Shown one piece after another: positions 1 to 64,000 of a DNA stretch of 64,000 nucleotides (positions within the stretch are counted from its first letter, which is position 1; each line of letters begins with the position of its first letter). Source of the DNA: Pirellulales bacterium. Its GTDB lineage: Bacteria > Planctomycetota > Planctomycetia > Pirellulales > JACPPG01. The position numbers were made by a program, and so were the translations under genes. A model generated the notes under the pieces. The model saw only the letters and a program-made list of their open reading frames with translations. It was not told the origin of the DNA and made no database searches. The stretch lies in assembly GCA_036490175.1 (NCBI GenBank), contig DASXEJ010000119.1:1-64000 (forward strand). Reading direction: 5' to 3'.

Positions 1-1509
1 GCGTTGCGGCTGCGCGATCCGCGGGTGTGGGCGCCGGCCGTCGCCTGTGCCGCCATCATCTTGGTCTGCTTGATTCTTACCAAGAGCCGCGCAGGAATAT
101 TGGCTAGCGCCATGGGCGCATTCCTGCTTGCCGCTTGGACGGCTGCCGCCGGGAGTCGACTCTCTCGACGCATCGTGGCGGTGGCAGTTACGTGCGTCGT
201 CGTTGTGGTCGCAGCGGCGGCCACGGTCGGGGCGCTCGATCGCGAGATGCTTACCGAAGCTGGCAAATCGCTTGGCTATCGGTTGCAGTATTGGCAAGCC
301 ACGGCCGAGATGATCCGCGAGCGGCCCTGGTTTGGGTGCGGTCCCGGGCAGTTTCAAAGCTACTACACGCAATACAAGCTTCCGGAAGCAAGCGAGACCG
401 TCGCCGATCCGCACAACTTTCTCATGGAAATCTGGGCCACGGCCGGCACGCCCGCTGCGCTCGCGCTATTGGCTGTGATCGGCATAGTGGCCTGGCACGT
501 GTTAAGAGATTCGCAGCGGACGTCGGAAAGACAATCACCCGAGAACGCGTCGGGATTCCCGTCGCGCGTAGCGGCCCCGCCGTTTATTGATGCCACACGC
601 CATATCCTGGCCGGAGGAGCGGGCGGTTTTCTGCTGGCACTGCTGTTTGGCCCGCTGGCGACTGTGCCGCTGGGTCTGGCCGCTTGCATGGGTGGAGTGG
701 CGGTGGCGGCCATTGTCGTGGCGAGTTTGTACCCCTGGATCGTGCGAGGCGCCATGCCGGCCGTTGTATTGGCCTTGGCCGCCGCGGTTTTGCTCGTGAA
801 CTTGTTGGCAGGCGGAGGAATCAACTTTGCCGGCGTGGCTGGCTCGCTGTGGCTACTGACAGCGTTGTGCATGGCGACAATCGAACGCTGGCGGAAGCTG
901 ACGACCTTACCAGCCGTAGCGCTGCTGGCCGTCACGGCTATGTTGAGCGGAGCGTTTTACCTGACGGTTTACCAGCCGGCCATGGCCTGCAACCTCGCCA
1001 TGGATCGGGCCGATATCGAACCCGAGCGATCCGAATTCTACTTGCGTGCCGCGGCCGTCGCGGATCCTTTTAACGCAGAACCGATCAACCGTCTGGCGAT
1101 GGTGGAATGGAGCGGGTGGCAGCGGCATCCGTCCGACGCGGCATTGGATCGCGTCGTGGCGCTGTTGAACGAGGCGATGCGGCTTGACCCGCACGCGGCG
1201 GCCACGGCCGAAATGAAAGGGGATATTTGCCGCGAGGTTTATCGACGCACGGGGGCCATTGCTCCACTGGGGCTCGCCGCGCAGTCCTACGAGCACGCGT
1301 TGGAACTGTTCCCGACCAATATCCTGTGCCGTGCCAAGTGGGCCCTCGTTCTGGCCGAGACCGGCCAAGCGCAGCAAGCAGCCGTCGCCGCGGCTGCCGC
1401 GCTGAGTGCGAGCACGGCGACACCGCACGCCGACCAAAAGCTGCCGGAAGACATCGTCGCGCAGCTCGAGCCGCTTGCCGCCGGGCCTGCTGAAACGCCG
1501 CCGAATTGA
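1..1509 (+). CDS. O-antigen ligase/polymerase-like membrane protein, C-terminal part (5' end outside window)
   Basis: The reading frame is open from base 1, so the true start lies upstream; a TTG at position 4 is the first possible start in view. The product has several hydrophobic spans. It carries the motif ADPHNFLMEIWATAG, preceded by RLQYWQATAEMIRERP and GCGPGQF, which is the signature of Wzy_C/O-antigen ligase family proteins that transfer or polymerise polysaccharide at the cytoplasmic membrane. After four or so further hydrophobic spans, roughly the last 170 residues are soluble and look like TPR repeats (AVADPFNAEPINRLA, YEHALELFPTNILC). A ligase core plus TPR tail is a common arrangement in this family. 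The acceptor and polymer cannot be read from the sequence. Confidence 0.8.
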   Translation, partial: ALRLRDPRVWAPAVACAAIILVCLILTKSRAGILASAMGAFLLAAWTAAAGSRLSRRIVAVAVTCVVVVVAAAATVGALDREMLTEAGKSLGYRLQYWQATAEMIRERPWFGCGPGQFQSYYTQYKLPEASETVADPHNFLMEIWATAGTPAALALLAVIGIVAWHVLRDSQRTSERQSPENASGFPSRVAAPPFIDATRHILAGGAGGFLLALLFGPLATVPLGLAACMGGVAVAAIVVASLYPWIVRGAMPAVVLALAAAVLLVNLLAGGGINFAGVAGSLWLLTALCMATIERWRKLTTLPAVALLAVTAMLSGAFYLTVYQPAMACNLAMDRADIEPERSEFYLRAAAVADPFNAEPINRLAMVEWSGWQRHPSDAALDRVVALLNEAMRLDPHAAATAEMKGDICREVYRRTGAIAPLGLAAQSYEHALELFPTNILCRAKWALVLAETGQAQQAAVAAAAALSASTATPHADQKLPEDIVAQLEPLAAGPAETPPN

Positions 1510-1670
1510 ACGGCCTCGTCAGGTCCACTAGAATTAGAATGTCCTGACCGCGGGTACGTTCCGGGACGCGGGGCCGGTCGCGGCGGTCTGGCGCGCGAAA
1601 AAGTTCGCGGCATCTCACGTGCAATTCTTGCTTTCATCTCTATCGATTCTTTAACTGGGTATCAGGCGCC

Positions 1671-2843
1671 ATGAGACTCTGGTTTTTTGCCCTCGCGGCG
1701 ATTCTTTTGGGGACATTTGTCGGTGCGGTCTCGGCCCTCTGGCAAACCGACATCTTCTCGCCGCGGCTGATCGTCGTGCAAACGCCCCCCTTGGAGTTGC
1801 CCGAGCTGCCGGTGCTGCCGCCGCCAGGCGGCCCGGAGCCGCGGTTGGTGATCGACACGCCCCACTACTACTTTGGCCGCATGGAACGCAAGGCCACGGG
1901 GCGGCACACGTTTGTTCTGAAAAACGTGGGGAGCTACCCGCTGGAACTGGTCAAGGGAAAAACCAGCTGCAAGTGCACGTTGAGCGATCTGACGCAGACC
2001 AAAATCGCGCCAGGAGAATCGTTAGACGTCACGCTGGAATGGACCGCCAAAACGCACGATTCGTTGTTCCGCCAAGACGCCACAATCTATACCAACGACC
2101 CCCGTCGCCAGATGGTCAAGCTGACCATCGAGGGGATCGTCGTCGACTCCGTCGTAGTGACCCCCCCGGAGGTAGTCTTCTCGAATCTGACGGCCGACGA
2201 GGAAGCGCATGGCAAGACGCGCATATTCACCAGCCTCAGTGATAGTCTGGAGATCGTGGGCCATACGTTCGACAATCCGGAAACAGCCCAGTTTTTTGCG
2301 ATCGAGACCGAGCCGCTCCCCAAAGAGGCTTTGCCCGAGAACATGCAAAGCGGTCGCGAGATCCGGATCAGCCTAAAACCAGGCTTGCCCCCGGGGAACA
2401 TTCAGCAGAAAATCCGCCTGCAATTGAACATCCCCGACGTCCCTGATGCCGAAGTACCGATCAAGGGGCGCATTGGCAGCCCAATCCTGATCGTGGGTCC
2501 GCGCGGATGGGATCAAGAACGCGGCCTGTTGCGACTGGGAACGATCGACCGCGCTAAAGGAACGAAGGTTCAGCTGAAGGTGATGATTCGGGGGCCACAC
2601 CGCCAGCAGATCGAAATGCGCAATGTAGTGTCACAGCCGGAGGCGCTGCACGTCACATTGCAAACGCCCGAGGAGTTGGGGAACGTCCTGGCGGTGCCGA
2701 TGTTAATCGAGATCCCGCCCGGCTCACCGGTTGCCGACCATCTGGGCAATGCGCCGGGCAGCCTGGGGGAAATCACGGTCGAGACCAATCAACCAGAAAT
2801 CGGACAGCTACGGTTCAACGTCGCCTTTGCGGTGACTGACTAG
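1671..2843 (+). CDS. DUF1573 domain protein, membrane-anchored or exported
   Basis: The 390-residue product begins with a hydrophobic segment (about residues 3-23) that can act as a signal anchor. Near residues 65-120 it has the DUF1573 pattern: an Ig-like beta domain with GRMERKATGRHTFVLKN, GKTSCKCTLSD and IAPGES, then a typical TNDP motif. Families of this type in planctomycetes and Bacteroidetes are exported, and their function is not established. Further beta-rich sequence of the same kind follows to the end. It lies 160 bp after the ligase-like gene and just before the cytochrome lipoprotein on the same strand, so co-transcription is possible. No better function can be given. Confidence 0.8.
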   Translation: MRLWFFALAAILLGTFVGAVSALWQTDIFSPRLIVVQTPPLELPELPVLPPPGGPEPRLVIDTPHYYFGRMERKATGRHTFVLKNVGSYPLELVKGKTSCKCTLSDLTQTKIAPGESLDVTLEWTAKTHDSLFRQDATIYTNDPRRQMVKLTIEGIVVDSVVVTPPEVVFSNLTADEEAHGKTRIFTSLSDSLEIVGHTFDNPETAQFFAIETEPLPKEALPENMQSGREIRISLKPGLPPGNIQQKIRLQLNIPDVPDAEVPIKGRIGSPILIVGPRGWDQERGLLRLGTIDRAKGTKVQLKVMIRGPHRQQIEMRNVVSQPEALHVTLQTPEELGNVLAVPMLIEIPPGSPVADHLGNAPGSLGEITVETNQPEIGQLRFNVAFAVTD

Positions 2844-2959
2844 GCGGGGCATAAGAGTGAGTAGCATTTCCAGGGGCGCAATTGCAGACAAAACGGGCCT
2901 CGCAGGATTGTGGCCAGCTGTCCTTCGCATTCCTCGGAGAGCGTCGAACAAACGACACC

Positions 2960-4480
2960 ATGAGAAGAGCAGCCCCCTGTTTGCCGTCACTGGCCATCGT
3001 CCTATTGGTACTGCTCGCCGGTTGCCCCGCCCCGCGCGAGCAACAGAGCGAGCGCACGCGCTCGGCGCCCGCTGAAAGCAAAAGGGCCGCCAAGCCGCTG
3101 GACCCCATCACGGCCAACGGCAAAATCTTTGAAAAATGGCCACAGCCCAAGCTGGCGCTTGTTTTCACCGGCGAGCAGGACGGCTACATCGAGCCCTGTG
3201 GCTGCCAAGGACGCGAGAATCAGTTGGGCGGGCTGGCTCGCCGCCACTCGTTTCTCCGCAAGCTCGAGGCCGACGGCTGGCCAACGGTTGCCGTCGATGT
3301 CGGCGGCCTGACCGATCGCTTCGGGCGACAGGCGGAAATCAAATATCAGATCACGGCTGACGCCATGGCGACCATGGGGTACGACGCGATCGGTTTCGGG
3401 CCCAAGGACTTGAAGCTACCGGCCGAAGCCCTACTCGCGGTCACCAGCGGCGAGACGTGTCCGTTTGTCTCGGCTAACGTGAATTTATTCGACCTCACGC
3501 AGCCGTTCCGCGTGGTCGAAGCCGGCGGCAAGAAAGTGGGCATCACGTCGGTGCTGGGGGACAAGTACCAGACCGAGATCAACAACGATCAACTCACGCT
3601 GTCGTCGGCACAAACGGCGCTAGAAAACGTCCTGCCGAAGTTGAAGGCTGCCGGCTGCGACCTGCTGATTCTGTTATCGCACGCCACGCCGGACGAGTCG
3701 CAGGAGTTGGCCCGACGATTTCCGGACTTCGACATTGTTGTCACGGCCGGCGGCGCTGAAGAACCGCCGCACGAACTGGCCAAGGTCAAAGGTCAGAAGA
3801 CGCTATTCGTGGAAGTCGGCCACAAAGGAAAATACGCCATTGTGCTGGGCATGTACGACGATCCCCAAGAACCCTGGCGCTATCAGCGTGTGCCGCTCGA
3901 CGCGCGGTTTCCCGATTCGCCCGAGATGCAACAACTGATGGTCGCCTATCAGGGCCAGCTGGAAGACCTGGGATTCGAAGGCCTGGGATTACGCCCCAAG
4001 ACACATCCGCGCGCGGCGCAGGCAGGCGATGCCACCGGACAATTCGTAGGTGCCGCAAAGTGCGGCGAATGTCATAAGACCGCCTTTGGAATTTGGAGCA
4101 AAACGAAGCATGCCCAGGCCACGCAGTCGCTGGCCACGGCCCATCCGCCACGACTGGCCGACCCAGAGTGCGTTAGCTGCCATGCCACCGGTTGGAGCCC
4201 TCAAGAGTTTCAGCCATTCGCGGGAGGCTTCGTGAGCCTGGCCGAGACGCCGCTGTTGGTAGGAAACGGCTGCGAAAACTGCCACGGACCGGGCGGAGGT
4301 CACGTGGAGGCCGAGGCCGAAAAGGATCTGGGCCGACGCAACACGATGCGGCAAGCCATGCGGCTGACCAAGGCCACGGTGGCCGAGAACCAGTGTACGA
4401 AGTGCCACGACGGCGACAACGACCCGCACTTCAACTTCGACGCCTACTGGCCGAAGGTCGAACACAAGGGCATGAAGTAA
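2960..4480 (+). CDS. Lipoprotein with metallophosphoesterase-like domain and four c-type haem motifs
   Basis: I chose the ATG at 2960, 26 codons inside the longest frame, because it opens directly into a lipoprotein signal peptide (LLVLLAGC, Cys about residue 21). Residues about 50-330 resemble the 5'-nucleotidase/metallophosphoesterase fold: GYIEPCGCQGRENQLGGLARR, VDVGGLTDR, then VTAGG and VEVGHKGKY. The C-terminal part carries four CxxCH haem-binding motifs starting near residues 368, 404, 438 and 479 (CGECH, CVSCH, CENCH, CTKCH), like cytochrome c554-type proteins. The protein is probably attached to a membrane on the periplasmic side and takes part in electron transfer. Substrate and partner are unknown. 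The domain fusion is seen directly; the redox role is inferred from the family. Confidence 0.85.
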   Translation: MRRAAPCLPSLAIVLLVLLAGCPAPREQQSERTRSAPAESKRAAKPLDPITANGKIFEKWPQPKLALVFTGEQDGYIEPCGCQGRENQLGGLARRHSFLRKLEADGWPTVAVDVGGLTDRFGRQAEIKYQITADAMATMGYDAIGFGPKDLKLPAEALLAVTSGETCPFVSANVNLFDLTQPFRVVEAGGKKVGITSVLGDKYQTEINNDQLTLSSAQTALENVLPKLKAAGCDLLILLSHATPDESQELARRFPDFDIVVTAGGAEEPPHELAKVKGQKTLFVEVGHKGKYAIVLGMYDDPQEPWRYQRVPLDARFPDSPEMQQLMVAYQGQLEDLGFEGLGLRPKTHPRAAQAGDATGQFVGAAKCGECHKTAFGIWSKTKHAQATQSLATAHPPRLADPECVSCHATGWSPQEFQPFAGGFVSLAETPLLVGNGCENCHGPGGGHVEAEAEKDLGRRNTMRQAMRLTKATVAENQCTKCHDGDNDPHFNFDAYWPKVEHKGMK

Positions 4481-4541
4481 GCCCTGGGGTTTTATCGGGA
4501 AGTCGTACCGCGGTTAGCTGTGTGCGGCGCAGCAGTAACGA

Positions 4542-5294
4542 TCACCCTTCGCCCATCTCGGCCATCGCTTCTTGCGGGATGTTGAAGTTGGCCGAGACGT
4601 TTTGCACGTCGTCGTGGTCATCCAGCCGCTCCATCAGCTTGAGCACCTTGCGGGCCGTCTCGGCATCGAGGTCCACGGTCGTCTTCGGGAGACGTGTGAT
4701 CTGGCTCATCTCGGTTTCGATACCATGCTGAGCCAGCGCGTCCGCGACGGCCTGGAAAGTGCTGGGATCGGTCGTGACTTCGAAGGTGGCATCGACGCGG
4801 CGCACGTCATCAGCGCCAGCGTCGAGCGTGATTTCCATGAGCGCGTCTTCTTCGATCTTGGCAGCCGAAATGACGAACAGACCCTTGCGATCGAACATCC
4901 ATGCCACGCAGCCGGTTTCGCCCAGCTTTCCCTCGGCCAGCTCGAAGATCTTGCGGACTTCGCCCGCCGTGCGATTGCGGTTGTCGGTGAGGATCTCGCA
5001 CAACACGGCCACGCCGGACGGGCCGTAACCTTCGTACAAGCACTCGTCCAGGTTGCCTCCTTCGAGCTCGCCGGTGCCGCGCTTGATGGCACGGGTGATA
5101 TTGTCCTTGGGCACGCTGACGGCCTTGGCGGCATCAATGGCGTAGCGTAGCCGGAGGTTCATGGCCGGGTCGCCGCCGCCCATCTTGGCGGCCACGATGA
5201 TGGCCTTGGACATCTTGCTCCATACCTTGCCACGCTTGGCGTCGATCAGCGATTTTTTGTGGGCGATATTCGCCCAATGAGAATGACCGGCCAT
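4542..5294 (-). CDS. yebC: YebC/PmpR family protein
   Basis: The 250-residue product begins MAGHSHWANIAHKKSLIDA, the invariant start of the YebC family. It continues with KMGGGDPAMNLRLRYAIDAA, YEGYGPSGVAVLCEILTDN and the C-terminal MERLDDHDDVQNVSANF, so the protein is full length (usual range 235-250). Older literature calls the family transcriptional regulators; recent work supports a role in relieving ribosome stalling at proline-rich sequences. The ATG at 5294 is preceded by an AGGAT Shine-Dalgarno sequence. It is the last gene of the minus-strand block and follows the TPR protein by 80 bp. Confidence 0.95.
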   Translation of the reverse strand: MAGHSHWANIAHKKSLIDAKRGKVWSKMSKAIIVAAKMGGGDPAMNLRLRYAIDAAKAVSVPKDNITRAIKRGTGELEGGNLDECLYEGYGPSGVAVLCEILTDNRNRTAGEVRKIFELAEGKLGETGCVAWMFDRKGLFVISAAKIEEDALMEITLDAGADDVRRVDATFEVTTDPSTFQAVADALAQHGIETEMSQITRLPKTTVDLDAETARKVLKLMERLDDHDDVQNVSANFNIPQEAMAEMGEG

Positions 5295-5374
5295 GACGAT
5301 CCTGTGCGAAAGTGAGTCCGAGGGAACTGGCCCGTCGCCGCCGGCGCGTCCTCTTCCCAGGGGTCATTTGTTTC

Positions 5375-7603
5375 TTATGGTTTTTCGGGCGCGCTGGGCG
5401 GGAATCCGTCGAGTTTTTGTCTCGTCTTTTCTCCCTTTTCGGCATCCTTCTCGCGCTCGAAGGTGGCCAGCGCCCGCTGCCAGGCTTGACGAGCCTCGTC
5501 GGGCTGCCCGGCCTTCTGATGCGCGTCGCCCAGGTGATCCAGGATCACGCCATCGGGACTGTCGCCGCCAGCGGCAACGGCCTTTTGCAATTGTTCGACC
5601 GCTTCGGTAAAGCGGCCTCGTTGATAGTAGGCCCAGCCCAAGCTGTCGAGATAGGCTTCGTTCTCGGGATCACCCTCAACGGCCTGCTCGATCATCCGCA
5701 CGGCCCGATCGAGGTTCTTGTTCTGTTCGACCCACAGGTAACCCAGGTCGTTCAGCGCGCCGATATTCTCGGGATACTCGTCCAGCACCTGTTCCAGCAG
5801 TTCTTCGGCGCGCTTCATATCGTTACGGCTGGCGCTGATGTTCGATAGCACTAGCCGCGCGTCGCGCAGCAGCGTTCTCAGTTCCTCGGATTCGTACTGA
5901 GAATCAAAGCGCGCCAAAAAATCCTGATACGCTTGCTCGGCCTCGGCATTTCGTTTGGCGTGATACAACACCCAGGCCACGCGCGAGTACATGCGCGGCG
6001 GCGCATCAGGCATCGCCAGGGCGGCGCGTCCCACGGCCAAGGCATCGTCCGTGCGGCCCGCCATTTCCAATGCGCCGGCCAGATAATGATGGAAGACCGT
6101 GCTCCCCTCGGGCAGTACCTTCTCGTCGATCGCGCGCTGGAACACGCGCGCCGCCTCGGCATACTGCTCGGCCAGGATCAGCCCTATGCCCCAGGCCTCG
6201 AACATGCCGGCGGCCTCCTCACGCTTGGCTTTGAGCGTCAGGCTGAAAAACTCATCGGCCGCGGCAAACTGCTTGGCTTCGAGCGCCAATAGGGCCAGCG
6301 CCATGCGGTCGCCATAATCGAGCCGGTCGGGGTCGGCCTGAAACGCTTGCCGACCGGTGTCTAACAAGCGATCGACCAACTTCTGATCCTTGGCGATATC
6401 CTTCACCTGCTCGTCCAGCAGATCCAAGGCATCGCGATCGGCGGCGACGTCGCCTAGCGTTTTGATCAATTCGGTCAGACGGTCGGTGCGGCGGTAAAAC
6501 TCGATCAGGCCCTGGTAGACATCTTCGTCGGGCGCCTCTTTGAGCAATTCTTTGTAGACCGCTTCGGCCTTGTCGTCCTGGGCCGCGGCTAGTGCCACTG
6601 CCAAGGTTTTGCGGACGTCGCGGTTCTTCGGCTCGGCAGCCGCGATCGCCTCGAGCCGTTCGATCAATTGGGCGCGCTGGTCCAGCTTAGTCAGCAGCTT
6701 GGCCAGTAGTTTGTACGGCGCGGCTTCGGCCGAGGTGCCGTGCGCGTCAAAATACCCCTGCAACTGTTCGACGGCCTTGGCCATATCCCCCCGGCACTCG
6801 CTCACCCGCGCCAGATGAAAGGCGTGCAGCGCCTTATCGGGTCGCAATCGGTCCATTCGCTCGTAGGCGGCATCCGCGTCGTTGGCGCGATCGGCCGCCA
6901 GGAATGCCTCGGCGAATAATTGCAAGGCGTGCGCGCCTTCGTCACCGATGAACATTGTTTTTTGTTTGTCGGTCAGCCCGTAATCGTTCGGATGGTCGAT
7001 GACCGGCATGACCTGGGCAAAGGCCTCGGCCGCTTCCTTGGCGTGGTCGGTGACAAAGCACAACCGCCCCAATTCCATCGACAGCAAGACATAGGCCGCT
7101 GTCATGGGCTGGGCCTGCATGTGTACACGGGCCTGCTGATACAACTTCAGGGCTTGTTGAAAGCGGCCCGCTTCGGCCAGGTGCAGCCCCAGCTGACGAA
7201 GCAACAACGGATCGGACGGATCCAACTCGACAGCTTTCAGCGCGTAACGAACCGCCTCGTTGGGACGATCCAGGCTAAAGGCCAAGGGGACGATCTCGCG
7301 CACGATCGGCAGGGCATCGGGCTCGTAGCGCAGCGCCCGTTGATACAGCCGCAATGCTTCGCCGAGATGCTCTTTTTGCTCTTCGATCCGTCCGGCGCTA
7401 TACAGGCTGAGCGCCTCCAAATGATCCTGCGCTTGCTGGGTTCGCGGCTGCTTCTCTTCCAGCGGAGCCGGTGGATCCTGCAAATCGTCAGCAGCGTGCA
7501 GCTGAGTCGCACCCCACGGCGCGAGCAGTCCCACGGCAACGAACAAGAGGCGCGCTGCACAGAGGCGTAACAAGTCGAAGTGCGAAACGATTGGGCTCCT
7601 CAA
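5375..7603 (-). CDS. Exported TPR-repeat protein
   Basis: The 742-residue product has an N-terminal signal peptide (LLFVAVGLLAPWGATQLHA) and then at least a dozen tetratricopeptide-like helical pairs along its whole length. Clear examples are EALRLYQRALRYEPDALP, AVELDPSDPLLLRQLGLHL and, near the end, DRAVRMIEQAVEGDPENEAY followed by LDSLGWAYYQRGRFTEAVEQ. I chose the TTG at 7603 because GGAGGG lies 7 nt upstream and the signal peptide follows directly. TPR arrays are protein-interaction scaffolds; no catalytic motif is visible. A short Lys/Pro-rich tail ends the protein. It sits between yebC and the endonuclease III-like gene, on the same strand as both. Confidence 0.85.
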   Translation of the reverse strand: MRSPIVSHFDLLRLCAARLLFVAVGLLAPWGATQLHAADDLQDPPAPLEEKQPRTQQAQDHLEALSLYSAGRIEEQKEHLGEALRLYQRALRYEPDALPIVREIVPLAFSLDRPNEAVRYALKAVELDPSDPLLLRQLGLHLAEAGRFQQALKLYQQARVHMQAQPMTAAYVLLSMELGRLCFVTDHAKEAAEAFAQVMPVIDHPNDYGLTDKQKTMFIGDEGAHALQLFAEAFLAADRANDADAAYERMDRLRPDKALHAFHLARVSECRGDMAKAVEQLQGYFDAHGTSAEAAPYKLLAKLLTKLDQRAQLIERLEAIAAAEPKNRDVRKTLAVALAAAQDDKAEAVYKELLKEAPDEDVYQGLIEFYRRTDRLTELIKTLGDVAADRDALDLLDEQVKDIAKDQKLVDRLLDTGRQAFQADPDRLDYGDRMALALLALEAKQFAAADEFFSLTLKAKREEAAGMFEAWGIGLILAEQYAEAARVFQRAIDEKVLPEGSTVFHHYLAGALEMAGRTDDALAVGRAALAMPDAPPRMYSRVAWVLYHAKRNAEAEQAYQDFLARFDSQYESEELRTLLRDARLVLSNISASRNDMKRAEELLEQVLDEYPENIGALNDLGYLWVEQNKNLDRAVRMIEQAVEGDPENEAYLDSLGWAYYQRGRFTEAVEQLQKAVAAGGDSPDGVILDHLGDAHQKAGQPDEARQAWQRALATFEREKDAEKGEKTRQKLDGFPPSAPEKP

Positions 7604-7917
7604 CGAAAAGCCCTCCGGCGAGTGGAATCGGGGGTGGGGCGAGTACTTTAGCGGCGGTCCTGCTCGCTGCGATGGGCAGAGCGTGCCAAGCCTGACGGAT
7701 ACGAGGCCCGCACTGCTGAGCCACGTCTCGTTAAGGCAATTCTATCAGCGCCGCTAAATTCTTGCCATTGTGCGAGGATGGACGGCAATATTGTGCAACG
7801 CGGTCGGCAAGAACGTGGCTGCCAGCATGGCCGCCGATCGGTCTGATCCCAGCTAGCGAACGCCAGGGGGCCCGGGGGTTCACACCCGTCACGACCCCGC
7901 GATACGCGCCGGGCGCA
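7604..7917. other. Intergenic, 314 bp
   Basis: The stretch separates the TPR gene from the endonuclease III-like gene and presumably carries the TPR promoter on the minus strand. I saw no convincing promoter pair, no strong terminator hairpin with a T run, no tRNA-like fold and no supported small gene. Confidence 0.4.
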
Positions 7918-8811
7918 TTAACGCGGCTTGCGCTTCACGAGCTTGGCCGCGTCGGACTTCTTCTTGGCGCCGGTCTTGATCTTCTTCGAAGCGGCCACGG
8001 CCTTGGGAAGGGGCTTCTTCTTCGACTCTTCCTTCTTCTTGTCAACTGCGCCGGGTTTGCCGGCGGGAGCGGGCGCCGCGGCCTTGCTGCCGTGGTGCGG
8101 CTGGGGAGTGGGTTCGGGCTGCGGCTTCTTCTGATGACGTTTGGGCAAGCGATCCTTCGCGTCGGGGGCGATTTCCAGCAGAATCTTATGGACAGCAGGA
8201 GACAGCGGACTGGCAACCAACTCTGCACCCAACTGGTGCAGCAAGGAGCCGAACTCGACCCCTTTGTTCTTGGGAATCGCGCGCTCCAGACCCGACACCT
8301 CGGCCGCTTTCATTTCGGCGTCGGTCGCGGCGCCAATGATGTGCAGCACCTCGAGCGCCCCGCGATCGAGCGGAATGGCGTGACCACCCAAGGCGGCCTG
8401 CGTAACATAGCCGACCGTGAAGGGCGTGGTGCCGTTGAACTTCGCCAGACGTTGAATGGCCTGGCCCAGATTTTGCTTCTTCAGCGTCTCGAGATCGAAC
8501 GAATACGTTCCCTCGAACGCGCTCTGCAGGGTCTGCTTCAGGCTGGCCGCGGCGGCCGTGGGATCGGACAAGCCGCGCATCCCTTCGGCCAACTCCTTGA
8601 CCGTGCTGACGCGCACCTCGTTCCAGTCGAAAAAGGCAGTCGACACGGACGCGAAGACTTCCTCGGCCGGTTCATAGCGCGAGTTCTCCAGACAACAGGC
8701 AAACAGTAACTGCTCGAGCACGGGGCGCTCGGGGGGATGCACCGGCTTGTAATACTTGCGGAGCACCTTATGGAGCTTGGCGAGCAGGGCACTACGGTTG
8801 AGATTCGCCAT
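7918..8811 (-). CDS. Endonuclease III/HhH-GPD-like protein with Lys/Pro/Ala-rich tail, probably non-catalytic
   Basis: The start at 8811 (MANLNRSALLAKLHKVLRKY) fits the family better than the frame's first ATG at 8877. Residues about 1-215 look like the DNA-glycosylase HhH-GPD fold: LEQLLFACCLENSRYEPAEE matches the segment where endonuclease III has LVATILSAQ, and AIPLDRGALEVLHIIG matches its VDTHVxRVxxRLG segment, keeping the Asp. The helix-hairpin-helix that normally reads LPGVGRKTA, with the catalytic Lys, is here FNGTTPFTVG, and there are no Fe-S cysteines. The last ~80 residues are a basic Lys/Pro/Ala tail resembling nucleic-acid-binding tails. It follows rbfA. A structural DNA- or RNA-binding role is an inference; the fold assignment rests on motif reading only. 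Confidence 0.6.
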   Translation of the reverse strand: MANLNRSALLAKLHKVLRKYYKPVHPPERPVLEQLLFACCLENSRYEPAEEVFASVSTAFFDWNEVRVSTVKELAEGMRGLSDPTAAAASLKQTLQSAFEGTYSFDLETLKKQNLGQAIQRLAKFNGTTPFTVGYVTQAALGGHAIPLDRGALEVLHIIGAATDAEMKAAEVSGLERAIPKNKGVEFGSLLHQLGAELVASPLSPAVHKILLEIAPDAKDRLPKRHQKKPQPEPTPQPHHGSKAAAPAPAGKPGAVDKKKEESKKKPLPKAVAASKKIKTGAKKKSDAAKLVKRKPR

Positions 8812-8954
8812 ACGTCTGATTCGTCTTCGGTGGCCGTTGGTATCGGTCGGCTCGCACGCCACGAGCCGCACGAGCAAAGTCTGTGTCGTTCATGGCACCC
8901 AGGGGGCGCCAGGCAATTCTGTTGCGAGTCGATTGAGGATCGCGGGCGGGACAA

Positions 8955-9425
8955 TCAATCGTCGTCGTTGTCATCATCGTCGTCGCGGTCGTCGGCCCCC
9001 GCGGAACGATCGCTGTCCGTGATGAGACTCTCGTCCGTCTCATCGTCTTCGTCGAACTCCGCAGGCTCTTCGGCCGGGGGGTTGGCTGGCAGCACCCGCC
9101 CAAGGATTTGCGACATTTCGATCGATTTCTTAACCCCCAAGTCTAGTACAAACTCAAGTCGGGGAGTGTATCGCGTCTCGATTCGGCTGGCCAGCTTGGC
9201 TTGCAGAAAGCCGGCCGCACTGCGTAGCCCCTGCAAACTGAGCCGCTGCTTGGTCTCGTTGCCCCGTACCGAGACGTGGACTTTGGCCTGCCGCATGTCC
9301 GGGGCGACCTCGACGTAGGTCACCGTTACATCCTGCACACGCGGATCATTCAGATCAGCCAGGATAGCCATGCTGACGACTTCACGGATCGCCTGGGCGG
9401 CCTTTTGCGTTCTGCGGGAACTCAT
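8955..9425 (-). CDS. rbfA: Ribosome-binding factor A
   Basis: The 156-residue product starts [20 protein letters not shown] and contains [20 protein letters not shown] and the KH-like core [20 protein letters not shown] with TPRLEFVLD, which identify RbfA, a late 30S maturation factor acting on the 16S 5' end. I chose the ATG at 9425 because GGAAGG lies upstream at a suitable distance and the usual N-terminus starts here. The last ~40 residues are an unusually acidic extension (Glu/Asp, ending in a run of Asp with one Asn), beyond the normal ~120-residue family length. It follows infB by about 100 bp, the classical nusA-infB-rbfA order. Confidence 0.93.
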
Positions 9426-9523
9426 AAAGGGGGGCCTTCCTCGCGATGCTTCCGGGGGCTCGCACGCCGAGACTGTCCGCAGGGCACGTGCGCCCACGGA
9501 ACGCCTCCGGCCCCACGGCCGGC

Positions 9524-12163
9524 TTACAGAGTGCGGGCGACTTCCTCAATGCGATAGACTTCGAAAATGTCCGCCTCCTTGACGTCGTTAAATCCCGCCA
9601 GCTTCATGCCGCATTCGTAGCCTTCGCGCACCTCTTTGACGTCGTCCTTCTCGCGGCGTAGCGATTCCAGCGCGTAATCGCCGATCACGCGACTGTCGCG
9701 AATCACGCGCACCCGCGTGTTGCGCTCGATCGTGCCGGCCAGCACGCGGCAACCGGCAATGGTGCCCATGCGGCTGACGGTGAACGTGCGCTGCACCAAC
9801 GCGCGACCCAGTTCGACCTCGCGCTTCTCGGGCTGGAGCAATCCTTCCAGAGCTTTCTTCAGGTCGTCGGTCACCTGATAGATGATGTCGTAGCGGCGGA
9901 TCTGCACGCCCTTCTGCTCTGCCAGCGAACGGGCACCTTCGTCGGGCACTACGTTGAAACCGATGATGATGGCGTCCGATGCGTCGGCCAGGTGAACGTC
10001 GGCCTCGGTAACCCCGCCCACAGTGGCCTGCAGAATCTTGACCTGCACCTCGGGATGCTCGAGCTTGGTGAGTTCTTTGCGAATGGCCTCGATCGAACCG
10101 CGCACGTCGGCACGCAGAATCAAGTTCAACGTTTGCGGCGTCTCGCCATCTAAACGATCGAACAAGCTTTCCAACGTGACGTGAGCCACGATGCCCCCCA
10201 GTTCGACCTGGCGGGTCTGAATGGCACGCTGTTCGGCGATTTCGCGCGCTTGGGCAATCTCGGAGAGTACGACAAAGCGATCGCCGGCCCCCGGGGCGAC
10301 GTTCAAGCCGGTCACGTTGACGGGCATCGATGGTCCGGCCTCGGTATGCGATGTGCCCGGACGCAGCGTGTCGTACATCGCCTTCACGCGACCGTATGCC
10401 GGTCCGCACACGACGACGTCGCCCACCTTGAGCGTGCCATTTTGCACCAGCAGCTTGGCCACCACGCCGCGCCCTTCGTGCAGCTCGGCTTCCAGACAGG
10501 TGCCGATCGCGGGACGATGCGGATTCGCCTTGTATTCGTGCAACTCGGCGATGGTCAGCAAGGTTTCCAACAAATCGTCGATCCCCTGGCCTGTCAGTGC
10601 GCTGCACTTGACCAATTCCGTATCGCCACCCCATTCCGTGGGCTGCAATCCGGCTGTAACCAGCTGGGTGTAAATCCGGTCGAAATTGACGCCCGGCAGA
10701 TCGACCTTGTTGAGGGCGATGACGATCGGCACTCCGGCCGCCCGGGCATGGCTGATGGCTTCTTCCGTCTGTGGCATGACGCCGTCGTCGGCCGCCACGA
10801 CCAATACCGCGATGTCTGTGACATGGGCACCACGAGCGCGCATTTCGGTAAAGGCCTCGTGCCCTGGCGTATCGACAAACGAGATCGTCCGCCCGTCTTT
10901 CTCGACCCGATACGCGCGAATGTGCTGCGTGATGCCGCCGCTTTCGCCGCTGGCCACGTCGATGCCGATGATGCGGTCCAACAGCGACGTCTTGCCGTGA
11001 TCCACGTGCCCCAGGAACGTCACTACCGGCGGGCGCGGGCTGAGCTGGGCTGGATCGTCCTCGAGATTGTCGATGTCGCCCAGCAGTTGATCTTCGAGCG
11101 ACTGGGCGTGCCTCAATTCGATTTCCACGCCGAATTCCAGAGCCAGCATTTCGGCCCGTTCGGCATCGAGCTCGGCGTTGATGGCGTTGGTGCTCAGATT
11201 GGCGCCCAGGCTCAGTAGTTTGCTCAATACCTTCGGCACCGGCACGCCGATCGCTTCCGAGAAACTGCGCACGGTGGCCGGCAATTGCACGACGACGTTG
11301 CTCTTGCGCGGAGCCGCGGTGCTGAGACCGCTGCGGCGCACCTTGGGACGCGGACGCCGCGACCGCGTGACTGGTTCCTCTTCGCCGCCGGCGGTGGGGC
11401 GGAAGCGTGCCGGCGTGGCGACCCGCTTGCGCGTCAATTGCCGCTGCTCGCGGCCGCCCAGCGCTGCTGCGAACTCGGCATCGGGCTCGGCCGACTTGGC
11501 GGACTTGCGGCCGCGATCGCGACCGGGTGTTTGCTCCGAGGGCACCGGGGCGGCGCTCGGTCCGTGTCCGGCCGGCTTTCCCTTGCCGGCCACGTCAGCC
11601 TTGCGCTTGGCCTCGTGCTTGCGCAGATGCTCTTGCAGTGGCTTGCCGCCGGTGCGGCTGGCGCGAATGGCGTCCGCCGGCAACTTCAGGTCGGGCTTCT
11701 GCGGCGCCGGCTCGTTCACCGTCGGCGGCGCCGGCTGATTGACGACCGGCATGGGCGCCACGCGAATGGCCGGACCGGATCTATTCCGATCACCATCGGC
11801 AGGACGTCGCTTCGACTCGCCGGCTGGTTGCTCGGGCCGGCCCCCTAGCATCGGCGGTCTGCCGGCGCCGGTGGGCGGAATGTAATCCTCGCGGCGAAAT
11901 GCCGGCGGCTCGACCGTAGCGGTTGGCGCCACAGGCGCGGGTCGCAATGGGGCAGGTCGCGAGGGAGCCGTGACCGCTGCCGGAGCGGCTGCCCGCGCGG
12001 TAGGACCGCTGCTGAGGTAGGCGCGGACCTTCACGGTTTCGTCGTCGGTTAGACTGGCGAGCGCAGACCCCTTCCCGGTGACCCCCGCCTTCAGGCAGAG
12101 CTCGACGAGTATTTTGCTGTCGATGTTCAGTTCTTTAGCGAGTGCGTAGATCCGTAGCGCCAA
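9524..12163 (-). CDS. infB: Translation initiation factor IF-2
   Basis: I chose the TTG at 12163, not the upstream frame start at 12226, because AGAGGGAGAG ends 6 nt before it and the protein then begins with the family's [20 protein letters not shown] (N-terminal IF2N domain). The 879-residue product has a Pro/Ala/Arg-rich linker, a second IF2N-like segment, then the GTPase with G1 [13 protein letters not shown]2 [10 protein letters not shown]3 DTPGHEAF and G4 NKVD. Domains II to IV follow to the end. IF-2 brings fMet-tRNA to the 30S subunit. The gene follows nusA by 246 bp, with no ylxR-like gene seen between them. Confidence 0.96.
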
Positions 12164-12409
12164 GTCTAACTCTCCCTCTAATGCTGGCACACCTGTGCGG
12201 GTTACTAGCCGCCTGGCCAGCAACAAAACGTCTTTACAAATTCATAACCGTCTCCCTTTCGTGCTCCACCTCATCCGCTGCCGGATCGGCTATTAGCGCC
12301 GACGACATGAATTCACGCGGCGTGCAATTCACGAAGCATGCGCTGTCGACGAACCGACCAGGACACGCGACTCGCGCCGCGCTGGGTCCCTGTCGACGGT
12401 CGTGCGGCG

Positions 12410-13807
12410 TCAACTGTCGTGCGACGTCCCTTCTGCTGAGGCAGCTTCGTCGGCGACTTTTTCCGTCGCGACTTCCTCTGCTTCCGCTTCGTGGGACACG
12501 CCTTCCGAGGGCGCGGCGTCCTCGGCCGCATCGGTTGCTACCGGCTCTGCCGTGGCCGTTGTCGTGCCTTCGACAACCTCGGCAGCCGCCGTGGCGGCAT
12601 CCAAACGCTCCTGAGCCCGCTGCCGGCGACGTTCGTCGGCGGCAGCCTGCTCAGCTTCCTCGGCCTTGGCTTCAGCCTGCTGGATGATGTGGTCCACCTG
12701 CTCGGCGGTTAGCCCCCCCATCTCCATCAAGGCATCAGGCTCGATGACCGAAAGATCATCGTAGGACAAAAAACCCTCGCCGACTAGCTTCTCACTGAGG
12801 TTTTCGTCGACACCGTCCAGGGCGCTAAAGCCCCCCACGGCCCGCTCGATTTGCTCGTCCAACTCCTCGCGGGTCATGATCTCGATGTCCCAGCCGCATA
12901 GCTTGCTGGCCAGACGGACATTTTGGCCCCGCCGGCCGATGGCCAGCGATAGCTGATCCTCGCGCACCAGCACGATGGCCCGGCCCAGCATGGAGCAGAG
13001 GATCACTTCCTCGGCCTCGGCCGGTTGCAGGGCATTGGGGATCAAGACCTGCATATCGTCGCTATATCGGACGATGTCGATGCGTTCGCCGGCCAATTCG
13101 TCGACGATGTTCTTGATGCGGTTACCCCGCACGCCCACGCAGGCGCCGACGCAATCCACGCGCGAATCGGTGCTGCTAACGGCCACCTTGCTGCGGTAGC
13201 CCGGCTCGCGGGCCATGGCGCGGACTTCGATCACGCCGTCGGCGATTTCGGGAATCTCTTGCTCGAACAACCGCTCGACCAGGGCCGGACGCGTACGGCT
13301 AAGGATCACTTTCACGCGGCTGCCATGCTTGCGAACTTCGCAGACCGTGGCCCGCACGCGCTCGTTGGCGTGATGGGTTTCGCCGGGGATTTGCTCGCTG
13401 CGCGGAAGGATGGCTTCGCAATTGGGCAGCGACACCGTGGCGGCGCCCCCTTCGTAGCGCTGCACGACGCCCGTGACGAGTTGCCCCTTTTGTTCGTCGT
13501 ACTCGTTGTACAGCGCGTCGCGTTCGGCTTCGCGCACTTTCTGAATGATGACTTGCTTGGCGTTCTGGGCACCGATGCGACCGACCGTTTCCGTCTCTTC
13601 CTTGTCGAGTGCCACGCCATCGCGCGAGCCGGTGATCGAACCGTCTTGGCGGTCGATATGAATGATGATGACTTCTTCTTCCTCGCCATGCTTCTTTTTC
13701 AGTGCCGAAGCAAAGGCCGCCTCGATCGCTTGGAAGACGATCTCTTTATCAATGTTCTTATCGCGATGAATCGAGTCAATCAGTCGCAGCAGTTCGTTAG
13801 AATTCAT
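12410..13807 (-). CDS. nusA: Transcription termination/antitermination factor NusA
   Basis: The start at 13807 ([20 protein letters not shown]) is the usual NusA N-terminus and has CAGGAA upstream. The 465-residue product shows the N-terminal RNA-polymerase-binding domain, an S1 domain ([19 protein letters not shown]), then two KH domains (DPV-type core at [20 protein letters not shown] and [20 protein letters not shown]). An HhH-like acidic region follows. The last ~75 residues are an Ala/Glu-rich low-complexity tail. NusA binds elongating RNA polymerase and affects pausing, termination and antitermination. The rimP gene that usually precedes nusA is absent; the upstream neighbour is an ABC ATPase. 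Confidence 0.95.
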
Positions 13808-14043
13808 GGTCGCTATTCCTGCACCCGTGGTGCTTTTGATTCGAGTTGTCGAATTGTCCGAGTTTTCCTTCTGCATCGGCTTGCTCCCCGATGAGCGTCG
13901 CCGGATGGTCGCCACGACATTGGTGTTTGGTCGTCCGTGCCGACGCTTTTTTCACTCTGTCGGCCGTTTTCGCTTGTCGCTGCGCCTCCTTTCCGGCCCC
14001 GCGGCCACTTTGGAGAACCGAGAGCTTATTGCCGCCTTCTATT

Positions 14044-15348
14044 CTACGCCGCAGGGTTCTCCACGGCTGCCGCGGTCGACTGCGGGCAGACATTGACCCC
14101 CGACTTCGGATCAAACCAATAAGCCCGCCGCAGATCGAGCCATACTCGCACACGATCCCCAGCAGGAACATGTACGTCCCCGTCGGCCTGGCACGCCAGG
14201 TAACGGCTCTGCTGGCCTACAGCAGTGTAATGCTCGACCGCCGTTGCGCCATGCGCTTCGTCAAGTTCGTTACGATCCCACTCGAGATGTACGATCTTCG
14301 CGTCACCCAGCGGCTCGACGAGCGCCACCATAGCTTCGACACCGTCACCCGCTACGCCAGAGGGCGGCCCTAAATGGACGTCGCCCGCTCGCAAACCGAG
14401 CACGATGGGTCGGTCGACATAGGGGACGAGTTCCGCCGGCACCATCCTCGGCATCGGGATCAACCAGGCCCCCACTTGAAACGCCACCGCGCTGCCCTGG
14501 CCTGTGTCACGGCCTGCTTCCGTCACACGTAACCGCCCTACACAAAAGCTCATGCCGGGCGTGCCCACGAACCCTGCCACGAATCGATTGGCCGGCCGGT
14601 CATAGACTTCCGCAGGCGTCCCCACTTGCTGCAATCGTCCGCGATCGAGCACGGCGATCCGATCGCCGAGCGTCATGGCTTCGACCTGGTCGTGGGTGAC
14701 GTAGATCATGGTACTGGCCGTGCGGCGGTGGAGCTGTTTCAACTCGCGGCGCATTTCCACGCGCAACTGCGCATCCAAATGCGACAGCGGCTCGTCGAAC
14801 AAAAACACGGCGGGCCGGCGCAGCAGGGCCTTGGCCACCGCGACGCGCTGCTGCTCGCCCCCCGACAATTCGGCCGGCAATCGATCCAACAAATTCGCAA
14901 GGCCCATCGTCGCGGCCGCCTCGTGCAGGCGCGCAGAGACAGCCTGGCTCGTCCGTTGCTCCTGCGTTTTCGCTGTCGATTTGACCATGCGATGCCACCA
15001 TCTTCCCAGCCATCTTCCCAGCCAGCTACCACTCCACGGCGCCCCCAGGCCGAACGCCAGGTTGCCGCACACATTCAGATGCGGATACAGGGCCGGATGC
15101 TGAAACACCATGGCGACGCCGCGTTTCCGCGGCGCGACATCGTTCACCACTCGGCCGGCGATTCGCACCGTTCCGGTCGTGGCACGCTCCAGTCCCGCGA
15201 TCAGACGCAACGTGGTCGTCTTGCCCGACCCGCTCGGTCCGACCAGCACCAGCAACTCGCCATCGGCCACTTCCAGATCAAGAGCATCGAGGGCACGCAC
15301 GCCGCCCGGAAACTCCCTCGACACCTGCTCGAGGCTGACCTGGGCCAT
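14044..15348 (-). CDS. MalK/UgpC-type ABC transporter ATP-binding protein with an insertion
   Basis: The 434-residue product has Walker A GPSGSGKTT (about residues 37-45), the signature LSGGEQQRVAVAKAL, Walker B FLFDEPLSHLD and the H-loop THDQ. A C-terminal TOBE/OB region of ~150 residues follows, as in ATPases that drive sugar or polyol import (MalK, UgpC, MsmK). Between the Q-loop region and the signature motif there is an extra stretch of about 30 residues rich in Trp, Gly, Arg and Ser (SWLGRWLGRWWHRM and following). No permease or binding-protein gene is adjacent, so the ATPase may be shared between distant transporters; the substrate is unknown. It lies upstream of nusA on the same strand. 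Confidence 0.88.
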   Translation of the reverse strand: MAQVSLEQVSREFPGGVRALDALDLEVADGELLVLVGPSGSGKTTTLRLIAGLERATTGTVRIAGRVVNDVAPRKRGVAMVFQHPALYPHLNVCGNLAFGLGAPWSGSWLGRWLGRWWHRMVKSTAKTQEQRTSQAVSARLHEAAATMGLANLLDRLPAELSGGEQQRVAVAKALLRRPAVFLFDEPLSHLDAQLRVEMRRELKQLHRRTASTMIYVTHDQVEAMTLGDRIAVLDRGRLQQVGTPAEVYDRPANRFVAGFVGTPGMSFCVGRLRVTEAGRDTGQGSAVAFQVGAWLIPMPRMVPAELVPYVDRPIVLGLRAGDVHLGPPSGVAGDGVEAMVALVEPLGDAKIVHLEWDRNELDEAHGATAVEHYTAVGQQSRYLACQADGDVHVPAGDRVRVWLDLRRAYWFDPKSGVNVCPQSTAAAVENPAA

Positions 15349-15644
15349 GAGGACGCTGCAAATAGTGGGCTGTAGCCGCGCCGCGTCCTTGGCCGTTTGC
15401 CGCCGGAGACCACCCAGGCCCCCTGTCCACTCACTCTGTCTGCTCGCTCGAAGCCTTTTTCACCAAACTACTTATGCCAGTGCGTAATCCGGTGAACGTA
15501 CCCGTTTGACTGAGGAGTGTCAAGGTTCCGCGCGGCCGGAATCCGCCGCATCTGAATCAGCAAATACCGGCGTGCCGCTGCCGAAGACCGAGCACACCAA
15601 TGACGCACTTGGTGGGTGGCAGCGAGAAGGATCGCACACTGGCT
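15349..15644. other. Intergenic, 296 bp
   Basis: The space between the ABC ATPase and the degenerate ketosynthase, both on the minus strand. I see no supported gene, no clear terminator and no repeat. Confidence 0.4.
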
Positions 15645-16946
15645 TTACGCACAGCGGCGGATCAACAGACAACTGGCTTGCCCCTGCGGCGTAACGCTCA
15701 GCTTTAGAAAGCTATCGCCCGGCGGAATGTCGCGGCCGGTGACAGCTGCGACGGGGCATTCCGGATCAGGAGTTTCGTAATTCAGGATCGGAAACAACTG
15801 ATTGTGCGCAAGCGCCAGCGTGCCGGCGATCAATTCCACGATGCCGCCGCCGGCGCCCAAGTTGCCGAAATAGCTCTTCGCTGCGGTGACTGGCACAGAG
15901 GTAGACCGGCCATTGAATACTTCGCGGATCGCGGCCGCTTCTTCGGCATCGCCGCTGCGCGTGCCCAGCCCGTGTGCGTTGATGTGGCCGATGTCGGCGA
16001 CCGTGAAACCTGCATCGCGGAGCGTGCTGCGGATGGCGTTGCCCAACGCCTTGGCGCGCTGCGCAACACGGCTGCGGTCGATGACCGACGATGAGCCGGC
16101 CCCCACGATCTCGGCGTAAATTCGCGCGCCGCGCGCCTGGGCCGCGCCTAGTTCTTCCATCAGGATCGCGCCGGCCCCTTCGCCCAACACCATGCCTGAG
16201 CGATTCATATCGAACGGACGACTGGCCCGTTGGGGATCTTGTTCGCTGTGGGCGATCTCTTCTTGAATCACGGCGTGCAGGGCCTTCATTGGATGGACGC
16301 GCGTGCCGGTGGCGCCGGCCAACATGCAATCGGCATGGCCGCGTTGGATCACGCGAAAGGCTTCGCCCACGGCCAAATTCGAGGCCGCCTCGCGCAGCGT
16401 CAGCGAGTTGTTCGGCCCGCGATAGTCGTTGTAAATCGCGATATGGCTGGCCGGCATATTGGGCAAATACTTCAACAGCCACAGCGGCGACAGTTGCGAC
16501 ATGCCGGTCGAGGCCCAGCGCGAGAACTCGAACTTGCGATCCTCGGGCGCACAAACCCGCATGGCCGAGGTGAATTCGTCGGGCGCGGTCAGCATATAGT
16601 CGGAGCCGAAGACGACACCTGCGCGTTCCGGATCGAGTACCCCCGGCGATATTCCGGCGTCGTGAATGGCGCGCTGGGCCGCGGCGACACCCATTTGGGA
16701 CTCGCGACACATTACCTTCAGACCCTTGCGGATCGCCTTTTTCAGCTCGCCTTCGAGCGGGCCAAAATCATTGATGTGGCCGGTGAAGTCGCGGGCCTGG
16801 CCGGCGAAACTGCGGGCCAGGACGCCCTGATCGGCCGGCACCGGTGCCACGCCACTGCGCCCCTGCTGCAGAGCTTGCCAGAGGGATTCCACCGTGTTGC
16901 CCAGGGGCGAAATGGCCCCCATGCCTGTAATGACGACACGCCTCAC
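15645..16946 (-). CDS. Degenerate beta-ketoacyl-ACP synthase (KAS) paralogue, Cys and one His replaced
   Basis: The 433-residue product is a full-length thiolase-fold ketosynthase (MRRVVITGMGAISPLGNTVE; GMVLGEGAGAILMEEL; HINAHGLGTRSGDAEE). Aligned by eye with the FabF encoded at 18612-19865, the nucleophile segment (Fab[14 protein letters not shown]) reads GPNNSLTLREAAS, so Cys163 becomes Glu186. FabF His340 (KSQLGH) becomes Asn362 (KSYFGN), while the first His is kept (His325). The C-terminal GFGGHN loop is also lost. It cannot be a normal condensing enzyme. Chain-length factors of type II polyketide and aryl-polyene systems also lack the Cys and pair with an active KS, so a heterodimer or scaffold role is possible; that is inference. 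Confidence 0.9.
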   Translation of the reverse strand: MRRVVITGMGAISPLGNTVESLWQALQQGRSGVAPVPADQGVLARSFAGQARDFTGHINDFGPLEGELKKAIRKGLKVMCRESQMGVAAAQRAIHDAGISPGVLDPERAGVVFGSDYMLTAPDEFTSAMRVCAPEDRKFEFSRWASTGMSQLSPLWLLKYLPNMPASHIAIYNDYRGPNNSLTLREAASNLAVGEAFRVIQRGHADCMLAGATGTRVHPMKALHAVIQEEIAHSEQDPQRASRPFDMNRSGMVLGEGAGAILMEELGAAQARGARIYAEIVGAGSSSVIDRSRVAQRAKALGNAIRSTLRDAGFTVADIGHINAHGLGTRSGDAEEAAAIREVFNGRSTSVPVTAAKSYFGNLGAGGGIVELIAGTLALAHNQLFPILNYETPDPECPVAAVTGRDIPPGDSFLKLSVTPQGQASCLLIRRCA

Positions 16947-17055
16947 GGTAGACTCCCGCTACGCTGTAAGGCCGGCTGTAAGCCGGCTGATCGAAACGCG
17001 GCCAATTGTATAGGGCTTGTTTCCGAGCGTCGAGGCTGGGCGCGGCCGCCGCTGG

Positions 17056-18339
17056 CTAGTAGCGGCCGTGGTAAGTGCGGGCTTCGCGCTGCGTGGGTGC
17101 CACGGGTACCGGCGAAGTATCCCCCACTTTCCCCTTGTTTTCGACCAGCACCAACAGATCGGCCCGCGATCCGGCGTTGGACCAGGGCATCGGCACTTTC
17201 AACGTGCCCGTATCCGTAGGCACGGGTGTCGGCACTACGCCCAGCCCGACTAGCAGCACCTGGCTCGTGGGCCAGCGGAAGCGCTCGTGCAAACGGCAAT
17301 GCGTGATCTGCGGCACCTCGACCTTGACCCGCTGATGCGGCGCGACCTGGCTGGGCACGTCCATCATCACCGGCACGAGCCGTTCCAATTGGTCGATGTG
17401 ACATTTAATCACGGCGTCGATCGAGTGACCGTCGATAGATAGCAGCGGATTCAGCTCGAGCGCGAATCCCTCGTCGAACTGCCCCATCTCGGGCTCGAAG
17501 GCCGGCCATGCGTTGGGGTGCAGCGTGATGTCGCGGGTGTAGGTCTTGGGACGGGTGGCGGCGACCGTGGCCGACTGCCCGTTGTTCACTAGCATCTGCG
17601 GCGAGCTATGTTCGCGAAAGTCCGTGCGCTTGCGCAACTCGGCCAACAATAGGGCAACATCCTCTTTTTCGACGAGCCAGGCCTGGATACCCTGCGTCTG
17701 CACCGCCACGGGATGCAGCATTTGTTTGGCTTTCACGCGCCAGTCAGGATGGCCGATCGTGACCACGCGAATGCTAAAGGCGCTCGTCTCGGCCTCGGTA
17801 TTGACGAAACGATCGACAATGTCCGCCACTCGGGCCTGAATCTCGGGCGTGTGATAAACACGCAGCGTGCGTTGATTGGCGCTGAGGAAACCGAACGGCT
17901 CGGAATGCCAGGCCTCGTAGCCCGTGTCGCGCAGGATCCAGTCGACGATGGCTTGCTCGGGCCGATTGGTCGAAGTTACCCGCACCACATAGGGCGTAAT
18001 GTCGTATTCGCGCCATACCTGGCCGGCGTCGTTCGGTAGCGCGCCCGAACCTTCGGTGACGCGGGCGATAGGCTGCCGCGGCGTCTCGGGCGGAGCGCCC
18101 GCCAACGGCGCGCCGCCGGAATTCAGCGGAGCGACACCATCATCGCTCACGCCACTGGTTTGCTGGATCGTCTTATCGACAACAGGCCGCACCGGCGCAG
18201 GAGCGGCCCGCGTGGTGGGCGAACGCCACTTGCCAGTGGCACGACCCGAGCTCGGCGGAGCACTGGTTGTTTGTGCCCGTGCGAGACTACTGCCAGCCAG
18301 AACCACGGCCAGCGTCATCAACAGACCTTTGGCAAACAT
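17056..18339 (-). CDS. Exported secretin-like domain protein
   Basis: I chose the ATG at 18339 because a perfect AAGGAGG lies 8 nt upstream and the product then opens with a signal peptide (KGLLMTLAVVLAGSSLARA). A Pro/Ala/Thr-rich segment leads to residues about 110-330, which recall secretin-family sequence: TLRVYHTPEIQARVADIVDR resembles an N-domain, and MLVNNGQSATVAATRPKTY resembles the start of a secretin beta domain. LELNPLLSIDGHSIDAVIKC adds the usual 'P.is.dg..v' pattern. It is too short for a normal pore-forming secretin. It lies between fabF and the degenerate KAS gene. The domain call is moderate and function is unknown. Confidence 0.6.
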   Translation of the reverse strand: MFAKGLLMTLAVVLAGSSLARAQTTSAPPSSGRATGKWRSPTTRAAPAPVRPVVDKTIQQTSGVSDDGVAPLNSGGAPLAGAPPETPRQPIARVTEGSGALPNDAGQVWREYDITPYVVRVTSTNRPEQAIVDWILRDTGYEAWHSEPFGFLSANQRTLRVYHTPEIQARVADIVDRFVNTEAETSAFSIRVVTIGHPDWRVKAKQMLHPVAVQTQGIQAWLVEKEDVALLLAELRKRTDFREHSSPQMLVNNGQSATVAATRPKTYTRDITLHPNAWPAFEPEMGQFDEGFALELNPLLSIDGHSIDAVIKCHIDQLERLVPVMMDVPSQVAPHQRVKVEVPQITHCRLHERFRWPTSQVLLVGLGVVPTPVPTDTGTLKVPMPWSNAGSRADLLVLVENKGKVGDTSPVPVAPTQREARTYHGRY

Positions 18340-18503
18340 CGTCACGGCCTCCTTGCCGAAACTCGCCCGCGCCTGAAGTTGCGCGCGTGCCCCCCTCGAT
18401 TGAGGTCGGGGAGTATAGGTCGAGCGCAAAAGAGGGACAAGGCCGATCGGCGCGGGCCGCAACGCAACCGTGCGCCGCCAGACTGCTGGTTGCACCGCGA
18501 TGC

Positions 18504-18579
18504 CATGCCCACGTTGTTGTGGGCATGTGCGGCCATCTCGACCGACGTGCAGGCATGCCCACGCTCGCGCGTGAGCATG
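18504..18579. repeat. Two REP-like palindromes (CATGCCCAC family)
   Basis: Two hairpin units sit side by side between the secretin-like gene and fabF. The first has arms CATGCCCAC (18504-18512) and GTGGGCATG (18519-18527) around a 6-nt loop. The second has CATGCCCACGC (18554-18564) and GCGTGAGCATG (18569-18579) with one mismatch, followed by GCAC. The same arms recur at 49123-49147, and a half copy at about 33979-33988, so this is a dispersed repeat rather than a chance hairpin. Their intergenic position suits a REP/BIME-like element. Confidence 0.75.
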
Positions 18580-18611
18580 GCACTCGACGAAACAGCGGCC
18601 CGGATGCGCTG

Positions 18612-19865
18612 CTAGCCGTGATGTCCGTTGCGAAGTCGTCCCACGATCACGGTCGCGTTGTGTCCGCCAAACCCAAAGCTATTGGACATGGCCGTGACCA
18701 CCTTGCGCTCGCGCGCCTGGTTGGGGGTATAGTCCAAGTCGCAAAGCGGGTCGGGATTGTGATAGTTGATCGTGGGCGGGATCACATTGTGACGCAGCGC
18801 CAGCACGGATAGCACCAATTCCACACCGCCGCTCGCGCCTAGAAGATGCCCCAACTGGCTCTTGGTGCTGGAAATGCTGAGCTCGCGGGCGTGTTCCTGG
18901 AACACCGACTTAACCGCGACCGTTTCCGCCTGATCGCCGAGCAGAGTGCTGGTGCCGTGCGCATTGATATACGTGATATCTTCGCGAGGCACCTGCCCGT
19001 CGCTCAAGGCATAGGCCATCGCCTTGGCGGCGCCCGTGCCATGCTCGTCGGGGTGGGTTATATGCCCGGCGTCGGAGCTGAGCCCGTAGCCCAGCAGTTC
19101 GGCGTGGATCTTGGCACCGCGGGCCTTGGCGTGCTCGAGTTCTTCGAGCACCAACAGTCCGGCCCCTTCGCTGAGCACGAACCCGTCCCGTTCGCGATCG
19201 AACGGGCGGCTGGCTGCCGGCGGATTATCGTTCATCTCCGACAGCGCACGCATGTTGGCAAAGCCGCTGATGCCCATTGGCGTCAGGGCAGCTTCGGTGC
19301 CGCCGGTGACCATCACGTCGGCATCGCCGTACTGAATGGCCTTGTACGAATCACCGATGGCATTGGTGGCGCTGGCACAAGCCGTGGCGACAGCCGCGCT
19401 GGGCCCGCGCAGGCCGAACTGGATGGACACCTGGCCGCAGGCGGCGTTGACCATCAGCTTCGGAATGGTGAAGGCCGACACCTTGTCGGGCCCTTTTTCC
19501 AAGAGCCGCGAGTGCTGCGCTTCGATCTCGTTGAGACCGCCGATACCGGTCCCCAGGATGACACCGCAGCGAAACGGGTCTTCTTTAGAGAAGTCGATAC
19601 CCGAGTCGTTCACGGCGTCAATGCCGGCGACCATGGCGAACTGCGTAAAGCGGTCGAGCCGCTTTGCATCCTTAGCTGAGATGTAACCGTCCGTGGTCCA
19701 GTTTTGAACTTCCCCGCCAAACTTCACTCGAAACTGAGTGGTGTCGAACGAGGTCAGCGAATGGACCCCGCTTTCACCCTGGCAAATGCGTTGCCAGAGA
19801 TCGTCGACTCGGCAGCTTAAGGAAGTGACCGTTCCTAGGCCGGTTACGACAACGCGTCGTTTCAT
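18612..19865 (-). CDS. fabF: 3-oxoacyl-ACP synthase II (FabF)
   Basis: The 417-residue product has the full KAS II catalytic set: Cys163 in [13 protein letters not shown], His303 in [11 protein letters not shown] and His340 in [13 protein letters not shown], with the C-terminal [11 protein letters not shown] loop. It condenses malonyl-ACP with growing acyl-ACP in fatty-acid elongation. Its ATG overlaps the acpP stop codon (ATGA), so the two are translationally coupled. The catalytic set here makes the loss in the neighbouring paralogue at 15645-16946 easy to see. Confidence 0.97.
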
Positions 19866-20110
19866 TTATGTCCGTTGGACTGCGACTTCTCGATGTAATC
19901 GATGGCCTGACCGACGGTCTGAATCTTCTCGGCGGCATCGTCCGGGATATTGATATCGAACTCTTCCTCGAGTTCCATGACCAATTCCACGGTATCCAGG
20001 CTATCGGCGCCTAGATCGTTCACGAATGAAGTCTCGGGCGTGACCTGATCTTTGCTTACGCCAAGCTGTTCGGCCACGATGTCAATCACTCGTTCTTTAA
20101 CTGAGGCCAC
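19862..20110 (-). CDS. acpP: Acyl carrier protein
   Basis: The 82-residue product carries the 4'-phosphopantetheine attachment site in [19 protein letters not shown] (the Ser of DSL) and the acidic helix II expected for ACP. The start is a GTG at 20110 with AAGGAGG about 9 nt upstream. ACP carries acyl intermediates for FabD, FabG and FabF, all encoded around it. It overlaps fabF by four bases. A promoter of its own is likely in the 412-bp gap upstream. Confidence 0.97.
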
Positions 20111-20522
20111 TTTAATGGTCCTCCTTGCGCATGCTTGCTTGTGGTTTTATGGGGGGTATCCGTAACGTACAACGCCCACGAGAGCTGCGCGCCGCCGCGC
20201 CCTAAGGCAACTCGAACCCCCAGCAAATTACAGGGTTTCCGGAAGGAAGGTCAAGATATAGCGACTTTTTCGTAGCCTGTCCATATCTACTAACATCCCC
20301 AAGCGGCGCGTTCTAAACCTTGCTGGCAACACCCGCGACATGTAATTCCCGCTTTAGACGCCGCGGCCCGCGATCGCGTCACAAGGCGCACGCAGTATGA
20401 CACTCGCCTGACGCTGGCAGAAGCCCTTATTCCGGAACAACGGCCGGACTCAAGCCTCGACGCGGCCAGCCCTTGCCACCGGAAACCATCTTTGACCAAC
20501 GATCTCGCCAAATCAGCCGGAC
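20111..20522. other. Intergenic between fabG and acpP, 412 bp
   Basis: The gap separates the stop of fabG from the acpP start. It holds the acpP Shine-Dalgarno sequence and the candidate acpP promoter listed separately. I see no supported small gene or strong terminator. The distance implies that acpP-fabF can be expressed independently of fabD-fabG. Confidence 0.5.
20227..20254 (-). promoter_or_regulatory. Candidate sigma-70 promoter of acpP-fabF
   Basis: On the minus strand TTGACC (20254-20249) and TGTAAT (20232-20227) are separated by 16 bp, close to the TTGACA/TATAAT consensus. It would start transcription about 110 nt before the acpP GTG, in the long gap after fabG. Only the sequence match supports it. 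Confidence 0.55.
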
Positions 20523-21293
20523 TTAGGCCGTCAGACCGCCGTCGACCGTCAGCACTTGCCCCGTGATGTACGATGCGGCCCCGCTGGCTAGAAACAGCAC
20601 CGCACCCAACACCTCGTCCGGGTGCCCCAACCGGCGCACCGGAACACGGGCGACAACCTCTTCCAGCACTTTCTCGCCCAAGGCCGCGGTCATCTCGGTC
20701 TCGATAAAGCCCGGCGCGATCGCGTTGACTGTGATCTTGCGGGTGGCCAACTCGCGGGCTACCGAGCGCGTCATACCGATCAGGCCCGCCTTTGATGCCG
20801 AATAATTTGCCTGGCCTGGGTTACCCATCAAGCCCGACACGCTGGCGATATTCACGATGCGACCGTAACGTGCTTGCATCATCGGCCGCGTTACGGCGCG
20901 GGTGAACAGAAATGGCCCGCGCAGGTTGGTGCTGATCACGTCGTCCCACTGCTCGTCCTGCATGCGCGGTATCAATCCATCCCGCGTGATGCCGGCATTG
21001 TTCACCAGGATATGCAGCTTCTCCCAGGACTCGAGGACTGCTTCGACGGTTTGCTGGACACTCTCGCCACTGGTGACATCGCAGGCCAACGCTTGCGCCG
21101 TGCCGCCGGCCGCGGTAATCTCGGCGACCGTGGCCTGTAGCTTTTCGACGTCGCGAGCGACGCAGGCCACACGTGCGCCAGCATGCGCCAATCCGACAGC
21201 GATCGAGCGCCCTAGTCCGCGTGAGGCGCCGGTGACCAGCGCCGTTTGGCCCCGCAAATCGACCGACATTTGAGCGTTGATGGTCTCTGCCAC
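20523..21293 (-). CDS. fabG: 3-oxoacyl-ACP reductase (FabG)
   Basis: The 256-residue SDR product has the NADP-binding GASRGLGRSIA, the structural NNAG and the catalytic Ser-Tyr-Lys set (IASVSGLMGNPGQANYSASKAG). It ends with the TGQVLTVDGG signature. It reduces 3-oxoacyl-ACP in fatty-acid synthesis. The start is GTG at 21293 with AGGAG 8 nt upstream. SDR paralogues are common, but the position between fabD and acpP makes FabG the clear assignment. Confidence 0.95.
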   Translation of the reverse strand: MAETINAQMSVDLRGQTALVTGASRGLGRSIAVGLAHAGARVACVARDVEKLQATVAEITAAGGTAQALACDVTSGESVQQTVEAVLESWEKLHILVNNAGITRDGLIPRMQDEQWDDVISTNLRGPFLFTRAVTRPMMQARYGRIVNIASVSGLMGNPGQANYSASKAGLIGMTRSVARELATRKITVNAIAPGFIETEMTAALGEKVLEEVVARVPVRRLGHPDEVLGAVLFLASGAASYITGQVLTVDGGLTA

Positions 21294-21554
21294 GCTTGCT
21301 GCTCCTGTGGAAACTGTCGCAATGTTGGAAGCACTTCGTACGGCCTAGCAGGCCCCGCGTGGGCCTGTCATCGGTTCACTATCGGGCGCCACTGCCGACA
21401 GAACATGCTCTGGCTGCGACAGCGCGTGGTATTCAGAATCTCTCAGCGACGTACACGGTTGACCAGCCAACCGTGGCACCCGACAAGATACCAATTCTGG
21501 GAGTCAAAAGGTCCTCGCACGCGCTCCCTGCCGAGAGAACCCTCGCCACGCCGT

Positions 21555-22463
21555 TTATTCCATGACCGACTGGCAGGAAACCTTGCGGTCGATGCGCCGC
21601 AACAATCCTCGCAACACGCGGCCGGGGCCCACTTCGTAAAACTGATCGAAGCCTTGCGCCATGAGGTAGCGCAGCGAGTCTTCCCAACGCACCGGATGCA
21701 CGACCTGCTTGACCAAGAGTGCGCGAATCTCTTCCGGGTTTGCGTGCGTCTGGGCATCGACGTTCGACACGACCGGAATCTTGGGATCGTGCATCTTTAC
21801 CTTTGCCAGACCGGCCGAGAGACGCGCCACGGCCGGTTCCATGATCTTGGTATGGAACGCGCCGGCCACAGCTAGCGGCACAGCCTTCATGGCTCCGGAC
21901 TTCTCGGCCAACTCGGCAGCCCGCTCGCAGGCAGCGTTGCTGCCCGAGATGACGATATTGCCGGGGCAGAGCAGATTGGCGATCTCGAGTACGTCGGCGC
22001 CACGAGCCTGATCCACCACGGCCTGCACTTGTACCCGCTCCAAACCCAAGATGCTGACCATGCCACTCGGGCTGGCATCGGCGGCGTTCTGCATGGCGGC
22101 GCCGCGCAGTTGCACCAGTCGCAATCCATCCTCGAATTCCAGCACCCCGGCGAACACCAGGGCCGTGTACTCGCCCAGGCTCAAACCGGCGGCAGCTTCG
22201 CAGGAAAGGACCACGTCGGGCGATTGCGACCGCAACAACTCGACCGCGGCCAGGCTGGTGACAAACAAAGCCGGCTGGCTGATCACGGTCGAATCGAGTT
22301 CTTCGGCTGGCCCCTCGAAGCACAGCTTCGCCAGGTCGAAGCCGAGAATCTCATTGGCGCGATCGAACAATTGCCTGACTGCGGGGAGGGAATCGGCCAA
22401 CGCCGCCCCCATGCCCACGGTCTGAGCCCCCTGACCTGGAAATAGAAATGCGATCTTCGACAC
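21555..22463 (-). CDS. fabD: Malonyl-CoA:ACP transacylase (FabD)
   Basis: The 302-residue product starts MSKIAFLFPGQGAQTVGMG, the FabD hallmark. It contains the nucleophile motif AAGLSLGEYTALV (Ser in GLSLG), and the catalytic His lies in GAFHTKIMEPA. It moves malonyl groups from CoA to ACP. The gene lies between rpmF and fabG on the minus strand. The plsX and fabH genes that often separate rpmF and fabD are missing here. Confidence 0.96.
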   Translation of the reverse strand: MSKIAFLFPGQGAQTVGMGAALADSLPAVRQLFDRANEILGFDLAKLCFEGPAEELDSTVISQPALFVTSLAAVELLRSQSPDVVLSCEAAAGLSLGEYTALVFAGVLEFEDGLRLVQLRGAAMQNAADASPSGMVSILGLERVQVQAVVDQARGADVLEIANLLCPGNIVISGSNAACERAAELAEKSGAMKAVPLAVAGAFHTKIMEPAVARLSAGLAKVKMHDPKIPVVSNVDAQTHANPEEIRALLVKQVVHPVRWEDSLRYLMAQGFDQFYEVGPGRVLRGLLRRIDRKVSCQSVME

Positions 22464-22699
22464 GCAAATCGGTCCTTATTGGTCGCCGGATCATCGAACG
22501 TGCGAGATAGCCGGCCCGCGATCGCGCGCCGGCGGCACGTCTTGCCTAGTGTAGCAATCTGCCCGATCGGCGCAAGAGCAGCTAGGAAACCGAAGGGTGA
22601 AGAGCTGAAAGTGTTGCGAGAAGGGGCCGATCTGGCCGCGCATCGAAGTTCAAATGGGCCAACGAGCCCGTCGTGCAATGCTGATTGGCTGGCGCGATG

Positions 22700-22879
22700 C
22701 TACTCAGCCGGCTCGACAATCACACGGCCCATGTAATAGCCACAGTTCGGGCAGATTACGTGCGAGGGGATCGCCGTGCTGCACTGGGGGCAATAGTGCA
22801 ACTGGGGCGGCGTCTTGAAGTCGTGGGCCCGGCGGGTGCCCGTACGGGCGTTCGATTGTCTACGCTTTGGGACGGCCAT
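22700..22879 (-). CDS. rpmF: 50S ribosomal protein L32
   Basis: A 59-residue frame, translated by hand, begins MAVPKRRQSNARTGTRRAH. It has two CxxC zinc-binding pairs (YCPQC and ICPNCGYYMGR), the standard L32 layout. GAGGGAA lies about 10 nt before the ATG at 22879. L32 sits in the large subunit near the peptidyl transferase region. It is upstream of fabD, the conserved link between ribosome and fatty-acid genes in many bacteria, though plsX and fabH are not between them here. Confidence 0.95.
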   Translation of the reverse strand: MAVPKRRQSNARTGTRRAHDFKTPPQLHYCPQCSTAIPSHVICPNCGYYMGRVIVEPAE

Positions 22880-23074
22880 GGTCGTTCAATTCCCTCGGGC
22901 CCAGGCGGCCCGAAGCCGCACCGGCACCAACAAACCCTGCTCGAAACGTCGGAAACAGAACAATTTAGGGGGCAAAGCGGGGGCTGTCAATCCGTGGAAA
23001 ATGGCAACGACTATGGTCCGCGTTGCCATGTGACCATCGGCATTCGATTTACTAATTGGAACGGGCCCCTGCCC

Positions 23075-25696
23075 TTACCGCACCTGCGCCGCCAATTGCT
23101 CGTGAATCGTCTGGCGGGCGCGCTCTAGTGCTGCCGGCAGTTTGTTCGGATCCTTGCCGCCGGCCTGGGCCATATCGGGGCGGCCGCCACCGCTGCCCCC
23201 CACGACTTCGGCCACAGCACGAACCCACTCACCGGCGTGGACTCCCTTGCCTTCCAGATCGCGGCTGATGCCGGCGATGAGGACAACCTTGTCATCCTCG
23301 CGGCTGGCCAGGAAGACGGCCGTCGGTTTCCCCTTGCGACGTAATTGATCGATCAGTTGCCGCATCACCGGCGGCGTTCCGCCCGGCACTTCGGCCACGA
23401 TCACCTGGGCGCCCGAAATATTCTCGGCGTCGGCCAGCAACTTGTCGGCCGATACTTCGCTGCTTCCCTGGGCGCGGGGCGCGCTCTTCTTCAACTCGCG
23501 CAGCTCCTTGGCGATGGCAGCCACACGGCCCGGCACTTCGCTGGCCGGCACCTTGAGAATGGCCGCGATCTCGGCCAGCGATTCCTCTTCTTCTTGTACC
23601 TTTTGCAGAGCGGCAGGGCCGGTCAGCGCCGTGATCCGCCGCGTGCCCGCGGCAACGCTTTCTTCTCCCACGATCTTGAAAAAACCGGCCTGTCCGGTGT
23701 TGGTCAGGTGCGTGCCGCCGCATAGTTCCTTGCTGAAATCGCCCATTGAAACCACGCGCACGACATCGGGGTATTTCTCGCCAAAGAGCATCATGGCCCC
23801 GAGCTTGCGCGCCTCGGCAATCGACATCGTCGTCCACTGCACCGGCGCCACCGAGGTGACGCGGGCGTTGACTTCCGCCTCGATCTTTCGCAGATCGTCA
23901 CGCGACAGAGCGCGGGGGTTGGGGAAGTCGAACCGTAGCCAGTCGCGATCCACCTTCGAGCCTTGCTGCTGCGCGTGGGCGCCCAAGTGCGTGCGCAACG
24001 CGTGGTGCAACAGGTGCGTGGCCGAGTGGGCCCGCACGATGCCCGCCCGCCGCTCGGCGTCGACGCGGGCCGTGACCGTGGCCCCCTGGCGCAACACACC
24101 CGAACGCAGATGGCCCAAATGCAATACGAACGATCCTTCGCGCTGCGTATCGATTACCTCGAAACGCATCTCGGGCGTGACGATCTCGCCCGTGTCGCCA
24201 ACCTGACCGCCGCTTTCGCCATAGAACGGGGTCTTGTCGAGCACCACCGCCACCGGCTTGGCGTGCCCCACTTCGTCAACCAAGTCGCACAGTTTGTCCT
24301 GGGCGATAATGCCCACGACGCGGGCCGTGGATTCGAGCGCGTCGTAGCCGACGAACTCTGATCCGTGCAGGGCTTTTTTGAGTGCGTCGAGCGGACTAGA
24401 TTGGAATAGCTCGACCTTTTGTCCGCCGCCCGATTCGATGCCGTGCCGCTGCATGGCCGCGCGGTAGCCGGCCCAATCGAATGTGAAATTGCGCTCGGCG
24501 GCCATGGTCTCGAACAGTTCCGGCGGAAAACCGTGAGTCGTATACATATCCGCCGCTTCGTCCCCCGAAACCATCACGCGACCCTCGCGCGACATCTCGC
24601 GGAACACGCGGTCGATGCGCTCCAAACCGCCATCGATCGTGGAGAAGAAATTGCTCTCCTCCTTTTCGATGACTTGCCCGACGCGGGTCGTGGTTTCGCG
24701 CAGCTCGGGATACGAGTTCCGCATCAACTCGACGACCTTTGGCACCAGCTGATGCAGGAAAGGACCGTGAATGCCGATCTGATGCCCGTCGAGCACGGCC
24801 CGCCGCAGCAGGCGCTTGATGACGTATTTTTCCTTGTTCGGTCCCGGGTACACGTTTTCGTGGATGGCGAATGTGCAGGCCCGCACATGATCGGCGATGC
24901 GCCGCAAACGTCGTCCAGTTTCACTGGCTGGGTCGTAGCGAACGCCGCAAACCTCGCCGGCCGCTTCGACCAGCGGGCGAAGGATGTCGATATGGTAGTT
25001 GGTGTCGACCCCCTGCATCACGGCCGCGGCGCGCTCCAGGCCCATGCCGGTGTCGATGTTCTTGCTGGGCAGCGGCCGCAAGTTGTCGGGCGGATCGCCG
25101 ACGCGATTGAACTGCGTGAAGACCAAGTTCCAAATTTCGACCGAACCGGTCTTGGTGTGGAAAAAGATCTCACTGCACGGGCCGCATACACCGTCGGGCC
25201 CCTGGCTAGGGGCGCCGGCTGGCCAGAAGTTGTCGTCCTCGCCAAAGCGCTCGATTTTGGCGGCGGGAAGCTTGATCTCGTCCGACCAGATCTTGGCCGC
25301 TTCGTCATCGTCGACATAGACCGACACGGTCAACTGCGCCGGCGGCAGGGCCAACCATTTGGGGCTGGTGAGAAACTCCCAGGCCCAATGAATCGCCTCG
25401 CGCTTGAAGTAGTCGCCGAAACTAAAATTCCCCAGCATCTCGAAGAACGTATGGTGGTACGCCGTGCGGCCGACGTTATCGATATCCCCGGTGCGCAAGC
25501 ACTTCTGACAGGTTGTGGCGCGGGTGAATTCGAGCTTGCACTTGCCCAGAAAATGATCCTTGAACTGATTCATGCCAGCCGGCGTGAACAGCACCGATGG
25601 ATCCCAGACCGGCACCAGCACGTCGCTGGGGCGGCGGACGCACCCCTTCGACTCGAAAAACGCCAGATACTTTTCGCGCAGTTCGTCCGTCTTCAT
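23075..25696 (-). CDS. alaS: Alanyl-tRNA synthetase
   Basis: I chose the ATG at 25696 (MKTDELREKYLAFFESKGC), the normal AlaRS N-terminus. The 873-residue product has class II motifs (LFTPAGMNQFKDHFLG; HTFFEMLGNFSFGDYFK) and the tRNA-recognition region. The editing domain zinc ligands are HSATHLLHHAL and CGGTHLTNTG. The C-terminal DHHA1 segment contains GGSGGGRPDMAQAGG. It attaches alanine to tRNA-Ala and hydrolyses mischarged Ser/Gly. It is single and complete, and lies upstream of rpmF on the same strand. Confidence 0.97.
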   Translation of the reverse strand: MKTDELREKYLAFFESKGCVRRPSDVLVPVWDPSVLFTPAGMNQFKDHFLGKCKLEFTRATTCQKCLRTGDIDNVGRTAYHHTFFEMLGNFSFGDYFKREAIHWAWEFLTSPKWLALPPAQLTVSVYVDDDEAAKIWSDEIKLPAAKIERFGEDDNFWPAGAPSQGPDGVCGPCSEIFFHTKTGSVEIWNLVFTQFNRVGDPPDNLRPLPSKNIDTGMGLERAAAVMQGVDTNYHIDILRPLVEAAGEVCGVRYDPASETGRRLRRIADHVRACTFAIHENVYPGPNKEKYVIKRLLRRAVLDGHQIGIHGPFLHQLVPKVVELMRNSYPELRETTTRVGQVIEKEESNFFSTIDGGLERIDRVFREMSREGRVMVSGDEAADMYTTHGFPPELFETMAAERNFTFDWAGYRAAMQRHGIESGGGQKVELFQSSPLDALKKALHGSEFVGYDALESTARVVGIIAQDKLCDLVDEVGHAKPVAVVLDKTPFYGESGGQVGDTGEIVTPEMRFEVIDTQREGSFVLHLGHLRSGVLRQGATVTARVDAERRAGIVRAHSATHLLHHALRTHLGAHAQQQGSKVDRDWLRFDFPNPRALSRDDLRKIEAEVNARVTSVAPVQWTTMSIAEARKLGAMMLFGEKYPDVVRVVSMGDFSKELCGGTHLTNTGQAGFFKIVGEESVAAGTRRITALTGPAALQKVQEEEESLAEIAAILKVPASEVPGRVAAIAKELRELKKSAPRAQGSSEVSADKLLADAENISGAQVIVAEVPGGTPPVMRQLIDQLRRKGKPTAVFLASREDDKVVLIAGISRDLEGKGVHAGEWVRAVAEVVGGSGGGRPDMAQAGGKDPNKLPAALERARQTIHEQLAAQVR

Positions 25697-25954
25697 GGCA
25701 GTCGCGGCCCTATCCAACCGTGGGGAGTATTTATGCCAAATCGCGCGGAAATAAAGTCCTTCAGGGAAGGACCGATTCACGACTCACGGGGTTCACGAAG
25801 GTTGCCCTGCAGCATGGACCGCGCGGCTATCCGTAAGGAGCGGTCATCATATCCGGACCCGGTAAAAGCGACCAGCGGAAGAGCCCCAGCGGAAGCCGCA
25901 CTGCGGCCCCAGGAGAAAGGGCGAGCGGAACTCGTCACCAGCCAAGGAGACACG

Positions 25955-27484
25955 CTACGGGGCGGCTGTCGCCCGAACTGTAATCGTGTCGAGCTTACCT
26001 TGTCCGCCAACGACGCGCAGGGCGAGGTCGTCGTCCTTGGCGGCCACGGCAGCCTCGAATTCATCGGGGGTTTCAACCCGCACGTTGCCGACATGGCTGA
26101 TCAGCATGCCGCGCCGCAAGCCCGATTCCCAAGCCGGACTCTCGTAAGCCACTTCGCGCACGATCACGCACGGCTCAAGCGGTGCATCGCCGGAGTTCAC
26201 GCGGGCCTGATATTCGAGTAGTGCCGTGGCATAGTCGACCGTCAGTCCGCGCCAGCTGGGGGCCGGCTTCGTGACGACCACCTTGCCTTGCACCGGGAAC
26301 TTCGCCAGCGACACCTCGCGCTGAAATACATGGCCGCCACGTTCAAGCGTAATACGGGCGGGGCTACCGGCTGGCAATCGGCCGATGTTCAACATCAAAT
26401 CGTCGCCATCGCGGATGGGCTGATCGTTGACGCGCGTGATGACGTCGTTGGGCCGAATATCCGCCTGGACGGCGGGACCGGCCGGATAGATCCGGTCCAC
26501 GCGCACTCCAGCGACGGAACTCTCTTCGTCGCGGCGGAACGTGATGCCCAACAGTCCATGAGTACGTTCCTCACCCTCCTTCAACTTGTTCACCGTCTCG
26601 CGAAAGGCATCATCGACGGGGATGGCGTAACCGGCAGCTTGCTCGTAGCCCGCCACCGCAGCCAATGATGTGGTCAACCCGATCATCTCTCCCTGCAGGT
26701 TTAGCAGGGCGCCGCCGCTGGTCCCCAGATTCAACTTGGCGTCGGTCTGGATCAACGACCCGAAATGCTGCAACGTGGGACGGCTGGGCGTACCGTTGTC
26801 GCCGGCGGCCGGGGCAGTTTTGCGCTGCAGATTGGCCACGATGCCCCAACTGGCGCTGGCCTGACCGTCGCGTGCGATGGCGTATGGATTACCCAGCGCG
26901 ATCACGATTTGTCCGCGACGCAGCTTGCTGCCGTCGCCGAAGGTGATCGGCACGAATTCTTCGTCGGCCGGCGACTCTTTGAGTTCCAGCACGGTCAGGT
27001 CGCTATATGGGGAGGCCGCTTTTACCGTGGCTGCATATGTTTTGCGCGAGGACGTCGTCACATAGAAATGGCTCTTTTCGTCGAGCGCGAGCGCGTGATG
27101 ATTGGTCAGCACCAGCCCCTTGCCGACCACGACCCCGGTGGCAAACGCGGTGGGGACGAATTCAGGATCGCCGGGGCCTTGTTGACCGCCGGCGCCCGGC
27201 CGGCCCAAAAAATTGGGCAGCACGTCACCTTGCGGGACCACTCGGTCGGCGACGCGGGCAATGCTGACGACGGATTTCTCGCCGCGCGCGATCGCCGCCA
27301 TCAACACGTCTTCGAGCGCGACTGCGGCGGCCAGGCCGGTCGGCTCGTCGGCCCGTGCCGAGATTTGCGAAAGCTGCGCGGCGCAAACCACAAGCATCAA
27401 AGCGCAGGAACCGTGTAGCGCCGAGCTCGTAACATGCAAAAGCGCCGCCCCTAAGGATCGAAAGCAAAACCGACGGCCGACCAT
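25955..27484 (-). CDS. HtrA/Deg-type serine protease with PDZ domains, exported
   Basis: The 509-residue product has an N-terminal signal sequence, then a trypsin-like domain with the triad His130 (LTNHHAL), Asp162 (YSDLTVLEL) and Ser256 (LNLGTSGGALLN). The HtrA family normally has NPGNSGGPL at the serine site. After it comes a PDZ domain (VRVDRIYPAGPAVQADIRPN) and a second PDZ-like domain near the C-terminus (SPAWESGLRRGMLISHVGN). It is probably a periplasmic quality-control protease or chaperone. The substitution near the serine keeps GxSGG, so activity is plausible. It lies between alaS and recA. Confidence 0.87.
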   Translation of the reverse strand: MVGRRFCFRSLGAALLHVTSSALHGSCALMLVVCAAQLSQISARADEPTGLAAAVALEDVLMAAIARGEKSVVSIARVADRVVPQGDVLPNFLGRPGAGGQQGPGDPEFVPTAFATGVVVGKGLVLTNHHALALDEKSHFYVTTSSRKTYAATVKAASPYSDLTVLELKESPADEEFVPITFGDGSKLRRGQIVIALGNPYAIARDGQASASWGIVANLQRKTAPAAGDNGTPSRPTLQHFGSLIQTDAKLNLGTSGGALLNLQGEMIGLTTSLAAVAGYEQAAGYAIPVDDAFRETVNKLKEGEERTHGLLGITFRRDEESSVAGVRVDRIYPAGPAVQADIRPNDVITRVNDQPIRDGDDLMLNIGRLPAGSPARITLERGGHVFQREVSLAKFPVQGKVVVTKPAPSWRGLTVDYATALLEYQARVNSGDAPLEPCVIVREVAYESPAWESGLRRGMLISHVGNVRVETPDEFEAAVAAKDDDLALRVVGGQGKLDTITVRATAAP

Positions 27485-27606
27485 GCCTCTACCAAACCTT
27501 TCGCATTAGTGGCGGCCACTTCGCGTTCACGCAACCATTTGCCATGCACGCACCTGGACTGCTGACCAATGTCGCGGTTTGGTTCCGCTACCGCATTCAT
27601 CGGCGC

Positions 27607-28740
<1,134 letters not shown>

Positions 28741-28851
28741 GTGATGATTCGTTTTCACCGCGGTAACCATGCGCACAATCCTTGTTCTTGAAACAGCTTA
28801 CGTCACCAGGGCCGAGCAAAACCAGGAGCCCGCACGTGACGCTTGATCAAA

Positions 28852-28886
28852 TAGTGAACGCATGAATACTATATCGGTGTTCACTA
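28852..28886. promoter_or_regulatory. Candidate recA operator: perfect 8-bp dyad
   Basis: TAGTGAAC (28852-28859) and GTTCACTA (28879-28886) form a perfect inverted repeat with a 19-bp spacer. It straddles the -10 of the recA promoter: one arm lies in the -35/-10 spacer and the other just beyond the expected start site. This is where a repressor such as LexA would bind. The half-site GAAC/GTTC resembles LexA half-sites of several phyla, but the planctomycete motif is not something I can verify here. Confidence 0.6.
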
Positions 28887-28896
28887 CCCCCTTCAA
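28868..28896 (-). promoter_or_regulatory. recA promoter, sigma-70 type
   Basis: On the minus strand TTGAAG (28896-28891) and TATAGT (28873-28868) are spaced by exactly 17 bp, the ideal spacing, with 4/6 and 5/6 matches to consensus. Transcription would start near 28861, about 120 nt before the recA ATG. It is the best-matching promoter noticed in the window. Confidence 0.7.
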
Positions 28897-29067
28897 GAGA
28901 GATTTACCAGGATTTCCCGGCTTCCTTCAGAAAGCCAAACCGAGGGGACATTATGGGGCCAGAGACCGCAACTTCGCAACGGATTTTGACGGCAAGATGC
29001 AAACCTAACTGGCGCGACGTCCACGTCCGATGGCGAACACGCAGGCCGGGGGGACAGGCCGTGACGA

Positions 29068-29646
29068 TCAGTCCCCTTGCAGGCCGGCCGTGGCCAGCGG
29101 CTCGTGGGTCGGGCCCGATCGGTCCAGCTCGCTCGATAGCGTCACTACCTCGTCGACGTCGATGACGCCTGCCAGGTAGTCTTTGTGTTCTTCCAACAGT
29201 TGTGCGAGCTCGCTCATTCCCTGATCGGCACGGCGCACTCGCCCAATAGTCAGGTGCGGACGAAAGCGGCGCTGCTCGCGAGGAAAGCCTAGGTCCTGTA
29301 GAGCTATGGCGATGCGCTCTTCGAGCTCGGCGATTTCCTCCGCTCCCTCGTCAGCACCCAGCCACACGGTGCGCGGGTGGGTCGCATTGGGAAAGGCTCC
29401 CGTTCCTGCGATTCGTAAGCTGAATGGCGGCAGCGGCGAAACGGCCCGCTCGACGGCCGCACACACGTCGGGGATTTCACGCAGATCGACATCGCCGAGA
29501 AACTTGAGCGTCAGGTGCATCTGCTCGGGCTTTACCCAACGCACGTCGGCCCCCGTGGCGGCCAAGCGGGCGATTAGCCGGCCGGTCCGAATTCGAACTT
29601 CGGAGGAAATCTCGACGGCGATGAAGGTCCGCACGCTACGCTGCAT
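29068..29646 (-). CDS. thpR: RNA 2',3'-cyclic phosphodiesterase (ThpR/LigT)
   Basis: The 192-residue product has the two HxTx active-site motifs of the 2H phosphoesterase superfamily, HLTLKFLG near residue 45 and HLTIGRVRR near residue 130. It begins MQRSVRTFIAVEISSEVRIR, typical of ThpR. The family hydrolyses 2',3'-cyclic phosphates in RNA in vitro; its cellular role is unclear. It lies between the PfkB kinase and recA, same strand. Confidence 0.93.
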   Translation of the reverse strand: MQRSVRTFIAVEISSEVRIRTGRLIARLAATGADVRWVKPEQMHLTLKFLGDVDLREIPDVCAAVERAVSPLPPFSLRIAGTGAFPNATHPRTVWLGADEGAEEIAELEERIAIALQDLGFPREQRRFRPHLTIGRVRRADQGMSELAQLLEEHKDYLAGVIDVDEVVTLSSELDRSGPTHEPLATAGLQGD

Positions 29647-29691
29647 CGATCCTGTCTCTCACTCCACTGGCTAGCGAGCGTGTCGCAGACG

Positions 29692-30594
29692 TTAGAAGCT
29701 GAGCATGCGCCGATAGTCCCGCATGCGATGCTCGATATCGACGCGCTCGATCTTTTTCAAGCGCTCCAGGCTAAAATCCTCGACGGCAAAGCTGGCCACC
29801 ACCGTGCCATAGGCCAGGGCGGTCTTGAGCGTTTCGGGGTCGCTCTTGCGCTGCTCGGCCAGGTAGCCCATCATGCCGCCGGCAAAACTATCGCCGGCGC
29901 CGGTCGGGTCGATCACGTCTGGCGTGGGATAGGCGGGCATGACGTAGGTCTCGTTCTCGCCGAAGAATATCGCGCCATGTTCCCCTTTTTTGACCACGAC
30001 GAACTTCGGGCCCATTTTACGAACCGCCTGCCCCGCGCGGACCAGGTTTTCTTCCTTGGTCAACAACCTGGCCTCGCTGTCGTTGAGGACCAGGCCATCG
30101 ATTCGCTTGAATAAATCCAGCAGTTCGTCGTGCTGGATGTTGATCCACAGGTCCATGGTGTCTGCCACGACCAATTCGGCCTCGGGCATCTGCTCCAAGA
30201 CTTTTCTCTGAATCGTGGGAGAGCCATTTCCCAAGAAAACGAAGCGCGAGCGGCGAAACTCCTCGGGAATGATCGGGTCGAATTTGCCCAGCACGTTGAG
30301 GTGTACTTCCAGCGTTTCGCGGTCGTTCATGTTCGGCAGATACTTGCCACTCCAACGAAACGTCTTCTCGCCCGATAGCACGTTCAGGCCGCGCGTGTCG
30401 ACCTTGCGGGCATTCAAAAGCGCGGTGTGCTCGGCAGGCCAGTCCTCGCCCACGTCGCCGACCAGCATGGCGGAGGTGAAATAACTGGCCGAATACGAGA
30501 AGAACACAGCCGAGCCGCCCAGCACGTTGTCGCGTTTCGCCGTCGGCGTCTCGACACTGTCGAGCGCCACGGATCCCCAAACCAATAAAGACAT
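29692..30594 (-). CDS. PfkB-family sugar/nucleoside kinase
   Basis: The 300-residue product is a ribokinase-fold kinase. It has an N-terminal GSVALDSVETPTAKRDNVLGG segment, with the Gly-Gly hinge GGSAVFFS. The C-terminal anion hole and catalytic Asp lie in DPTGAGDSFAGGMMGYL. It phosphorylates a small hydroxyl substrate with ATP; the exact sugar or nucleoside cannot be read from these motifs. It lies about 45 bp upstream of thpR and may be in the same transcript. Confidence 0.88.
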   Translation of the reverse strand: MSLLVWGSVALDSVETPTAKRDNVLGGSAVFFSYSASYFTSAMLVGDVGEDWPAEHTALLNARKVDTRGLNVLSGEKTFRWSGKYLPNMNDRETLEVHLNVLGKFDPIIPEEFRRSRFVFLGNGSPTIQRKVLEQMPEAELVVADTMDLWINIQHDELLDLFKRIDGLVLNDSEARLLTKEENLVRAGQAVRKMGPKFVVVKKGEHGAIFFGENETYVMPAYPTPDVIDPTGAGDSFAGGMMGYLAEQRKSDPETLKTALAYGTVVASFAVEDFSLERLKKIERVDIEHRMRDYRRMLSF

Positions 30595-30856
30595 ATTCCC
30601 ACGCTATCGAGAAAAATCGGAGGAACCAAAACCCAAGTGGGCGATTATGGATCAAACCCCGGCAGGTGCAAGGCGCCAAGCCAAGCGTGGAGCGAGGAAT
30701 GCGCAACGCTAAAATTGAAGAACAGGCGGGCCAGGGCCGGTGGCTTCTTCGCGAGGCGCGCGGTTGGACAAGCCCAGAGTCTGGCGATCGGGGCGACAGG
30801 CAGTACGGCGCCGCGAATGCCGGCGTCATTGCGGTCACGCCCCGGGTGCCCCGCTG

Positions 30857-32143
30857 CTAGCGACGATTCTGCTGCGCGGGATTCGGCTTGCTACCGGTCT
30901 TGGATCGCGCCGGCGCGGGCGGCCGTACCGTCGATTTGGCCTGAGATTTAGCGGCCGTCTTGTTGGCGGGTCCCTTGCCTGCCGCGGCATTGGTCGCCGG
31001 CTTGCCGGCCCCCTTCTTGCCTGGTGTGGTGGCCGCAGCCTTGGGCGTGGCAGTCGTGGCGGTTGAAGTCGGGGGCGTCTTCGCGGCCGCCGCTGCCGCA
31101 TCGCCGTCCTTGGCCGGCGTCGCGCTAGCGGGAGAATTGGCTTTCGTCCCGGCGGCGCTCACGGCTTCAGCCGGCTTAGCGGCCGGCTTCGAGAGCATGG
31201 CCGTCACCGGCTGCTTGGGCACGTACTCTTCGGTGAATCGCGTCACGTAGTGCAGACTGCTGGCTTCGCCCTGAAAGCCGATCACGCGTTTGTCGATATC
31301 GGTCTGCTGGCCCACCACGCGTCCGGCCACAATATCGAAGCGCACGGTGCCATCGGTGACATGTTGGATCAGCTGCGCTTCGAGCGCCGGATCGCGAACC
31401 GGGGTCAACACGATCGTCTCGATGCGGATCGTGGCGATTCCTTTGGCCACCTCGATCAGAGTGAATTCCTGCCGCGTTTTGACTTGCTTGCTGCTGCCAT
31501 CTTTCTGCCTCACGTTGGTATCATGCGGCAGTGTCCAAATCTCACCGACGGCAACTTCTTTTTCCGGCAGCGGGATAGCCATCTCGCCCGACTGCGCGTT
31601 TGGCTGTGCACGTTCCTCGTGCCGCTTGACGACATGGCCGCGCCGATCGATCGTGATCACGCTGAGAGGAATCGCCACGCTCTTGGCCACCTCTTCGAAC
31701 TCCGGCGGCACGACGGCATCCGTCAGACTGTTGAAGCGCACGTCCTGCCGGCCGCTAACCGATTGGCGCATGTCGACACTTTCGACCGAATGCACGAATG
31801 TGGCGTTGCCCGCCTCGGCGTCGACCTCGTTTACCTGCCACAGCTTGACCGATTCGCTGCGTGTCTCGGCCGTTTGCGTGGTGCCGGAGACGGTCGTGCG
31901 CACGAGCGCCTGGTGCACCACCTTCCAGCGCAGCACCTCGCCCGGCTCGAACTTATAACGCAGCAGATACTTGGCCGTTTCCGGTGCGGCATCCGCAGCC
32001 GGGGCAGCATCGCCGGCCGCGGCCGGGCTCGCCGTATTGCCATCGCTAGAAGTGCCGGTCTGGGCCTCGTCCTCGGCGGCCGCGACGCGGGCCGCCATCA
32101 GTACCGCCAACAGCGCCACACAATAAACGGGGCGAAGGCTCAT
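30857..32143 (-). CDS. Exported planctomycete-type protein with Ala/Lys/Pro-rich tail (DUF6263-like)
   Basis: I chose the ATG at 32143 because the product then begins with a signal peptide (LRPVYCVALLAVLMAARVAAA); upstream codons are Arg-rich and unlike it. Residues about 50-300 form a beta-rich domain (LLRYKFEPGEVLRWKVVHQA; VITIDRRGHVVKRHE; VAVGEIWTLPHD) that resembles proteins grouped as DUF6263 in planctomycetes. The last ~120 residues are low-complexity Ala/Lys/Pro/Thr sequence. No enzyme motif is visible. The DUF assignment is from memory of the pattern and is tentative; function is unknown. Confidence 0.65.
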   Translation of the reverse strand: MSLRPVYCVALLAVLMAARVAAAEDEAQTGTSSDGNTASPAAAGDAAPAADAAPETAKYLLRYKFEPGEVLRWKVVHQALVRTTVSGTTQTAETRSESVKLWQVNEVDAEAGNATFVHSVESVDMRQSVSGRQDVRFNSLTDAVVPPEFEEVAKSVAIPLSVITIDRRGHVVKRHEERAQPNAQSGEMAIPLPEKEVAVGEIWTLPHDTNVRQKDGSSKQVKTRQEFTLIEVAKGIATIRIETIVLTPVRDPALEAQLIQHVTDGTVRFDIVAGRVVGQQTDIDKRVIGFQGEASSLHYVTRFTEEYVPKQPVTAMLSKPAAKPAEAVSAAGTKANSPASATPAKDGDAAAAAAKTPPTSTATTATPKAAATTPGKKGAGKPATNAAAGKGPANKTAAKSQAKSTVRPPAPARSKTGSKPNPAQQNRR

Positions 32144-32322
32144 CCTGCTCGCGTCCTTTCGAGTCGGAGTGTCGCATGCTTGAATCGTCGCGGCCGCTCT
32201 GCGGGAAGCGGCACGCACACCGGTCATTCACTCGGCCGTCGCGTGGCGAGCACCGATCGAGCGCACTCGTGGCGAACAGGAAAATCTCCCCGTTCGCACG
32301 CGCGCACTGCGGACGACCGATC

Positions 32323-33207
32323 CTATCGGTCACCCAGATGCAGTTGCCCGCCCCAACCGAGTTTCTCGCGAAGGGTGCGATAATACCCGTGTCCGGGAAT
32401 TTCGACCAGCTTGAAACGGGGCTCTGCGCGCTGCACGCGGACCGAGTCGCCGGCGACCAGGTTATGCACCACGCGCCCGTCGACCACCACGGCCGTGCCG
32501 TCGTGCGGTCGCGTGACAACCACCTCGTAGCGACGGTCGGCACTGTCCACGACCGGACGGTTGGTCAGCGTGTGCGGACTGATTGCTAGCACCAAGAATG
32601 CTTGCATATCCTTCCGCAAGATTGGGCCGCCGGCCGACAAACTGTGCGCCGTCGAGCCGACCGGCGTACTAACGATCAGGCCGTCGCAGCTATAGGTCGT
32701 GACCAATTCCGCATCGACGTACAGATGAATGTCGAGCACGGCGAACGGAGAGCCGGCGAGAACGGCAACCTCGTTGAGCCCGAGGTGCCGGCAAATGACT
32801 TTCCCTTCGTGCTCGATCGTACATTCGAACATCAAGTGTTCAATGACGTGGTAGTCGCCCCGACAGACCTGCGGCAGCGCCTCGAGAAATTTCTCGGTGG
32901 ACAGGTCGGCCAGGAAACCCAGCCTGCCCAGGTTTACCGCCAAGACCGGTAACTGCCGGTATGCCATCTGATGTGCGGCCCGCAGGATCGATCCATCGCC
33001 GCCAAAGACGATGGCCAGGTCGGCGTCGACATCGGCGAGCGATTCGGCAAAGGCCAGGTCCCAACGGACGATGTCGGCATGGGCCGCAATGACGGATCGC
33101 AGCGCTTCGGCCGGCTCGCGAATGCTCGGGCGATCCCCCGAGCCGAGCACCACCACGCGAAGGCGTTCTCGTTGAGCGGGCGCGGCGGCGGCATCGGTCC
33201 GAGTCAT
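32323..33207 (-). CDS. nadK: NAD(+) kinase
   Basis: The 294-residue product has the NAD kinase signature GGDGS (DLAIVFGGDGSILRAAH), NLGRLGFLADLS, the VFECTIEHEG region and STPVGSTAHSLSAGGPI. The start at 33207 (MTRTDAAAAPAQRERLRVVV) opens just before the first strand. It phosphorylates NAD to NADP, supplying NADPH for fatty-acid synthesis and reductive defence. It is upstream of the exported DUF6263-like gene on the minus strand, separated by ~180 bp. Confidence 0.95.
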   Translation of the reverse strand: MTRTDAAAAPAQRERLRVVVLGSGDRPSIREPAEALRSVIAAHADIVRWDLAFAESLADVDADLAIVFGGDGSILRAAHQMAYRQLPVLAVNLGRLGFLADLSTEKFLEALPQVCRGDYHVIEHLMFECTIEHEGKVICRHLGLNEVAVLAGSPFAVLDIHLYVDAELVTTYSCDGLIVSTPVGSTAHSLSAGGPILRKDMQAFLVLAISPHTLTNRPVVDSADRRYEVVVTRPHDGTAVVVDGRVVHNLVAGDSVRVQRAEPRFKLVEIPGHGYYRTLREKLGWGGQLHLGDR

Positions 33208-33481
33208 ATGCAATTTGATTGTAAGCGCGGATCGGGGTGCGTGTTCGCACCATTTTTCGCATGTCTGGCTGCCTGCACTATCGTACGGCAATCAAACGAC
33301 TTGCGGCAACCCTCTCGGGGGCAGTGCGGCAGACGCCGGTTTTCGTGGGCGTCGCGCGGCCGAAATTCCGCAGCGAGAAGTTGCTGGGCGTTGAGCCAGA
33401 AACAAGTCGATCTCGGTCGAGGTTTAGCCGCTGCACGAGTGCGAGTAATCATCCTGACCCTCGCGGAGACAAGCGCGAGCA

Positions 33482-33811
33482 TTAATCGACGGGCGAACGC
33501 CCATCCTCTCGATTAATACTCATTCCTTGGCAAAGCCTGGCTTTGAGGACCCAGCACACGAGAACAATCGGAACGCTTCTTAGCACGACGACTCCCCAGA
33601 CAAGGCTCGCCGCAGTCCATTTCCGCTCGTCCAATAGAGCGTCTGACGAAGATTTGCCAGAGAGATAGTTCCAGCCCAAGAGGAGAATGGTCGGCAGGAA
33701 AAGCCCCCACCCGTATCGCAAATCGCACCGCATTTTAGCAAGCTCGCGTGATAGCGCTGCCACGAATATGAATGGAAAGGCCAGCATGCCAAAGAAGATA
33801 AGTTCCGTCAT
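33482..33811 (-). CDS. Small hypothetical membrane protein
   Basis: The 109-residue frame predicts three or so hydrophobic spans: LIFFGMLAFPFIFVAAL, GWGLFLPTILLLGWNYL and VLRSVPIVLVCWVL. Base composition here is lower in GC than in the neighbouring genes. I do not recognise a family. It lies between nadK and the decayed transposase fragment, in the only part of the window with signs of insertion, so it may be horizontally acquired or simply poorly conserved. There is no decisive ribosome binding site. Confidence 0.45.
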   Translation of the reverse strand: MTELIFFGMLAFPFIFVAALSRELAKMRCDLRYGWGLFLPTILLLGWNYLSGKSSSDALLDERKWTAASLVWGVVVLRSVPIVLVCWVLKARLCQGMSINREDGRSPVD

Positions 33812-33817
33812 GTCCCC

Positions 33818-33976
33818 ATGATATCAGGCGGGAAGGGCGGCCTGAAACGAAACGTCATTCGATGCCTGGCCGACGGTGTTCCGATTCGAGCTACCACCCG
33901 GATCACCGGTGTTGCCTTCAACGCGATTCAGAAACGGAGGCGGGAGCTAGGCCATGCCAGTCTTGAGTACCAGGGC
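33818..33976 (+). pseudogene. Remnant of an IS1-like transposase N-terminus
   Basis: A plus-strand frame encodes RNVIRCLADGVPIRATTRIT followed by GVAFNAIQKRRRELGH and ASLEYQ. This matches the helix-turn-helix N-terminus of IS1-type transposases common in soil bacteria (typically 'VIRCLVEGNSIRATVRMTGV.KNTV.KLL.ELG..C..YQ'). It stops after ~45 related codons: the conserved Cys has become Ser and the frame then runs into a half copy of the REP-like repeat. No catalytic domain or terminal inverted repeats follow, so this is a dead fragment. Confidence 0.6.
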
Positions 33977-33978
33977 AG

Positions 33979-33988
33979 CATGCCCACG
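33979..33988. repeat. Half copy of the CATGCCCAC REP-like repeat
   Basis: The sequence CATGCCCACG occurs once here without its inverted partner, directly after the transposase remnant and at the 3' end of the LRR gene. It matches one arm of the palindromes at 18504 and 49123. Confidence 0.45.
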
Positions 33989-33990
33989 TC

Positions 33991-35598
33991 TCACCGCGTA
34001 ATCTGCGCGTTCGGCAGAGAGTCTTGAAGGTGTTTTAGGCCGGCATCCGTGATGCCTGGCGTGTTACGCAGGAAAAGCTGCGTCAGATTCTTTAGCGTTT
34101 CGAGATCCTTCAAGCCCGCGTCGGTGATTTGGGTGCCGCCGAGGTAAAGAGTGGTCAGATTCTTTAGACCCATGATTTGCTTCACGCCAGCATCCGTGAT
34201 CTGGTTGTCAAATAATCGCAGTGACGTGAGATTCACGAGGCCACTGATTTCTTTCAATCCAGCGTCCGTGATTTCGGTTCTGCCGAGAGCAAGCGATTTC
34301 AGGCTCTTCAGTCCGCTGAGTCCTTTCAAGCCCTCATCGGTGATTGGTGTATCGCTGAGCAAGAGCGCCGTCAGGTTTTCGAGGCCCTGCAGGTCCTTGA
34401 TGCCCGCGCCCGTGATTTGGGTGAATTGCAGATAGAGCGTCGTCAGGTTTGTGAGGCTCGCTAGTCCCTTCAAACCTGCGTCGGTGATTTTGGTGTTTTG
34501 TAGATCGAGCGACTTTAGATTTGTGAAACCGCCCAGTTCCTTTAACCCCGTGTCGGTTATGTCGGTGCCACCGAGACCGAGCGACGTAACGCTACTGAGA
34601 CCGCTCAGCGCCTTCAATCCGGTATCCGTAATCCGGGTATCCGAGAGACCGAGCGTCTGCAGGCGTGTGAGGTTGCCAAGTTCCTGTAAGCCGGCATCTT
34701 TGATCGGGGTATTGCCGGCGAGGAGTGCCCTGAGGTTTGTCAGGCGGCCTACTTGCTTCAACCCCGCGTCGGTGGCTGCGGAGTTGTCGAGATAGAGGAC
34801 GTTCAGATCTTTCAGGCCTTCCAAGAAGGCGGCATCTGTAACCTGCGTGCCACGCAGGTCGAGGACTCTCAGGCGTTTGAGGCCGCTCAAAGCCTTCAAT
34901 CCCGTGTCTGTAATCTGGGTATAGCTGAGGCCGACGGTTGTCAGGTTCTCAAGTTCGCTCAGCCCCTTCAGACCATCATCGGTCAGGGGAGTGTTGTTGA
35001 GAGTAAGCGATGTCAAATTCTTGAAGCCGGCAAGCGAGCCGACACTTTCGACCTCGGTATGCTGAAGGTCGAGGTTCGTCAGATCTACCAGTTCGCGGAT
35101 TTCTTTCAGCCCCTCGTCGGTGATCGCGGTTTCGGCGAGGTACAGCGACTTCAAATGTTTGAGGCGACCTATTTCCTTCAGTCCCAAATCCGTAATGGGT
35201 GCATTACCAAGCCCCAGCGAGATCAGGCCCGCGAGCTCACCGATTTCCTTTAGCCCTTCGTCCGTGATCGAGGTCTCGCCCAGGGTGAGCGTCGTCAAAG
35301 CTTTCAGTTCCCGGAGTTTCCCCAAACCGGAATCCGTGATCGCAGTCCCATAGAGATGGAGCGTCGTCAGTCGCGGGAACGACTTGAGTAAGAACAAGAA
35401 CCTGTCGCTCAGTCTGGCACTGGCGCGAAAGTCGATGCGAATCACGGGACCGTTCGATAGCTTGTCGTCCCTCTGGACTTTGGCGCCCAGCAATTCGAGT
35501 TTCCCGATGGCCTGCGATTCGTCCAGCAAGTCTTCGGCAGCGATGACAACGATCGGCATGCAGAGCACGACAATGAGGACAGCGTATTGCAATCGCAT
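33991..35598 (-). CDS. Exported leucine-rich repeat protein, 19 LRRs
   Basis: I chose the ATG at 35598 (MRLQYAVLIVVLCMPIVVIA, a signal peptide) with GAGAGG upstream; an ATG at 35613 is an alternative. After a ~50-residue cap come about 19 tandem 24-residue repeats of the form L..L..L.L..T.ITD.GLKEL.G, for example KSLKSLALGRTEITDAGLKE. These form a curved solenoid used for protein binding. At DNA level they are diverged 72-bp tandem repeats, giving the locus a potential for recombination. Such exported LRR proteins are abundant in planctomycetes, with unknown ligands. The 3' end abuts a transposase remnant. Confidence 0.9.
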   Translation of the reverse strand: MRLQYAVLIVVLCMPIVVIAAEDLLDESQAIGKLELLGAKVQRDDKLSNGPVIRIDFRASARLSDRFLFLLKSFPRLTTLHLYGTAITDSGLGKLRELKALTTLTLGETSITDEGLKEIGELAGLISLGLGNAPITDLGLKEIGRLKHLKSLYLAETAITDEGLKEIRELVDLTNLDLQHTEVESVGSLAGFKNLTSLTLNNTPLTDDGLKGLSELENLTTVGLSYTQITDTGLKALSGLKRLRVLDLRGTQVTDAAFLEGLKDLNVLYLDNSAATDAGLKQVGRLTNLRALLAGNTPIKDAGLQELGNLTRLQTLGLSDTRITDTGLKALSGLSSVTSLGLGGTDITDTGLKELGGFTNLKSLDLQNTKITDAGLKGLASLTNLTTLYLQFTQITGAGIKDLQGLENLTALLLSDTPITDEGLKGLSGLKSLKSLALGRTEITDAGLKEISGLVNLTSLRLFDNQITDAGVKQIMGLKNLTTLYLGGTQITDAGLKDLETLKNLTQLFLRNTPGITDAGLKHLQDSLPNAQITR

Positions 35599-35673
35599 CG
35601 CCCCGCCTCTCATCGAATTGTCCCTACACGCGACCGCGCGACCCTCAGTCGACAAGCGCGCCGGCGCTGCTGC

Positions 35674-36426
35674 TCATTTCGCGAACTTGGCAAACGGGTC
35701 GACGTTTGCGTCGCGATGCCATTGGTACTCGGTCCCATCGGCAATTTGCTCGGCCACCGCGGCTCCATAAAGCCGGGCAATGACGGCCAACGACATATCC
35801 ATACCAGCCGACACGCCCGACGATGTCACCCGATCGCGGTCCTCGACCCAGCGGGCCTCTTTGACCCACTCGACGTGCGGACCGTTGCCGACGGCCATCT
35901 GAAACCATTTCTTGTTCGACGTTGCGCGATGCCCATCCAGCAGGCCGGCCTTGGCCAATAACGCCGAGCCCGAGCAAACGCTCATCACGATCTCGGCCTG
36001 CGGCGCACGCGTCCGCAACCACTCGAGCAATGTGTCATTCTTGAGTTCGGTGAGCGTGCCGAAGCCGCCGGGGACCATGATCAGATCGAGTTGCGGGCAA
36101 TCAGCAAAGGCGAAGTCGGCGACGACTTGCGGTCCTTGGGCGCTGGCCACGGAGCCGGCCGTCTCGGCCACCATGACCACCTTCAGGCGCTTGCCAAGAT
36201 TGCCGAACATCTCGACCGGTCCGTAAACGTCCAGCAGCTCAAAGCGAGGATAAAGTACGACGCCTAGCGTGCGCGTCTCTTTGGCCTGGGCGGCGGGGGC
36301 AGTGGACGCAACAGCGAGTTCCTCCCCGGGCGCCGCCAGCGCCAGAGTCGGCATCAACAACCAAGTGACCACCAGCGAACCTGCCAGCCGACACGAAAAT
36401 TGAATTGCTCGTGCTAGCGTGTTCAT
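35674..36426 (-). CDS. Exported DJ-1/PfpI-family protein
   Basis: The 250-residue product has a signal peptide (residues ~1-32, ending TLALAAPG), then a class I glutamine amidotransferase-like fold. The nucleophile elbow is IVMSVCSGSALLAKAGLLDG (Cys in VCSGS) and an acidic residue is conserved near TLGVVLYPRFELLDVYGPVE. This layout matches DJ-1/PfpI proteins of the isonitrile hydratase/AraC-regulator type. An exported version is less common. Catalytic activity and substrate are not defined. It lies upstream of the LRR gene. Confidence 0.85.
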   Translation of the reverse strand: MNTLARAIQFSCRLAGSLVVTWLLMPTLALAAPGEELAVASTAPAAQAKETRTLGVVLYPRFELLDVYGPVEMFGNLGKRLKVVMVAETAGSVASAQGPQVVADFAFADCPQLDLIMVPGGFGTLTELKNDTLLEWLRTRAPQAEIVMSVCSGSALLAKAGLLDGHRATSNKKWFQMAVGNGPHVEWVKEARWVEDRDRVTSSGVSAGMDMSLAVIARLYGAAVAEQIADGTEYQWHRDANVDPFAKFAK

Positions 36427-36837
36427 CGCGAAATACTCCCCCCGCAGTCAGTAATGCGAATGCCCGGCTGGCCAGATGCCACCGCCAGCATACTAGCTGA
36501 AGGAAATGTGCCGAGCGAATCCTGTTATGCGGCGGGCCGCGGCGACGCGGATATTTCAGTTTGCAATCCCTTCCCAGCCCCGCGAAGCGGTCTTCGCTGT
36601 CTTACGGGGCCAGCGGCCCGCTGCACGAAACGCCCGCATTCCCCAGGGTCTGCAAGCAGCCAGGTTCCGGCGACCGGTAACGTTTCTTCAAGCGGTCCTG
36701 CGGACAGGACGAAGTAATCGTAGACGTCTACGATTACCGCGCGACGGCGGCTGGCGCTGCGCACTGGGACCTGCTCGTCGTGGCGCCCGGCGCCGCGCTG
36801 GCGGTCCTTACATCCCCTCTAGTGCCTACTCCTCTCG
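36427..36837. other. Divergent intergenic region, 411 bp
   Basis: The region separates the minus-strand DJ-1/PfpI gene from the plus-strand mlaE-like gene, so it should hold both promoters. Its most striking content is the 24-bp perfect palindrome at 36714-36737, listed separately. Short Arg-rich open frames cross it on both strands, but none has a recognisable motif. Confidence 0.5.
36714..36737. promoter_or_regulatory. 24-bp perfect palindrome, possible operator
   Basis: GTAATCGTAGAC (36714-36725) is followed directly by its exact reverse complement, with no spacer. A 24-bp perfect dyad without loop is typical of a dimeric repressor site rather than an RNA hairpin. It sits about 100 bp upstream of the lipid-transport operon. 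The cognate regulator is not in view. Confidence 0.55.
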
Positions 36838-37716
36838 ATGAACGCATCCTTCAACAACGCCACACTTGCGCCTGTGGACCGACGCTGGTCGATCACACAC
36901 GCGATTACCTCCTGGGTCGCCGACCTGGGCGATATGGTGATCACGTGGATCTCGGCGTTGGGTGACATCATGCTCTTTGGCACGCGGACCATGCTGTGGC
37001 TGGTTTCGCGCGTGCCACAGCGCGAAACGCTGCTGCCGAATTTTTATCAAATTGGCGTGCTGAGCCTGCCTGTGGTGGCATTGACCGGCACCTTCATCGG
37101 CATGGTGCTGGCCGTACAAAGCTACTCGCAATTTCGCGTCGTGAATCTCGAGACGCGACTCGGTGCGATCATCAATATGTCGTTGGTCCGCGAGTTGGGT
37201 CCGGTGCTGGCCGCCACGATGCTGGCCGGCCGTGTCGGTAGCGCTATGGCCGCCGAGTTGGGCACAATGCGCGTCACCGAGCAGATCGACGCCTTGTCGA
37301 GCATGGGCGCGAACCCGATTCAGTATCTGGTGGTGCCAAGATTCCTCGGTTGCCTGGTGTTGATTCCCACGCTGACCGTCATGGCCGATTTCATGGGCGT
37401 GGTCGGAGGTTGGTTTTACAGCACGCAAATGCTGGGCATCGACAACCATCACTATTGGGAGAACTCGCAGAAATTCGTCGGCGCGTTCGACCTGTTCGGC
37501 GGCGTTTTCAAGAGCCTGTTCTTCGGAGCCGCGATTGCCTTGATCAGTTGCCATCGCGGCTTCCATTGCGACCCCGGTGCCGAAGGGGTTGGTCGCGCCG
37601 CATACAGCGCATTCGTCAACTCGTTTGTCGTCATTTTGATACTCGACTTCGGCTTGGGGGTCATGCTCGACCGGCTGTATTACATGCTCTGGCCACACGG
37701 AGTTTCCTTCCTATGA
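36838..37716 (+). CDS. mlaE: Mla-type lipid ABC transporter permease (MlaE/YrbE)
   Basis: The 292-residue membrane protein has the MlaE signature: GTFIGMVLAVQSYSQF, LVRELGPVLAATMLAGRVGS, AMAAELGTMRVTEQIDALSS and MGANPIQYLVVPRFLG. The permease and its ATPase move phospholipid between inner membrane and periplasmic MCE protein. It begins an apparent operon mlaE-mlaF-mlaD, ending 31 bp before the next start. The N-terminus includes ~30 extra residues, and no Shine-Dalgarno sequence is obvious at the ATG. Confidence 0.93.
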   Translation: MNASFNNATLAPVDRRWSITHAITSWVADLGDMVITWISALGDIMLFGTRTMLWLVSRVPQRETLLPNFYQIGVLSLPVVALTGTFIGMVLAVQSYSQFRVVNLETRLGAIINMSLVRELGPVLAATMLAGRVGSAMAAELGTMRVTEQIDALSSMGANPIQYLVVPRFLGCLVLIPTLTVMADFMGVVGGWFYSTQMLGIDNHHYWENSQKFVGAFDLFGGVFKSLFFGAAIALISCHRGFHCDPGAEGVGRAAYSAFVNSFVVILILDFGLGVMLDRLYYMLWPHGVSFL

Positions 37717-37747
37717 GCGAGCGGCGCCGCCGGCAGGAGCCCGCCGC

Positions 37748-38668
37748 ATGACACTCGCAACTCGACAAATCGCCAGCACATCACCTTGGCCCAAATGGGT
37801 CGCAACTCGTGACCAACGGATACTAGTGAGCGCTAAACCCATCACCGCCGAGCAGAAAACCCGCAAACTGGTCGAGATCCACGACCTGTCCGTGCAGTTC
37901 GGACGGCAACGGGTGCTGCGCAATATCACGCTCGACGTTCCGCGGGGCCAGACCCTGGGATTGATCGGCGAAAGCGGCTGCGGCAAGACCGTACTGTTGA
38001 AGACCATCATTGGGCTGGTACATCCGACGCGCGGGCAGGTGCTGTTCGACGGTGTCGATTTGTCGCATATGAGCGACAAAGAACTGACCCGCCAGCGCAT
38101 TCGCTTCGGTTTCTTGTTCCAGCAAGCGGCCTTGTTCGACAGCATGAACGTCGAACAAAACGTGGCCTTTCCCTTGCGGCAGCACAGCGGCAAGTCGCAC
38201 GAAGAGATTCGCGACATTGTGCTCAAGCGGCTGGCCGAGGTCGGGCTGCCGGAAACGGCGCTCGTCAAAAAACCGGCCGAACTCTCGGGCGGCATGCGCA
38301 AGCGCGTCGGCCTGGCCCGCGCTCTGGCGCTCGACCCGGAAATCATGCTCTACGACGAGCCGACGACCGGACTCGACCCGATCATGAGCGACGTGATCAA
38401 CGAGCTGATTATCCGCACGCGCGAGCGCTACACGGTCACTAGCATCGTCGTCACGCACGACATGCACACGGCCCGCAAGGTGGCCGACCGCGTGGTGATG
38501 CTGTATCCGCTGTCACGTCTGGAAGCGGACGCCCCGCAAGTGATTTACGACGGCAAGCCACAGGATCTCGACGATTGCGACGACAACCGCGTGTCGCAGT
38601 TCGTCAAGGGCGAGGCGGGCGAGCGGCTTATGGAAATGCGCGAACTAGCAGCCCGCAAGGACAACTGA
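37748..38668 (+). CDS. mlaF: Mla-type lipid ABC transporter ATPase (MlaF)
   Basis: The 306-residue product has Walker A GESGCGKTVLLK, a Q-loop in FGFLFQQAALFDSMNV (characteristic of the MlaF/Ttg2A group), signature LSGGMRKRVGLARALA, Walker B IMLYDEPTTGLDP and H-loop THDM. The ATG at 37748 has AGGAG 8 nt upstream; a GTG at 37826 is an alternative and would start nearer the family's usual N-terminus. It works with the permease upstream and the MCE protein downstream (7-bp gap). Confidence 0.93.
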   Translation: MTLATRQIASTSPWPKWVATRDQRILVSAKPITAEQKTRKLVEIHDLSVQFGRQRVLRNITLDVPRGQTLGLIGESGCGKTVLLKTIIGLVHPTRGQVLFDGVDLSHMSDKELTRQRIRFGFLFQQAALFDSMNVEQNVAFPLRQHSGKSHEEIRDIVLKRLAEVGLPETALVKKPAELSGGMRKRVGLARALALDPEIMLYDEPTTGLDPIMSDVINELIIRTRERYTVTSIVVTHDMHTARKVADRVVMLYPLSRLEADAPQVIYDGKPQDLDDCDDNRVSQFVKGEAGERLMEMRELAARKDN

Positions 38669-38675
38669 CATAGCG

Positions 38676-39833
38676 ATGGACGAACGCGTCGTTCAATTTC
38701 GGGTGGGCGTGATGGTGCTGGCGAGCTTTATTATCGCCGGCATTCTGGTGGTATTGTTTGGCTCGCTCCCTAACGTCACCACGCCGACGAAAACGGTCTA
38801 TATTATCTTCCACCAGGCGCTGGGAGTCTCGCGCGAGACGCCGATTCGCAAATCCGGCGTCCTTATCGGCCGCGTCACCGAGGTCGAGCTGAACGAGAAC
38901 GGCGTGCTGGTCACGGCCGATATCACGGCCAAGGACAAGGTGTACACGAACGACATCTGCCAAGTCAGCAACTCGCTACTGGGGGGCGACGCGGTGATCC
39001 AGATCGTGGGATCGAACGAAAAACTTCCCCGCGACCCGATCGAAGACGGCAGCCGGCTGGTCGGCATCGCCACCCCTGACCCCTTGCAAGCCTTCGGCAA
39101 TCTGGAAGGCACTTTGGCCGAAGCCGTGAAGAGCGTGGCCACGACCAGCGACGAGATCGGCCGTCTGGCGCGGCGCGTTTCCGACTTGCTGGAAAACAAT
39201 GACGAGCAGATCGCACGCGTGGCCAGCAAAGCCGAGGAGACGATCGATAGCATTCGAGCCGTCACCGAAAATGCCAACTCCGTCATTGGCGACGTCAATA
39301 CGCAGGAAAAGTTGAAGCAGGCGCTGAACGACCTGCCCGATGTGATTCACGACACGCGCGAAGCGGTCAACGGCTTCAAAACCACGCTACAAGCGGCCGA
39401 CCGCAATCTGCAAAACATGGAAGGTCTGACCCGCCCGCTTGGACAGCGTGGGCCGCAACTCGTGGAGTCGATCGACCGCACGGCGCAGAAGCTCGATCGT
39501 GTGCTTTCAGAAATGCAAATCTTTACCGAACACTTGAACGATCCCAATGGCTCGTTGGGGCAGTTGATGAGCGATCCGCAACTCTACCGGCGCGTCAGCT
39601 CGGCAGTGGCCAATGTCGAGACCCTCACTCGGCAGTTGCAACCCGTGGTGCGTGACGCCCGCGAATTCTCCAACAAGATCGCGCGCCACCCCGAGTTGCT
39701 AGGCGTGAGCGGTGCGTTGCGCGGCAGCACGGGGGCCAAGCAGGGGTTGTTCGGCGCGCAAGGCGAAACGGGCCAGGACATGGTCTGCCCCCCTTCGGCA
39801 TCCGCGCCCATCTGGACGCCGATGACCCGTTAG
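38676..39833 (+). CDS. mlaD: MCE-domain lipid transport protein (MlaD-type)
   Basis: The 385-residue product has one N-terminal transmembrane anchor (VMVLASFIIAGILVVLFGSL), then the MCE domain at about residues 40-115 (ETPIRKSGVLIGRVTEVELN). The remaining ~250 residues are largely helical, with heptad-like stretches, as in longer MCE proteins. In the Mla system such proteins form a periplasmic hexamer that shuttles lipid. The gene completes the mlaE-F-D cluster; mlaC and mlaB homologues are not adjacent. It converges with the PEGA gene, overlapping it by 4 bp. Confidence 0.9.
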   Translation: MDERVVQFRVGVMVLASFIIAGILVVLFGSLPNVTTPTKTVYIIFHQALGVSRETPIRKSGVLIGRVTEVELNENGVLVTADITAKDKVYTNDICQVSNSLLGGDAVIQIVGSNEKLPRDPIEDGSRLVGIATPDPLQAFGNLEGTLAEAVKSVATTSDEIGRLARRVSDLLENNDEQIARVASKAEETIDSIRAVTENANSVIGDVNTQEKLKQALNDLPDVIHDTREAVNGFKTTLQAADRNLQNMEGLTRPLGQRGPQLVESIDRTAQKLDRVLSEMQIFTEHLNDPNGSLGQLMSDPQLYRRVSSAVANVETLTRQLQPVVRDAREFSNKIARHPELLGVSGALRGSTGAKQGLFGAQGETGQDMVCPPSASAPIWTPMTR

Positions 39834-40549
39834 GGGGACAACTGCTGCGGCGGCGGAATCGCGCCCGGCGGGGGCATGGCGCCTGGTGGCGGCCCGTAGG
39901 CCGGCGGCGGGACGTTAACTCCCGGGCCGCTCGGCGGCGGCATCGTATAAATCGGCTGACCCGTCGAGGGGGCTGGTACGCGCGTGCCTGGTGGCCCGAT
40001 CGGCGGCATGGCGCCCGGCGGCGCCACCGTAGCGGGCGGCACACCCGGCGGTCCTATCGGCGGCCCGCCATACGTCCCCGGTGGAGGCTGTTGCGGCGGC
40101 GGCACCGGCGCCACGTAGCGTTGCGCTTGCGTCGACGTGCGCAACTCTTCGCCGCGCGCAGTCAACTCGGGAATCGAGGGAATTTGCTGGGGCACCAATT
40201 GGAAGTTCAGCGTTTGCTCGTCGCGAATATTGTACGGGACCAAGTTTTCGCTGATGAAGTCGATGCCGAACCATTGATACCAGGGGGCACGCACCTTCTG
40301 GTCAACCGTAAGCGTTTCATAACCGTCGGCCACCAGGCGGAACTGCCGCTTGCCATAGTAGACAAAATCGGTCGCCACCGGCGTCACGCCGATCGGATAG
40401 TTATCGACGTAGACGTATGCTCCCGGGGGATTCGAGCGGATCGTCATCCGCCGCTGCACGCATCCAACGAGGCAAAACAACGCCATCACCACGGCACACG
40501 ATGCGCCGCTGCTTCGGTATCCGCGCCAGTTTGGTTTCCTGAAGGCCAA
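39830..40549 (-). CDS. PEGA-domain lipoprotein with Pro/Gly-rich C-terminus
   Basis: The 239-residue product has a lipobox (LFCLVGC) near residue 30, then a PEGA domain (TIRSNPPGAYVYVDNYPIGV followed by TPV and GKRQFRLVADGYETLTVDQ). The C-terminal ~100 residues are Pro/Gly/Ala-rich low complexity. PEGA domains occur in exported and surface proteins of unknown function. The TTG at 40549 is the longest start; internal ATG/GTG codons at 40486-40492 are alternatives, and no Shine-Dalgarno sequence decides between them. It ends inside the mlaD stop region. Confidence 0.8.
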   Translation of the reverse strand: MAFRKPNWRGYRSSGASCAVVMALFCLVGCVQRRMTIRSNPPGAYVYVDNYPIGVTPVATDFVYYGKRQFRLVADGYETLTVDQKVRAPWYQWFGIDFISENLVPYNIRDEQTLNFQLVPQQIPSIPELTARGEELRTSTQAQRYVAPVPPPQQPPPGTYGGPPIGPPGVPPATVAPPGAMPPIGPPGTRVPAPSTGQPIYTMPPPSGPGVNVPPPAYGPPPGAMPPPGAIPPPQQLSP

Positions 40550-40955
40550 AGGAGGACCCGTCGTATGTGTATACGCCCGCTTTTAGGCGGCGCGCAAAAC
40601 TACGAATCTCGTAACGTTGATTCTGTCTCGATAGAACGCGGCGAACGCCCGAAATGGCTTGTCGATGTCAGGCGCGGCTCGGCAGCCACGAACCAACAAT
40701 GCCTCGACAAAACCGTGAAATGAGGGGCGGAGTATAGCGGCAGTCCGGTCCCCCTTCCAGGTCGATGCGTGTTGTCGGTATTCCGGCGACCCCCATCCGG
40801 GCAACGTGCTATCGTTACAACAGGCGCAAGGCTGCCCGCCTCGCTAGCATGCTGGCTATTGCCAGGGTGCTCGGGGGGCTAAGATACATACAGTGGGCTG
40901 GATGGCGAGCGATGCTCGCAGCAGTGACAGCAGCGCCGCCACGACCGGACCTTTG
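40550..40955. other. Divergent intergenic region, 406 bp
   Basis: The gap between the PEGA lipoprotein and the PP2C gene should hold two divergent promoters. I found no convincing -35/-10 pair, strong hairpin or repeat. If the phosphatase starts at 40893 instead of 40956, the gap is shorter. Confidence 0.35.
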
Positions 40956-42263
40956 ATGTCTGCCCCCACGCACAATCTACGAGACGCCATCGAATACGCC
41001 GCAGCTAGCGACGTCGGATTGCGTCGCGCGAACAATCAAGATTCGTTCGTGGCCGTCGTCTCTCCCGACGAGCACGAATGGTTGCGTCGCGGGCATTTGT
41101 TCATGGTGGCCGATGGCATGGGTGCCCACGCGGCTGGCGAACTGGCCAGCAAGATGGCCACCGATTTCGTCTCGCTGACGTATTACAAGGCACCCGACGA
41201 GTCGCCCGTCGATGCCCTCCGCTTTGCCTTTCAAGATGCCAACGAGCGGGTCTTCTCGCGCGGACAGAGCAATCCAGATTTCCGCGGCATGGGCACCACC
41301 AGCAGCGCGCTGTTGATCCTGCCCGAAGGAGCGCTCGTGGCGCACGTGGGGGACAGTCGCGTCTATCGCTTCCGAGCGAACCGGCTGGATCAACTTACCT
41401 TCGACCACAGCCTGGTGTGGGAGATGCAAGCCAGCGGACAGATGCGCGACGCCGACATTCAGCTGAACGTGCCGAAGAACATCATCACCCGCTCGCTCGG
41501 TCCGTATGCCGAGGTACAGGTCGACCTGGAAGGCCCGTTCCCGATCCAAGTAGGCGACTCGTTTCTGCTGTGCAGTGACGGGCTATCAGGCCAGGTCGAC
41601 GACGAAGAGATCGGCTGCATCCTGGGGAACTTGCCCCCCAGCGAAGCCATTCAGGCATTGATAGACCTGGCCAACCTGCGCGGCGGCCCTGACAACGTTA
41701 CCGTAATCGGCGTGCGCATCGCTGGCCCGTTGACTGTCGGCGATGCCGCGGCAGTTGCAGCGCCAGTGCGCAGCCGCAGCGCGGTCGGGCAGAAGACCGT
41801 GCATCCGTTTTCCTGGATCACGCTGGGGGTGTTGGTATTAACTGCGCTGGCGATGGCGTTTGTCGGGAATCTGTTGTTGGCTGCCACGGTGGGGGCAGCG
41901 GCGATCATCGCCGGGATATTTATCGCTGTGCAGCATTTCTCGATCAGCGCCACGGCACGGCTCGACGGCAAGCAGTTGGGAAAGGGACCCTATCGCACGA
42001 CCAACTGCGCCGCCAGCGCCAGCATTGTCGAGCGCCTGGCTAAGGTCGTGAAGCAACTGCACGATGCGGCCGCGGAAGAAGACTGGCAGATCGATTGGGA
42101 TCGCTTCAAGGGGTACGAAGCCAAGGCCATGGCCGCCAACCAACGACAGAATTACAGCGAAACCGTGCGGCAGCACTGTCACGCCATCACTTTCATGATG
42201 GATCAGCTCCGGCATCAATCGCGGCACCAGCACGACACCGGCGATTATCCCACCAACGGCTGA
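40956..42263 (+). CDS. PP2C-type Ser/Thr protein phosphatase, membrane-anchored
   Basis: The catalytic part (about residues 10-245) has the PP2C metal-binding motifs: ASDVGLRRANNQDSF, FMVADGMGAHAAGELAS, GDSRVYRFR, LCSDGLSGQVDD and GGPDNVTVIGVR. Two adjacent hydrophobic spans follow (WITLGVLVLTALAMAFVG, LLLAATVGAAAIIAGIFIAV), then a ~90-residue cytoplasmic tail. It would dephosphorylate partners of Hanks-type kinases at the membrane; no kinase gene is in the window. An in-frame ATG at 40893 would add 21 residues without recognisable homology. Confidence 0.92.
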   Translation: MSAPTHNLRDAIEYAAASDVGLRRANNQDSFVAVVSPDEHEWLRRGHLFMVADGMGAHAAGELASKMATDFVSLTYYKAPDESPVDALRFAFQDANERVFSRGQSNPDFRGMGTTSSALLILPEGALVAHVGDSRVYRFRANRLDQLTFDHSLVWEMQASGQMRDADIQLNVPKNIITRSLGPYAEVQVDLEGPFPIQVGDSFLLCSDGLSGQVDDEEIGCILGNLPPSEAIQALIDLANLRGGPDNVTVIGVRIAGPLTVGDAAAVAAPVRSRSAVGQKTVHPFSWITLGVLVLTALAMAFVGNLLLAATVGAAAIIAGIFIAVQHFSISATARLDGKQLGKGPYRTTNCAASASIVERLAKVVKQLHDAAAEEDWQIDWDRFKGYEAKAMAANQRQNYSETVRQHCHAITFMMDQLRHQSRHQHDTGDYPTNG

Positions 42264-42323
42264 ACCACACGGACCGTCGCTTATGAAGGTCGGTCGCTCG
42301 TTACGATCGGCACCGCGCCTCGC

Positions 42324-43778
42324 TCAGTGCGCAGGAATCAGTTCCAGGCACACCAGCCGGTCGTGACCGCGCACATACAACAACCCGTGCGAAAGAATCG
42401 GCGCCGCCCAAGCCGGATAGGTCAGCAGCTTGCGCGGGCCCACGCCCGGCGCATCGACCGCGTTGGGCGGGGCTTCGAGCGCGGCCATCGACACCGGCTC
42501 GAACTTTTCGGGCGTGGCCTTGATCAGCAACAAATCGCCCCCTTCAGTCAGCACCACGAAATGACCGTCCACGTACAGCAAGCTCGACCGACTCAGGCCG
42601 GGCTGACTCCACATGATTTTGCCTGTCTCCAGTTCCACGCACCGTAGCTGGGCTTCGGCCGAATGCCGGCCGCTCGAGGCATAGACGTATCCCTCGTGGT
42701 AGACAGGCGTGTTCCAGTGGGTTTGCAAATGCTTGTCGCGGCGACGATCCTTGTCGCTCCACAGCACTTCGTACTTGCCCGGCTCGACGCGCAACAAGGC
42801 GCTTCCTGGCCCGTACGTTTCCGAAATCAATACGCGATCACCGACAACCACGGGATTGCTGGCGTTGACGCTTTCTAGGACCGGCGCCCGCCAAGGAAAG
42901 TGGAAGTCGATGTGCCCATTGGTCGGATTGAAGGCCAGTAGCCCGCCGCGGGCAAACACAAAGCACCACGGTCGATCGTTGATTGTCGCCAATACCGGAC
43001 CGGCATAGCTGGCCAGCTCGTCGCTGATCTGATACTTGACGGCGCCCGTGCGCTTGTCGAAGGCCACCACGCCGCTATCTTTACCACGCACGCGATCCAA
43101 CTGGCCCGGCGCAACGTCGCGACTCTCCTCGCTGCTGCCGCCGACCTGACAGATTAACAGCTCGGCAAAGACAACGGGCGTGCTCCCGACACCGAAGAAG
43201 TTCTGCACGACACCGAACTTTTCCTTGGTATCGACCTTCCACAATAACTTCCCGTCGACTGCGGTGAGGCAGTGCAACATGCCTTCAGCGCCGAAAATAT
43301 ACACGCGATCGTCGTCCACAAGGGGCGAGCAACGTGGACCGTTGTCGTATCCGTACATATCTTCATAGTCTGTCGCATACTCGAACTTCCACAGGGGCGC
43401 GCCCGTCTCGCTCTGTAGACACTCGAGACGCGCCTGCAGGCCGAAGCGGGCGAATTGAAAAAGCCGCCCGCGACTGATCGTCGGCATGCCGTAACCGGCG
43501 CCGACGCGTTGTTGCCAAACAATCCGCGGACCCTCGCGCGGCCAGCTCGCGATGATCCCCGTCTCGCGCGATTTGCTATCGCCGGTGGGACCCAGGAATG
43601 CCGGCCAGTCCTCTCCCTGCTTGCGCGTGCCCAGGTCCGGCACGACCGCGGTACTGGTTTTCTCCGCTGAGCGTTTTTTGGTTGCTTGCTGTTTTACAGG
43701 TTCCGCGGCCTCGGCGCGCGGCGGCCCGCCTATCAAAACTAGCGACAACAACAGCAGGCCCGTGCGAACCGAGTACAT
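42324..43778 (-). CDS. Exported PQQ-like beta-propeller protein
   Basis: The 484-residue product has a signal peptide (LLLLSLVLIGGPPRAEAAEP) and a PQQ-like/quinoprotein repeat architecture. DWPAFLGPTGDSKSRETGI opens the domain, GRLFQFARFGLQARLECL leads into the blades, and repeats such as HCLTAVDGKLLWKV and VAFDKRTGAVKYQI follow. The blades probably form a seven- or eight-bladed propeller outside the cytoplasm. Such proteins are very common in planctomycetes; most have unknown substrates and not all bind PQQ. GGGAG precedes the ATG at 43778. Confidence 0.9.
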   Translation of the reverse strand: MYSVRTGLLLLSLVLIGGPPRAEAAEPVKQQATKKRSAEKTSTAVVPDLGTRKQGEDWPAFLGPTGDSKSRETGIIASWPREGPRIVWQQRVGAGYGMPTISRGRLFQFARFGLQARLECLQSETGAPLWKFEYATDYEDMYGYDNGPRCSPLVDDDRVYIFGAEGMLHCLTAVDGKLLWKVDTKEKFGVVQNFFGVGSTPVVFAELLICQVGGSSEESRDVAPGQLDRVRGKDSGVVAFDKRTGAVKYQISDELASYAGPVLATINDRPWCFVFARGGLLAFNPTNGHIDFHFPWRAPVLESVNASNPVVVGDRVLISETYGPGSALLRVEPGKYEVLWSDKDRRRDKHLQTHWNTPVYHEGYVYASSGRHSAEAQLRCVELETGKIMWSQPGLSRSSLLYVDGHFVVLTEGGDLLLIKATPEKFEPVSMAALEAPPNAVDAPGVGPRKLLTYPAWAAPILSHGLLYVRGHDRLVCLELIPAH

Positions 43779-43897
43779 AAGCGACTCCCTGTACAGCGCA
43801 GGACTATACTATATTCATCCGGCATGTCGACGTGGCACCGCTGGCCATCTGTAACTGACCCTCGGACGCTTCCCCCTGCCTGTTCGCTCGAACCATC

Positions 43898-44320
43898 ATG
43901 TTAGTCGTGAACTCACGTATTCGAATCCCGCCTGAGGAACTCGAATTCTCGTACGCGCGCAGCTCGGGCCCAGGTGGCCAGAACGTAAACAAGGTCAGCT
44001 CGAAGGCCCAGCTGCGGTGGGCCGTGACGCGCAGCCCGAGCCTGCCTGCCGACGTGCGCGAGCGGTTCGTCACGCGCTACGCCAGCCGGCTGACGGGTGA
44101 CGGAGACCTGTTGATCACTAGCCAGCGCTCGCGCGAGCAGTCGCGCAACGCGGCCGACTGCCTGGAAAAGCTGCGGGCGATGGTGCTCGAGGTCGCCACG
44201 CCCCCGACACGGCGCAAGCGGACGCGTCCGACCCGCGCCTCGCGCGAGCGCCGTCTAGAGACCAAGCGCGAGGATTCCAGCAAGAAGCAAGGACGGCGCC
44301 GCCCCGTGCGAGACGATTGA
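43898..44320 (+). CDS. arfB: Alternative ribosome-rescue factor ArfB (peptidyl-tRNA hydrolase)
   Basis: The 140-residue product has the GGQ motif in SSGPGGQNVNKVSSKAQLRW and the basic C-terminal tail (RRKRTRPTRASRERRLE, KKQGRRRP) that enters the mRNA channel of stalled ribosomes. It lacks the codon-recognition domains of RF1/RF2, and its length fits ArfB (~140). It hydrolyses peptidyl-tRNA on stalled ribosomes. It is convergent with the sigma factor gene, with no overlap. Confidence 0.93.
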   Translation: MLVVNSRIRIPPEELEFSYARSSGPGGQNVNKVSSKAQLRWAVTRSPSLPADVRERFVTRYASRLTGDGDLLITSQRSREQSRNAADCLEKLRAMVLEVATPPTRRKRTRPTRASRERRLETKREDSSKKQGRRRPVRDD

Positions 44321-44386
44321 ATGCGGCCGCCGAACGACGGCCATGCGTCAGGGAAGATCTGTGCTCAGTGCGCCGTCGGGCCGAGC

Positions 44387-44962
44387 TCAGTGCGTTGTCG
44401 GGCCGGCACTGTCGCGGCGCAGCTTCTCGCGGGCGCGGCTAAGCGTCGGGCCGACGCTGTTCTCGGGCATGCCCATGGCCGTGCTGATCTCGCGGTAGCT
44501 CTTACCTTCGATGTGATACAGCCGTACGACCTGCGCCTCGTTCCCTTCGAGGTCTTCCAGCAAGCGCTCGACCTCGTCGCGATCGACGACACGATCTTCG
44601 TGGTCGCGATCATCGGCCGGAAATCCCGCAGGTGGCGCGACGGCCAGCATGGCCGCCGACTTGCTGGCCAGTAAATGCTTGACGACAATCCGCCGCGCGA
44701 TGACGGTCAGATAAGTAGCCAGACTACTCTGACCGCGAAAGCGGCGCAGCACGGCGAAGTCGTCGCGGATCAGGGTCATGCACACTTCGGCGCACAGATC
44801 TTCGCGATCTTCGGGCGAGAGCCGGATGGAACGCGCTTGCGATGAATGATTGATGACGTGGATCACCAACCCCATAAAGCGATCGACGAAGTCTTCCCAC
44901 GCGCGCGGCTTGCGGTTGAGACAACGGTCGAGCAGTTTGCGGTCGATTTCAGAGAGTGCCAC
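44387..44962 (-). CDS. ECF-like RNA polymerase sigma factor
   Basis: The GTG at 44962 has GAGGG 8 nt upstream, and the protein then starts at the region 2 helix (ALSEIDRKLLDRCLNRKPRA); the longer frame adds residues unlike sigma factors. Region 2 includes AWEDFVDRFMGLVIHVI and FRGQSSLATYLTVIARRIVV. Region 4 is VVRLYHIEGKSYREISTAM followed by GMPENSVGPTLSRAREKL. The 191-residue length suits an ECF sigma factor. No anti-sigma gene is adjacent; the promoter it recognises is unknown. Confidence 0.87.
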   Translation of the reverse strand: MALSEIDRKLLDRCLNRKPRAWEDFVDRFMGLVIHVINHSSQARSIRLSPEDREDLCAEVCMTLIRDDFAVLRRFRGQSSLATYLTVIARRIVVKHLLASKSAAMLAVAPPAGFPADDRDHEDRVVDRDEVERLLEDLEGNEAQVVRLYHIEGKSYREISTAMGMPENSVGPTLSRAREKLRRDSAGPTTH

Positions 44963-45381
44963 GAAGACAAGCCCTCGTTTGACCCGCGCGCGCGGGCAGA
45001 GCAATCCCTGCCTGAAACAAAAGTGAGGGCCAGCCAGCTCACCAAAAAGCCATGGCCTCCATCCACACATTCGATTCTAAGACCGATCAAAAATCGAGGC
45101 AAGCCGACACTTCGAGATAGTAAGCAGGGCCGGTCGGGGCGCAATTGACGAGCCTGGGAGGTGAACCTATGATTCCCACAGTTGTGCGGTTTCGCCGCTT
45201 TCAACCTCTTCTCCGGCAAGCACTTGACGTTTCCCGTTGGGGCGTGTTGAATGATCGGCGACCGTGAGCAATCGTGCCCCGGCGAGCGGGAATTTGACTC
45301 TTAACGCCCATGTGTGGTGTGCCCGCAGTTTGACCTGTTTGACTCACGGTTGAAGGTGAGCCGAAAGGAGAAGCGTTTCCC
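44963..45381. other. Divergent intergenic region, 419 bp
   Basis: The gap lies between the sigma factor and ferredoxin genes. A weak plus-strand promoter candidate is TTGACG (45224-45229) with TTGAAT 17 bp later (45247-45252), upstream of the ferredoxin. Near 45333 there is a short direct repeat of TTTGAC. AAGGAG before the ferredoxin ATG is clear. I see no gene or terminator. Confidence 0.4.
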
Positions 45382-45663
45382 ATGACTCACGTTGTTGCCG
45401 AGCCATGTTTTGGCTGCAAGTACACGGATTGCGTCGTAGTTTGCCCTGTAGAGTGCTTCTACGAAGGCGAACAGATGTTGTATATCCACCCGGATGAATG
45501 TATCGACTGCGAGGCCTGCGTTCCCGAGTGTCCTGTGGAAGCGATCTTCCATGAAGACAATTTGCCGGAAGAGTGGAAGGACTTCACCGCGCTGAATGCC
45601 GAAATGGCAACGCAGTGCCCGGTGATCACCGAAAAGAAAGACCCGTTGCCCGGCGCAGAGTAA
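45382..45663 (+). CDS. fdxA: 7Fe ferredoxin (FdxA type)
   Basis: The 93-residue product has the FdxA cysteine pattern: [21 protein letters not shown] for the [3Fe-4S] part and [16 protein letters not shown] for the [4Fe-4S] cluster. A ~40-residue C-terminal tail ([18 protein letters not shown]) follows, as in this group. It is a low-potential electron carrier; its partner cannot be named. AAGGAG precedes the ATG at 45382 by 11 nt. Confidence 0.95.
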
Positions 45664-45868
45664 CGCGCTCGCATCGGCCTCGATCTGGCCAGTGTTGTGT
45701 TTGCCGCTGCGAATTTGTCACTGCATTGCACCCTGCGCCCGCCGGTGCCCGCCAAGCGCCTCCGGTGGGTTTTCTTTTGCGCATTCCAAGCGGCAGGCAC
45801 TCCCTGCGAATTACAAATTGTACATGTGACTTTGCCCACGGCCTGGTATCTGCCCCTAACGGTGTGCC

Positions 45869-46420
45869 ATGCTGACCACGCTACTCGTCGATTTGCCCCT
45901 TTGGCTTACCTTCTGTGCGGCGCTCCTTTTCTGTTGGGGGCTGACGCTTTTCGGCATGCCGGGCAATTGGCTCATAGTGGCGCTATCGGCGGCGGTGGCC
46001 TGGCTTGCGCCGGACGACTCGCGCTTTGCGATGGGCTGGGCCAATCTGGCCGTGCTATTGGCGTTGGCCCTCGCCGGCGAAGTGGTCGAGTTCGCTGCCG
46101 GCTCGGCCGCGGCAACGCGGGCCGGCGGTTCGCGACGCGGCGCCCTGGGAGCTCTGGCCGGCGCCTTTGTCGGCGCGATTGCCGGCGCTGTCGTGGGGTT
46201 GCCCGTGCCGGTGATTGGTTCGGCAATGGCCGCCGTGCTGGGGGGCGCGACCGGCGCCACGGTCGGCGCCATGTTGGGGGAATTGCACCTTGGCCGCAGC
46301 CTGGACGCCAGTTGGCGCGTCGGCCATGCCGCCTTCTGGGGCCGCTTGCTGGGCACACTCAGCAAGGCGACGCTGGGCATCGTAATGGTTGTCGTAGCGG
46401 CGATCGCGGCCAGCAGCTGA
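45869..46420 (+). CDS. DUF456 membrane protein
   Basis: The 183-residue product is almost entirely hydrophobic, with about four Ala/Gly-rich spans. It shows the DUF456 pattern: LFGMPGNWLIVALSAAVAWL near the N-terminus and repeated GAxxGAxxGxxVGLPVPVIG glycine zippers in the middle. The motif FGMPG with a following hydrophobic run is typical. It is an integral membrane protein of unknown function. It lies between the ferredoxin and winged-helix genes. Confidence 0.85.
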   Translation: MLTTLLVDLPLWLTFCAALLFCWGLTLFGMPGNWLIVALSAAVAWLAPDDSRFAMGWANLAVLLALALAGEVVEFAAGSAAATRAGGSRRGALGALAGAFVGAIAGAVVGLPVPVIGSAMAAVLGGATGATVGAMLGELHLGRSLDASWRVGHAAFWGRLLGTLSKATLGIVMVVVAAIAASS

Positions 46421-46501
46421 ACGCGCATTTGAACTTAGTGCTAGCCGCTGCCAGAACTGTCCACGGCGTTTAACTCTCCTGTCGCCGACGATCCGACCTG
46501 C

Positions 46502-46720
46502 CTAGCGAAGCGATACGACGCGCGAGCGCCCGTCCTCGATGTCGATCTTGTCTTCGCGCGCCAGCCAGCCGAGGGCCTGCATCACGATGTCGCGCGGCGC
46601 GTCAATTTCCTTGACCAGACGCGAAACGCTCATCGGTCCTTGTTCGGCTATAGCTCTCCAAATCGCACCGGCCGTTTCGCCAATCTGACCGACGCAACAA
46701 ACTTCCGCAGCGCTTGCCAT
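46502..46720 (-). CDS. Small winged-helix protein (DUF2582-like)
   Basis: The 72-residue frame starts at the ATG at 46720, with GAGGAG 8 nt upstream; the longer open frame upstream is not supported. The sequence (QIGETAGAIWRAIAEQGPMS, VSRLVKEIDAPRDIVMQALG, WLAREDKIDIEDGRSRVVSL) is a winged helix with a turn and beta wing, close to proteins grouped as DUF2582. Members are thought to bind nucleic acid, but the role is unproven. A structured RNA with a terminator lies directly upstream on the same strand and could be its leader. Confidence 0.8.
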   Translation of the reverse strand: MASAAEVCCVGQIGETAGAIWRAIAEQGPMSVSRLVKEIDAPRDIVMQALGWLAREDKIDIEDGRSRVVSLR

Positions 46721-46946
46721 CGCAACAGCTCCTCGTGGTTTGAACTGCTTCCTTGTAATGCCATGCCAAGAGGGCACGGCGGCAACGGGCGCTCTGCCAA
46801 ATCCGGGCCGTCCCAATGCCAGGAAATTATAGCGGCCAGATAAGAAAAGGCTCAACCAAGCCGATGATGACGATTGCGCCCGGCGATGCCGAAAGTGCGG
46901 CCATTCGCGCCAATCTTGACCCGCAGAAGCGCCAGGAAACGAGCGC

Positions 46947-46991
46947 AAAAAAAAGGGGCCCGGTTGGCCTGCGGGATGGCCAACCGGGCCC
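46947..46991 (-). terminator. Strong intrinsic terminator (minus strand)
   Basis: Perfect 14-bp arms GGGCCCGGTTGGCC (46956-46969) and GGCCAACCGGGCCC (46978-46991) enclose an 8-nt loop. On the minus strand the stem is followed by a short C then a run of eight T (46954-46947). There is no protein-coding gene in the 376 bp upstream, so it ends an RNA rather than an mRNA, unless it is an attenuator for the winged-helix gene 230 bp on. Confidence 0.85.
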
Positions 46992-47152
46992 GATAGCCGT
47001 GAAAAAATGGCTCGTACCCGTCTCGGGTCTTACGTCGCGGCGGTGGGCCGCGACGGGCGTCTAAGATTCACGGTCCTACAATGCGGTGTCCTGTTGGATT
47101 GTCGGCCCTGAGGCTGCGGGAAGCCCCAGGGCTGACTGGGTCACAGGACGTT
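46947..47152 (-). ncRNA. Candidate structured non-coding RNA, ~206 nt
   Basis: The minus-strand transcript would start near 47152 and end at the T run. Reading the plus strand, complementary arms are: 47088-47094 with 47143-47149 (outer); inside that, 47105-47114 with 47123-47132 (10 bp); then 47028-47032 with 47062-47066, enclosing a perfect 8-bp hairpin 47034-47041/47047-47054. In the 10-bp stem one pair is A-C on the plus strand but U-G on the minus strand, which supports minus-strand transcription. There is no start-to-stop frame of note. I do not recognise the fold as tmRNA, RNase P, SRP RNA or 6S. It might instead be a leader of the winged-helix gene. Confidence 0.55.
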
Positions 47153-47157
47153 GGGCC

Positions 47158-47178
47158 TTAATAGCAGGTGCCGTGCCA
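47158..47178 (-). promoter_or_regulatory. Candidate promoter for the structured RNA (sigma-54-like or extended -10)
   Basis: On the minus strand TGGCACGGCACCTGCT (47178-47163) matches the sigma-54 consensus TGGCACrnnnnTTGCw except one T to C change. It overlaps TGCTATTAA, an extended -10 element. Both readings predict a start near 47150-47152, just upstream of the outer stem. Confidence 0.45.
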
Positions 47179-47367
47179 AAGCGGCGGCGAGTTTTTGCGC
47201 ACGCGGGCAAAGCCGCACATAAACCGCATTATGGCAATGTCTTGCTTGCTAGCATCGTCGCCAGAGCGCCATCCGCCAGCCCGGGGCGGCTTGTAACTCT
47301 TACAAACAATCCTCGCGCGGCTTTGAGGCGCAATCCACCGCGATCGCCACCGTCTGGCTGAATCAGG

Positions 47368-47790
47368 CTAGCTAAGCAAGCTCATCGTAATGGCTCGAAA
47401 GACGGCTTCGATCTCTGCGAATTCTCTGTCATCCGCCTGGCACAAGACCACATAGGCGGCCTCTGGCGTTAGGTAGCTGCGGACCTGGGCCGTGTTGGTC
47501 AGGTCCAAGCAATAGAAGTTCATATCGTGGCCGACCAGATCGTGGCCGGCGACGTTCTCGTGGACTTCTTCCGCGTCAAGCTCGTCATACTGTTGGCGCA
47601 TCGCTTTCAGCGCGGTGGTCGCCAGCTTGGTCGGTGTTGCATCGGCCGGATGAATCATCACGGACCAAAAGGCACCCCCCGGAGAATAGACCGTCACCAC
47701 TTGATTGCCGGCCAATGCCTCGCTTTCATCGAGCGTCCAGTTCTCGGGGTAAAGAAAGCGAATGCCTAATTTGTCGAATACTGCTGCCAT
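47368..47790 (-). CDS. Small uncharacterised protein
   Basis: The ATG at 47790 (MAAVFDKLGIRFLYPENWTL) fits the domain start; the longer frame upstream is not supported. The 140-residue product looks like an alpha/beta single-domain protein (YPENWTLDESEALAGNQVVT; YSPGGAFWSVMIHPADAT) of the kind seen in predicted lipoproteins of the DUF1795/PsbP-like type, but it has no signal peptide. Only about 3 nt separate an AAGGA from the ATG. A tetranucleotide repeat lies just upstream. Function unknown. Confidence 0.6.
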   Translation of the reverse strand: MAAVFDKLGIRFLYPENWTLDESEALAGNQVVTVYSPGGAFWSVMIHPADATPTKLATTALKAMRQQYDELDAEEVHENVAGHDLVGHDMNFYCLDLTNTAQVRSYLTPEAAYVVLCQADDREFAEIEAVFRAITMSLLS

Positions 47791-47803
47791 GATCCTTGAT
47801 TGA

Positions 47804-47822
47804 TTGCTTGCTTGCTTGCTTG
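47804..47822. repeat. Tetranucleotide microsatellite (TTGC, about 4.75 copies)
   Basis: TTGC is repeated from 47804 to 47822, next to a short TGAT tandem. On the minus strand it forms a GCAA tract ending about 14 nt before the ATG of the gene at 47368-47790, just upstream of its ribosome binding site. Copy-number change could alter translation. Confidence 0.7.
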
Positions 47823-48046
47823 TGTGTCTCGCCGCCGCGGTCGAATGGGGTGCAGCGCGCGTCAATGCTAGCGTAATCCTCGGGGCGCGCTCCGCTGAAG
47901 CGGCCGCAATCACCAGGGCATACCTCTGTATCTTGGGGACAGGATTGTCGCCCGCTGGGCAATCTGCTACTATCCCGCCCCCTTATGTCCCTTCTCTGCT
48001 CTGGCTTGCGGCCGATTATACGCATTCTCAGGGAACCGGGCTCGCT

Positions 48047-49015
48047 ATGGATTCCGGATTGATGGCGGCACGCGATCCTGGTCCGACGACGCCGCGCGGC
48101 GTCGCCCGGTCGGTGTCCCTGCGCGCACTGCGATCCTGGCTGCTGCCGATCGCCGGCGCAATCTGCGCGCTGGTCGCGGCCGGTTGCCGCATTCCGGGTT
48201 ACGGCGGGTTCCAGTCGCATGCCGTGCTCAATTCGCGGCAGCTCACTCAGCAGGGCGTAACCGCCGCAGATCGGCGGGATTGGTCCGCATCGGAAAAGTT
48301 GTTCGCTCAAGCCGTTAATGCCTGTCCCGTAGATGTCGACGCCCGGCGCCACTATTCCGAGGCACTGTGGCGCCGCGGGGCACGCGAAGAAGCCATTGCG
48401 CAATTGGCCGAGGCCAACAAGATCGCGCCGGAGGATCCCAGCGTGCTGGATCGCCTGGCCGAATTCCGGCTGCTGGCCAACCACGTCGAGGATGCCCGGC
48501 GCGACGCCGAAGCGGCCATCGACCTCGACCCCAAATCGGCTGATGCCTGGCTAGTGCGCGGGAAGATCATGCGGCAACTGGGTGACAATCGCCAGGCCTT
48601 GGCCGATCTGCACCGGGCGCTGACCTACGATCCGCGCAACCAACAGATTCTGCACGAGCTGTCACAAACCTATCTGGCTGCGGGAGAGCCGCAACGAGCA
48701 CTCTCGAATTTGCAGTCGCTACTGGATATGCATCCGCCGGGAGACGAGCCTCCCGGATTGCTGTACGAAGCAGGCTTGGCCTACGCGGGCTTGGGACGCT
48801 TCGACGATGCCGTAGTCTCTTACCAAAACGCTTTGGTGCGCGACAAAGCCAATCCGGAGATTCTGTTCCATCTGAGCGAAGCGGAAATGGCCCGCGGCAA
48901 CAACGTCGATGCGCGCATCGCCTTGGAACAAGCCTTGGCGCGCGACCCGGCCAACCCGCGCTATCAACAGCTCATGGCACGATTTCCCGGCCAGGCTCCG
49001 CCGCAAACACGCTAG
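48047..49015 (+). CDS. TPR lipoprotein
   Basis: I chose the ATG at 48047 because the product then has a twin-Arg-like basic N-terminus, a hydrophobic core (LLPIAGAICALVAAGC) and a lipobox Cys; the longer frame adds codons upstream with no such logic. Residues about 65-320 are a TPR array: LFAQAVNACPVDVDARRHYS, AEAAIDLDPKSADAWLVRGK, DLHRALTYDPRNQQILHELS and QNALVRDKANPEILFHLSEA. Likely a periplasmic scaffold. It is divergent from the gene at 47368-47790. Confidence 0.85.
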   Translation: MDSGLMAARDPGPTTPRGVARSVSLRALRSWLLPIAGAICALVAAGCRIPGYGGFQSHAVLNSRQLTQQGVTAADRRDWSASEKLFAQAVNACPVDVDARRHYSEALWRRGAREEAIAQLAEANKIAPEDPSVLDRLAEFRLLANHVEDARRDAEAAIDLDPKSADAWLVRGKIMRQLGDNRQALADLHRALTYDPRNQQILHELSQTYLAAGEPQRALSNLQSLLDMHPPGDEPPGLLYEAGLAYAGLGRFDDAVVSYQNALVRDKANPEILFHLSEAEMARGNNVDARIALEQALARDPANPRYQQLMARFPGQAPPQTR

Positions 49016-49074
49016 CGAATCACTGGCGATACAGCGACGGGAATAAGGCGACCCAGGTGTCATGGTTGGGGTGC

Positions 49075-49147
49075 CATGTCCACGTCCGACATGGACATGC
49101 GTGTTCCGGTCAAGTTACTTCGCATGCCCACGCATGGAGTGGGCATG
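49075..49147. repeat. REP-like palindrome pair (CATGCCCAC family)
   Basis: The first hairpin has arms CATGTCCA (49075-49082) and TGGACATG (49092-49099). The second has arms CATGCCCAC (49123-49131) and GTGGGCATG (49139-49147), the same arms as at 18504-18527. GTGCCATG and CATGGCAC flank the pair. It is the same dispersed element as at 18504-18579. Confidence 0.75.
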
Positions 49148-49279
49148 GCACCGGGTACCCGGCTGCAGCCGCGGCCGTTCTGTGCGTGGCCTGTTGTCGC
49201 GTCCTTCGATCGAATCGGCCGCGCGTTTCGTTACAACCGCTACGACCGGTCGGTTTCGCCGCTGGGCAGCGGTCAGATT

Positions 49280-49308
49280 TTGACCACCTCTGAACGACAA
49301 CGTATTGT
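49280..49308 (+). promoter_or_regulatory. Candidate sigma-70 promoter
   Basis: TTGACC (49280-49285) and TATTGT (49303-49308) are spaced by 17 bp and would start transcription about 90 nt before the ATG at 49403. Only the consensus match supports it. Confidence 0.45.
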
Positions 49309-49402
49309 TTCTCGGGTCGTTTCTCGTTGCGGGTTTCACAGTCGCTGGCGTTGCGCCATCGGCGACCCTTCGACAAACGGTCAATTTACTAGGAGTGTAC
49401 GA

Positions 49403-49645
49403 ATGGGCATGCCCGAAGCGCTAACCGCGGGACCCGATACGTTTGTCGATCGCCGCGGTTACGGTTCCTACGATGGGCCTCCCGGACGCGAGCGTCGGCA
49501 GTTCGCCGACAGCCATGACGAGCTCACGGCGGACGCCAAGGAATTGGCCCGCGCGATCGACGCGTACAAGCTGATGCACCGTCGGCGATTCATCACGCAC
49601 GACGAGATGTTGGCCGTGTTCAAATCGCTGGGTTATCACCGCTAA
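49403..49645 (+). CDS. Small conserved planctomycete protein
   Basis: The 80-residue frame from the ATG at 49403 has AGGAG 7 nt upstream. It ends with ELARAIDAYKLMHRRRFITH followed by DEMLAVFKSLGYHR, a pattern I recognise from small planctomycete proteins (variants of 'ELAEAIDAYK..HRRRFIT..EML.V...LGYHK'). The rest is short, polar and partly acidic. There is no signal peptide or known domain. Function unknown. Confidence 0.75.
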   Translation: MGMPEALTAGPDTFVDRRGYGSYDGPPGRERRQFADSHDELTADAKELARAIDAYKLMHRRRFITHDEMLAVFKSLGYHR

Positions 49646-49777
49646 GCGTTGCTCCTAGTCAGCAACGCCCGCGGATGTCACCCGCCAGCGCGCCGTCGTC
49701 GAAACGCAGCGGCCGCGAGATCGCAATTGTTTGCGTCGTATCGCTGCGACTCTCTCTCGCTCACCGTCTCGAGCGGC

Positions 49778-51676
49778 TCAACCTTCGTCGGCCGTGGTGC
49801 GGCCCGTGGCCACATCGAACTCGAAGAGCGCCGGGATCAGCATCGCCGCGGTGGTAAAGCCATACGTCGCGGCAATCACCAGAAACACAGCCAGCGTGTA
49901 GTTCAGCAGGAAGCTGGTCAACGCGTAAAACGTGGCAAAGGGGCACGCAAAGGCCGCGATCCAGATCGCCGTGGAAGTATTTCTCCATCCCAGCGCGACC
50001 AGCAATCCGACGCCACCCCCCACCATGAAGGCCAAAAACGGCTGCAGCTGGAATTGAAACGAGCCGCTGAAGGCGACCATGATCCGCATGCAGGTCGCCA
50101 CGCCCACGAACAGAAAAAACACGGTTCCCACGCTCACGGCGATCGCCAAGCGGCTGCTGGAATAGTTCATGCCGCAATGCACGCCGAGCATCGTGACGAA
50201 GGCCACCATCACCAGCCAACCCCCGATCAGGTACACCAGATTCTCGACGGTTACCTGCCGCATCACCGCCAGGTAGACGCACAGCAGCGCCGGCAAGATC
50301 AGCATCTCCTTGGTGTTGTACAGCGCGCCGGCCATCTTGCCGAAGATGAACTCGCGCGGCGTCAGATCCGTGACCAGCAACAGGTCTAGCGCGCGTACGT
50401 CGCGCTCCGCGGTCAGCGAGGTGACCGATTGCACGTTGATCAGCACCAAACTGAGCACGCACAGAGGGACGAGCGGTAACGCCACCGCGGCCATAGTCGC
50501 GCCTTGCCGCGCACCGAGCGTCCAGTGCAACGCCACGGCCGATGCGCCGAAGATCACCAAATAGGCCAGGCGGATCAACAGCATCTTGCGACCGTAGGCC
50601 CAGGTGCGGACCTCGCGCCACAAGATCGGGTTATCCCACACACGGCGCGTGCGCAGGCGTCTGCGCGGCGCCGCTACGGCCGTTGCTGCATTGTCTGCCC
50701 GCGACAAGCGCCAACGATGCTCGGCCCCGGTGGGCTGCCGCGCATCGTCATCGTCCTCGACCGTCGGCAGGCGCGCTTCACGAGAAGGATTCCACACGCG
50801 CACGAGCGCAATCGCGAGGCCATTGATCACCAGAGTCAGCCCCACGGCGTCCAGTAGAAACAGATCCGCCGCCGATCGCAGCCCCAGCAGGCTTTCGGTC
50901 CCTTCGCCCAAGGCGGCGAAAGAGCGTGTCGTGGCGAGTGTCGCTTGCCAGGGGCTGATGGCCGCAGCCCAGGCCGTGGCCGACGTGCCGCCGAACATGT
51001 CACCGAAGGTGCCGGCCGCCACTAGTTCGCCCACGGCCAGCCAGAGTACAAGGGCCAACATTGTGCTGGCTAATGACTGAAACGTCTTTTCGCGCCAGAA
51101 AGCCAACATTGTTCCGATGCTGCCCGCCGCCACAGCGCTGATCAAGGCGATAGCCATGACGCGCCCGATCTGGGCAAACGATAACCCCCCCAGCAGCGCC
51201 ACCAGCATGAATAGTGGCAAGGCCGCCACGATCAGCATCAGCACAGACAGCAGGCTCGCCAGCAGTTTGCCCAACACCAATTCGCTGTTTGATATCCGGG
51301 TAAGCAGCAAGAGGTCGAGAGTGCGGCGATCTTTTTCGGCCGCGACGGCGCCGGCCGATGACAAGGCGGCGAAGAACAACGCCACCGCCAACTGTAGCGG
51401 CGCCAAGATCTGAAACGACGTTACGCCGAAGCGGGCCAGGTCCCCCGTATCGCGCACTGTCTGCGTGCCGGTGACCACCTGCCAGGCCGTGCTCAGCAAG
51501 ACGAGCAAAGCCCCCACGTAAGCCGCGCGCGAGACATACAGCCGTGGCCGGCGAGGCGCGGTCACCACCTCGCGGCTAAAGACTGGTCCTGCAAACAACG
51601 GGCTCTCCAAGAAATCAAAACATCGGGGCGGGCGATGCGGTGCGACCCCGGGGCAGTGCCACGTGGTCAGGCCCAT
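49778..51676 (-). CDS. ABC-2 type multi-subunit transporter permease, large
   Basis: The 632-residue product has about 12 hydrophobic spans. It contains two similar ABC-2-like halves: each has a TAEKDRRTLDLLLLTRISNSE-type element (residues ~110-130: AEKDRRTLDLLLLTRISNSE; residues ~430-450: AERDVRALDLLLVTDLTPRE). The pairing of 'A-E-(K/R)-(D)-x-R-(T/A)-L-D-L-L-L' segments is typical of ABC-2 permeases of gliding/export type. No ATPase gene is adjacent. The start at 51676 lacks a Shine-Dalgarno sequence, so the true start may be later (a TTG near 51613). Confidence 0.8.
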   Translation of the reverse strand: MGLTTWHCPGVAPHRPPRCFDFLESPLFAGPVFSREVVTAPRRPRLYVSRAAYVGALLVLLSTAWQVVTGTQTVRDTGDLARFGVTSFQILAPLQLAVALFFAALSSAGAVAAEKDRRTLDLLLLTRISNSELVLGKLLASLLSVLMLIVAALPLFMLVALLGGLSFAQIGRVMAIALISAVAAGSIGTMLAFWREKTFQSLASTMLALVLWLAVGELVAAGTFGDMFGGTSATAWAAAISPWQATLATTRSFAALGEGTESLLGLRSAADLFLLDAVGLTLVINGLAIALVRVWNPSREARLPTVEDDDDARQPTGAEHRWRLSRADNAATAVAAPRRRLRTRRVWDNPILWREVRTWAYGRKMLLIRLAYLVIFGASAVALHWTLGARQGATMAAVALPLVPLCVLSLVLINVQSVTSLTAERDVRALDLLLVTDLTPREFIFGKMAGALYNTKEMLILPALLCVYLAVMRQVTVENLVYLIGGWLVMVAFVTMLGVHCGMNYSSSRLAIAVSVGTVFFLFVGVATCMRIMVAFSGSFQFQLQPFLAFMVGGGVGLLVALGWRNTSTAIWIAAFACPFATFYALTSFLLNYTLAVFLVIAATYGFTTAAMLIPALFEFDVATGRTTADEG

Positions 51677-51944
51677 TATAGTCAGCCGAAGTGAGCTTGC
51701 GGAGTCGGTGTCGACTATTGCCGGAAGCGGTGCATTTCTCTCGTGCCGCCCGTCGGGAATAAATATAGCGCGGGCAGTATCTATTTATCAGCACCGTCGT
51801 TCGTATCGAGTGGCTGGCGAATAAAACACGCTCGCACGACGGGAACGATTCGGCAGGCAACCGCGTCTATTCACAGGGAGCACCAATCGCTGTGAGGCTG
51901 ATCGTGCTTCTGCCGTGTTGAATTTCCGCAAAGAGGGGACGTTC

Positions 51945-52844
51945 ATGTCGCACCCTATGGTCCGCACCGTCGTTGGCGCGCTATTGCTCTTAATCGTGTT
52001 GCAAGGTTGCTCCGGTTCGAGCGGCCCAGTGGGTCCTCCGCCGGCCGAAGCCCTGGCAAACTTTGCCATGGCAACAACGAAAACTGCGGATGGCGAGTCT
52101 GGTCTTTCGACCAATCGCTTTGACACGACGCCCGCGGGGCTGAATCGCAAGATCGTGTACACGGCGCATGTCGCTTTGGTGGTCGATGATTTTGATGACG
52201 TCCCGGCGCGCGTTGTGGCGCTAGTGAAACGGCTAGACGCTTACGTCGCGGATTCCAACCTGGCAGGCGCAACCGGCGAGAGCCGCCGTGCGGTGTGGAA
52301 GATCCGTGTGCCGGTGGCGCACTTCGAAGAGTTCGTCAGCGCGGCCCAAGGGCTAGGCGAACTGCAAAGTGCGCGCACTGAGTCGCTGGATATGAGCGAG
52401 GAGTATTTCGACATCGATGCCCGCATTCGCAACAAAACGCGCGAAGAAGAGTGGTTACTAAAGTTGCTGGAAGATCGACCTGGCAAGCTGGAAGACGTCA
52501 TGGCCATCGAGCGCGCCCTGTCACAGGCTCGTGAAGAGATGGAGCGTCTGCAAGGCCGGCTGCGCGTGCTGACGGACCTGACCGCCATGACCACGGTGAA
52601 TCTTTCCATCACCGAGATCCACGGCTACGAACCGCCACAATCGCCGACGTTTGCCATCCGCGTGCGACGTGCCTTCGACGGGTCGATCGACAGCCTGCAA
52701 TCGACTGGAGAAGAAACCGTGGTCGCAACGGCCGCCATGGCGCCTTGGCTGGCGGCTGTAGGCCTATCGTGCCTGCCCGGCTATATCGTGGCGCGTGCCG
52801 TGCGGCGCAGGAGCCGGCGAACGAACGAGGCAGCGCACCGGTAG
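51945..52844 (+). CDS. DUF4349 lipoprotein
   Basis: The ATG at 51945 has GAGGGGA upstream and opens into a lipoprotein signal peptide (LLLIVLQGCSGSSG; lipobox LQGC). The 299-residue product has the DUF4349 pattern: KIVYTAHVALVVDDFDDVPA, YVADSNLAGATGESRRAVWK, EEYFDIDARIRNKTREEEWL and LLEDRPGKLEDVMAIERALS. A C-terminal span (APWLAAVGLSCLPGYIVARAV) precedes a basic tail. Family function is unknown; it is probably an exported membrane-attached protein. It converges with the small RNA region. Confidence 0.88.
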   Translation: MSHPMVRTVVGALLLLIVLQGCSGSSGPVGPPPAEALANFAMATTKTADGESGLSTNRFDTTPAGLNRKIVYTAHVALVVDDFDDVPARVVALVKRLDAYVADSNLAGATGESRRAVWKIRVPVAHFEEFVSAAQGLGELQSARTESLDMSEEYFDIDARIRNKTREEEWLLKLLEDRPGKLEDVMAIERALSQAREEMERLQGRLRVLTDLTAMTTVNLSITEIHGYEPPQSPTFAIRVRRAFDGSIDSLQSTGEETVVATAAMAPWLAAVGLSCLPGYIVARAVRRRSRRTNEAAHR

Positions 52845-52856
52845 CCCTTGGCGCGC

Positions 52857-52899
52857 AAAAAAGGTCATGGTAATTCGATCCGTCGAGCTACCATGACCT
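52857..52899 (-). terminator. Intrinsic terminator (minus strand)
   Basis: Perfect 11-bp arms AGGTCATGGTA (52862-52872) and TACCATGACCT (52889-52899) with a T6 run on the minus strand (52862-52857). A further 4-bp match (TCGA/TCGA) inside extends the stem. It ends the candidate sRNA and may also terminate the DUF4349 transcript in the other direction, though no T run exists on the plus strand. Confidence 0.7.
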
Positions 52900-52940
52900 C
52901 TATCCTGAAACGGGGTAAACCTAGGCGTTACCCCGCCCTC
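52857..52940 (-). ncRNA. Candidate small RNA, ~84 nt
   Basis: On the minus strand a -10-like TACAAT (52952-52947) predicts a start near 52940. The transcript would contain an 8-bp hairpin (CGGGGTAA 52911-52918 with TTACCCCG 52928-52935) and then the terminator hairpin with T6. There is no -35 of note (TTCGGG at 17 bp) and no coding frame. The terminator lies beyond another terminator for the upstream gene, so it must end a separate transcript or be a backup. Confidence 0.4.
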
Positions 52941-53071
52941 CCGGCAATTGTATTGAACGTATCGGCACTCCCGAACGAGTGGCTGGAGCCGATTTTTGCT
53001 GGCATCCTACACATGCCGCGCCGGCCGGTCGCGGCATTCTCGACGATTGCTGACTGCGGCGCAAGGCAGGC

Positions 53072-53106
53072 AAAAAAAACGGGCGTGCCGGTCAAGGCAC
53101 GCCCGT
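53072..53106 (-). terminator. Intrinsic terminator (minus strand)
   Basis: Arms ACGGGCGTGCC (53079-53089) and GGCACGCCCGT (53096-53106) pair perfectly around a 6-nt loop, followed on the minus strand by T8 (53079-53072). It ends transcription of the Gly/Tyr/Cys-rich protein gene about 150 nt after its stop. Confidence 0.85.
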
Positions 53107-53198
53107 TATTGCTTGCGCCCGCAGCCCCCTTTGCCATCCCTCTCCCCAGCGATGACACAGGCAAACAGCAGGCACAGCGACCGAAGGTCTTGCGTAGG

Positions 53199-53253
53199 CT
53201 CCTTTGCGTTACTCACCGCGACCGGATCCGTGGTCGGCCGTGACGCAAAGGAG
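53199..53253. repeat. Perfect 11-bp inverted repeat with inner complementarity
   Basis: CTCCTTTGCGT (53199-53209) and ACGCAAAGGAG (53243-53253) are exact reverse complements, with further pairing (CGACC/GGTCG) inside. It lies just downstream of the stop codon of the minus-strand gene at 53258 and could stabilise that mRNA's 3' end. One arm also contains an AAGGAG-like motif. Confidence 0.6.
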
Positions 53254-53257
53254 TTGA

Positions 53258-53932
53258 TCAGAACGTGCGATCGAGCGAGGGGCTCGGTCGGTCCTGGGCG
53301 GGCGGGGCCACGGATTCAGCGCCGGGGGCGTTCGGCTGAAACTCGATAGTTTCGCCGTTGATCCCCGTCGCGTCGTCGTCGCCAATGACGTCGGCACCCA
53401 GCAGCGCTCCGTACGAGCAACCGGCCGCGGGTACGCAGGGCACGCTGCACCACGCCATCGCACGATACATCCGCCGCAGGTAGCGACGGTAGGCACATGG
53501 CGTCATGGTGCAAGGATCGCACAACGCAGGACCGCAAATCGGGGCGCACGCCGCGGGAGCGGGGCAACCCGCACCGCAGCCTGGAGCACCTAGCGGAGCA
53601 ATGGCTGCCGGGTAAGCGCTGTAGCCCACCATGCCGTAGGCCGGACCGGCCGGCGGACCGTATCCGCTGAAGCCCGCGTACGGACCGGGCATGTAGCCCC
53701 AGTAACCGTAGTATGGATATCCACCGTAGCTATAGCCGCCAAAGCCGAATCCGGCCGGGTTCAAGCTGCCCGGTCCGACGCTGGCCGGCAGACCGCAACC
53801 AGCGTCATAGACAACGACGCGGCGGCGTGGATGGATGGCATTCGCATCGACGACGATCGCGCATCCGATCAACAGCGCCAAGGCACCCATCGCGGTCCGC
53901 TGTCCAATACGTTGCAAGATAAACTGTGACAT
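53258..53932 (-). CDS. Exported Gly/Tyr- and Cys-rich protein
   Basis: The ATG at 53932 has GGAAGGAAGG upstream and a signal peptide (GALALLIGCAIVVDANA). The ~224-residue product then has a Gly/Tyr-rich segment (FGFGGYSYGGYPYYGYWGYM) and a Cys-rich segment (APGCGAGCPAPAACAPICGP, ALCDPCTMTPCAYRRYLRRM) with about a dozen Cys. Low-complexity Gly/Tyr and paired Cys suggest a disulphide-rich surface or wall-associated protein. No family is recognised. Three hairpins follow it downstream. Confidence 0.7.
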   Translation of the reverse strand: MSQFILQRIGQRTAMGALALLIGCAIVVDANAIHPRRRVVVYDAGCGLPASVGPGSLNPAGFGFGGYSYGGYPYYGYWGYMPGPYAGFSGYGPPAGPAYGMVGYSAYPAAIAPLGAPGCGAGCPAPAACAPICGPALCDPCTMTPCAYRRYLRRMYRAMAWCSVPCVPAAGCSYGALLGADVIGDDDATGINGETIEFQPNAPGAESVAPPAQDRPSPSLDRTF

Positions 53933-54304
53933 GGTTTTTTTCCTTCCTTCCGACTCCGAGAGGGGGAGGCCGACAATTCCGACGCACGAAGCCCACGGGG
54001 CCATGTTCGTGAAGACGTCATCCACGTTGGCTCGCAGGTTGATTACTGCGGCGGCCGCTCGTGGTAGGCGACGTGCGTCTGGGGAAACATGCCTCGCGAT
54101 TGACGGTAGAGCAAACGCAACCGTTTATTTTTCGCCAACCGGCAAGGCTTGCCAGAAACACCGCGACCGAGCGTATCCTGCTGTCGGGCAGCGACTTGCT
54201 GTTAGAATGAACAGGCGAAATCCCGTGTTTACTTTTGGCAACACCAGCGCCACGTATAACGATTGTGCTGGCTGTTGCGGTTTGTGAGTAACGTACGGCG
54301 CACG
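53933..54304. other. Divergent intergenic region, 372 bp
   Basis: The gap between the Cys-rich protein gene and the membrane protein gene should hold two promoters. Its GC content is lower near 54120-54260. I see no convincing promoter pair, repeat or RNA fold. Confidence 0.35.
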
Positions 54305-55129
54305 ATGGTCGACTCTGCGAAAATACTACCGATCGCTGCGATACTGCTGCCGGCCATGATTGTTGGCGGCGTTTTGGTTCGCGCGCGCGCCTACGTTCGT
54401 GGCACGACGCTGGCCGCGCCTTGCGTTTGGGCGTGGGTGGCCTTGCTCTCTGTCGCCGGAGTCGAGCTGCTGGCGGCGATCACTGCAACCGAGGGTCCGC
54501 CGCGTTGGCTCAACGCGGCCCGGTGCCTGGCCGCCCTGGCGACATTCTGTCCCGTAATGGCGGTGCTGGGGGCCAAGCGTCCGCAAGATCGGGCCTGGCA
54601 AATCATTGTCGCTTCACTGTGGGGCGTCTTGTCGCTCCCCGCGCTACAGGATCTGCTCTACCACTACGGACAACCCGTCGCGCTCGATCCGGCCTGGCGT
54701 GGGTTCCTGACGATCCTGGTCGCGGTCGGATGGGTAAACTATTTACCGACGCGTTTCTGGCCATCGAGCATCTTGTTCGGCTTGGCGCAAGTGGTGCTGA
54801 TGACAGATTACTTGCCGATTGCACTGCCCATCTATGCAAGCGCTCGCGTGCCGGCGGCGTTGACGCTGGCGGCGCTGGCAGGTCTGCTGCCGATCCTTGG
54901 TTGGCCGGGACAACGCCCTGCAGCAGATTCACTGGACGGACTGTGGCGCGATTTTCGCAACGCCTATGGCATGCTGTGGGGTGTGCGCATTCGGGATCGC
55001 GCCAGCGGCGGCGCAGCGGCCCCCTCCGCAGGTGCGTCTGCCGATCGCAGCGCCGAGGAGCGTACGTTCGTGGCGCACTTGCAGCGATTTGTCTCGCGCG
55101 AATGGATTGCGGCGAGGTCGCAGCAATAG
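54305..55129 (+). CDS. Integral membrane protein of unknown function
   Basis: The ATG at 54305 (MVDSAKILPIAAILLPAMIV) begins at the first hydrophobic span. The 274-residue product has six or seven spans, such as ILPIAAILLPAMIVGGVLV, VWAWVALLSVAGVELLAAI and ILFGLAQVVLMTDYLPIALPIY, then a ~75-residue soluble C-terminus. I recognise no family. It is upstream of, and in the same direction as, the GAF-SpoIIE phosphatase gene, 117 bp apart, so they may be co-expressed. Confidence 0.65.
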   Translation: MVDSAKILPIAAILLPAMIVGGVLVRARAYVRGTTLAAPCVWAWVALLSVAGVELLAAITATEGPPRWLNAARCLAALATFCPVMAVLGAKRPQDRAWQIIVASLWGVLSLPALQDLLYHYGQPVALDPAWRGFLTILVAVGWVNYLPTRFWPSSILFGLAQVVLMTDYLPIALPIYASARVPAALTLAALAGLLPILGWPGQRPAADSLDGLWRDFRNAYGMLWGVRIRDRASGGAAAPSAGASADRSAEERTFVAHLQRFVSREWIAARSQQ

Positions 55130-55245
55130 ATGCTGCTCGTGCCAAACGTCGAGATCTCTTTCCAAAGTACGTTCCTGGTATTGATCGCGCCCCGCGGCGC
55201 CTGCTGTTCCTTCCCTCCGAGTGATGCGCCGCTTACAGTGACCGC

Positions 55246-56547
55246 ATGGAACGAGACGCGACAAATCCCGCCGCCAGCGAAACGATCTACACGTCCCAGC
55301 AGCGGGTGGCGGCGCTAAACCGTCTCTTGGAGGTGACGCGCCGATTAGCCGCCGAGATCAACCTGGACAAGATTCTGGGGGTCATCGGAGCCGAGGCCTG
55401 CCAGGCGCTGGCTTGCGAACGAGCCACGGTCTACCAGTACAACGAGCAAACGGGCGACCTCGTGACGCTTGCCGCTACGGATTTGGAGATCGCCGAAATT
55501 CGGCATCCGCTCGATCAGGGAATCTCGGGCTACGCCGCGCGCGAGCGGACGCTGGTCAATGTGCCCGATCCCTCGGCCGATCCACGCTGGAACTCGCAGG
55601 TCGATCGTCAAACCGGCTATCACACCCGCAGCATCCTGGCGGCGCCGCTCGTATCGCCGCACGACGATGCCCTGCTCGGCGTGCTGGAGTTGTTGAACAA
55701 CATCGGTGGGCCATTCGACACCTTCGACGAGGAATTGATCGTAGCATTTGCCGCGCATGCTTCGGTCGCGCTCGATCGCGCGCGACTTGTCGAGCGGTCA
55801 CGGCGCAACCAGGCCGTGGAAGCATCGTTGCAGATCGCCCGCGACATACAGCGCGGCTTCATGCCGGGCCAGTTGGCGGACATCGCCGGCTACGACGTCG
55901 CCACGTGGTGGTTTCCTCAACAGGCCGTGGGAGGAGACTATTGCGACGTGCTGCCGCTACGCGGCGGCGATACGGGCTTGATCATTGCCGATGTCAGCGG
56001 CCACGGTCTGGGGCCAAGCCTGCTGATGGCATCGACACGGGCTGCGCTGCGCGCCCTGTTGCTCGATCACTCGTCCCCCGAGGTGCTGCTGCGGCTGCTG
56101 GCCGAGTCGTTGGCCAGCGACCTGGTCGACGGTCATTTCATCACTATGGTCGTGGCGGTGCTCGACCCCGTGACGCATACGTTGTCTTATGCCAACGCAG
56201 GGCACGCGCCGGCGCTACACTACATGCGCAGTGCAGACTGCTTTGTACCGCTCAAGGCAACAGGCCTGCCTATGGGAGTTGCCGACAAGCCGGACTTTCC
56301 CGCGGCGCCGCCCCTGCGACTGGCCGCGGGAGATATGGTGGTGCTCTGCACCGATGGCATCGTCGAGGCAATGGATGCCGAGGATCGTCCGTTCGGTCTC
56401 GCGCGGCTGGAGCAAGTCGTGCGCGAACATGCCGAAGAACCGATGGCAGAACTCGTGCGCCACGTCGGCGAGCAAGTCGAGCAGTTCTACGTGGGGGACC
56501 ATCCGGCAGATGATCTCACGATACTCGTCGCGCGCCGCAATCCGTAA
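55246..56547 (+). CDS. GAF-SpoIIE protein phosphatase (RsbU-type)
   Basis: The 433-residue product has a GAF domain at about residues 25-185 (ERATVYQYNEQTGDLVTLAA, GISGYAARERTLVNVPDPSA, LLGVLELLNNIGGPFDTFDE). A PPM/SpoIIE phosphatase follows at about 205-430 (GDYCDVLPLRGGDTGLIIADVSGHG; DLVDGHFITMVVAVLDPV; CTDGIVEAMDAEDRPFGLARLE; DHPADDLTILVARR). The conserved metal-binding Asp residues are present in each. It probably dephosphorylates an anti-sigma-antagonist-type protein in response to a ligand. No anti-sigma partner is adjacent. Confidence 0.93.
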   Translation: MERDATNPAASETIYTSQQRVAALNRLLEVTRRLAAEINLDKILGVIGAEACQALACERATVYQYNEQTGDLVTLAATDLEIAEIRHPLDQGISGYAARERTLVNVPDPSADPRWNSQVDRQTGYHTRSILAAPLVSPHDDALLGVLELLNNIGGPFDTFDEELIVAFAAHASVALDRARLVERSRRNQAVEASLQIARDIQRGFMPGQLADIAGYDVATWWFPQQAVGGDYCDVLPLRGGDTGLIIADVSGHGLGPSLLMASTRAALRALLLDHSSPEVLLRLLAESLASDLVDGHFITMVVAVLDPVTHTLSYANAGHAPALHYMRSADCFVPLKATGLPMGVADKPDFPAAPPLRLAAGDMVVLCTDGIVEAMDAEDRPFGLARLEQVVREHAEEPMAELVRHVGEQVEQFYVGDHPADDLTILVARRNP

Positions 56548-56554
56548 CGACGCG

Positions 56555-57670
56555 TTAGCGAGTCATCGTCGGATCGGAGGGCAAGCCAGTGCCCAGCGCG
56601 TTGGTCGCTGGTGTCGCAGGCATCGCCGTACCCGGTGCCGAGGAATACGCCTCGTCATACCCGGCAGGATGAACGCCAGAACCGGTTGCCCCGTATCCGC
56701 TCGGCACACTGCCGCCTTGCGAAGTGGGCACATAGTCCGACGTGCCGCCAGGGCGGTACGGAGCACTCGCCGAGGGCGCGGTCGAAGACGCGGGGGTCGT
56801 CGGATAAGCCGATCCCTGGTACGCACCCGCACCAGCAGCCGCCGGCGTCGTGGCGGCTGGATAAGACGAGCTAGCGGCCGGGCTGGTGTAGCCATTCGAG
56901 GCCGGGGCCGAACTGCCGTAGGGCGAGTACCGGCTATCGGCAGTCTGTGCGACAGGGCTACCGCTGGCGGTGCCCGCGTACGGAGCGGTATCGCTAGGCG
57001 GCGGGCTCGTCCCTGTCGGGGGCGCCCAACTCTGCGTGGCGCCCGTGGCTGGTGGCGTCCATGCCTGTGCGGCGCCACTGGCCGGATAGCTCGAAGCAGT
57101 CTGCGGATAAGCGCCCGTGGCTGCGGGCTGTCCATAGGCACCGGCCGCCGGAGCTCCATAGGCGGCGGGCGTCGCCGGGGCACCGTAAGCACCTGCCCCG
57201 GCAGTAGCAGTGCTGTTGTATAAGCCTTCTTGAGGAGCCGCAGCCGCGGCACCGGTGCTTGGATAACCGGCCGCTGGCGTAGTGCCCGCTCCCGCCAAGT
57301 TACCAGCACCCGCGCCATAGGTCGAAGCTGTTCCATAAGCGGACGGGCTGCCTGGATAGGCAGTTGCCGCGGCGCCGGCCGCTTCAGGATACAAACCCGC
57401 ACCGGTCGTCGCGGCGGACGCCTGAGGCGCGTAGTTGTTGCCTACGTTGTACGCAGGTGTTTGTGTGGAGGGCATGGCAACGCCACCAGCAGCGTTGCCC
57501 GTATAACTTCCGGGTGTCGCGGCGGCGCCCGGCACGGCGGCGCTACCAGGATAGGCCTGCGAAACGGCCGGATCTTTTTTAGCCCACGGCCAAGTGGCGC
57601 CGCTTTGGCAACCTGTCAACGCCACGGCCACAAGGCTGAGGATTACTGCTTGCGCGACCGGAAAATACAT
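56555..57670 (-). CDS. Low-complexity Ala/Gly/Ser/Thr/Tyr-rich lipoprotein
   Basis: The 371-residue product has a lipoprotein signal peptide (AVILSLVAVALTGC, lipobox LTGC). After residue 40 it is almost all Ala, Gly, Pro, Ser, Thr and Tyr, with short irregular repeats (SAYGTASTYGAGAGNLAG; YPSTGAAAAAP). It has no recognised domain and is probably a disordered surface lipoprotein. It converges with the GAF-SpoIIE gene, 7 bp apart. The composition favours compositional bias, so the frame is supported mainly by the signal peptide. Confidence 0.75.
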   Translation of the reverse strand: MYFPVAQAVILSLVAVALTGCQSGATWPWAKKDPAVSQAYPGSAAVPGAAATPGSYTGNAAGGVAMPSTQTPAYNVGNNYAPQASAATTGAGLYPEAAGAAATAYPGSPSAYGTASTYGAGAGNLAGAGTTPAAGYPSTGAAAAAPQEGLYNSTATAGAGAYGAPATPAAYGAPAAGAYGQPAATGAYPQTASSYPASGAAQAWTPPATGATQSWAPPTGTSPPPSDTAPYAGTASGSPVAQTADSRYSPYGSSAPASNGYTSPAASSSYPAATTPAAAGAGAYQGSAYPTTPASSTAPSASAPYRPGGTSDYVPTSQGGSVPSGYGATGSGVHPAGYDEAYSSAPGTAMPATPATNALGTGLPSDPTMTR

Positions 57671-58069
57671 GGCTCGCTCGCCCTGTTACTTGAGATATGG
57701 CAGGGAACCCATCGGCCGTCCGGCTTCCGTGCCGCGCCGCTGGACCACTGTTGTCCCTGAGATTTGACAGATGTGCTCAATCGAGTGAATCGAGCGCAAG
57801 CCCAACCCGCTAGATTGTCATAGAGACAGTATCGGACGACGGCACCGCTTCTCTCGATTCAATCGCGCAAACAAGCACGATTGACAGAGAGCACGCCACG
57901 GGCGCAACCGGGCGGGGATTATAGAGGCCCGCGACGGCACGTCAACGGCAATATCCGCCGGTACCTGCGCGGTAGCGATGTTCCGCTAGCAGTCGGAAGC
58001 ACACGCGGCTGACGCGCATCACGTTGTGCAACGCGCCGTGGTGCTGTTAACGGACTAGCGTTTGGCAGA
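57671..58069. other. Intergenic, 399 bp
   Basis: The gap between the sod gene and the low-complexity lipoprotein gene. It should carry the lipoprotein promoter on the minus strand. A TTGACA occurs on the plus strand (57880-57885) without a -10 at proper spacing. No terminator, repeat or RNA gene is evident. Confidence 0.35.
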
Positions 58070-58681
58070 CTAGCGTTTGGCGGCCGCGTAGCGTTCGGCA
58101 ACGGCCGGCCAATTAACCACGTTCCAAAATGCGGCGGCATAGTCGGGCCGGCGATTTTGGTACTTCAGGTAGTACGCGTGCTCCCACACGTCCAAGCCCA
58201 GGACGGGCGTGTTGCCGTGCATCAGCGGGCTGTCTTGATTAGGTGTGCTCTCGACCAGGAGCTTGCCCCCGGGACCTACGCTGAGCCAAGCCCAACCGCT
58301 GCCGAAGCGTGTGGCCGCGGCATTGGCAAAGGCCTCTTTGAAGGGATCAAAACCACCCAGGTCGGCCTTGATGGCATCGGCCAACGCGCCCGACGGTTGG
58401 CCGCCAGCATGTGGCGCCATGATGGTCCAGAACAAAGAATGGTTGGCGTGGCCGCCACCGTTATTGCGGACCACGGTGCGAATGTTTTCCGGAACCTTGT
58501 CGATCGCCGCCACCAGCGCCTCGATGGACTGGTTGCCCAACTCCGTTCCCTGAATCGCGTTATTCAGATTCGTCACGTACGCGGCATGATGCTTGTCGTG
58601 ATGGATCTCCATCGTCCGCGCGTCGATATGGGGCTCTAAGGCGTCAAAGGCGTACGGGAGGTTGGGTACGGTATAAGCCAT
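58070..58681 (-). CDS. sodA: Superoxide dismutase, Mn/Fe family (Mn-type residues)
   Basis: The ATG at 58681 has GGAGAT 7 nt upstream; it follows the usual [20 protein letters not shown] start. The 203-residue product has the metal ligands in [21 protein letters not shown] and DVWEHAYY. The second-sphere Gln lies in NQDSPL (position of MnSOD Gln146) and a Gly replaces the FeSOD Gln, so it is of the Mn or cambialistic type. It converts superoxide to oxygen and hydrogen peroxide. It is not flanked by related genes. Confidence 0.95.
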
Positions 58682-58984
58682 GGCTGGTATCTCCAAAGCG
58701 AGCGATTGCGCTCAGTAATCTTGCTTCCGCGCGCAGCATACCCGATCGCGCAGCCGCTGGCAATCAGCCGCAAGATGGGGCTTTTCGACGCCGTCCAGCC
58801 GCCGGCTCGCACCGGATCGAGTGCGAAGCCAGGTGCGCATTTGTGTGCCGCCGAGGGCTTATCCCACCGTGCAAATCCGCGATCAATTCGTGACCGTGAT
58901 GCAGACAAATCGCGGCAAGCATCGACGCTGTAACGCGCGCGTCGTTCGTTGGCAGCACACTTATTGCTCGGGCCGCGGGCGCGC
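58682..58984. other. Intergenic, 303 bp
   Basis: The gap lies between the GGDEF gene and sodA, both on the minus strand. I see no promoter pair, terminator, repeat or gene I can support. Confidence 0.35.
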
Positions 58985-61240
58985 TTACTTCTTCGCCCGC
59001 CACGGATTGAGCAGGTTTCTCGCCCGTCGCAATACGCCCCCTTCGCTGATGGGATCGACCGCCATCAAGTAGGCGCGCAGGCTGATCAATAGCTGCCGCG
59101 CGCGCTCGTCGACAGTTCGCTGCCTGCGCTCGCGGGATTTTTCTGGCCGAATCACGACCTTGATCAACGTTCGCAAAAACACGTCGTGCTTGCGGCCGTC
59201 GGGCGTTTCGTGCTTGTCGCGCTCCTCGCGGAACTCGAGTTCCATCGTGAAGCGCGTCGGACGTTCCGACGTCGAAAGAAAGGGTCGAGCCGGCGGTCCG
59301 CACGTCACGGCCAGCACGACGCGGGTATCCTTCAGATCGATGACCGTAGCATGATGGTCCGCGATAAACCCGCGCAGTTTTTCCACGCTGACGTTTAGCG
59401 GAACATGGCTGGCCATCTGCTGCTCGATCAGTGCTTCGCCGGCCGTAAACTTGCACTTCACGCGAACCAGCGGCTTGTCGGCCGTTTCCTGGCCGGAACC
59501 CAATTGCACGACCTTGTTGCGGCCCTCCTCTTTGGCCACCAACAGGGCGCGATCGGCACGGCGCAGCATCGTGTCGGGCGTATCGCCGGGTTGCATCTCG
59601 GTCACGCCGAAACTGGCCGTGACTTTCTTGCCACCCATGGATTCGTGTTGCGTGCGGGCAAACGCCGTGCGCAACTGGTCGGCACGGCGAAAGACGGTCG
59701 CACTATCGCAATCCGCGCAGAGCATGACGAATTCTTCGCCCCCATAGCGCGCCACGAGATCGCCTGAACGGCAGGATCCCTTCAGCACGGCCGCAAAGGC
59801 GCGGATAACTTCGTCGCCGGCCTGGTGACCGTAAACATCGTTGACTTGCTTGAATAAATCGATGTCGGTGATGATCAGGCTGCAGGACTTTTTACTTTCA
59901 GTATGCGAGGTGACGAATACGTCGAACAAGTGATCGAATTCGGCGCGGTTGGCCAGCTGCGTCAAAGGATCGCGGGTAGCGATGTCTCGTAGATTCTGAC
60001 AGTGCTCCTGCAAACTGGCCTCGTGCGAGGCATCGTGCAACAACACCACCAGTCCCTGCGGCGTGCCATCTTCGGACATCACGGGCGAGGCCTGGGCCTT
60101 GACGCTGATGATGTGCCCTTCGGCATTTCGCAAATTGACTCGCCCCGCCCAGGCCGTGCGCGTCGTCAGGGCATAGGCCATGGGGCATTGCTCGTCATGG
60201 ATCACGCAGCCGTTTTCGTTGCGCAAATGCAACAGTGTCGGCGTCCAATTTCGCAGGTAGGCGCTCTCGGCCGACAGCCCGGTAAGTCGCTCTGCCCCGG
60301 GATTCCAGCGGATGACGCGCAGCGCGGCGTCCAGAAAGATCGTCGCGTCGTCCATCTGTTCGACTAGCCGCTCTTGGAACAGAGGCAATTGGTACAACTG
60401 CGGCGACGGCGCCTCGCCATCATTCAACTTCCATATCGCGTTGACTTCCTTCGGATCGAGCTGCTGCAGCCAACGGCGCGGCACCAGTTCCAATAACTTC
60501 GACTCGTTGCTGTCGTGCAACTCGCAAAACGATTTTACGAGCCGCGGATCAAACTGCCGACCGGACCATTGGTACAGCTCTTGAAACGCCCGCTCGCGCG
60601 ACAGGGCAGGCCGGTAGATCTGCTCGGACGTCATTGAATCGAACGCATCCACGATGGCCACGATCCGCGACCCCAAAGGAATGTTCTCGCCAATGATCCC
60701 TTGCCCGCGTTTGCTGCCGTCGAACCAGGCGGGCGTGTACAGCAGGATGTCCTGCAAAGTCTTCGATGCGCAGCAGCTGCGCAGAATCTCGAGCCCGACC
60801 AGCCAATGGCCGTCGATCACCGCCACTTCCTGCGCGAACAGCGGTCCCGGCTTATTGAGAATTGCCTCGGGCACCCCGATCTTGCCGACGTCGTGCAACA
60901 GTGCCGCGACTTCGATCTCGTCACGTCGCTCGGGCGGTAACCCGATGCGATGCACCCAGGCCGAGCATGTCAGTGCCACCCGCAGACAATGCATGGCCGT
61001 GGGTTCGTGCTTCCACTTGAGCGCCGTGTACAAGCTGCTGGCCAGACCCAGCCGCACCTGGATCAGTGCGTTCTCTTGTGTGGTCGTTAGTTTGAGCGGC
61101 GCATTCCGCGCCCCGTGCGGCGTCTCTTCGAGATCGGAAAGCAACTTCGAAAGCTCGCCGAGCCGTTCGATGTTGGCCACGCCCACGGCGCCGCTATCGA
61201 CCGTCGGCGCACCCGGCTGAATCTGAGGGGAAGGGTCCAT
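58985..61240 (-). CDS. HD-type + PAS + GGDEF signalling protein with C-terminal extension
   Basis: I chose the ATG at 61240 (MDPSPQIQPGAPTVDSGAVG); upstream codons in the frame lack homology. The 751-residue product has an HD domain at about residues 80-260 (LLHDVGKIGVPEAIL; VIDGHWLVGLEIL) that has lost the HHExxDGxGYP motif (YTPAWFDGSKRGQG instead). A PAS region at ~300-410 follows, then a GGDEF domain (TRDPLTQLANRAEFD; ARYGGEEFVML) with intact GGEEF and an I-site RSGD 5 residues before it. After it comes a ~160-residue C-terminal domain I do not recognise, which may be specific to planctomycetes. It is a probable diguanylate cyclase; the HD module looks inactive as a c-di-GMP hydrolase. Confidence 0.85.
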   Translation of the reverse strand: MDPSPQIQPGAPTVDSGAVGVANIERLGELSKLLSDLEETPHGARNAPLKLTTTQENALIQVRLGLASSLYTALKWKHEPTAMHCLRVALTCSAWVHRIGLPPERRDEIEVAALLHDVGKIGVPEAILNKPGPLFAQEVAVIDGHWLVGLEILRSCCASKTLQDILLYTPAWFDGSKRGQGIIGENIPLGSRIVAIVDAFDSMTSEQIYRPALSRERAFQELYQWSGRQFDPRLVKSFCELHDSNESKLLELVPRRWLQQLDPKEVNAIWKLNDGEAPSPQLYQLPLFQERLVEQMDDATIFLDAALRVIRWNPGAERLTGLSAESAYLRNWTPTLLHLRNENGCVIHDEQCPMAYALTTRTAWAGRVNLRNAEGHIISVKAQASPVMSEDGTPQGLVVLLHDASHEASLQEHCQNLRDIATRDPLTQLANRAEFDHLFDVFVTSHTESKKSCSLIITDIDLFKQVNDVYGHQAGDEVIRAFAAVLKGSCRSGDLVARYGGEEFVMLCADCDSATVFRRADQLRTAFARTQHESMGGKKVTASFGVTEMQPGDTPDTMLRRADRALLVAKEEGRNKVVQLGSGQETADKPLVRVKCKFTAGEALIEQQMASHVPLNVSVEKLRGFIADHHATVIDLKDTRVVLAVTCGPPARPFLSTSERPTRFTMELEFREERDKHETPDGRKHDVFLRTLIKVVIRPEKSRERRQRTVDERARQLLISLRAYLMAVDPISEGGVLRRARNLLNPWRAKK

Positions 61241-61645
61241 CGCAAGTATCCAGAACAAGGCGCGTGATCTCTCGACCGGCGGACGCGATCGAACTGCTTT
61301 CGCCCCACGGCGCCCCGACGCGTCCGCCACTGGAAAAAATAGGTCGCGACGCACCCGGTTGCTGGCCAATCTTGGCCCGCACGACAAGAAGCGAGGCGAC
61401 GGCCGACGGCGTCGCGCCGGGTGAAAGGGTTCGAGGGATTGTGCCAACGGCGACCGGCAATGCGAGGGGCATTGCACCACCCCCGGTTGCTCCGGCCCAC
61501 CGGCCTCGGGCGCGCACGCGCGGCGCTTGCGAAACGTTGTCCAGCGACTTAATGTGATGCCTTCGTGATTGTCGGATCAAGGCGGCGTCTGTTGCTCTGC
61601 TGCGCCGCGCAGCCGCGCCACCCCAGAAACACAAGCGAGGTCGAC
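61241..61645. other. Divergent intergenic region, 405 bp
   Basis: The gap lies between the GGDEF gene (minus) and the FAH-family gene (plus). It should hold two promoters. Nothing with a convincing promoter consensus, hairpin or repeat was found. Confidence 0.35.
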
Positions 61646-62512
61646 GTGAGGCTGATAACTTTCCAGGGTCCGCTCGGGCCGCGTGTGGGGGCCGTGCGCG
61701 ATGGCCGTTACGTGGACCTGGAGCGCGTCGATCCCACGCTCCCCCGTTCGATCAAGGAATTTCTGGCCGGCGGTGACGAAATGCTGCGCCGGGCCGCCAA
61801 AGCGCAAACGTTTGGCGAGACGATCGATCCGCGCACAGTGCAGCTTTTGGCGCCCGTACCTGATCCGCAAAAGGTGATCTGCGTGGGGCTGAACTATGCC
61901 GATCACGCGCGGGAAAGTGGCGTCGAGCCGCCGCCCGAGCCGGTGATCTTCAACAAGTTTGCCACCGCGGTGGCCGCTCACGAGAGCACGGTTCTCTTGC
62001 CGCCAGAAAGTCAGGAAGTCGATTACGAAGCCGAGTTGGTCGTCGTCATGGGCCGTCGCGCACGGCGCGTCTCGGTGGCAGACGCCGCGCAGTACATCGG
62101 CGGGTATTGCGTCGGAAACGATGTTTCGGCGCGCGATTGGCAAATCGGCAAGCCGGGCAAGCAATGGCTGCTGGGAAAAACGTTCGACGGGTTTGCGCCG
62201 TTTGGCCCGGCGCTAGTCACGCCTGACGAAATCGGCGATCCCGGCCAATTGCGCATTCAATGCCGGGTGAACGGTCAGGTGCTACAGGATTCGAATACGA
62301 ACCAACTCATCTTTTCCGTGCCGCAAGTCGTGGCTTACGTGTCGCAGGTCTGCACACTGCTACCCGGTGATGTCATCTTTACAGGAACTCCGCCGGGCGT
62401 CGGCTTCGCCCGTACGCCTCCCATCTTTTTGAAGCCGGGTGACGTCGCCGAGGTCGAGATCGATCGTGTCGGGCTGCTGCGCAACACATTCGCCGCGGAT
62501 GCCAAGAGCTAA
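61646..62512 (+). CDS. Fumarylacetoacetate hydrolase (FAH) family protein
   Basis: A GTG at 61646 has GAGG 5 nt upstream and opens at the family N-terminus (MRLITFQGPLGPRVGAVRDG). The 288-residue product shows the FAH motifs: GLNYADHARESG, FNKFATAVAAHESTVLLP, DYEAELVVVMGRRARRVSVA, GYCVGNDVSARDWQ and TFDGFAPFGPALVTPDE. The metal-binding Glu residues lie in EAEL with the following Asp. It could be a fumarylpyruvate hydrolase, oxaloacetate tautomerase or similar enzyme; the substrate is not fixed by sequence. Confidence 0.9.
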   Translation: MRLITFQGPLGPRVGAVRDGRYVDLERVDPTLPRSIKEFLAGGDEMLRRAAKAQTFGETIDPRTVQLLAPVPDPQKVICVGLNYADHARESGVEPPPEPVIFNKFATAVAAHESTVLLPPESQEVDYEAELVVVMGRRARRVSVADAAQYIGGYCVGNDVSARDWQIGKPGKQWLLGKTFDGFAPFGPALVTPDEIGDPGQLRIQCRVNGQVLQDSNTNQLIFSVPQVVAYVSQVCTLLPGDVIFTGTPPGVGFARTPPIFLKPGDVAEVEIDRVGLLRNTFAADAKS

Positions 62513-62566
62513 GACACTGTGCCGACCGCAAGATCGATCGCGGTTGGTGCCCGATCGTGGCGAGCT

Positions 62567-63322
62567 TCAGCACGCGTCGAGATGTGCCCCAGGATTCTGC
62601 TCGGCAGGGGGCATCCTTAACAGCGCCTGTTTCCAATCTCGCGCGCTGGGAAGGTGCAGCGAGAAGCTGGTCTCTTCTTGCACGGTCTCTTCGGCTTCCT
62701 GGCTACCGCGCGTGCGCCAGGCGCGCAACGCGGACCACAGCTTCATGTGCCACGAGGGGTGCGGAGCCGGGTCGAGCTGTTGCCAACGGAACGAGTCTAT
62801 GAAACGACCCGCACCATGCACAAACCGTTCGGGAACCGGAGATCGGCACGCCACCAGGAACAAGCTGCGTGGAAAGTCGACGTCTCCCTGCCAGCCCACG
62901 ATGGCGCCGTCGAGATTGGCCGTCAGCCGTTCGAGACCCAGCGGCGTGAGTACACGCGATAATCCCTCCTGCGGCCGGGCATCGCCAATGTCGGCCGTGA
63001 CCAGTAGCAGGCCGCCGGGCTCTAACAGTGGCAAGACGTACCGCAACAGCTCGGCCGTCTCGTCGAAGCGCTTGACCAGATCCAGGCACAACAAGGTGCG
63101 CAGCGAGCCACGCTCGATCAACACGCTGGGGATCAGCAGCTCGCAATCGCCGAAGCGCGTGGCGGGCACACGACAGTCGAGCGCCACCTTGCCGGCAAAC
63201 TGGCGACGCATCCAATGACGCGCCTCGGCGCTCGAATGGTCGGTGGCGACGTTCGCGACCGGCCCCTCAAGGTCGAGCGTGGCGGCAGCGGCCGTCAGGA
63301 ATTGTTGCACGCAATCGCGCAT
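62567..63322 (-). CDS. Methyltransferase-like protein
   Basis: The ATG at 63322 has GGAGAGG upstream. The 251-residue product contains a Rossmann-like core with LLCLDLVKRFDETAELLRYV and LLEPGGLLLVTADIG, resembling motifs post-I of class I SAM-dependent methyltransferases. The canonical motif I (GxGxG) is not evident (EGPVANVATDHSSAEARHWM), so SAM binding is uncertain. A C-terminal ~70 residues are Trp/Arg-rich. Function unknown. It is convergent with the FAH gene (54-bp gap). Confidence 0.55.
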   Translation of the reverse strand: MRDCVQQFLTAAAATLDLEGPVANVATDHSSAEARHWMRRQFAGKVALDCRVPATRFGDCELLIPSVLIERGSLRTLLCLDLVKRFDETAELLRYVLPLLEPGGLLLVTADIGDARPQEGLSRVLTPLGLERLTANLDGAIVGWQGDVDFPRSLFLVACRSPVPERFVHGAGRFIDSFRWQQLDPAPHPSWHMKLWSALRAWRTRGSQEAEETVQEETSFSLHLPSARDWKQALLRMPPAEQNPGAHLDAC

Positions 63323-63680
63323 AGCGCCTCTCCGGTTTTTTCTGGGCGAGGGAAATTAGCGAAGCGTGGGCAGACGGTCAATCCGAATGCGATTGCGCCA
63401 GCATTGCTAGCGGTGCAGCACTGTTAACACGAGTGATGGCGTCGCTGAAAAACGTCCCGGTGCCAACACGTGCGGCGCGTTTCTTTGAAAGTGCAGAGCA
63501 AGGTGCCGGCGCGCCGAAAGTCACAATGGGCTCGTCGCGCTGCGGCGCCTGCTGGCATGTCTCGCGCTGTTTCCCTTCCGTTCGCGGCCGTCGACCTGCC
63601 GGAACTGCCCGCCGGCCCCCCCAGTGCCCAGCTGCGGCTGCCAACACCCAACCGACCACCTCACGCCCCCAGCGATTTAT
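63323..63680. other. Divergent intergenic region, 358 bp
   Basis: The gap lies between the methyltransferase-like gene and the partial membrane protein gene. Several short Arg/Ala-rich frames cross it but none is supported. No promoter, terminator or repeat stands out. Confidence 0.35.
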
Positions 63681-64000
63681 ATGGTTCAGTTTTTTCGTTC
63701 CCGACAAGGCGATGATCGACGACGACGCGTAGTGGCCGACGAAGGGACCGGCGCCGCCGGCACGCCGGTCGCCAAGTCGACCGCCGCCAATCGATCGTCC
63801 GCGCGACGTTATCCGGCCGAGTCGCTGCGCGAACATCAACCGCGATTGATCGATTTCATTCCGCAGAAACTGCCCAAGCTGATTCTGCTGCTCGCGCTTG
63901 GGCTAACGGTCATCGCCGGGATCGAAGCCGCCTATGCCACCAATGCCTTGCGCGTCGCCGAACATCATTTGCCGACGTTCGATCTGACGGCCGAGGGGAG
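63681..64000 (+). CDS. Membrane protein, 5' part (continues past the window)
   Basis: A frame from the ATG at 63681 runs without a stop to the last base. It begins with MVQFFRSRQGDDRRRRVVAD, a basic Ala/Ser/Arg-rich N-terminus of ~60 residues, then one transmembrane helix (KLILLLALGLTVIAGIEAAY) followed by an exported segment. No ribosome binding site is clear. I do not recognise the family; planctomycete genomes often encode similar N-terminally basic single-span proteins. About 107 codons are visible. Confidence 0.6.
   Translation, partial: MVQFFRSRQGDDRRRRVVADEGTGAAGTPVAKSTAANRSSARRYPAESLREHQPRLIDFIPQKLPKLILLLALGLTVIAGIEAAYATNALRVAEHHLPTFDLTAEG

What the first reader, a model, noticed from the sequence alone, without database searches (positions are those of the whole stretch)
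15645..16946. Ketosynthase paralogue with active-site Cys to Glu and His to Asn, near the fab genes
The gene at 15645-16946 is a full-length KAS by alignment with the FabF at 18612-19865, yet the nucleophile position is Glu186 (FabF Cys163) and the second catalytic His is Asn362 (FabF His340). The first His is kept. Chain-length factors (KS-beta, aryl-polyene ApeC) also lack the nucleophile and pair with an active KS, but with Gln or other residues. A Glu at this site beside primary fatty-acid genes is unusual. It may be a partner subunit that modulates FabF or a separate polyene-like pathway, or a malonyl-ACP decarboxylase of the KSQ type. Only the substitution is observed; the role is inference.
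Basis: partly seen in the sequence, partly recalled or inferred. Interest (0 to 1): 0.75.

Follow-up and report, generated by a model that had tools for sequence, protein, structure and literature searches.

The report
Conserved nucleophile-less ketosynthase in planctomycetes
A relative of a fatty-acid-building enzyme has lost its catalytic cysteine for a glutamate in every one of about 120 related planctomycete bacteria examined; it is probably a non-catalytic partner that pairs with an active sister enzyme, though the substitution itself was first reported in 2009.

Summary
The gene (minus strand, 15645-16946, 433 aa, intact) is a full-length KAS-II-fold protein with Glu186 at the FabF Cys163 column, His325 kept and Asn362 at His340; the GFGGxN gate loop is also replaced (VTPQGQA). 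It is not a one-off: Glu is invariant in 120/120 orthologues and Asn in 119/120. Within-genus dN/dS is 0.07-0.18.

The substitution was published: Rattray 2009 (PMC2649909, Table 2) lists Glu163/His298/Lys328/Asn333 for Rhodopirellula baltica NP_866153. What appears new is the context. In sister orders and other classes the homologue sits immediately upstream of a Cys-His-His ketosynthase ("KS-C") in a locus with hot-dog dehydratases, reductase and ACP. Its nucleophile is Glu/Asp there, and still Cys in one distant family. KS-C is in 149/149 class genomes, including this one (unlinked). KS-E and KS-C share a 13-15-residue segment that FabF lacks.

Best explanation: a chain-length-factor-like, non-condensing subunit derived independently of actinomycete KS-beta. 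The ancestral partner is probably KS-C; partnership with FabF, beside which it lies, is not excluded (mirror-tree ambiguous). A KSQ-type decarboxylase is less likely: the His is lost in 9/120 and FabH is present.

The parts
15645..16946 (-). KS-E: nucleophile-less ketosynthase paralogue, 433 aa, GTG start
   Evidence: AlphaFold2 mean pLDDT 91.1, KAS-II fold
16389..16391 (-). codon GAG, Glu186 at the FabF Cys163 column
   Evidence: Glu in 120/120 orthologues
15972..15974 (-). codon of His325 (FabF His303)
   Evidence: His in 111/120 orthologues
15861..15863 (-). codon of Asn362 (FabF His340)
   Evidence: Asn in 119/120 orthologues
16443..16607 (-). residues 114-168, longer than in FabF by 13-15 residues; same length class as in KS-C
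   Evidence: 58 residues in 7/7 FabF, 71-78 in 27/27 KS-C, 71-75 in 75/75 KS-E; lowest model confidence lies here
15675..15695 (-). residues 418-424 VTPQGQA in place of the FabF GFGGHN gate loop
17056..18495 (-). predicted secreted protein of unknown family between fabF and KS-E (signal-peptide-like start MFAKGLLMTL at about 18339)
   Evidence: upstream of KS-E in 50/80 named loci
18612..19865 (-). fabF, canonical Cys-His-His
   Evidence: TIGR03150 607 bits, cut-off 493.75
19862..20110 (-). acpP
   Evidence: sequence; conserved next to fabF in related loci
20523..21293 (-). fabG
   Evidence: sequence
21555..22463 (-). fabD
   Evidence: sequence

Best explanation
KS-E is a non-condensing, chain-length-factor-like subunit. 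It keeps the KAS fold but cannot form the acyl-Cys intermediate. It would form a heterodimer with an active Cys-His-His ketosynthase and shape the acyl tunnel across the dimer interface, so setting chain length or substrate. The ancestral partner is KS-C, the active KS of a hot-dog/SDR/ACP locus that all class members sampled carry (contig C193 in this genome). In the lineage of the window's order and of family f21 the KS-E gene duplicated, and one copy settled beside fabF; whether that copy still serves KS-C or now pairs with FabF is unresolved (my weighting about 60:40 for KS-C). Shown: the substitutions, their conservation, the tandem pairing of homologues, the shared insert. Inferred: heterodimerisation, partner identity, effect on the product.
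For: (1) Glu 120/120 and Asn 119/120, with purifying selection (dN/dS 0.07-0.18). (2) Presence in 39/40 genomes of the order, 20 families (the remaining genome is 83% complete). (3) Homologues directly upstream of KS-C in at least 31 of 33 listed genomes of class families f99-f103 (coordinates compared by hand) and in 12 genomes of other classes. (4) Sequences read for these tandem pairs: the first KS is Glu/Asp (Asn in L071) with the two His positions drifting, the second is Cys-His-His. (5) In family f34 the first KS of the pair still has Cys-His-His (L057-L060), which suggests a route from an active pair. (6) KS-E and KS-C share a 13-15-residue extension absent from FabF, in a region that in FabF contributes to the dimer interface and pocket (own knowledge of KAS II structures). 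(7) Two f21 genomes carry a window-type KS-E (Asp) beside a KS-C-type gene (L207, L208). (8) KS-C present 149/149 in the class; four genomes that lack a clear second KS-E copy (G013, G020, G030, G037) have KS-C plus the window-type KS-E.
Against: In this order KS-E and KS-C are unlinked, and KS-E is beside fabF in 26 of 60 named loci with at least 4 kb upstream and also beside FabF in f21 (L085). Mirror-tree partial correlations are a little higher for KS-E/FabF (0.47) than for KS-E/KS-C (0.31), and KS-C correlates best with the second KS-E copy (0.43); the contrasts keep their sign in only 81% and 87% of subsamples. No direct evidence of a heterodimer. Profile matches to solved structures are better for FabF (314 bits) than for actinorhodin CLF 1tqy_B (186 bits).
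Confidence: 0.6

Rival explanations
1. Same chain-length-factor-like mechanism, but the physiological partner of the window copy is FabF: a FabF/KS-E heterodimer modulates primary fatty-acid chain length.
For: Gene order fabD-fabG-acpP-fabF-HYP-KS-E in about a third to a half of the order's loci and next to FabF in f21. Partial correlation KS-E/FabF 0.47, Mantel p 0.0005.
Against: FabF lacks the shared insert; in 34 of 60 loci with 4 kb upstream there is no fabF upstream; linked genes share history, which inflates the correlation; ancestral tandem partner is KS-C.
Confidence: 0.25
2. A KSQ-type malonyl-ACP decarboxylase that makes acetyl-ACP primers, with Glu in the place of Gln.
For: First His and Lys335 mostly kept; Cys to Gln in FAS/PKS KS domains is known to give decarboxylases (own knowledge). 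Two basic residues that align with the FabF ACP-docking helix (K74, K77) are invariant in 19 diverse members.
Against: The His is Gln, Phe, Arg, Asn or Tyr in 9/120 orthologues and Asn in the C308 paralogue; the second His and the gate loop are gone; FabH over its curated cut-off is present in this genome and in most relatives (33/40), so no primer gap; Glu is not Gln.
Confidence: 0.1
3. A different chemistry using Glu186 as acid/base or as ligand-binding residue, for example recruitment of a non-FASII acyl unit, as Rattray et al. proposed for the anammox paralogues.
For: The acidic residue is the most invariant feature (Glu 120/120; Glu or Asp in nearly all tandem homologues); PMC2649909 makes this proposal.
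Against: Conserved also in organisms that make no ladderanes; no conserved extra motif; His partner drifts.
Confidence: 0.05

Closest known systems
R. baltica NP_866153 (RB4527) and NP_865682 (RB3714), Rattray et al. 2009, PMC2649909
   Same: Glu163, His298, Leu300, Lys328, Asn333, Glu342, Pro392 match the window protein; RB3714 has Asp163 like other KS-E homologues. Very probably the same family.
   Different: That paper tied them to ladderane paralogues and a possible recruitment role; it did not describe class-wide conservation, the tandem KS-C, or a chain-length-factor-like role.
Type II PKS chain length factor / KS-beta (actinorhodin, 1tqy_B)
   Same: Full-length KAS fold without nucleophile; homologues encoded in tandem with an active KS.
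   Different: Glu/Asp instead of Gln; no specific sequence affinity to CLF; the active KS is second in the pair; in this genome the pair is split.
Aryl polyene ApeO-ApeC
   Same: Active KS plus degenerate KS with dehydratases, reductase and ACP and no enoyl reductase in the locus.
   Different: ApeC is about half size (PMC8358021); KS-E is full length.
FabF (KAS II)
   Same: Nearest solved structures (TM 0.85) and 33% identity to the window's FabF.
   Different: No Cys, no second His, no GFGGxN loop; TIGR03150 273.5 bits against a cut-off of 493.75.
KSQ decarboxylase domains
   Same: Nucleophile replaced by a longer polar residue.
   Different: Glu not Gln; second His lost; first His not invariant.

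Membership tests
FabF / KAS II (TIGR03150) | score over curated cut-off | tested here: not met
   273.5 against 493.75 bits
FabF / KAS II (TIGR03150) | Cys-His-His triad | tested here: not met
   Glu-His-Asn
Chain length factor / KS-beta | KAS fold without the nucleophile | tested here: met
Chain length factor / KS-beta | encoded in tandem with an active KS | tested here: inconclusive
   not met in this genome (C119 against C193) nor order; met in homologues of sister orders and other classes
Chain length factor / KS-beta | Gln at the nucleophile position | tested here: not met
   Glu 120/120
Chain length factor / KS-beta | sequence closer to CLF than to FabF | tested here: not met
   1tqy_B 185.7 bits, FabF 4ls5 314.2 bits
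Chain length factor / KS-beta | forms a heterodimer with the active KS | not testable with these tools
   no complex prediction available
KSQ-type malonyl-ACP decarboxylase | Gln at the nucleophile with both His kept | tested here: not met
   Glu; Asn at second His; first His 111/120
KSQ-type malonyl-ACP decarboxylase | malonyl-ACP decarboxylation | not testable with these tools
   needs an assay

The most novel reading that the evidence does not exclude
A chain-length-factor-like subunit evolved in Planctomycetota independently of actinomycete KS-beta, by stepwise decay of one half of a tandem KS pair, and in one lineage was captured by the primary fab operon so that FabF now works as a FabF/KS-E heterodimer in membrane-lipid synthesis.
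Probability: 0.2. Interest if true: 0.75.

Novelty: new variant of a known kind. Interest (0 to 1): 0.5.

Why it matters
Chain length factors are known from specialised metabolism. A nucleophile-less KS that is conserved across a class of bacteria, with an active partner in every genome sampled, suggests that KS heterodimers may also serve core lipid metabolism. The phylum holds what look like intermediate states (Cys-His-His, Asp-His-His, Glu-His-Asn), so the origin of such subunits can be tested. It also offers a reading for the unexplained degenerate KS paralogues of planctomycetes reported in 2009 in connection with ladderane lipids; I did not test the anammox proteins themselves.

Tried and rejected
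One-off mutation or decay: rejected. FabH substitute: rejected, FabH present. Specific relation to known CLFs: not supported. Mirror-tree to choose the partner: inconclusive. IQ-TREE bootstrap: first run failed on thread count, second timed out before support values; the topology agreed with FastTree on the groups used here. Papers on KSQ enzymes gave nothing on Glu variants. The R. baltica record is not in the annotated collections, so identity with NP_866153 rests on the published residue table. The unusual ACP of the C193 locus matched only generic ACPs in the PDB.

Full report
Observation. The gene at 15645-16946 lies on the minus strand, downstream of fabD-fabG-acpP-fabF. P0001 (433 aa) is intact and matches both Pfam ketoacyl-synthase domains. 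Against the window's FabF (33% identity) it has Glu186 at Cys163, His325 at His303 and Asn362 at His340. It also lacks the GFGGHN loop and has a longer stretch before the nucleophile. The FabF equivalog model scores it far below cut-off. The AlphaFold2 model is a KAS-II fold (mean pLDDT 91.1, best PDB matches all FabF, TM about 0.85), with lowest confidence between about residues 110 and 170.

Conservation. All 40 genomes of the order searched have a relative, and 39 have a full-length orthologue at 50-77% identity (in the remaining genome, 83% complete, the best match is the other paralogue). Over 80 named GTDB loci, among them Blastopirellula marina DSM 3645, Rhodopirellula rubra and Bythopirellula polymerisocia, plus 40 genome search orthologues, Glu is invariant (120/120), Asn 119/120, Lys335 119/120, Glu349 120/120, while the first His is kept in 111/120. 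Within the genus dN/dS is 0.07-0.18.

Prior art. Rattray et al. 2009 (PMC2649909, Table 2) list R. baltica NP_866153 with Glu163, His298, Leu300, Lys328, Asn333, Glu342, Pro392, and NP_865682 with Asp163, beside degenerate paralogues of the anammox bacterium Kuenenia. The substitution is therefore not new. The authors suggested recruitment of non-FASII units. A 2023 catalogue of type II PKS lists Planctomycetes among phyla with KS-CLF hits (PMC10132072), without details that I could read.

Paralogues in this genome. Two more Glu-type KSs exist: C308:9711-11048 (Glu-Asn-Asn, 48% identity, beside a fatty-acid desaturase) and C94 (Glu-His-Asn, 43%, L075:8823-10088). A separate locus on C193 (L076) encodes a FabA-like hot-dog protein, an SDR reductase, an ACP with a long C-terminal part, a second FabA-like hot-dog protein and a Cys-His-His ketosynthase, KS-C.

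The tandem pair. In other classes the homologue of KS-E lies directly upstream of the homologue of KS-C in an operon of the same make-up (L079 and L081 read in full; further pairs). Within the class, KS-C was found in 149/149 genomes, and comparing coordinates by hand, KS-E is immediately upstream of KS-C in at least 31 of the 33 listed genomes of families f99-f103 (of the other two, one pair lies on different contigs and one KS-C row was not listed). Sequences of 14 pairs within the class were read: first gene Glu or Asp, second gene Cys-His-His. In f34 the first gene is still Cys-His-His. The two His positions of the first gene drift freely in tandem homologues (Gln, Thr, Phe; Thr, Ser, Gln, Met), the acidic residue does not.

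Tree. FastTree (116 sequences) puts the Glu/Asp proteins apart from FabF and KS-C, except the Asp-type L056, which falls next to the f34 first KSs. Window-type KS-Es of the order and of f21 form one clade (support 1.0); its sister is the C308/C94-type group, and both together (0.999) sit inside the tandem KS-Es of f99-f103. So a duplication followed the tandem state, and all three KS-Es of this genome are co-orthologous to the tandem one. Two f21 genes (L207, L208; Asp) that lie beside a KS-C-type gene fall inside the window-type clade.

Interface segment. From the Gly of the FabF LGTG motif to the nucleophile, FabF has 58 residues (7/7), KS-C 71-78 (27/27), KS-E 71-75 (75/75), the f34 first KS 72 (4/4). 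By established knowledge of KAS II structures this region contributes to the dimer interface and the acyl pocket. The shared extension fits KS-E and KS-C being descended from one duplicated KS and fits a KS-E/KS-C dimer better than a KS-E/FabF dimer.

Which partner? Arguments for FabF: linkage in the order (fabF upstream on the same strand in 26 of 60 loci with 4 kb of upstream sequence) and in f21 (L085), and mirror-tree partial correlations (KS-E/FabF 0.47; KS-C/C308-type 0.43; KS-E/KS-C 0.31). The contrasts are not firm (81% and 87% of subsamples) and linkage itself can produce the first. Arguments for KS-C: ancestry, the insert, L207/L208, and four genomes with KS-C and the window-type KS-E but no clear second copy. 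I leave this open, at about 60:40 for KS-C.

Decarboxylase. A KSQ-like role is not excluded but is less likely: Glu not Gln, second His and gate loop gone, first His dispensable in 9/120 and in the C308 paralogue, and FabH present.

Verdict. A real, old, conserved non-canonical KS family; substitution already published; the chain-length-factor-like reading and its tandem-pair basis appear new but are inference from genome context. Interest 0.5, new variant of a known kind.

Noticed in passing
window 17056-18495 (-): A predicted secreted protein with no Pfam match even at E 10 lies between fabF and KS-E; a homologue is upstream of KS-E on the same strand in 50 of 80 named loci, more often than fabF (31 of 80).
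   Followed up: partly
L076 7848-12036 (G000:C193): A second fatty-acid/polyketide-like locus (two FabA-like hot-dog proteins, SDR, ACP with long C-terminal part, KS-C); its KS was found in every one of 149 class genomes and its product is unknown.
   Followed up: partly
L057-L060 (family f34): Tandem KS pairs in which both members keep Cys-His-His, possibly the ancestral state of the KS-E/KS-C pair.
   Followed up: partly
L207, L208 (family f21): Extra window-type KS-E (Asp-His-His/Asn type) beside a divergent KS-C with a CVSSAQA/CVSATQA active site, perhaps a specialised-metabolite pair.
   Followed up: no
L123, L125, L133, L145, L153: MAG records titled Candidatus Kuenenia stuttgartiensis carry Pirellulales-type fab/KS-E loci; the titles look wrong.
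   Followed up: no
L017: The only orthologue of 120 with His instead of Asn at the second-His column.
   Followed up: no
G000:C244 3763-6057 (L002, L004): A contig with a long open frame holding two ketosynthase domains, probably a type I polyketide synthase.
   Followed up: no
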